From Eubacteriales Family XIII. Incertae Sedis bacterium (GTDB lineage Bacteria > Bacillota > Clostridia > Peptostreptococcales > Anaerovoracaceae), in NCBI GenBank assembly GCA_031263335.1, contig JAISGB010000053.1, forward strand, positions 1 to 13,479: DNA of 13,479 nucleotides, in the 5' to 3' direction. The translations under genes were made by a program, and so were the position numbers. The notes below the pieces were generated by a model that was given only the letters and a program-made list of their open reading frames with translations, was not told the origin of the DNA and did no database searches. The stretch's first letter is position 1; each line of letters starts with the position of its first letter. This document shows, piece after piece, positions 1-13,479 of this stretch.

Positions 1-114
1 GTTCGGGTTCCAATGCCTGTTTTGGCTCCCCGGAGCGTACACAGACGTACGTGAGGAAGACAAAACAGGCATTGGGTTCCGGAATACGCAAAAATAGCGT
101 GACCGTTGAGTAGT
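1..114 (+). repeat. Structured intergenic repeat, copy A (left end outside window)
   Basis: Short blocks match copy B at 5997-6215: GGGTTCCAA, TTGGCTCCC, GCGTACACAGA, GTACGTGAGGA, GGAATACGCAA and AATAGCGTGAC, ending in GACCGTTGAGTAGT at 101-114, one arm of the inverted repeat of copy B with two changes. Base 1 corresponds to about base 6039 of copy B, so the left arm lies outside the window. Bases 10-24 and 61-75 form a perfect 15 bp inverted repeat (CCAATGCCTGTTTTG and its complement), extended outward by 2-7 with 78-83. Inside the loop, GCTC/GAGC (25-28 with 33-36) and GTAC/GTAC (37-40 with 47-50) can form two further hairpins, giving a branched fold. The copy ends 12 bases before the -35 box of the FIST gene. 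I do not recognise a named family. It could be a non-autonomous mobile element or a structured RNA element. Confidence 0.75.
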
Positions 115-126
115 TACCATGTATGA

Positions 127-155
127 TTGACACGGTTTTTTCGCAAGTATAGAAT
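127..155 (+). promoter_or_regulatory. Sigma-A-type promoter of the FIST/kinase unit
   Basis: TTGACA at 127-132, a 17-base spacer, then TAGAAT at 150-155. This is a perfect -35 box and a near-consensus -10 box at ideal spacing, so transcription should begin near 162. The TTG at 127 opens a longer reading frame in phase with the FIST gene, but it is the -35 box and lies upstream of the predicted transcript, so it should not be used as the start codon. Confidence 0.75.
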
Positions 156-165
156 AGAAGGCAAC

Positions 166-196
166 AGGAGGTGCGAATCTCCGAGCGCGGGGATTC
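166..196 (+). promoter_or_regulatory. Ribosome site followed by hairpin in FIST leader
   Basis: AGGAGGTG at 166-173 is a strong Shine-Dalgarno sequence, but the nearest in-frame ATG is 34 bases further on, at 208. Between them GAATCTCC (175-182) and GGGGATTC (189-196) can pair over eight bases with one G-U, around the loop GAGCGC. Folding would bring the ribosome site to about 14 unpaired bases from ATG 208. The pairing is visible in the sequence; a role in translation control is inference. Confidence 0.4.
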
Positions 197-207
197 CGAT
201 AAGAGCC

Positions 208-1374
208 ATGATGAAAATGTTGAACGCCTTTACGACCGAGATCGATGAACCGGAAGCGGCTGTGGACGAGATACTCGCTCAACTGGATCTTAAGCACAGC
301 CTTTTGAAGAACAGCGTGGCCATCATTTCTTGCTATTATGAATTCTTGGAAACGGGCGTGGTGGAGGAGCTCTGCGAACGGTTGCCCTTCGACGCGGTCG
401 GCTGTACGGTCATCGGCAGCGCCGTCAATGCGGCCGCGGGCATGGAGCAACTCAGCATCGCCGTACTCACGAGCGACGCGCATGAATTTTCTACGGCTGT
501 TTCCGATGAGATTTCCGAGTTTCGCGTCGACGAACCCATCGCGGATGTGTACCGGGCGGCGCGGGACAGACTGTCCGGCGAGCCTTCCGGCATATTCGCC
601 TTCGGCCCCATCATGACCGACGTGAGCGGAGACTACATACTCAAGACATTGAACGACGTAAGCGGCGGCGACATTCCCATATTCGGAACCCTTTCGAACG
701 ACACGGCGCTCACCTATGAAAACGCGCGCACATTCCGCAACGGGGAGATCCATCCCCGCAAGCTCGCGCTCATCCTCATCAGCGGAGACTTCAATCCCGA
801 GTTTTTCGTCACCGCCGTATCGGACAGGAACATTCAACAGCAGTCGGCCATCGTAACCGAGTCCGAAGGTTACAGGTTGAAGCGCGTCAACGACATGCCG
901 TTGCTCGATTATCTGATGAGCATCGGCGTGGATACGCACGGCCTCGCCGCCGTCACCACCCTCCCGTTCTTGGTCGATTACAAGGACGGCACGAAGCCGG
1001 TGGCGTGCAGCATGTACGCGATCACGGAGGAGGGCGCGTTCTGCGGCGTCGCGATACCCGAAGGCGCATCCCTCACCTTTGCGGAGGTGGATTACAACAG
1101 CGTGTTGGATACGGCGGAGAACGCCGCCCGCAACGCGCTGACGTACGCCGAGGAACACGGCGCATCCTTCATGATCGCCGTCACCTGCTTCTCGCGATGC
1201 TTGGTCATCATGCCCGCAGCCGAGGACGAGATGGAGAAAACGAGGGAGATCATCGGCAATGACATACCGCTCCTCTTCATCTACAGCGGCGGGGAGATCT
1301 GCCCCGTATACAACGCCCAAGGCGATCGGTTCAACCGCTTCCACAACCTAACCTATACCGTAGCCGTATTTTGA
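208..1374 (+). CDS. FIST-domain sensory protein (FIST_N plus FIST_C)
   Basis: Predicted soluble protein of 388 residues. FIST domains are proposed small-ligand sensors found in bacterial signal transduction; the ligand is not known for most members. The N-terminal half has the FIST_N layout, including the early AIISCYYEF strand and the later GIFAFGP and IPIFGTLSND stretches. The C-terminal half ends in the FIST_C signature GGEICPVYNAQG followed by NRFHNLTYT. There is no signal peptide or membrane segment, so it should act in the cytoplasm. The start is placed at ATG 208 (ATG 211 is equally possible) because the longer frame from TTG 127 begins in the -35 box. The stop lies 16 bases before the kinase gene and the two should be co-transcribed from the promoter at 127-155. 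The likely role is to sense a ligand and modulate the kinase; this comes from context only. Family assignment is fairly sure. Confidence 0.85.
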   Translation: MMKMLNAFTTEIDEPEAAVDEILAQLDLKHSLLKNSVAIISCYYEFLETGVVEELCERLPFDAVGCTVIGSAVNAAAGMEQLSIAVLTSDAHEFSTAVSDEISEFRVDEPIADVYRAARDRLSGEPSGIFAFGPIMTDVSGDYILKTLNDVSGGDIPIFGTLSNDTALTYENARTFRNGEIHPRKLALILISGDFNPEFFVTAVSDRNIQQQSAIVTESEGYRLKRVNDMPLLDYLMSIGVDTHGLAAVTTLPFLVDYKDGTKPVACSMYAITEEGAFCGVAIPEGASLTFAEVDYNSVLDTAENAARNALTYAEEHGASFMIAVTCFSRCLVIMPAAEDEMEKTREIIGNDIPLLFIYSGGEICPVYNAQGDRFNRFHNLTYTVAVF

Positions 1375-1390
1375 GCGCTTCGGAGCTGTC

Positions 1391-3145
<1,755 letters not shown>

Positions 3146-3175
3146 CATCCGGCGATATTGCGGACACGCAGACAA

Positions 3176-3222
3176 CCGGAAGGCTATCCCTTGACATCCC
3201 TTGACGCTTCCGGGCGTTTTTG
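3176..3222 (+). terminator. Rho-independent terminator after the kinase gene
   Basis: CCGGAAG (3176-3182) pairs with CTTCCGG (3207-3213), followed by GCG and five T (3217-3221). The loop is long (24 bases) and contains a perfect tandem copy of ATCCCTTGAC (3186-3195 and 3196-3205). A smaller alternative hairpin, CGC/GCG at 3205-3216, abuts the same T run. It separates the signalling unit from the rho promoter. Confidence 0.6.
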
Positions 3223-3233
3223 TAAGAAAAGTG

Positions 3234-3263
3234 TTGCATTCTTGGGCTTATTGTGGTTATAAT
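3234..3263 (+). promoter_or_regulatory. Promoter of rho
   Basis: TTGCAT at 3234-3239, an 18-base spacer, then a perfect TATAAT at 3258-3263. The predicted start of transcription is near 3270, leaving an untranslated leader of about 120 bases before the rho ATG at 3389. Confidence 0.7.
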
Positions 3264-3270
3264 GGGGATG

Positions 3271-3300
3271 TTGAAAAGCAACGCCCTTTTGTTGCGTCAA
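3271..3300 (+). promoter_or_regulatory. 5'-end hairpin in the rho leader
   Basis: TTGA (3271-3274) pairs with TCAA (3297-3300), and GCAAC (3278-3282) pairs with GTTGC (3291-3295) around the loop GCCCTTTT. It would lie at the very 5' end of the rho transcript. No T run follows, so it is not a terminator as it stands. A role in mRNA stability or autoregulation is inference. Confidence 0.4.
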
Positions 3301-3359
3301 AACAATGTTACCCCATAGTATTATAAACATCCGAATGAAAAGCAGAAAGGCGGATTTCG

Positions 3360-3386
3360 ATGTGGTTCGAAATTCGGGTAAGGTAG
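3360..3386 (+). CDS. Possible 8-codon leader peptide upstream of rho
   Basis: ATG at 3360 encodes MWFEIRVR and stops at TAG 3384-3386, two bases before the rho ATG at 3389, in a different frame. It is preceded by AGAAAGG (3344-3350) at a workable spacing of nine bases. The rho ribosome site (AAGG, 3380-3383) lies inside its last codons, so ribosomes finishing this peptide would be placed at the rho start. E. coli rho is also preceded by a leader peptide and regulates itself by attenuation. The peptide is too short for its composition to prove anything, and it may be chance. Confidence 0.3.
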   Translation: MWFEIRVR

Positions 3387-3388
3387 GG

Positions 3389-4927
3389 ATGGAAGAAGCA
3401 ATATTGAGATCAAAGAAGGTTTCCGAATTGAGGGAAATCGCGAAGGCATTCGGCGTCGAGGGCGTCGAAAAGATGAAAAAAGCGCTGATTCTGGAGATAC
3501 TCATCAACGGCCCGGGAGAATCGGAGGAGAGCGCCTCCGCCGAAACGGAGGTACCCTTTGCGGGAACGCCCTTGGTGGGGATGCCCACCGCGGACACGGC
3601 GTCGAAGCCCAAACGTCCCGCGGCGACGAAGCGTCCGACGGCGACAAAGCGGAACGAACCCCCGAAAGCGGATGAGGCGCCGAAGCCGCGCGAGGCCGCA
3701 AGCCGAGACGAGACCGCGCCGACGGAACCGGAAGAAAAGGACGGGAGCAAAACCGCAGTCGCAACGCCCCCCGTCACGGCGGAGGAAGAGGAACGAAACA
3801 AGAACCGATACGAGGTCGAGGGCATTCTGGAATTGGCGGACAGCGGATTCGGCTTCCTGAGATTTGACAATTATCTGTCCAGCAGCGAAGACGTCTACGT
3901 CGCGCCGGCGCAGATTCGAAGGTTCAACCTCAAGACGGGGGACAAGATCAAGGGTGTGGCGAGAAAGGCCAATGAAGGGGAGAAGTTCGGCGCCCTGCTC
4001 TACGTGTTCAACGTGAACGGCGAGGATCTCAAGATGGCCATCCATCGGCCGGAATTTGAAAGCCTGACCCCCATCTTCCCCAACGAACGCATCAATCTGG
4101 AAGACGTCCCCAAAAATCTATCCATGCGCCTCATCAATATCGTGGCGCCCATCGGAAAAGGACAGCGGGGACTCATCGTCGCCCCACCCAAGGCGGGCAA
4201 GACCATTCTTCTGAAAACCATCGCGAACACCATCGAAAAAACCCACCCCGAATGTGAAATGATCGTCCTGCTCGTCGACGAACGCCCTGAGGAAGTCACG
4301 GATATGCAGCGTTCCATCAAGGGCGAGGTGATCTACTCCACCTTCGACGAACTGCCGCAAAACCATGTAAAGGTAGCGGAGATGGTCCTCGCGCGGGCGC
4401 AACGCCTCGTGGAGTACGGCAAGGACGTGGTCATCCTGCTCGACAGCATCACGCGGCTCGCGCGGGCGTACAACCTCGTGGTACCCGCCTCCGGCAGAAC
4501 CCTGTCCGGCGGCCTCGACCCCGGCGCCCTGCACAAGCCCAAGAAATTCTTCGGCGCCGCGCGAAACATGGAGGAAGGCGGCAGCATCACCATCTTGGCG
4601 ACGGCGCTCGTGGAAACGGGCAGCCGCATGGACGACGTCATCTTCGAGGAATTCAAAGGCACGGGCAACATGGAACTCCATTTGGATCGGAAGCTCTCGG
4701 AGAAGCGGATATTCCCCGCCATCAATCTGAACAAATCCGGGACCAGAAGGGAAGACCTGCTCATGGACAAGGAGGAATTGGAGGCCATCTGGCTCATGCG
4801 GCGGGCGATGTCCAACCTCGGCACGCAGGAAGTCACGGAGATGATCATCGATCATCTGGCGCACACGAGAAGCAACGCAGACTTTATAAAGATCATCCGA
4901 AAGATATTCGAAGGCGAAAGAGGATAG
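3389..4927 (+). CDS. rho: Transcription termination factor Rho
   Basis: Hexameric RNA-dependent ATPase and helicase that terminates transcription, 512 residues from ATG 3389. Residues 1-40 form the Rho N-terminal helical domain. Residues about 43-137 are a low-complexity insert rich in Lys, Pro, Ala, Glu and Thr. The cold-shock-like RNA-binding domain runs about 141-210 and contains DSGFGFLRF. The ATPase core has the Walker A PPKAGKT (266-272), [10 protein letters not shown] (298-307), the Walker B region [16 protein letters not shown] (347-362), and the C-terminal [20 protein letters not shown] region. The insert makes it longer than E. coli Rho (419 residues). An in-frame ATG at 3335 and one at 3305 lack a ribosome site; AAGG lies five bases before ATG 3389, and family similarity starts at [10 protein letters not shown]. 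The yqhQ ATG begins on the base after the rho stop. The rpmE gene often found next to rho in Firmicutes is absent. Confidence 0.97.
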
Positions 4928-6001
4928 ATGGACTTCAACAAAATCTTCATCAAGGACGCCCGGCCGACGAAGATCGGCGGCCAAGCCGTCATGGAAGGCA
5001 TTATGATGAAGGGAGAGGAGCGTACCGCGGTCGTGGTGCGGCTCCCCGATTCTTCTCTGTACATGAAAACGGAAAAACTCAAGGCGCGCGGAAAGTGGTA
5101 TAAAGTTCCCATCATCCGTGGCGTCCTGATCTTCATCGACTCATTGCTCACGGGGGTGAGAACCCTCATGCTCTCGGCGGAGCTCTTGGAAAGCCATGAT
5201 GAAGAAGGCGCGGAGGACGCGGAACCCGTCGAGAACGATCGGTTCACGAATTGGCTCATCAAGCACTTCGGGGAAAAGGCGCCGTTGAATCTCGCCCTCA
5301 TCACATCCGTGGCGCTCGCCATCGTCTTTACCGTAGGGATATTCATCATCGCGCCCACTTGGATTGTAAACATCCTCGACGGCGTGATCGCGAACGACGT
5401 CGCGCTGAACCTGACGGAGGGCGTGTTTCGCATCCTGCTCTTCGTCCTCTATATCTTCCTGATCTCCAAGATGAAGGACATCCGGACGGTCTTTCAATTC
5501 CACGGCGCGGAACACGAATGTATCCACTGCTTTGAGGGCGGCCTCGAACTGACGCCGGACAACTGCGACCAATTCGAAACCCTCCATCCGCGATGCGGCA
5601 CCAGCTTCCTCATGTTCGTCATGGTCATCGCGCTCCTGCTCTTTTCGCTCTTGGGTTGGCCGAGCCTGCTCATCCGCATCCTGTCGCGGCTGATCCTGAT
5701 CCCCGTCATCGCCGGCCTTTCCTATGAACTGCTCCGATGGGCGGGCAGCAGCTCATCCCCCGTGGTAAAGATACTGAGTGTCCCGGGCCTGCTGTTGCAG
5801 AAGCTGACCACGCGCAAGCCCGACAAGCGTCAACTCGAAGTCGCGATCGCGGCCATGAAGGCGGTGCTCGTCCCGGCGGAAACGCCCGTATACGAAGGCG
5901 TCTGCGATCTGAACGGCGAACCCGTCCCGGAACCGGAACCCGGCCCCGAACCCACGGAAACGACAACGGATGACGAACCCGATCCGGAATTAAAAATTTA
6001 A
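4928..6001 (+). CDS. yqhQ: DUF1385 family membrane protein, YqhQ-like
   Basis: Predicted 357-residue multi-pass membrane protein of the DUF1385/YqhQ family, annotated in databases as a possible metal-dependent enzyme; the reaction is unknown. The N-terminus carries the family signature IGGQAVMEGIMMKG (16-29). Hydrophobic segments lie at about 119-149, 166-181, 225-243 and 249-270. Between the second and third is the conserved FHGAEHECIHCFE (191-203), whose His, Glu and Cys could bind metal, and a further Cys-rich stretch to HPRCGTSF. The C-terminal tail from about 331 is a Pro/Glu/Thr-rich extension outside the family core. ATG follows the rho stop with no gap (TAG ATG), with AGAGGA just upstream, so the genes are translationally coupled. 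The last bases of the gene, including the stop, lie inside the sequence shared by repeat copies B and C. Confidence 0.9.
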   Translation: MDFNKIFIKDARPTKIGGQAVMEGIMMKGEERTAVVVRLPDSSLYMKTEKLKARGKWYKVPIIRGVLIFIDSLLTGVRTLMLSAELLESHDEEGAEDAEPVENDRFTNWLIKHFGEKAPLNLALITSVALAIVFTVGIFIIAPTWIVNILDGVIANDVALNLTEGVFRILLFVLYIFLISKMKDIRTVFQFHGAEHECIHCFEGGLELTPDNCDQFETLHPRCGTSFLMFVMVIALLLFSLLGWPSLLIRILSRLILIPVIAGLSYELLRWAGSSSSPVVKILSVPGLLLQKLTTRKPDKRQLEVAIAAMKAVLVPAETPVYEGVCDLNGEPVPEPEPGPEPTETTTDDEPDPELKI

Positions 6002-6070
6002 ATCAAAACTATTCAACAGTCGCGATAGTTTTGATGGAGTCCGGGTTCCAAGAGCGGATTTGGCTCCCAG

Positions 6071-6104
6071 CACTTGGGATGAGACTTGGCTACGCCTCGC
6101 AGTT
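6071..6104 (+). repeat. Inserted module 1 within copy B
   Basis: A 34-base block starting CACTTGGGATGAGACT and ending CGCAGTT, placed between the conserved TTGGCTCCC and GCGTACACAGA blocks. It is absent from copy A at the equivalent point (about 31-35) and resembles the block at 6162-6193. Confidence 0.65.
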
Positions 6105-6161
6105 GCGTACACAGATGTACGTGAGGAGGTCAAATTCGGTCTTGGGTCCCGGAATACGCAA

Positions 6162-6193
6162 CACTTAGAATGAGACTCACTTCGTTCGCAGTT
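6162..6193 (+). repeat. Inserted module 2 within copy B
   Basis: A 32-base block starting CACTTAGAATGAGACT and ending CGCAGTT. It matches module 1 over its first 16 bases with two changes and over its last seven exactly. It sits between the conserved ACGCAA and AATAGCGT, where copy A has only a few A residues. TTGGGT (6142-6147) and TAGAAT (6166-6171, in this module), 18 bases apart, form a weak candidate promoter reading toward prmC. Confidence 0.6.
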
Positions 6194-6233
6194 AATAGCG
6201 TGACTGTTGAATAGTCTCTTTGCGAGGAGCATT

Positions 6234-7103
6234 ATGGGTTTACAGATTAAGGAGATCTTGTCCGTCGCCGAAAACATCCTGCGGGAATCGGGCGACGAGG
6301 ACTATAAGCGGGACGCGGAGATACTCCTGTGCCACAAGACGCACTATGACACGAAGAAGATATTCATGAACTGGTCGCGGGAGATCGACGACGTCTATTG
6401 CGAGGGGTTTTTTGAACTCGTGCAGAAGCGGGCCGGCGGTACGCCCACGCAATACCTCACGAACACGCAGGAATTCATGGGCTATCCCTTTTTCGTCGAC
6501 GAGCGGACGCTCATCCCGAGGCAGGATACGGAGACATTGGCCGAAACGATCCTCGAATACCTGAAAACGAACAAGGCTGCCCGGCGTGTATTGGACCTCT
6601 GCACGGGCAGCGGCGTCATCGCGATCAGCTTGGCAAAAAAAAATCCGACGTTGAAGATCACGGCCTCCGATACGGATCCCTCGGCGCTCAAGGTCGCCGA
6701 GATCAACGCGTCCAAGCTCGGCGTTTCCAATCGCATCAAGTTCGTAAAGAGCGATGTCTACGCCGCGTTCAAGACCGGCTTCGGGGGCGCGTCCTTCGAC
6801 ATCATCACGGCCAACCCGCCCTACATCCGCAGCGACGTCCTCATGACCCTGCAACGGGAGATCATCGAACACGAGCCGCTTCAAGCCTTGGACGGCGGCG
6901 CGGACGGCTTGGATTTTTACAGGACGATCGTCGGCGGCGCCGCCGCGCGTCTGCGGAAAAACGGCGCGCTGTTCTTGGAGATCGGCTACGATCAGGCGGA
7001 CGCGGTACGGGCGATCATCGATGAAACGGAACGGTTCGGCGAGGCCGTCTGCAGGAAGGATTTGGCGGGGAACGATCGCGTCCTATCCGCCTCATTAAAA
7101 TAA
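6234..7103 (+). CDS. prmC: Peptide chain release factor N5-glutamine methyltransferase PrmC
   Basis: S-adenosylmethionine-dependent enzyme that methylates the GGQ glutamine of release factors RF1/RF2; 289 residues. The N-terminal helical substrate domain covers about 1-95 and includes GGTPTQYLTNTQEFMG (68-83) and LIPRQDTETL (93-102). The methyltransferase fold has motif I VLDLCTGSGVIAISLA (119-134), the acidic end of strand 2 at ASDTD (144-148), and the catalytic NPPY (194-197), which binds the target glutamine. The start is ATG 6234 with GAGGAG at 6224-6229. An in-frame TTG at 6207 lies in the inverted arm of repeat copy B and has no ribosome site. Transcription could come from rho/yqhQ through the repeat or from within it. 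The 3' end overlaps the convergent capA-like gene by nine bases. prfA, its usual neighbour and substrate gene, is not here. Confidence 0.95.
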   Translation: MGLQIKEILSVAENILRESGDEDYKRDAEILLCHKTHYDTKKIFMNWSREIDDVYCEGFFELVQKRAGGTPTQYLTNTQEFMGYPFFVDERTLIPRQDTETLAETILEYLKTNKAARRVLDLCTGSGVIAISLAKKNPTLKITASDTDPSALKVAEINASKLGVSNRIKFVKSDVYAAFKTGFGGASFDIITANPPYIRSDVLMTLQREIIEHEPLQALDGGADGLDFYRTIVGGAAARLRKNGALFLEIGYDQADAVRAIIDETERFGEAVCRKDLAGNDRVLSASLK

Positions 7104-8399
7104 TATACCCTCTTCGGGACCCAACAGTTCATGAATCTCCGCGAGAGCTTGCCCCGCGCGATCCGCATGGCCCGACGCCGCAATATCGGGATTGCTCTCA
7201 TAACCCGCCTCGAGCGGCGCCACCGTGAACACGTTGCGGGTCCCATTGTTGTATTTATCAACCCAAGTCGGTATATAGCTCGCGCGTCCGCCTTCGAGCG
7301 CGCGGTCTGCCGGGTCATAGGTGAGCAGGACGCGGGCGATGATGCCCTGCTCCGTATATTTGGCCATGGAGGTGTCCAAGGTCTCCGTGCGCTGATTGGA
7401 GATGAAATTGCCCATCGACCAGAATACGGGCGTCTGTCTGCCGGTTGCCGGCGAGGTGATCAGTTCAAAGGGTTGAAGCACATGGGGATGGGACGCGAAG
7501 ATGACGTCCGCGCCGAACTCCGCGGCCGATTCCGCGACCCGCCTCTGCGCGTCGTTGGGTTGCCGTTCGTATTCGTTTCCCCAGTGGAACACGCAGATCA
7601 GTATCTCCGCTCCGTCCGCCCGCGCGCCGTCCATGGATCGCTTGACCTCCTGCATGTCCGCGTCCAAGGTGTCCAAGCCGAAGGAGTTGATCACGGCGCG
7701 GGTCGCGTCGCTCATGGAGATGCCGTTGATCGTACGGCCCGGCGTCTCATAGGTATAGGCGACGACGCCGATCCGTACGCCCTTCACCTCCGTGACCAAC
7801 CAATCCTTCTCCGAGGCGTCGCGGACGCTGCCCGTCACCAAGAGTCCCGCGTCCGAAGCGACGCCGATCGTGCGCGCGATGCCGTCCGGGCCGGAATCCA
7901 GCATATGGTTGTTCGCGGTGATCCCCACATCGAACCCCACATCCTTCAAGGTCGCGGCCAAGGGATCGGGCGTCGAAAACATCGGATACCCGCTGTACGG
8001 CTCGCCGCCGAAGGTGAGCTCGAGGTTGCAGACAGCGAGATCCGCGGATTCGATGTACGGGCGCACATAGGGGAAATACTCGCTGAAATCGTAATTGCCG
8101 TTCCCTCGGTTCGCCGCCTCGATCTGCGGGCTGTGTACGATGATGTCGCCCACACAGACGATGTCTATCTCGACGGGAGCGGGCGGGGACTCCTCGGGAA
8201 CCGTCTCCTCTCCCTCTTCGGGCGCGGCAGACGGAGAGGAAGTGGGATCGGCGAGGAACACATCGGTGATCAGATGATAGACGCCGAAGCCCAACGCCGC
8301 GAGAACGATGACGATGATGATCAGGGCAATCGCCCTGCGTCTTGCCTTCCGTCCGCGTCGGCGCGCGTGGCTTCTGCTCTGCGTTCGTTCAAGGGACAT
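7095..8399 (-). CDS. Membrane-anchored CapA-family protein (PGA_cap metallophosphatase fold)
   Basis: Predicted 434-residue envelope protein. A very basic N-terminus is followed by one membrane segment (about 23-42), then an acidic Pro/Ser/Glu linker (about 50-77), then a CapA domain from about 78 that would lie outside the membrane. Family motifs are visible: VCVGDIIVH (81-89), NLE (125-127), ANNHMLDSGPDG (162-173), FHWGNEYE (271-278), SHPHVLQPFE (303-312) and GNF (330-332); the His, Asn, Asp and Glu residues are the usual metal-site candidates. CapA/PgsA proteins act in poly-gamma-glutamate capsule synthesis in bacilli, but no pgsB, pgsC or other capsule gene is present, so the substrate is unknown. 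An ATG at 8405 abuts AGGAGG with no spacing; the ATG at 8399, six bases after AGGAGG (8406-8411), is the better start. It follows purF on the same strand, and the 3' end overlaps prmC. Confidence 0.9.
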   Translation of the reverse strand: MSLERTQSRSHARRRGRKARRRAIALIIIVIVLAALGFGVYHLITDVFLADPTSSPSAAPEEGEETVPEESPPAPVEIDIVCVGDIIVHSPQIEAANRGNGNYDFSEYFPYVRPYIESADLAVCNLELTFGGEPYSGYPMFSTPDPLAATLKDVGFDVGITANNHMLDSGPDGIARTIGVASDAGLLVTGSVRDASEKDWLVTEVKGVRIGVVAYTYETPGRTINGISMSDATRAVINSFGLDTLDADMQEVKRSMDGARADGAEILICVFHWGNEYERQPNDAQRRVAESAAEFGADVIFASHPHVLQPFELITSPATGRQTPVFWSMGNFISNQRTETLDTSMAKYTEQGIIARVLLTYDPADRALEGGRASYIPTWVDKYNNGTRNVFTVAPLEAGYESNPDIAASGHADRAGQALAEIHELLGPEEGILF

Positions 8400-8420
8400 C
8401 CGCATCCTCCTGTAAGGTTA

Positions 8421-8484
8421 ACGATTCAACATTTGAAACCCGGACTCCGGCAAAACTATCGCGCCCGCTGACTCGTTTTGATTT
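8421..8484 (-). repeat. Structured intergenic repeat, copy C (short, internally deleted, inverted)
   Basis: Read on the minus strand it begins TTTAAATCAAAAC (complement of 8472-8484), as copy B does at 5997-6009, then continues with CGCGATAGTTTTG and GGAGTCCGGGTT, also in copy B. After TTTCAA it jumps directly to TGTTGAATCGT, resembling the right arm GACTGTTGAATAGT of copy B. The central hairpin region is therefore missing. The end sequences ACGAGTCAGCGG and the complement of 8421-8432 (ACGATTCAACAT) are still partly complementary. It lies between the purF stop and the capA ribosome site, in the direction of their transcription. Confidence 0.65.
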
Positions 8485-8510
8485 AAACACTTTCGAGGGG
8501 CGCGTTGGCG

Positions 8511-9959
8511 CTATTTTCCGAACAGATTGATGATCGGCTTGTTGAACAGCCGGTTGTCCGGCTCGTTCGGCAGTTTCAACGGATAGTTCCCGCTGAAACA
8601 GGCGGTGCAGGGGGGACAGCCCTCCTCTTCCAAGATACGGGACAGTGTTTCGTGGGAAAGGTAGGCCAAGGAATCGGCGCCCAACATCTCCGCGACATCC
8701 TGCTCGGAGCGCCCCACGGCGATGAGCTTGTCCCGATCGGGTACATCGGTACCGAAGTAGCAGGGGTATCGGAACGGCGGCGCGGACACGCGCAGATGCA
8801 CCTCGGTGGCGCCCGCATCGCGCAGGGCGGAAACGATGCGCGCGGACGTCGTACCCCGGACGATGCTGTCGTCGATGAGGACGATCCGCTTGCCCGCCAC
8901 ATTCGCGGACAGGGGATTGAGCTTGAGCCGCACATCCCGTTCCCTGCGTCCTTGGGACGGCTGAATGAACGTTCGGCCGATGTATCGGTTCTTGATGAGT
9001 CCCGAGACATTCGGCAAGCCCGACGCCTCCGCGTAGCCCGCGGCCGCGGAGAGTCCCGAATCGGGGACGGCCACGATGATGTCCGCGTCCGCGCCGCATT
9101 CCCGCGCCAACGCGCGCCCCATCTTCCTGCGCGCCAACTCCACGCTGACCCCGTTTATGACGCTGTCGGGGCGTGAAAAATAGATGAACTCAAAACTGCA
9201 GAACGAGGGGTTTGCCTTGAGTCCCGAATCGATGGAGGTGAGCGCGCCGTCCTCGATGAGGATGATCTCCCCCGGCCTCACGTCGCGGATGAACTCGCCG
9301 CCTACCGCGTCGATGGCGCAGGTCTCGGACGCGAAGATATAATGCCCTCGCAACCTGCCGACGGACAGCGGGCGAAAACCGTTGGGATCCCGCGCGGCCA
9401 ACATCTTGCGGGGACTCATGGCCAACAGAGAGTACGCGCCCTTGATGCGGTGCATGGTGTTTTTCAGCGCCTCCTGGATGGAGGAGGACCGGAGCCGTTC
9501 CCGGACGATCTGATAGGCGATGATCTCGCTGTCCCCCGTGGAATGGAATATTCCCCCCTGCTGCTCGATTTCGTGGCGGAGGGCGCCGGCGTTGATCAGG
9601 TTCCCGTTGTGGGAGATGGCCAGATTGCCCTTGAAGTGGCTCACCGCGATGGGTTGGGCGTTTTCCGCGTTGCCGGCGCCCGTGGTGGAATAACGCACAT
9701 GGCCGATGGCTGAATTTCCGGGCATGGAACGGAGTTTCTTCTCGTCAAACACCTCCATCAGTAGTCCCAAATCCTTGCGGCAGGTGATCACGCCCGCGTT
9801 GTTGACCGCGATGCCGCAGGATTCCTGCCCCCGGTGTTGGAGGGAGAACAGCCCCAGAAAAGTGTCTATCGCCGGATTGATGTCGCCGGTCGGGGCGGAC
9901 GCGACGCCAAAGACGCCGCACTCCTCATGAATATGCCCATCCCATCGGCTATCTTCCAT
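8511..9959 (-). CDS. purF: Amidophosphoribosyltransferase PurF
   Basis: First committed step of purine synthesis: PRPP plus glutamine gives 5-phosphoribosylamine. 482 residues. Cys14 in EECGVFGV is the N-terminal nucleophile, exposed after removal of a 13-residue propeptide. The Ntn-type glutaminase domain covers about 14-240, with HRGQESCGI, RYSTTG and SHNGNL. The phosphoribosyltransferase domain carries the PRPP loop VLIDDSIVRGTTS (360-372). Cys254, Cys400, Cys451 and Cys454 match the four cysteines that hold a 4Fe-4S cluster in Bacillus-type PurF, making this the oxygen-sensitive type. The start is ATG 9959, with GGAG upstream inside pyrG; the open frame continues further upstream but that part is pyrG in another phase. 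It overlaps the pyrG end by 11 bases, implying coupled translation. No other pur gene is in the window. Confidence 0.97.
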   Translation of the reverse strand: MEDSRWDGHIHEECGVFGVASAPTGDINPAIDTFLGLFSLQHRGQESCGIAVNNAGVITCRKDLGLLMEVFDEKKLRSMPGNSAIGHVRYSTTGAGNAENAQPIAVSHFKGNLAISHNGNLINAGALRHEIEQQGGIFHSTGDSEIIAYQIVRERLRSSSIQEALKNTMHRIKGAYSLLAMSPRKMLAARDPNGFRPLSVGRLRGHYIFASETCAIDAVGGEFIRDVRPGEIILIEDGALTSIDSGLKANPSFCSFEFIYFSRPDSVINGVSVELARRKMGRALARECGADADIIVAVPDSGLSAAAGYAEASGLPNVSGLIKNRYIGRTFIQPSQGRRERDVRLKLNPLSANVAGKRIVLIDDSIVRGTTSARIVSALRDAGATEVHLRVSAPPFRYPCYFGTDVPDRDKLIAVGRSEQDVAEMLGADSLAYLSHETLSRILEEEGCPPCTACFSGNYPLKLPNEPDNRLFNKPIINLFGK

Positions 9960-11556
9960 ATTTTTTCTCCATGGATCTCTGCGTGAACGCCCGGAACAAC
10001 GGATGCGAACGATTCGGCCTGCTCTTGAATTCGGGATGATACTGCACGCCGATGAAAAAATCGTTGGCGGGTATCTCCACGGATTCCACCAACCGCCCAT
10101 CGGGTGATTGCCCCGCGATCTTCATGCCCAAGGCGTCGAACCGATCGCGATAGGTGTTGTTGAATTCATATCTGTGTCTGTGTCGTTCGCCGATCCCATC
10201 CCTCCCATAGGCGTCGCGCAGACCGGAACCCGGCGTGATCGCGCAGGGATAGGAGCCGAGGCGCATGGTCCCTCCTTTGGGGAGGTTTCCGTGCTGATCC
10301 GCCATGAGGTCGATGACCGGATCGGGGGAGGCGGCGTCAAACTCGGTGGAATTGGCGGCGGCAAGCCCGGCCGCGTTCCGCGCGAACTCGATGACCGCCA
10401 CCTGCATACCGAGGCAGATGCCGAGATAGGGGACATTGCGCTCCCGCGCGTAATTCGCCGCGACGATCATGCCCGGGATGCCCCGTTCCCCGAAGCCCCC
10501 GGGTACCAATATCCCGTTGCATTCCGACAGTATCGTCTCCGGCGTCCCGCATTCGAGGTTTTCGGATTCGATCCACTTGATCTCGACCATGGCGCCGATC
10601 TCGTAGCCGGCGTGCGCGAGCGCCTGCGCCACGGAGTAATAGGCGTCGTGCAACTTCGTGTACTTTCCGACCAAGCCGATGGTGATGAGCTTGTCCCGCG
10701 CCGCGACGCGGGCGAGCATGGACTTCCAGTCGGACATGTCCGGCGGCCCCGCCTCGATCTTCAGGTGCGCCAACACGATCTCACAGAAATTCTGTTCCTC
10801 CAACATGAGGGGCGCCTCATAGAGCAGGGTGATGTCCCTGTTTTCGATGACGTGGTCGGGCTTCACGTTGCAGAACAGGGCGATCTTTCGCCGGATGGCC
10901 TCATCGATGTGTCCCTGCGAGCGCACGACGATGATATCGGGGAAGATGCCGAGCGATTGCAGTTCCCGCACCGAATGTTGGGTGGGCTTGCTCTTGTATT
11001 CGTGTGAGGATTCCAGATAGGGTATCAAGGAAACGTGGATGAACATGCAGTTTTCCTTGCCGATCTCCATGCCGATCTGCCGAATGGCTTCCAGATAGGG
11101 TTGGCTCTCGATGTCGCCGATGGTGCCGCCGATCTCCGTGATGACGATGTCGGAATCGCTGCTGGCGCCGGCTTCGAAGATGAAGGACTTGATCTCGTCC
11201 GTGATATGGGGGATGACCTGGATCGTCTGCCCCAGATACTTCCCTTCCCGCTCCTTTTGCAACACGTTCCAATAGACCTTGCCCGTCGTGAGATTGGAAT
11301 ATTTGTTCAGATCGACGTCGATGAACCGCTCGTAATGCCCGAGGTCGAGATCGGTTTCCGCGCCGTCCTCCGTCACAAAGACCTCGCCGTGCTCGGTGGG
11401 ATTCATGGTGCCCGGGTCCACATTGATGTACGGATCCAATTTCTGCGCGGTCACCTTCAATCCGCAATCCTTCAACAGACGCCCGAGCGCCGACGCGGTG
11501 ATGCCCTTGCCCAAGCCCGAGACAACCCCTCCGGTCACAAAAATATACTTCGACAT
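9949..11556 (-). CDS. pyrG: CTP synthase PyrG
   Basis: Makes CTP from UTP, ATP and glutamine; 535 residues, a normal length. The N-terminal synthetase domain opens KYIFVTGGVVSGLGKG with the ATP loop at 10-17, followed by QKLDPYINVDPGTM and GEVFVTEDGAETDLDLGHYERF. The C-terminal class I glutamine amidotransferase domain has the nucleophile Cys381 in GICLGMQ, with His507 and Glu509 in YHPEF completing the triad. ATG 11556 is chosen because family members start M-x-KYIFVTGG and AAGGA lies about nine bases upstream; an in-frame GTG at 11562 is the alternative. The gap of 85 bases to larE contains no convincing promoter, and I did not see the GGGC-type initially transcribed sequence used for CTP control of pyrG in Bacillus. 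The last codons overlap the purF start. Confidence 0.97.
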   Translation of the reverse strand: MSKYIFVTGGVVSGLGKGITASALGRLLKDCGLKVTAQKLDPYINVDPGTMNPTEHGEVFVTEDGAETDLDLGHYERFIDVDLNKYSNLTTGKVYWNVLQKEREGKYLGQTIQVIPHITDEIKSFIFEAGASSDSDIVITEIGGTIGDIESQPYLEAIRQIGMEIGKENCMFIHVSLIPYLESSHEYKSKPTQHSVRELQSLGIFPDIIVVRSQGHIDEAIRRKIALFCNVKPDHVIENRDITLLYEAPLMLEEQNFCEIVLAHLKIEAGPPDMSDWKSMLARVAARDKLITIGLVGKYTKLHDAYYSVAQALAHAGYEIGAMVEIKWIESENLECGTPETILSECNGILVPGGFGERGIPGMIVAANYARERNVPYLGICLGMQVAVIEFARNAAGLAAANSTEFDAASPDPVIDLMADQHGNLPKGGTMRLGSYPCAITPGSGLRDAYGRDGIGERHRHRYEFNNTYRDRFDALGMKIAGQSPDGRLVESVEIPANDFFIGVQYHPEFKSRPNRSHPLFRAFTQRSMEKKYGR

Positions 11557-11641
11557 TGACACCTATCCTTTCTTTTTCGATCGACGCGGCCTTTGCGAAC
11601 CACAGCATCCGCCCAATGCCGCGCTATTTTCAATTTAAGTA

Positions 11642-12478
11642 TTAAACAGTTTTCGAATCCGTTTCAATCACCTCGTTCATGCTGCCCGTGCGATACCCCT
11701 TCAGATCCAAGGAGATATAGGTAAATCCGATCTCCGCAAATCGATCGCAGACGATCCGCCGCGTCTCGGCCTCCGTCAGCTTGGGGAATTCTCCGGGCAG
11801 GATCTCGATGCGCGCCTGTTCGCCGTCCTTGCCGTGTATGCGCACGCGCACCTGCGTGAAGCCGAGATCCAAGAGGAGTTGCTCGGCCCGGTCCACCATG
11901 CTCAGTTTTTTCACGTCGATCGTCTCCCCGTATGCGAACCGCGAGGACAGGCAGGCGAAGGACTGTTTGTTCCATGTGGGCAACCCCATATCCTTCGACA
12001 GGGCGCGGATATCGTCCTTCGAAAGCCCGGCTTCGCGCAGAGGACTCTTGATCCCCAGCTCGGCGACCGCCCGCAACCCGGGCCGGTAATCGCCTTCGTC
12101 GTCCGTGTTGCTGCCTTCGGCGATGTGAGAGATCCCCTCCCGCTTCGCGATGGCGCCGATCTTCTCAAAGAGTTCGCTCTTGCAGAGATAGCACCGGTTC
12201 GGAGGGTTTTGGGAGAATCCCTCGATATCCAATTCCTCGGAATCGGTGATGAAGTGGCGGATCCCGTGTTCCGCGCAGAACGCCGACGCCTCCTTTAATT
12301 CCCGTTCGGGGAAGGAGCAGGATCGGGCGGTGACGGCGATCACGCGATCCCGGAGCAGATCGTGGGCTGTTTTCAACAGAAATGTGGAGTCCACGCCGCC
12401 GGAAAACGCCACGGCGAGACTGCCGGAGCCGCGGATGATCGTTTTCATTTTTTCGAATTTCATCGCTCTGTCATTCAT
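11642..12478 (-). CDS. larE: ATP-dependent sacrificial sulfur transferase LarE
   Basis: LarE activates the pyridinium dicarboxylate precursor with ATP and supplies sulfur for the nickel-pincer nucleotide cofactor first found in lactate racemase. 278 residues. The PP-loop SGGVDS (26-31) binds ATP. CYLCK (96-100) is the conserved CxxC region. Cys176 in SFACLSSRF corresponds to the cysteine sacrificed as sulfur donor in Lactobacillus LarE. ATG 12478 is preceded by AGAGG and GGGGA; the open frame runs further upstream through the mnmA gap but without similarity to the family. No larA, larB or larC lies in the window, so either those genes are elsewhere or this is a relative with another sulfur target. 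It lies 100 bases after mnmA and 85 before pyrG on the same strand. Confidence 0.88.
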   Translation of the reverse strand: MNDRAMKFEKMKTIIRGSGSLAVAFSGGVDSTFLLKTAHDLLRDRVIAVTARSCSFPERELKEASAFCAEHGIRHFITDSEELDIEGFSQNPPNRCYLCKSELFEKIGAIAKREGISHIAEGSNTDDEGDYRPGLRAVAELGIKSPLREAGLSKDDIRALSKDMGLPTWNKQSFACLSSRFAYGETIDVKKLSMVDRAEQLLLDLGFTQVRVRIHGKDGEQARIEILPGEFPKLTEAETRRIVCDRFAEIGFTYISLDLKGYRTGSMNEVIETDSKTV

Positions 12479-12545
12479 CGCCTCTGTCCCCGTCCTTTCG
12501 GCGCGACCGCAAGACATCCGATTTTCGGTGGCCCACGCCCATGGG

Positions 12546-12575
12546 CGCGAGACGCGGCCGGGCCGCCGTCCCGCG
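12546..12575 (-). promoter_or_regulatory. GC-rich hairpin between mnmA and larE
   Basis: On the minus strand, just after the mnmA stop, a CGCGGGACG-CGGCC arm can pair with GGCCGCGTCTCGCG, with one bulge and one G-U pair. There is no T run, so it is not a classic terminator. It could protect the mnmA 3' end, attenuate readthrough to larE, or be a by-product of high GC. Confidence 0.3.
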
Positions 12576-12578
12576 ACG

Positions 12579-13479
12579 CTATCCCTTGATGACGCCGCCG
12601 CCCACAACGATATCCCCGTCATATAATACCACAGCTTGACCCTTTGTGACAGCCCGTTGCGGCTCATCGAAGATCACTTTGATCTCATCGTCGCCCGTCT
12701 GCACAACCGACGCGGGCGCAGCCTCGGAACCGGAACGTATCTTGGCGTATACGCGCAGGGGCGACGCGATGCGTGCGGAGGCGAGGAGATTGATGTCCCC
12801 CGCCGTGAGTTCCTTGCGAAACAGCGCGTCGCCGTTGCCGAGGACGACCTCGTTCGTCTCGGGACGGATCTCCGTGACGTACATGGGCTTGCCCCAAGAC
12901 GCGCCCAAACCCTTGCGTTGGCCGATGGTGTACCGAATCACGCCGCCGTGTTCGCCGAGCGCGCGACCCTCCGCGTCGATGAATCGGCCCTTCGGGCAAC
13001 GTCTCCCCGTATAAGCTTCTATGAAATCGCCGTAAGCGCCGTTGCGCACGAAACAGATGTCCTGGCTGTCGCGCTTGCGGGCATTGACAAAACCGCCCGA
13101 CTCCGCGATCCGCCGCACCTCCGTCTTGGTCAGTTCCCCGAGCGGGTAGACGGTGCGGGACAATTGGCGTTGCGTCAGCGTGTAGAGGAAATAGCTCTGA
13201 TCCTTGGCCTCGTCCTTCGCCTTGCGAAGCAGAAACCGGCCGTCCGCCCCGTCCCGATCCACGCGCGCGTAATGCCCCGTGACCAAACGATCGAAGCCCA
13301 ACGCCTCGGCGCGCCGAAACAGCCGTTCGTATTTGATGTGCCGATTGCAATCGATGCAGGGGTTGGGCGTGGCGCCGCGCACATAGGCGTCCGCGAACCG
13401 GTCGATGACCTCCCTGCGAAAATCGGACGAAAAATCGAATATATAGAAGGGTATGCCGAGGGTATGCGCGACGCGCGCG
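12579..13479 (-). CDS. mnmA: tRNA 2-thiouridylase MnmA (5' end outside window)
   Basis: ATP-dependent enzyme that thiolates U34 of tRNAs for Lys, Glu and Gln, using sulfur passed from a cysteine desulfurase. About 300 C-terminal residues are present; the frame stays open to the window edge, with ARVAHTLGIPFYIFDF as the first readable part, so the PP-loop is outside. ATPNPCIDCNRHIKY contains one catalytic cysteine in a CxxC arrangement, the Firmicute form (E. coli has DxxC). The second catalytic cysteine is in SQDICFV. TGHYAR, YTIGQRKGLG and the C-terminal beta-barrel ending VVGGGVIKG are all typical. A GTG at 13382 is an internal valine codon, not a start. It is the first gene of the leftward cluster seen here and is followed by larE. 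Confidence 0.96.
   Translation of the reverse strand, partial: ARVAHTLGIPFYIFDFSSDFRREVIDRFADAYVRGATPNPCIDCNRHIKYERLFRRAEALGFDRLVTGHYARVDRDGADGRFLLRKAKDEAKDQSYFLYTLTQRQLSRTVYPLGELTKTEVRRIAESGGFVNARKRDSQDICFVRNGAYGDFIEAYTGRRCPKGRFIDAEGRALGEHGGVIRYTIGQRKGLGASWGKPMYVTEIRPETNEVVLGNGDALFRKELTAGDINLLASARIASPLRVYAKIRSGSEAAPASVVQTGDDEIKVIFDEPQRAVTKGQAVVLYDGDIVVGGGVIKG

Follow-up and report, generated by a model that had tools for sequence, protein, structure and literature searches.

A probable non-autonomous MITE family from a bacterium of Clostridiales Family XIII type, and a hairpin tip that it shares with repeats of other phyla

The 13,479-nt stretch of DNA analysed here (the window) is an entire contig (C211) from a source genome of 1.57 Mb in 279 contigs, which is 58.8% complete. 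Three look-alike stretches within the window—A (1-117), B (about 6001-6218) and C (8417-8483, inverted)—represent one repeat, with each copy lying in a gene gap and oriented like the neighbouring genes. According to our reading of the open reading frames, A sits upstream of a sensor-type gene, B is flanked by a gene for a DUF1385-type membrane protein and by prmC, and C is flanked by a capA-like gene and purF. In a repeat search of the window, A and B came out as direct repeats of 66 nt and 30 nt, both at 80%, and B and C as an inverted pair (55 nt, 85%), in agreement with an earlier note on this DNA that had proposed three copies of one repeat. The features of the three copies are as follows:

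1..117, + strand: copy A, 5' part missing (repeat search, 99% identity to another copy)
30..57, + strand: intact hairpin tip of copy A, CCGGAGCGTAC-loop-GTACGTGAGGA (sequence; covariance model R2, see below, matches at 18-71)
5982-6000, + strand: 19-nt 5' extension of copy B, not recognisable
6001..6218, + strand: core of copy B, from AATCAAAAC to the decayed 3' terminal repeat
6008..6027, + strand: outer stem of copy B, left arm (20-nt inverted repeat)
6071..6104, + strand: nested 34-nt insert, which breaks the 5' half of the tip in copy B
6105..6127, + strand: remainder of the tip of copy B, GCGTAC...GTACGTGAGGA (sequence)
6162..6193, + strand: nested 32-nt insert in the 3' A-rich loop of copy B
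6196..6215, + strand: outer stem of copy B, right arm (20-nt inverted repeat)
8417..8483, - strand: copy C, inverted, inner hairpin deleted

The terminal inverted repeat of B (6008-6027/6196-6215) spans 20 nt at 90% identity and contains the perfect 14-base inverted repeat that had been noticed near the ends of this copy. The same note had described conserved blocks with differing or missing spacers; the unity of the repeat stands and the account of the spacers has to be corrected, as the blocks of B look spaced apart because of its two nested inserts, C is an internally deleted form from which the inner hairpin has gone, and A is incomplete, its 5' part missing at the contig start. Since the outer terminal repeats are decayed or absent in A, B and C, none of which has intact ends, the ends of the element were read from better-preserved copies elsewhere.

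The nested inserts belong to a repeat of approximately 33 nt (CRCWTRGGATGWGAC...CGCARCT) found at preferred loop sites of the element and seen also in loci L003, L006, L008, L018, L026, L054 and L324-L326. All 14 distinct occurrences lay inside an element (in source-genome stretches that were all centred on elements) and viral contigs contained none. Short forms also recur (L442, L443, L444; L448-L451) through deletions between short repeats: either the inner hairpin has been lost from between CCGG repeats or nearly the whole element from between CAAA repeats, a pattern that resembles slippage across a hairpin.

The expectation that the genome would hold many more copies was borne out. Searches of the source genome returned 59 matching pieces for copy B and 56 for copy A. 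We extracted 44 loci, left out 17 (truncated, insert-bearing or duplicate) and used the remaining 27, from three genomes, for an alignment on which covariance model R1 was built. In the source genome, R1 yielded 60 rows corresponding to at least 40 distinct places, 20 of them matched on both strands; this is a lower bound because 150 of 730 candidates were scored. Copies were detected by blastn in 3/60 genomes and by R1 in 18/148 family genomes (at most 20 candidates scored per genome), the source genome being included in both counts. Neither of the two other genomes of the genus gave a blastn match and the same-genus genome G002 gave no R1 match either. Those records with the repeat family that carry names are Clostridiales Family XIII metagenome-assembled genomes (MAGs), and the sequence in one of them (L114) is identical to that of a copy from G026 (L071), which suggests a host of this type. 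In genome G008 we found 79 exact end sequences, many about equally distant from contig starts, which is the signature of numerous near-identical copies breaking the assembly. The earlier note had allowed for a match to an already named family; Rfam returned none above the gathering threshold in the window, two weak chance matches only in the 400 bases around B, and only rRNA and tRNA matches in 18 other loci.

Element ends, target duplications and an empty orthologous site, such as the note had suggested looking for, were found. The intact element is approximately 174 nt long, with a core of 154 nt, and runs from GTTACTACTCA, 18-19 nt to the left of AATCAAAAC, to TGAGTAGTAAC, its mirror at the right-hand end; these terminal inverted repeats are decayed in many copies. 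Ends were studied in 60 high-scoring copies (20 each from G026, G130 and G008). Left ends were tried 14-23 nt out and the best 8-bp flank match was kept, for 59 copies, the sixtieth being left out as it had no right flank; in one of the 59 (L307) the left flank was too short for a fair test. An 8-bp duplication with no more than one mismatch was present in 15/59 copies, against 0.34 expected from re-paired flanks: it was perfect in seven (0.02 expected) and off by one in eight (0.32 expected), and there was no clear duplication in 44. The left end fell at 18 or 19 nt in 11 of the 15 duplicated copies and at 16, 20, 21 and 23 nt in the remaining four. Clean duplications include CAATCATA, GTCCGGCT, CTATATCG, ATTATATG and ATTTTTCC. 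The gap orthologous to that of copy B is empty in G002 (one site), where purF comes immediately after prmC and both the capA-like gene and copy C are missing.

Among the candidates from a scan of 30 stretches for paired ends, two were inspected and neither encloses a transposase: the pair in L329 consists of two remnants around a housekeeping gene, and that in L327 (positions 2478-2936; G130, contig C14) bounds a 459-bp element without the tip, which lies at the end of a recombinase-like gene. This element has the same terminal repeats and is a second non-autonomous family using the same ends. For the IS66 family, seven genomes contained a single gene (G000, contig C223), which was not bracketed by element ends. 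Neither search yielded a transposase with the ends of the element.

Copy B, taken with 8 nt of flank, folds at z -6.15 and copy A at z -5.82, with 0/200 shuffles as good in either case. For the 27 aligned copies, RNAalifold predicted 53 pairs, with compensatory changes in 26; 97.1% of cells are paired and 151 are changed on both sides. The covariation score of 0.318 compares with 0.139 for shuffles and no more than 0.062 for slid controls, and five fold measures exceeded 500/500 shuffles. Slid controls were far lower on score, cells paired and double changes, a comparison that somewhat favours the structure, as this was derived from the same alignment. The inner arms vary in sequence among copies and keep their complementarity. 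The tip (consensus CC-GGAGC-GUAC-loop-GUAC-GUGA-GG-A) is the most constant part of the element: among 77 copies of 145-160 nt from four genomes, shared variants per site number 0.32 in the tip, 1.73 in the arms, 1.81 at other positions and 4.0 in the terminal loop.

All 77 copies, related by common ancestry, fold better on the sense than on the antisense strand. Six pairs are mostly G-U; outside these, G-U cells outnumber A-C cells by 78 to 24, and among pair types seen only once there are 12 G-U and 14 A-C. Uncompensated shared variants kept or broke the pair in a weighted ratio of 45.7:16.6 and uncompensated private variants in a ratio of 8:20 (Fisher p 0.00015 on rounded numbers, with cells that are not independent events); with compensated ones counted, 24 private variants kept the pair and 21 broke it. 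Most copies in the duplication, wobble and variant counts had been chosen for high scores. As shared variants mostly keep the pairing and roughly half of the private ones disrupt it, the sense-strand fold appears to be tested during propagation, with resident copies decaying after insertion. Private variants, too, are rarer in the tip, with three in 22 sites, than in the arms, with 43 in 90. This is at odds with unrestrained decay of inserted copies and may reflect either the choice of high-scoring copies or a real constraint after insertion.

Similar tips cap hairpin repeats, many of which are high-copy, far beyond this family. The pattern GGAGCGTAC-N3..9-GTACGTGAGGA was found in at least 116 stretches from a collection with one genome per species, against roughly three by chance on a rough estimate. 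Among the matches listed, 80 titles cover about ten bacterial phyla and many MAGs, and include Bacillota, several proteobacterial groups, Myxococcales, Syntrophus, other deltaproteobacteria, Scalindua, Nitrospirae, Chlorobi, Bacteroidales, Acidobacteria and Rokubacteria; in IMG/VR, 12 contigs carry the pattern. We took 100 tips with enough flank, some of them from the same genome, leaving out viral contigs and 13 loci of the window family (11 by title, two by sequence). The base before GGAG, which the pattern leaves free, is C in 100/100 of these tips and the base preceding it is C in 98/100. At least 13 pairs formed in 60-nt arms in 97/100 tips, against 16/31 control GTAC hairpins, some of which are perhaps decayed members. 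For 44 tips (of 47 selected), covariation of the arms was 0.194, against 0.069 in shuffles; since a slide by one column still gave 0.150 and counts of changed pairs and of pair types were not above shuffles, the evidence for the register of the arms is moderate.

These 44 aligned tips served to build covariance model R2, which matched in all 13 genomes searched, of 14 picked for holding the pattern. Matches numbered 106 in Scalindua, 75 in Chlorobi, 61 in Nitrospirae, 55 in Myxococcales, 26 in Bacteroidales, 25 in Syntrophus and 23 in a Rickettsia endosymbiont, with 17, 16, 8, 7, 7 and 2 in the others (rough E-values, at most 150 candidates each). In an even sample of Bacillota, R2 matched at 1e-5 in 10/299 genomes, the source genome included; the tip class is broad but unevenly spread. 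Within a single genome, several tip-bearing families that differ in their ends can coexist, as in Syntrophus (L432-L437) and in Nitrospirae (L421-L430). Outside the window family (L381-L440), repeats of several phyla have a second conserved block below the tip; it is CAAGGC-like in the left arm and AACGC-like in the right, and ERIC has a similar form of it. One Myxococcales copy (L127) starts abruptly at the tip and lacks the left arm.

In Scalindua, the element is bounded by TANNTA on both sides; of 21 copies, 16 could be evaluated and nine show it exactly, where 0.89 would be expected. With regard to strand, the arms prefer the sense in 56/56 copies of the window family, 21/21 in Scalindua and 6/6 in Syntrophus, and in 7/11 in Nitrospirae, 3/8 in Chlorobi and 0/4 in E. 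coli. Across the 100 tips, the sense strand is preferred in 41 cases with 25-nt arms, in 57 with 40-nt arms and in 60 with 60-nt arms, a mixed preference that weakens the idea of an RNA-level function for every tip family. The tip also resembled a kink-turn, but in nearly all 44 tips CC is followed directly by GGAG; as this leaves only one nucleotide before the G-A pairs, which does not suit the rules for kink-turns, we make no such claim. Nor do we claim an integron attC site, a group II intron domain, IS200/IS605 ends or a binding site for CsrA or for the ribosome (Shine-Dalgarno), which were considered as well.

Our literature searches, whose scope did not extend to the original ERIC, YPAL and RSA papers, turned up no earlier report of the shared tip: among the matches listed, no title on such a repeat came up for tip sequence words of 9 and 11 bases and nothing relevant for RSA by name, and wording that combined RNA with MITE had no match.

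The tip, or a variant of it, is present in known repeats. A repeat of approximately 150 bp, presumably the RSA of Rudd 1999, is present in 5375/5426 E. coli genomes at a median of five places (six in the laboratory strain BM28), and has the exact tip in three of the four loci inspected, with two changes in the fourth. Between nfi and hemE, a 147-bp insertion in E. coli is absent from 56 of 60 records taken at even steps, which give two-piece matches about 147 bp shorter; comparison of filled (L309, L314) and empty (L312, L313, L315) sites places CTTAG at both ends of the insertion. This presumably resembles the YTAR targets of IS5-type elements. At a second locus, qseG-qseE, 59/60 listed records are filled. 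The E. coli repeat thus shares the tip, the hairpin and a location mostly in gene gaps with the window family, but its ends (AGAGCCT.../...AGGCTCT) and its 4-5 bp duplication (CTTAG, at the site analysed) are not those of the window family.

ERIC, the 127-bp enterobacterial repeat, is likewise a long single-hairpin MITE in gene gaps, and a real copy from E. coli has the tip CCCCGGGAGCTTACATAAGTAAGTGACTGGGG, with the same GGAGC...GTGA internal loop. Its arms and the apical stem of its tip differ, and it lacks GAGGA; its ends, too, differ from those of the window family, and its duplication is TA, according to the part of the source consulted (PMC2759123). With an 8-bp duplication and other ends, the window family is not ERIC, and only the tip loop is common to both. 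YPAL/RU-2 of Yersinia (~168 bp) could be compared by description only: as far as the consulted part of the source goes, it is a high-copy, intergenic and mobile repeat with internal inverted repeats, but with a duplication of variable length, 3-26 bp (PMC2229807). REP/REPIN sequences, which have RAYT transposases, are also palindromic, high-copy and intergenic; the portion of the source seen gives them 20-40 bp and two super-families named for GTAG and CGTC tags (PMC3733652), whereas the window element is longer, with its 154-nt core and 174-nt full length, and has target duplications.

The repeat is short, non-coding and present in many copies, with terminal inverted repeats, a constant duplication and one empty orthologous site, as is characteristic of a MITE. 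The choice that the earlier note had left, between a small non-autonomous mobile element and a structured RNA, comes out as a mobile element with a structured strand. We consider it very likely (probability approximately 0.88) that we are dealing with a non-autonomous MITE family from a bacterium of Clostridiales Family XIII type, with a DDE-type transposase acting in trans, a tip that does not depend on that transposase and a fold selected at the level of propagation. Matched ends together with 8-bp duplications make a DDE-type enzyme the most likely one; supplied in trans, it would cut and join the element ends. Between these ends, one strand forms a long hairpin capped by the conserved tip, with selection on the fold probably exerted while copies propagate rather than after insertion. 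The folded strand may act as transcribed RNA or as single-stranded DNA, and we infer that it has a role in propagation. The tip itself is a module independent of any particular transposase, because relatives have other ends and, where measured, other duplications (4-5 and 6 bp); and as three duplication classes (8, 6 and 4-5 bp), as well as ERIC with TA, share the tip loop, it is hard to explain the tip as a transposase site.

Other origins for the repeat are far less probable. A structured regulatory RNA of the host, a leader or 3'-end element copied to many genes and acting in cis, would account for the strong covariation and for the position of A, B and C in gene gaps, oriented like their neighbours. 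Neighbouring open reading frames, called with a custom routine for 86 copies in four genomes (28 from the source genome; two copies at contig ends left out), bear on this directly. In the source genome 17 copies run with both neighbours and six against, as such an RNA would have it, but across all four genomes 35 run with both and 26 against both, 12 lie between converging and nine between diverging genes and four lack a neighbour, and G026 has five with and 12 against. Together with the patchy spread (18/148 family genomes), the empty orthologous site and the target duplications, this makes host cis-regulation unlikely. In 34 of the 39 cases with an opposed right-hand neighbour, the distance between the stop codon of that gene and the element end is -4 to 8 nt; these data cannot separate an insertion preference from the removal of harmful insertions. 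A retroposon, spreading by reverse transcription of the folded RNA and insertion of the cDNA in the manner of a bacterial SINE-like element, seems slightly less probable still: the uniformly better sense fold, the surplus of G-U over A-C cells outside the mostly-wobble pairs and the abrupt start of L127 at the tip are in its favour, but 8-bp duplications with matched terminal inverted repeats fit a transposase, as does the 6-bp TANNTA in Scalindua. Least probable of all is a single-strand element (HUH, IS200/IS605 or REP-type) in which hairpins are the transposase signal. The hairpin anatomy suits it and the GTTAC-like end sequence presumably resembles the target of some IS200/IS605 members, but GTTAC belongs to symmetric ends and duplications are clear in a quarter of copies; such elements are not known to make target duplications.

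A separate doubt concerns the tip alone. It is possible, if on balance improbable, that the tip does no more than allow a long palindrome to survive as DNA, for instance through altered handling by hairpin nucleases or replication, and has no role as RNA. Its occurrence whatever the ends, the recurrent deletion of the inner hairpin across short direct repeats, which hairpins in replicating DNA would be expected to undergo, and the lack of an overall orientation bias speak for this; but the motif is asymmetric, with G-A facing G-A on one strand only, and in the window family one strand has several pairs fixed as G-U wobbles. Returning to the MITE with a structured strand, we tentatively suggest, as a bolder extension that may well prove wrong, that the tip is a pan-bacterial module kept by many unrelated MITE families, in which a folded single strand would engage a universal bacterial factor and so propagate better under any transposase.

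In the parts of the literature that we consulted, bacterial MITEs are described genus by genus. A tip common to families with different ends, spread over about ten phyla and present in a repeat of nearly all E. coli genomes, points to strong and general selection on part of the element interior. It makes the long-standing question of what lets hairpin repeats like ERIC spread and persist testable in laboratory E. coli. If the tip is such a module, ERIC and the E. coli repeat would both belong, as local members, to a single ancient class.
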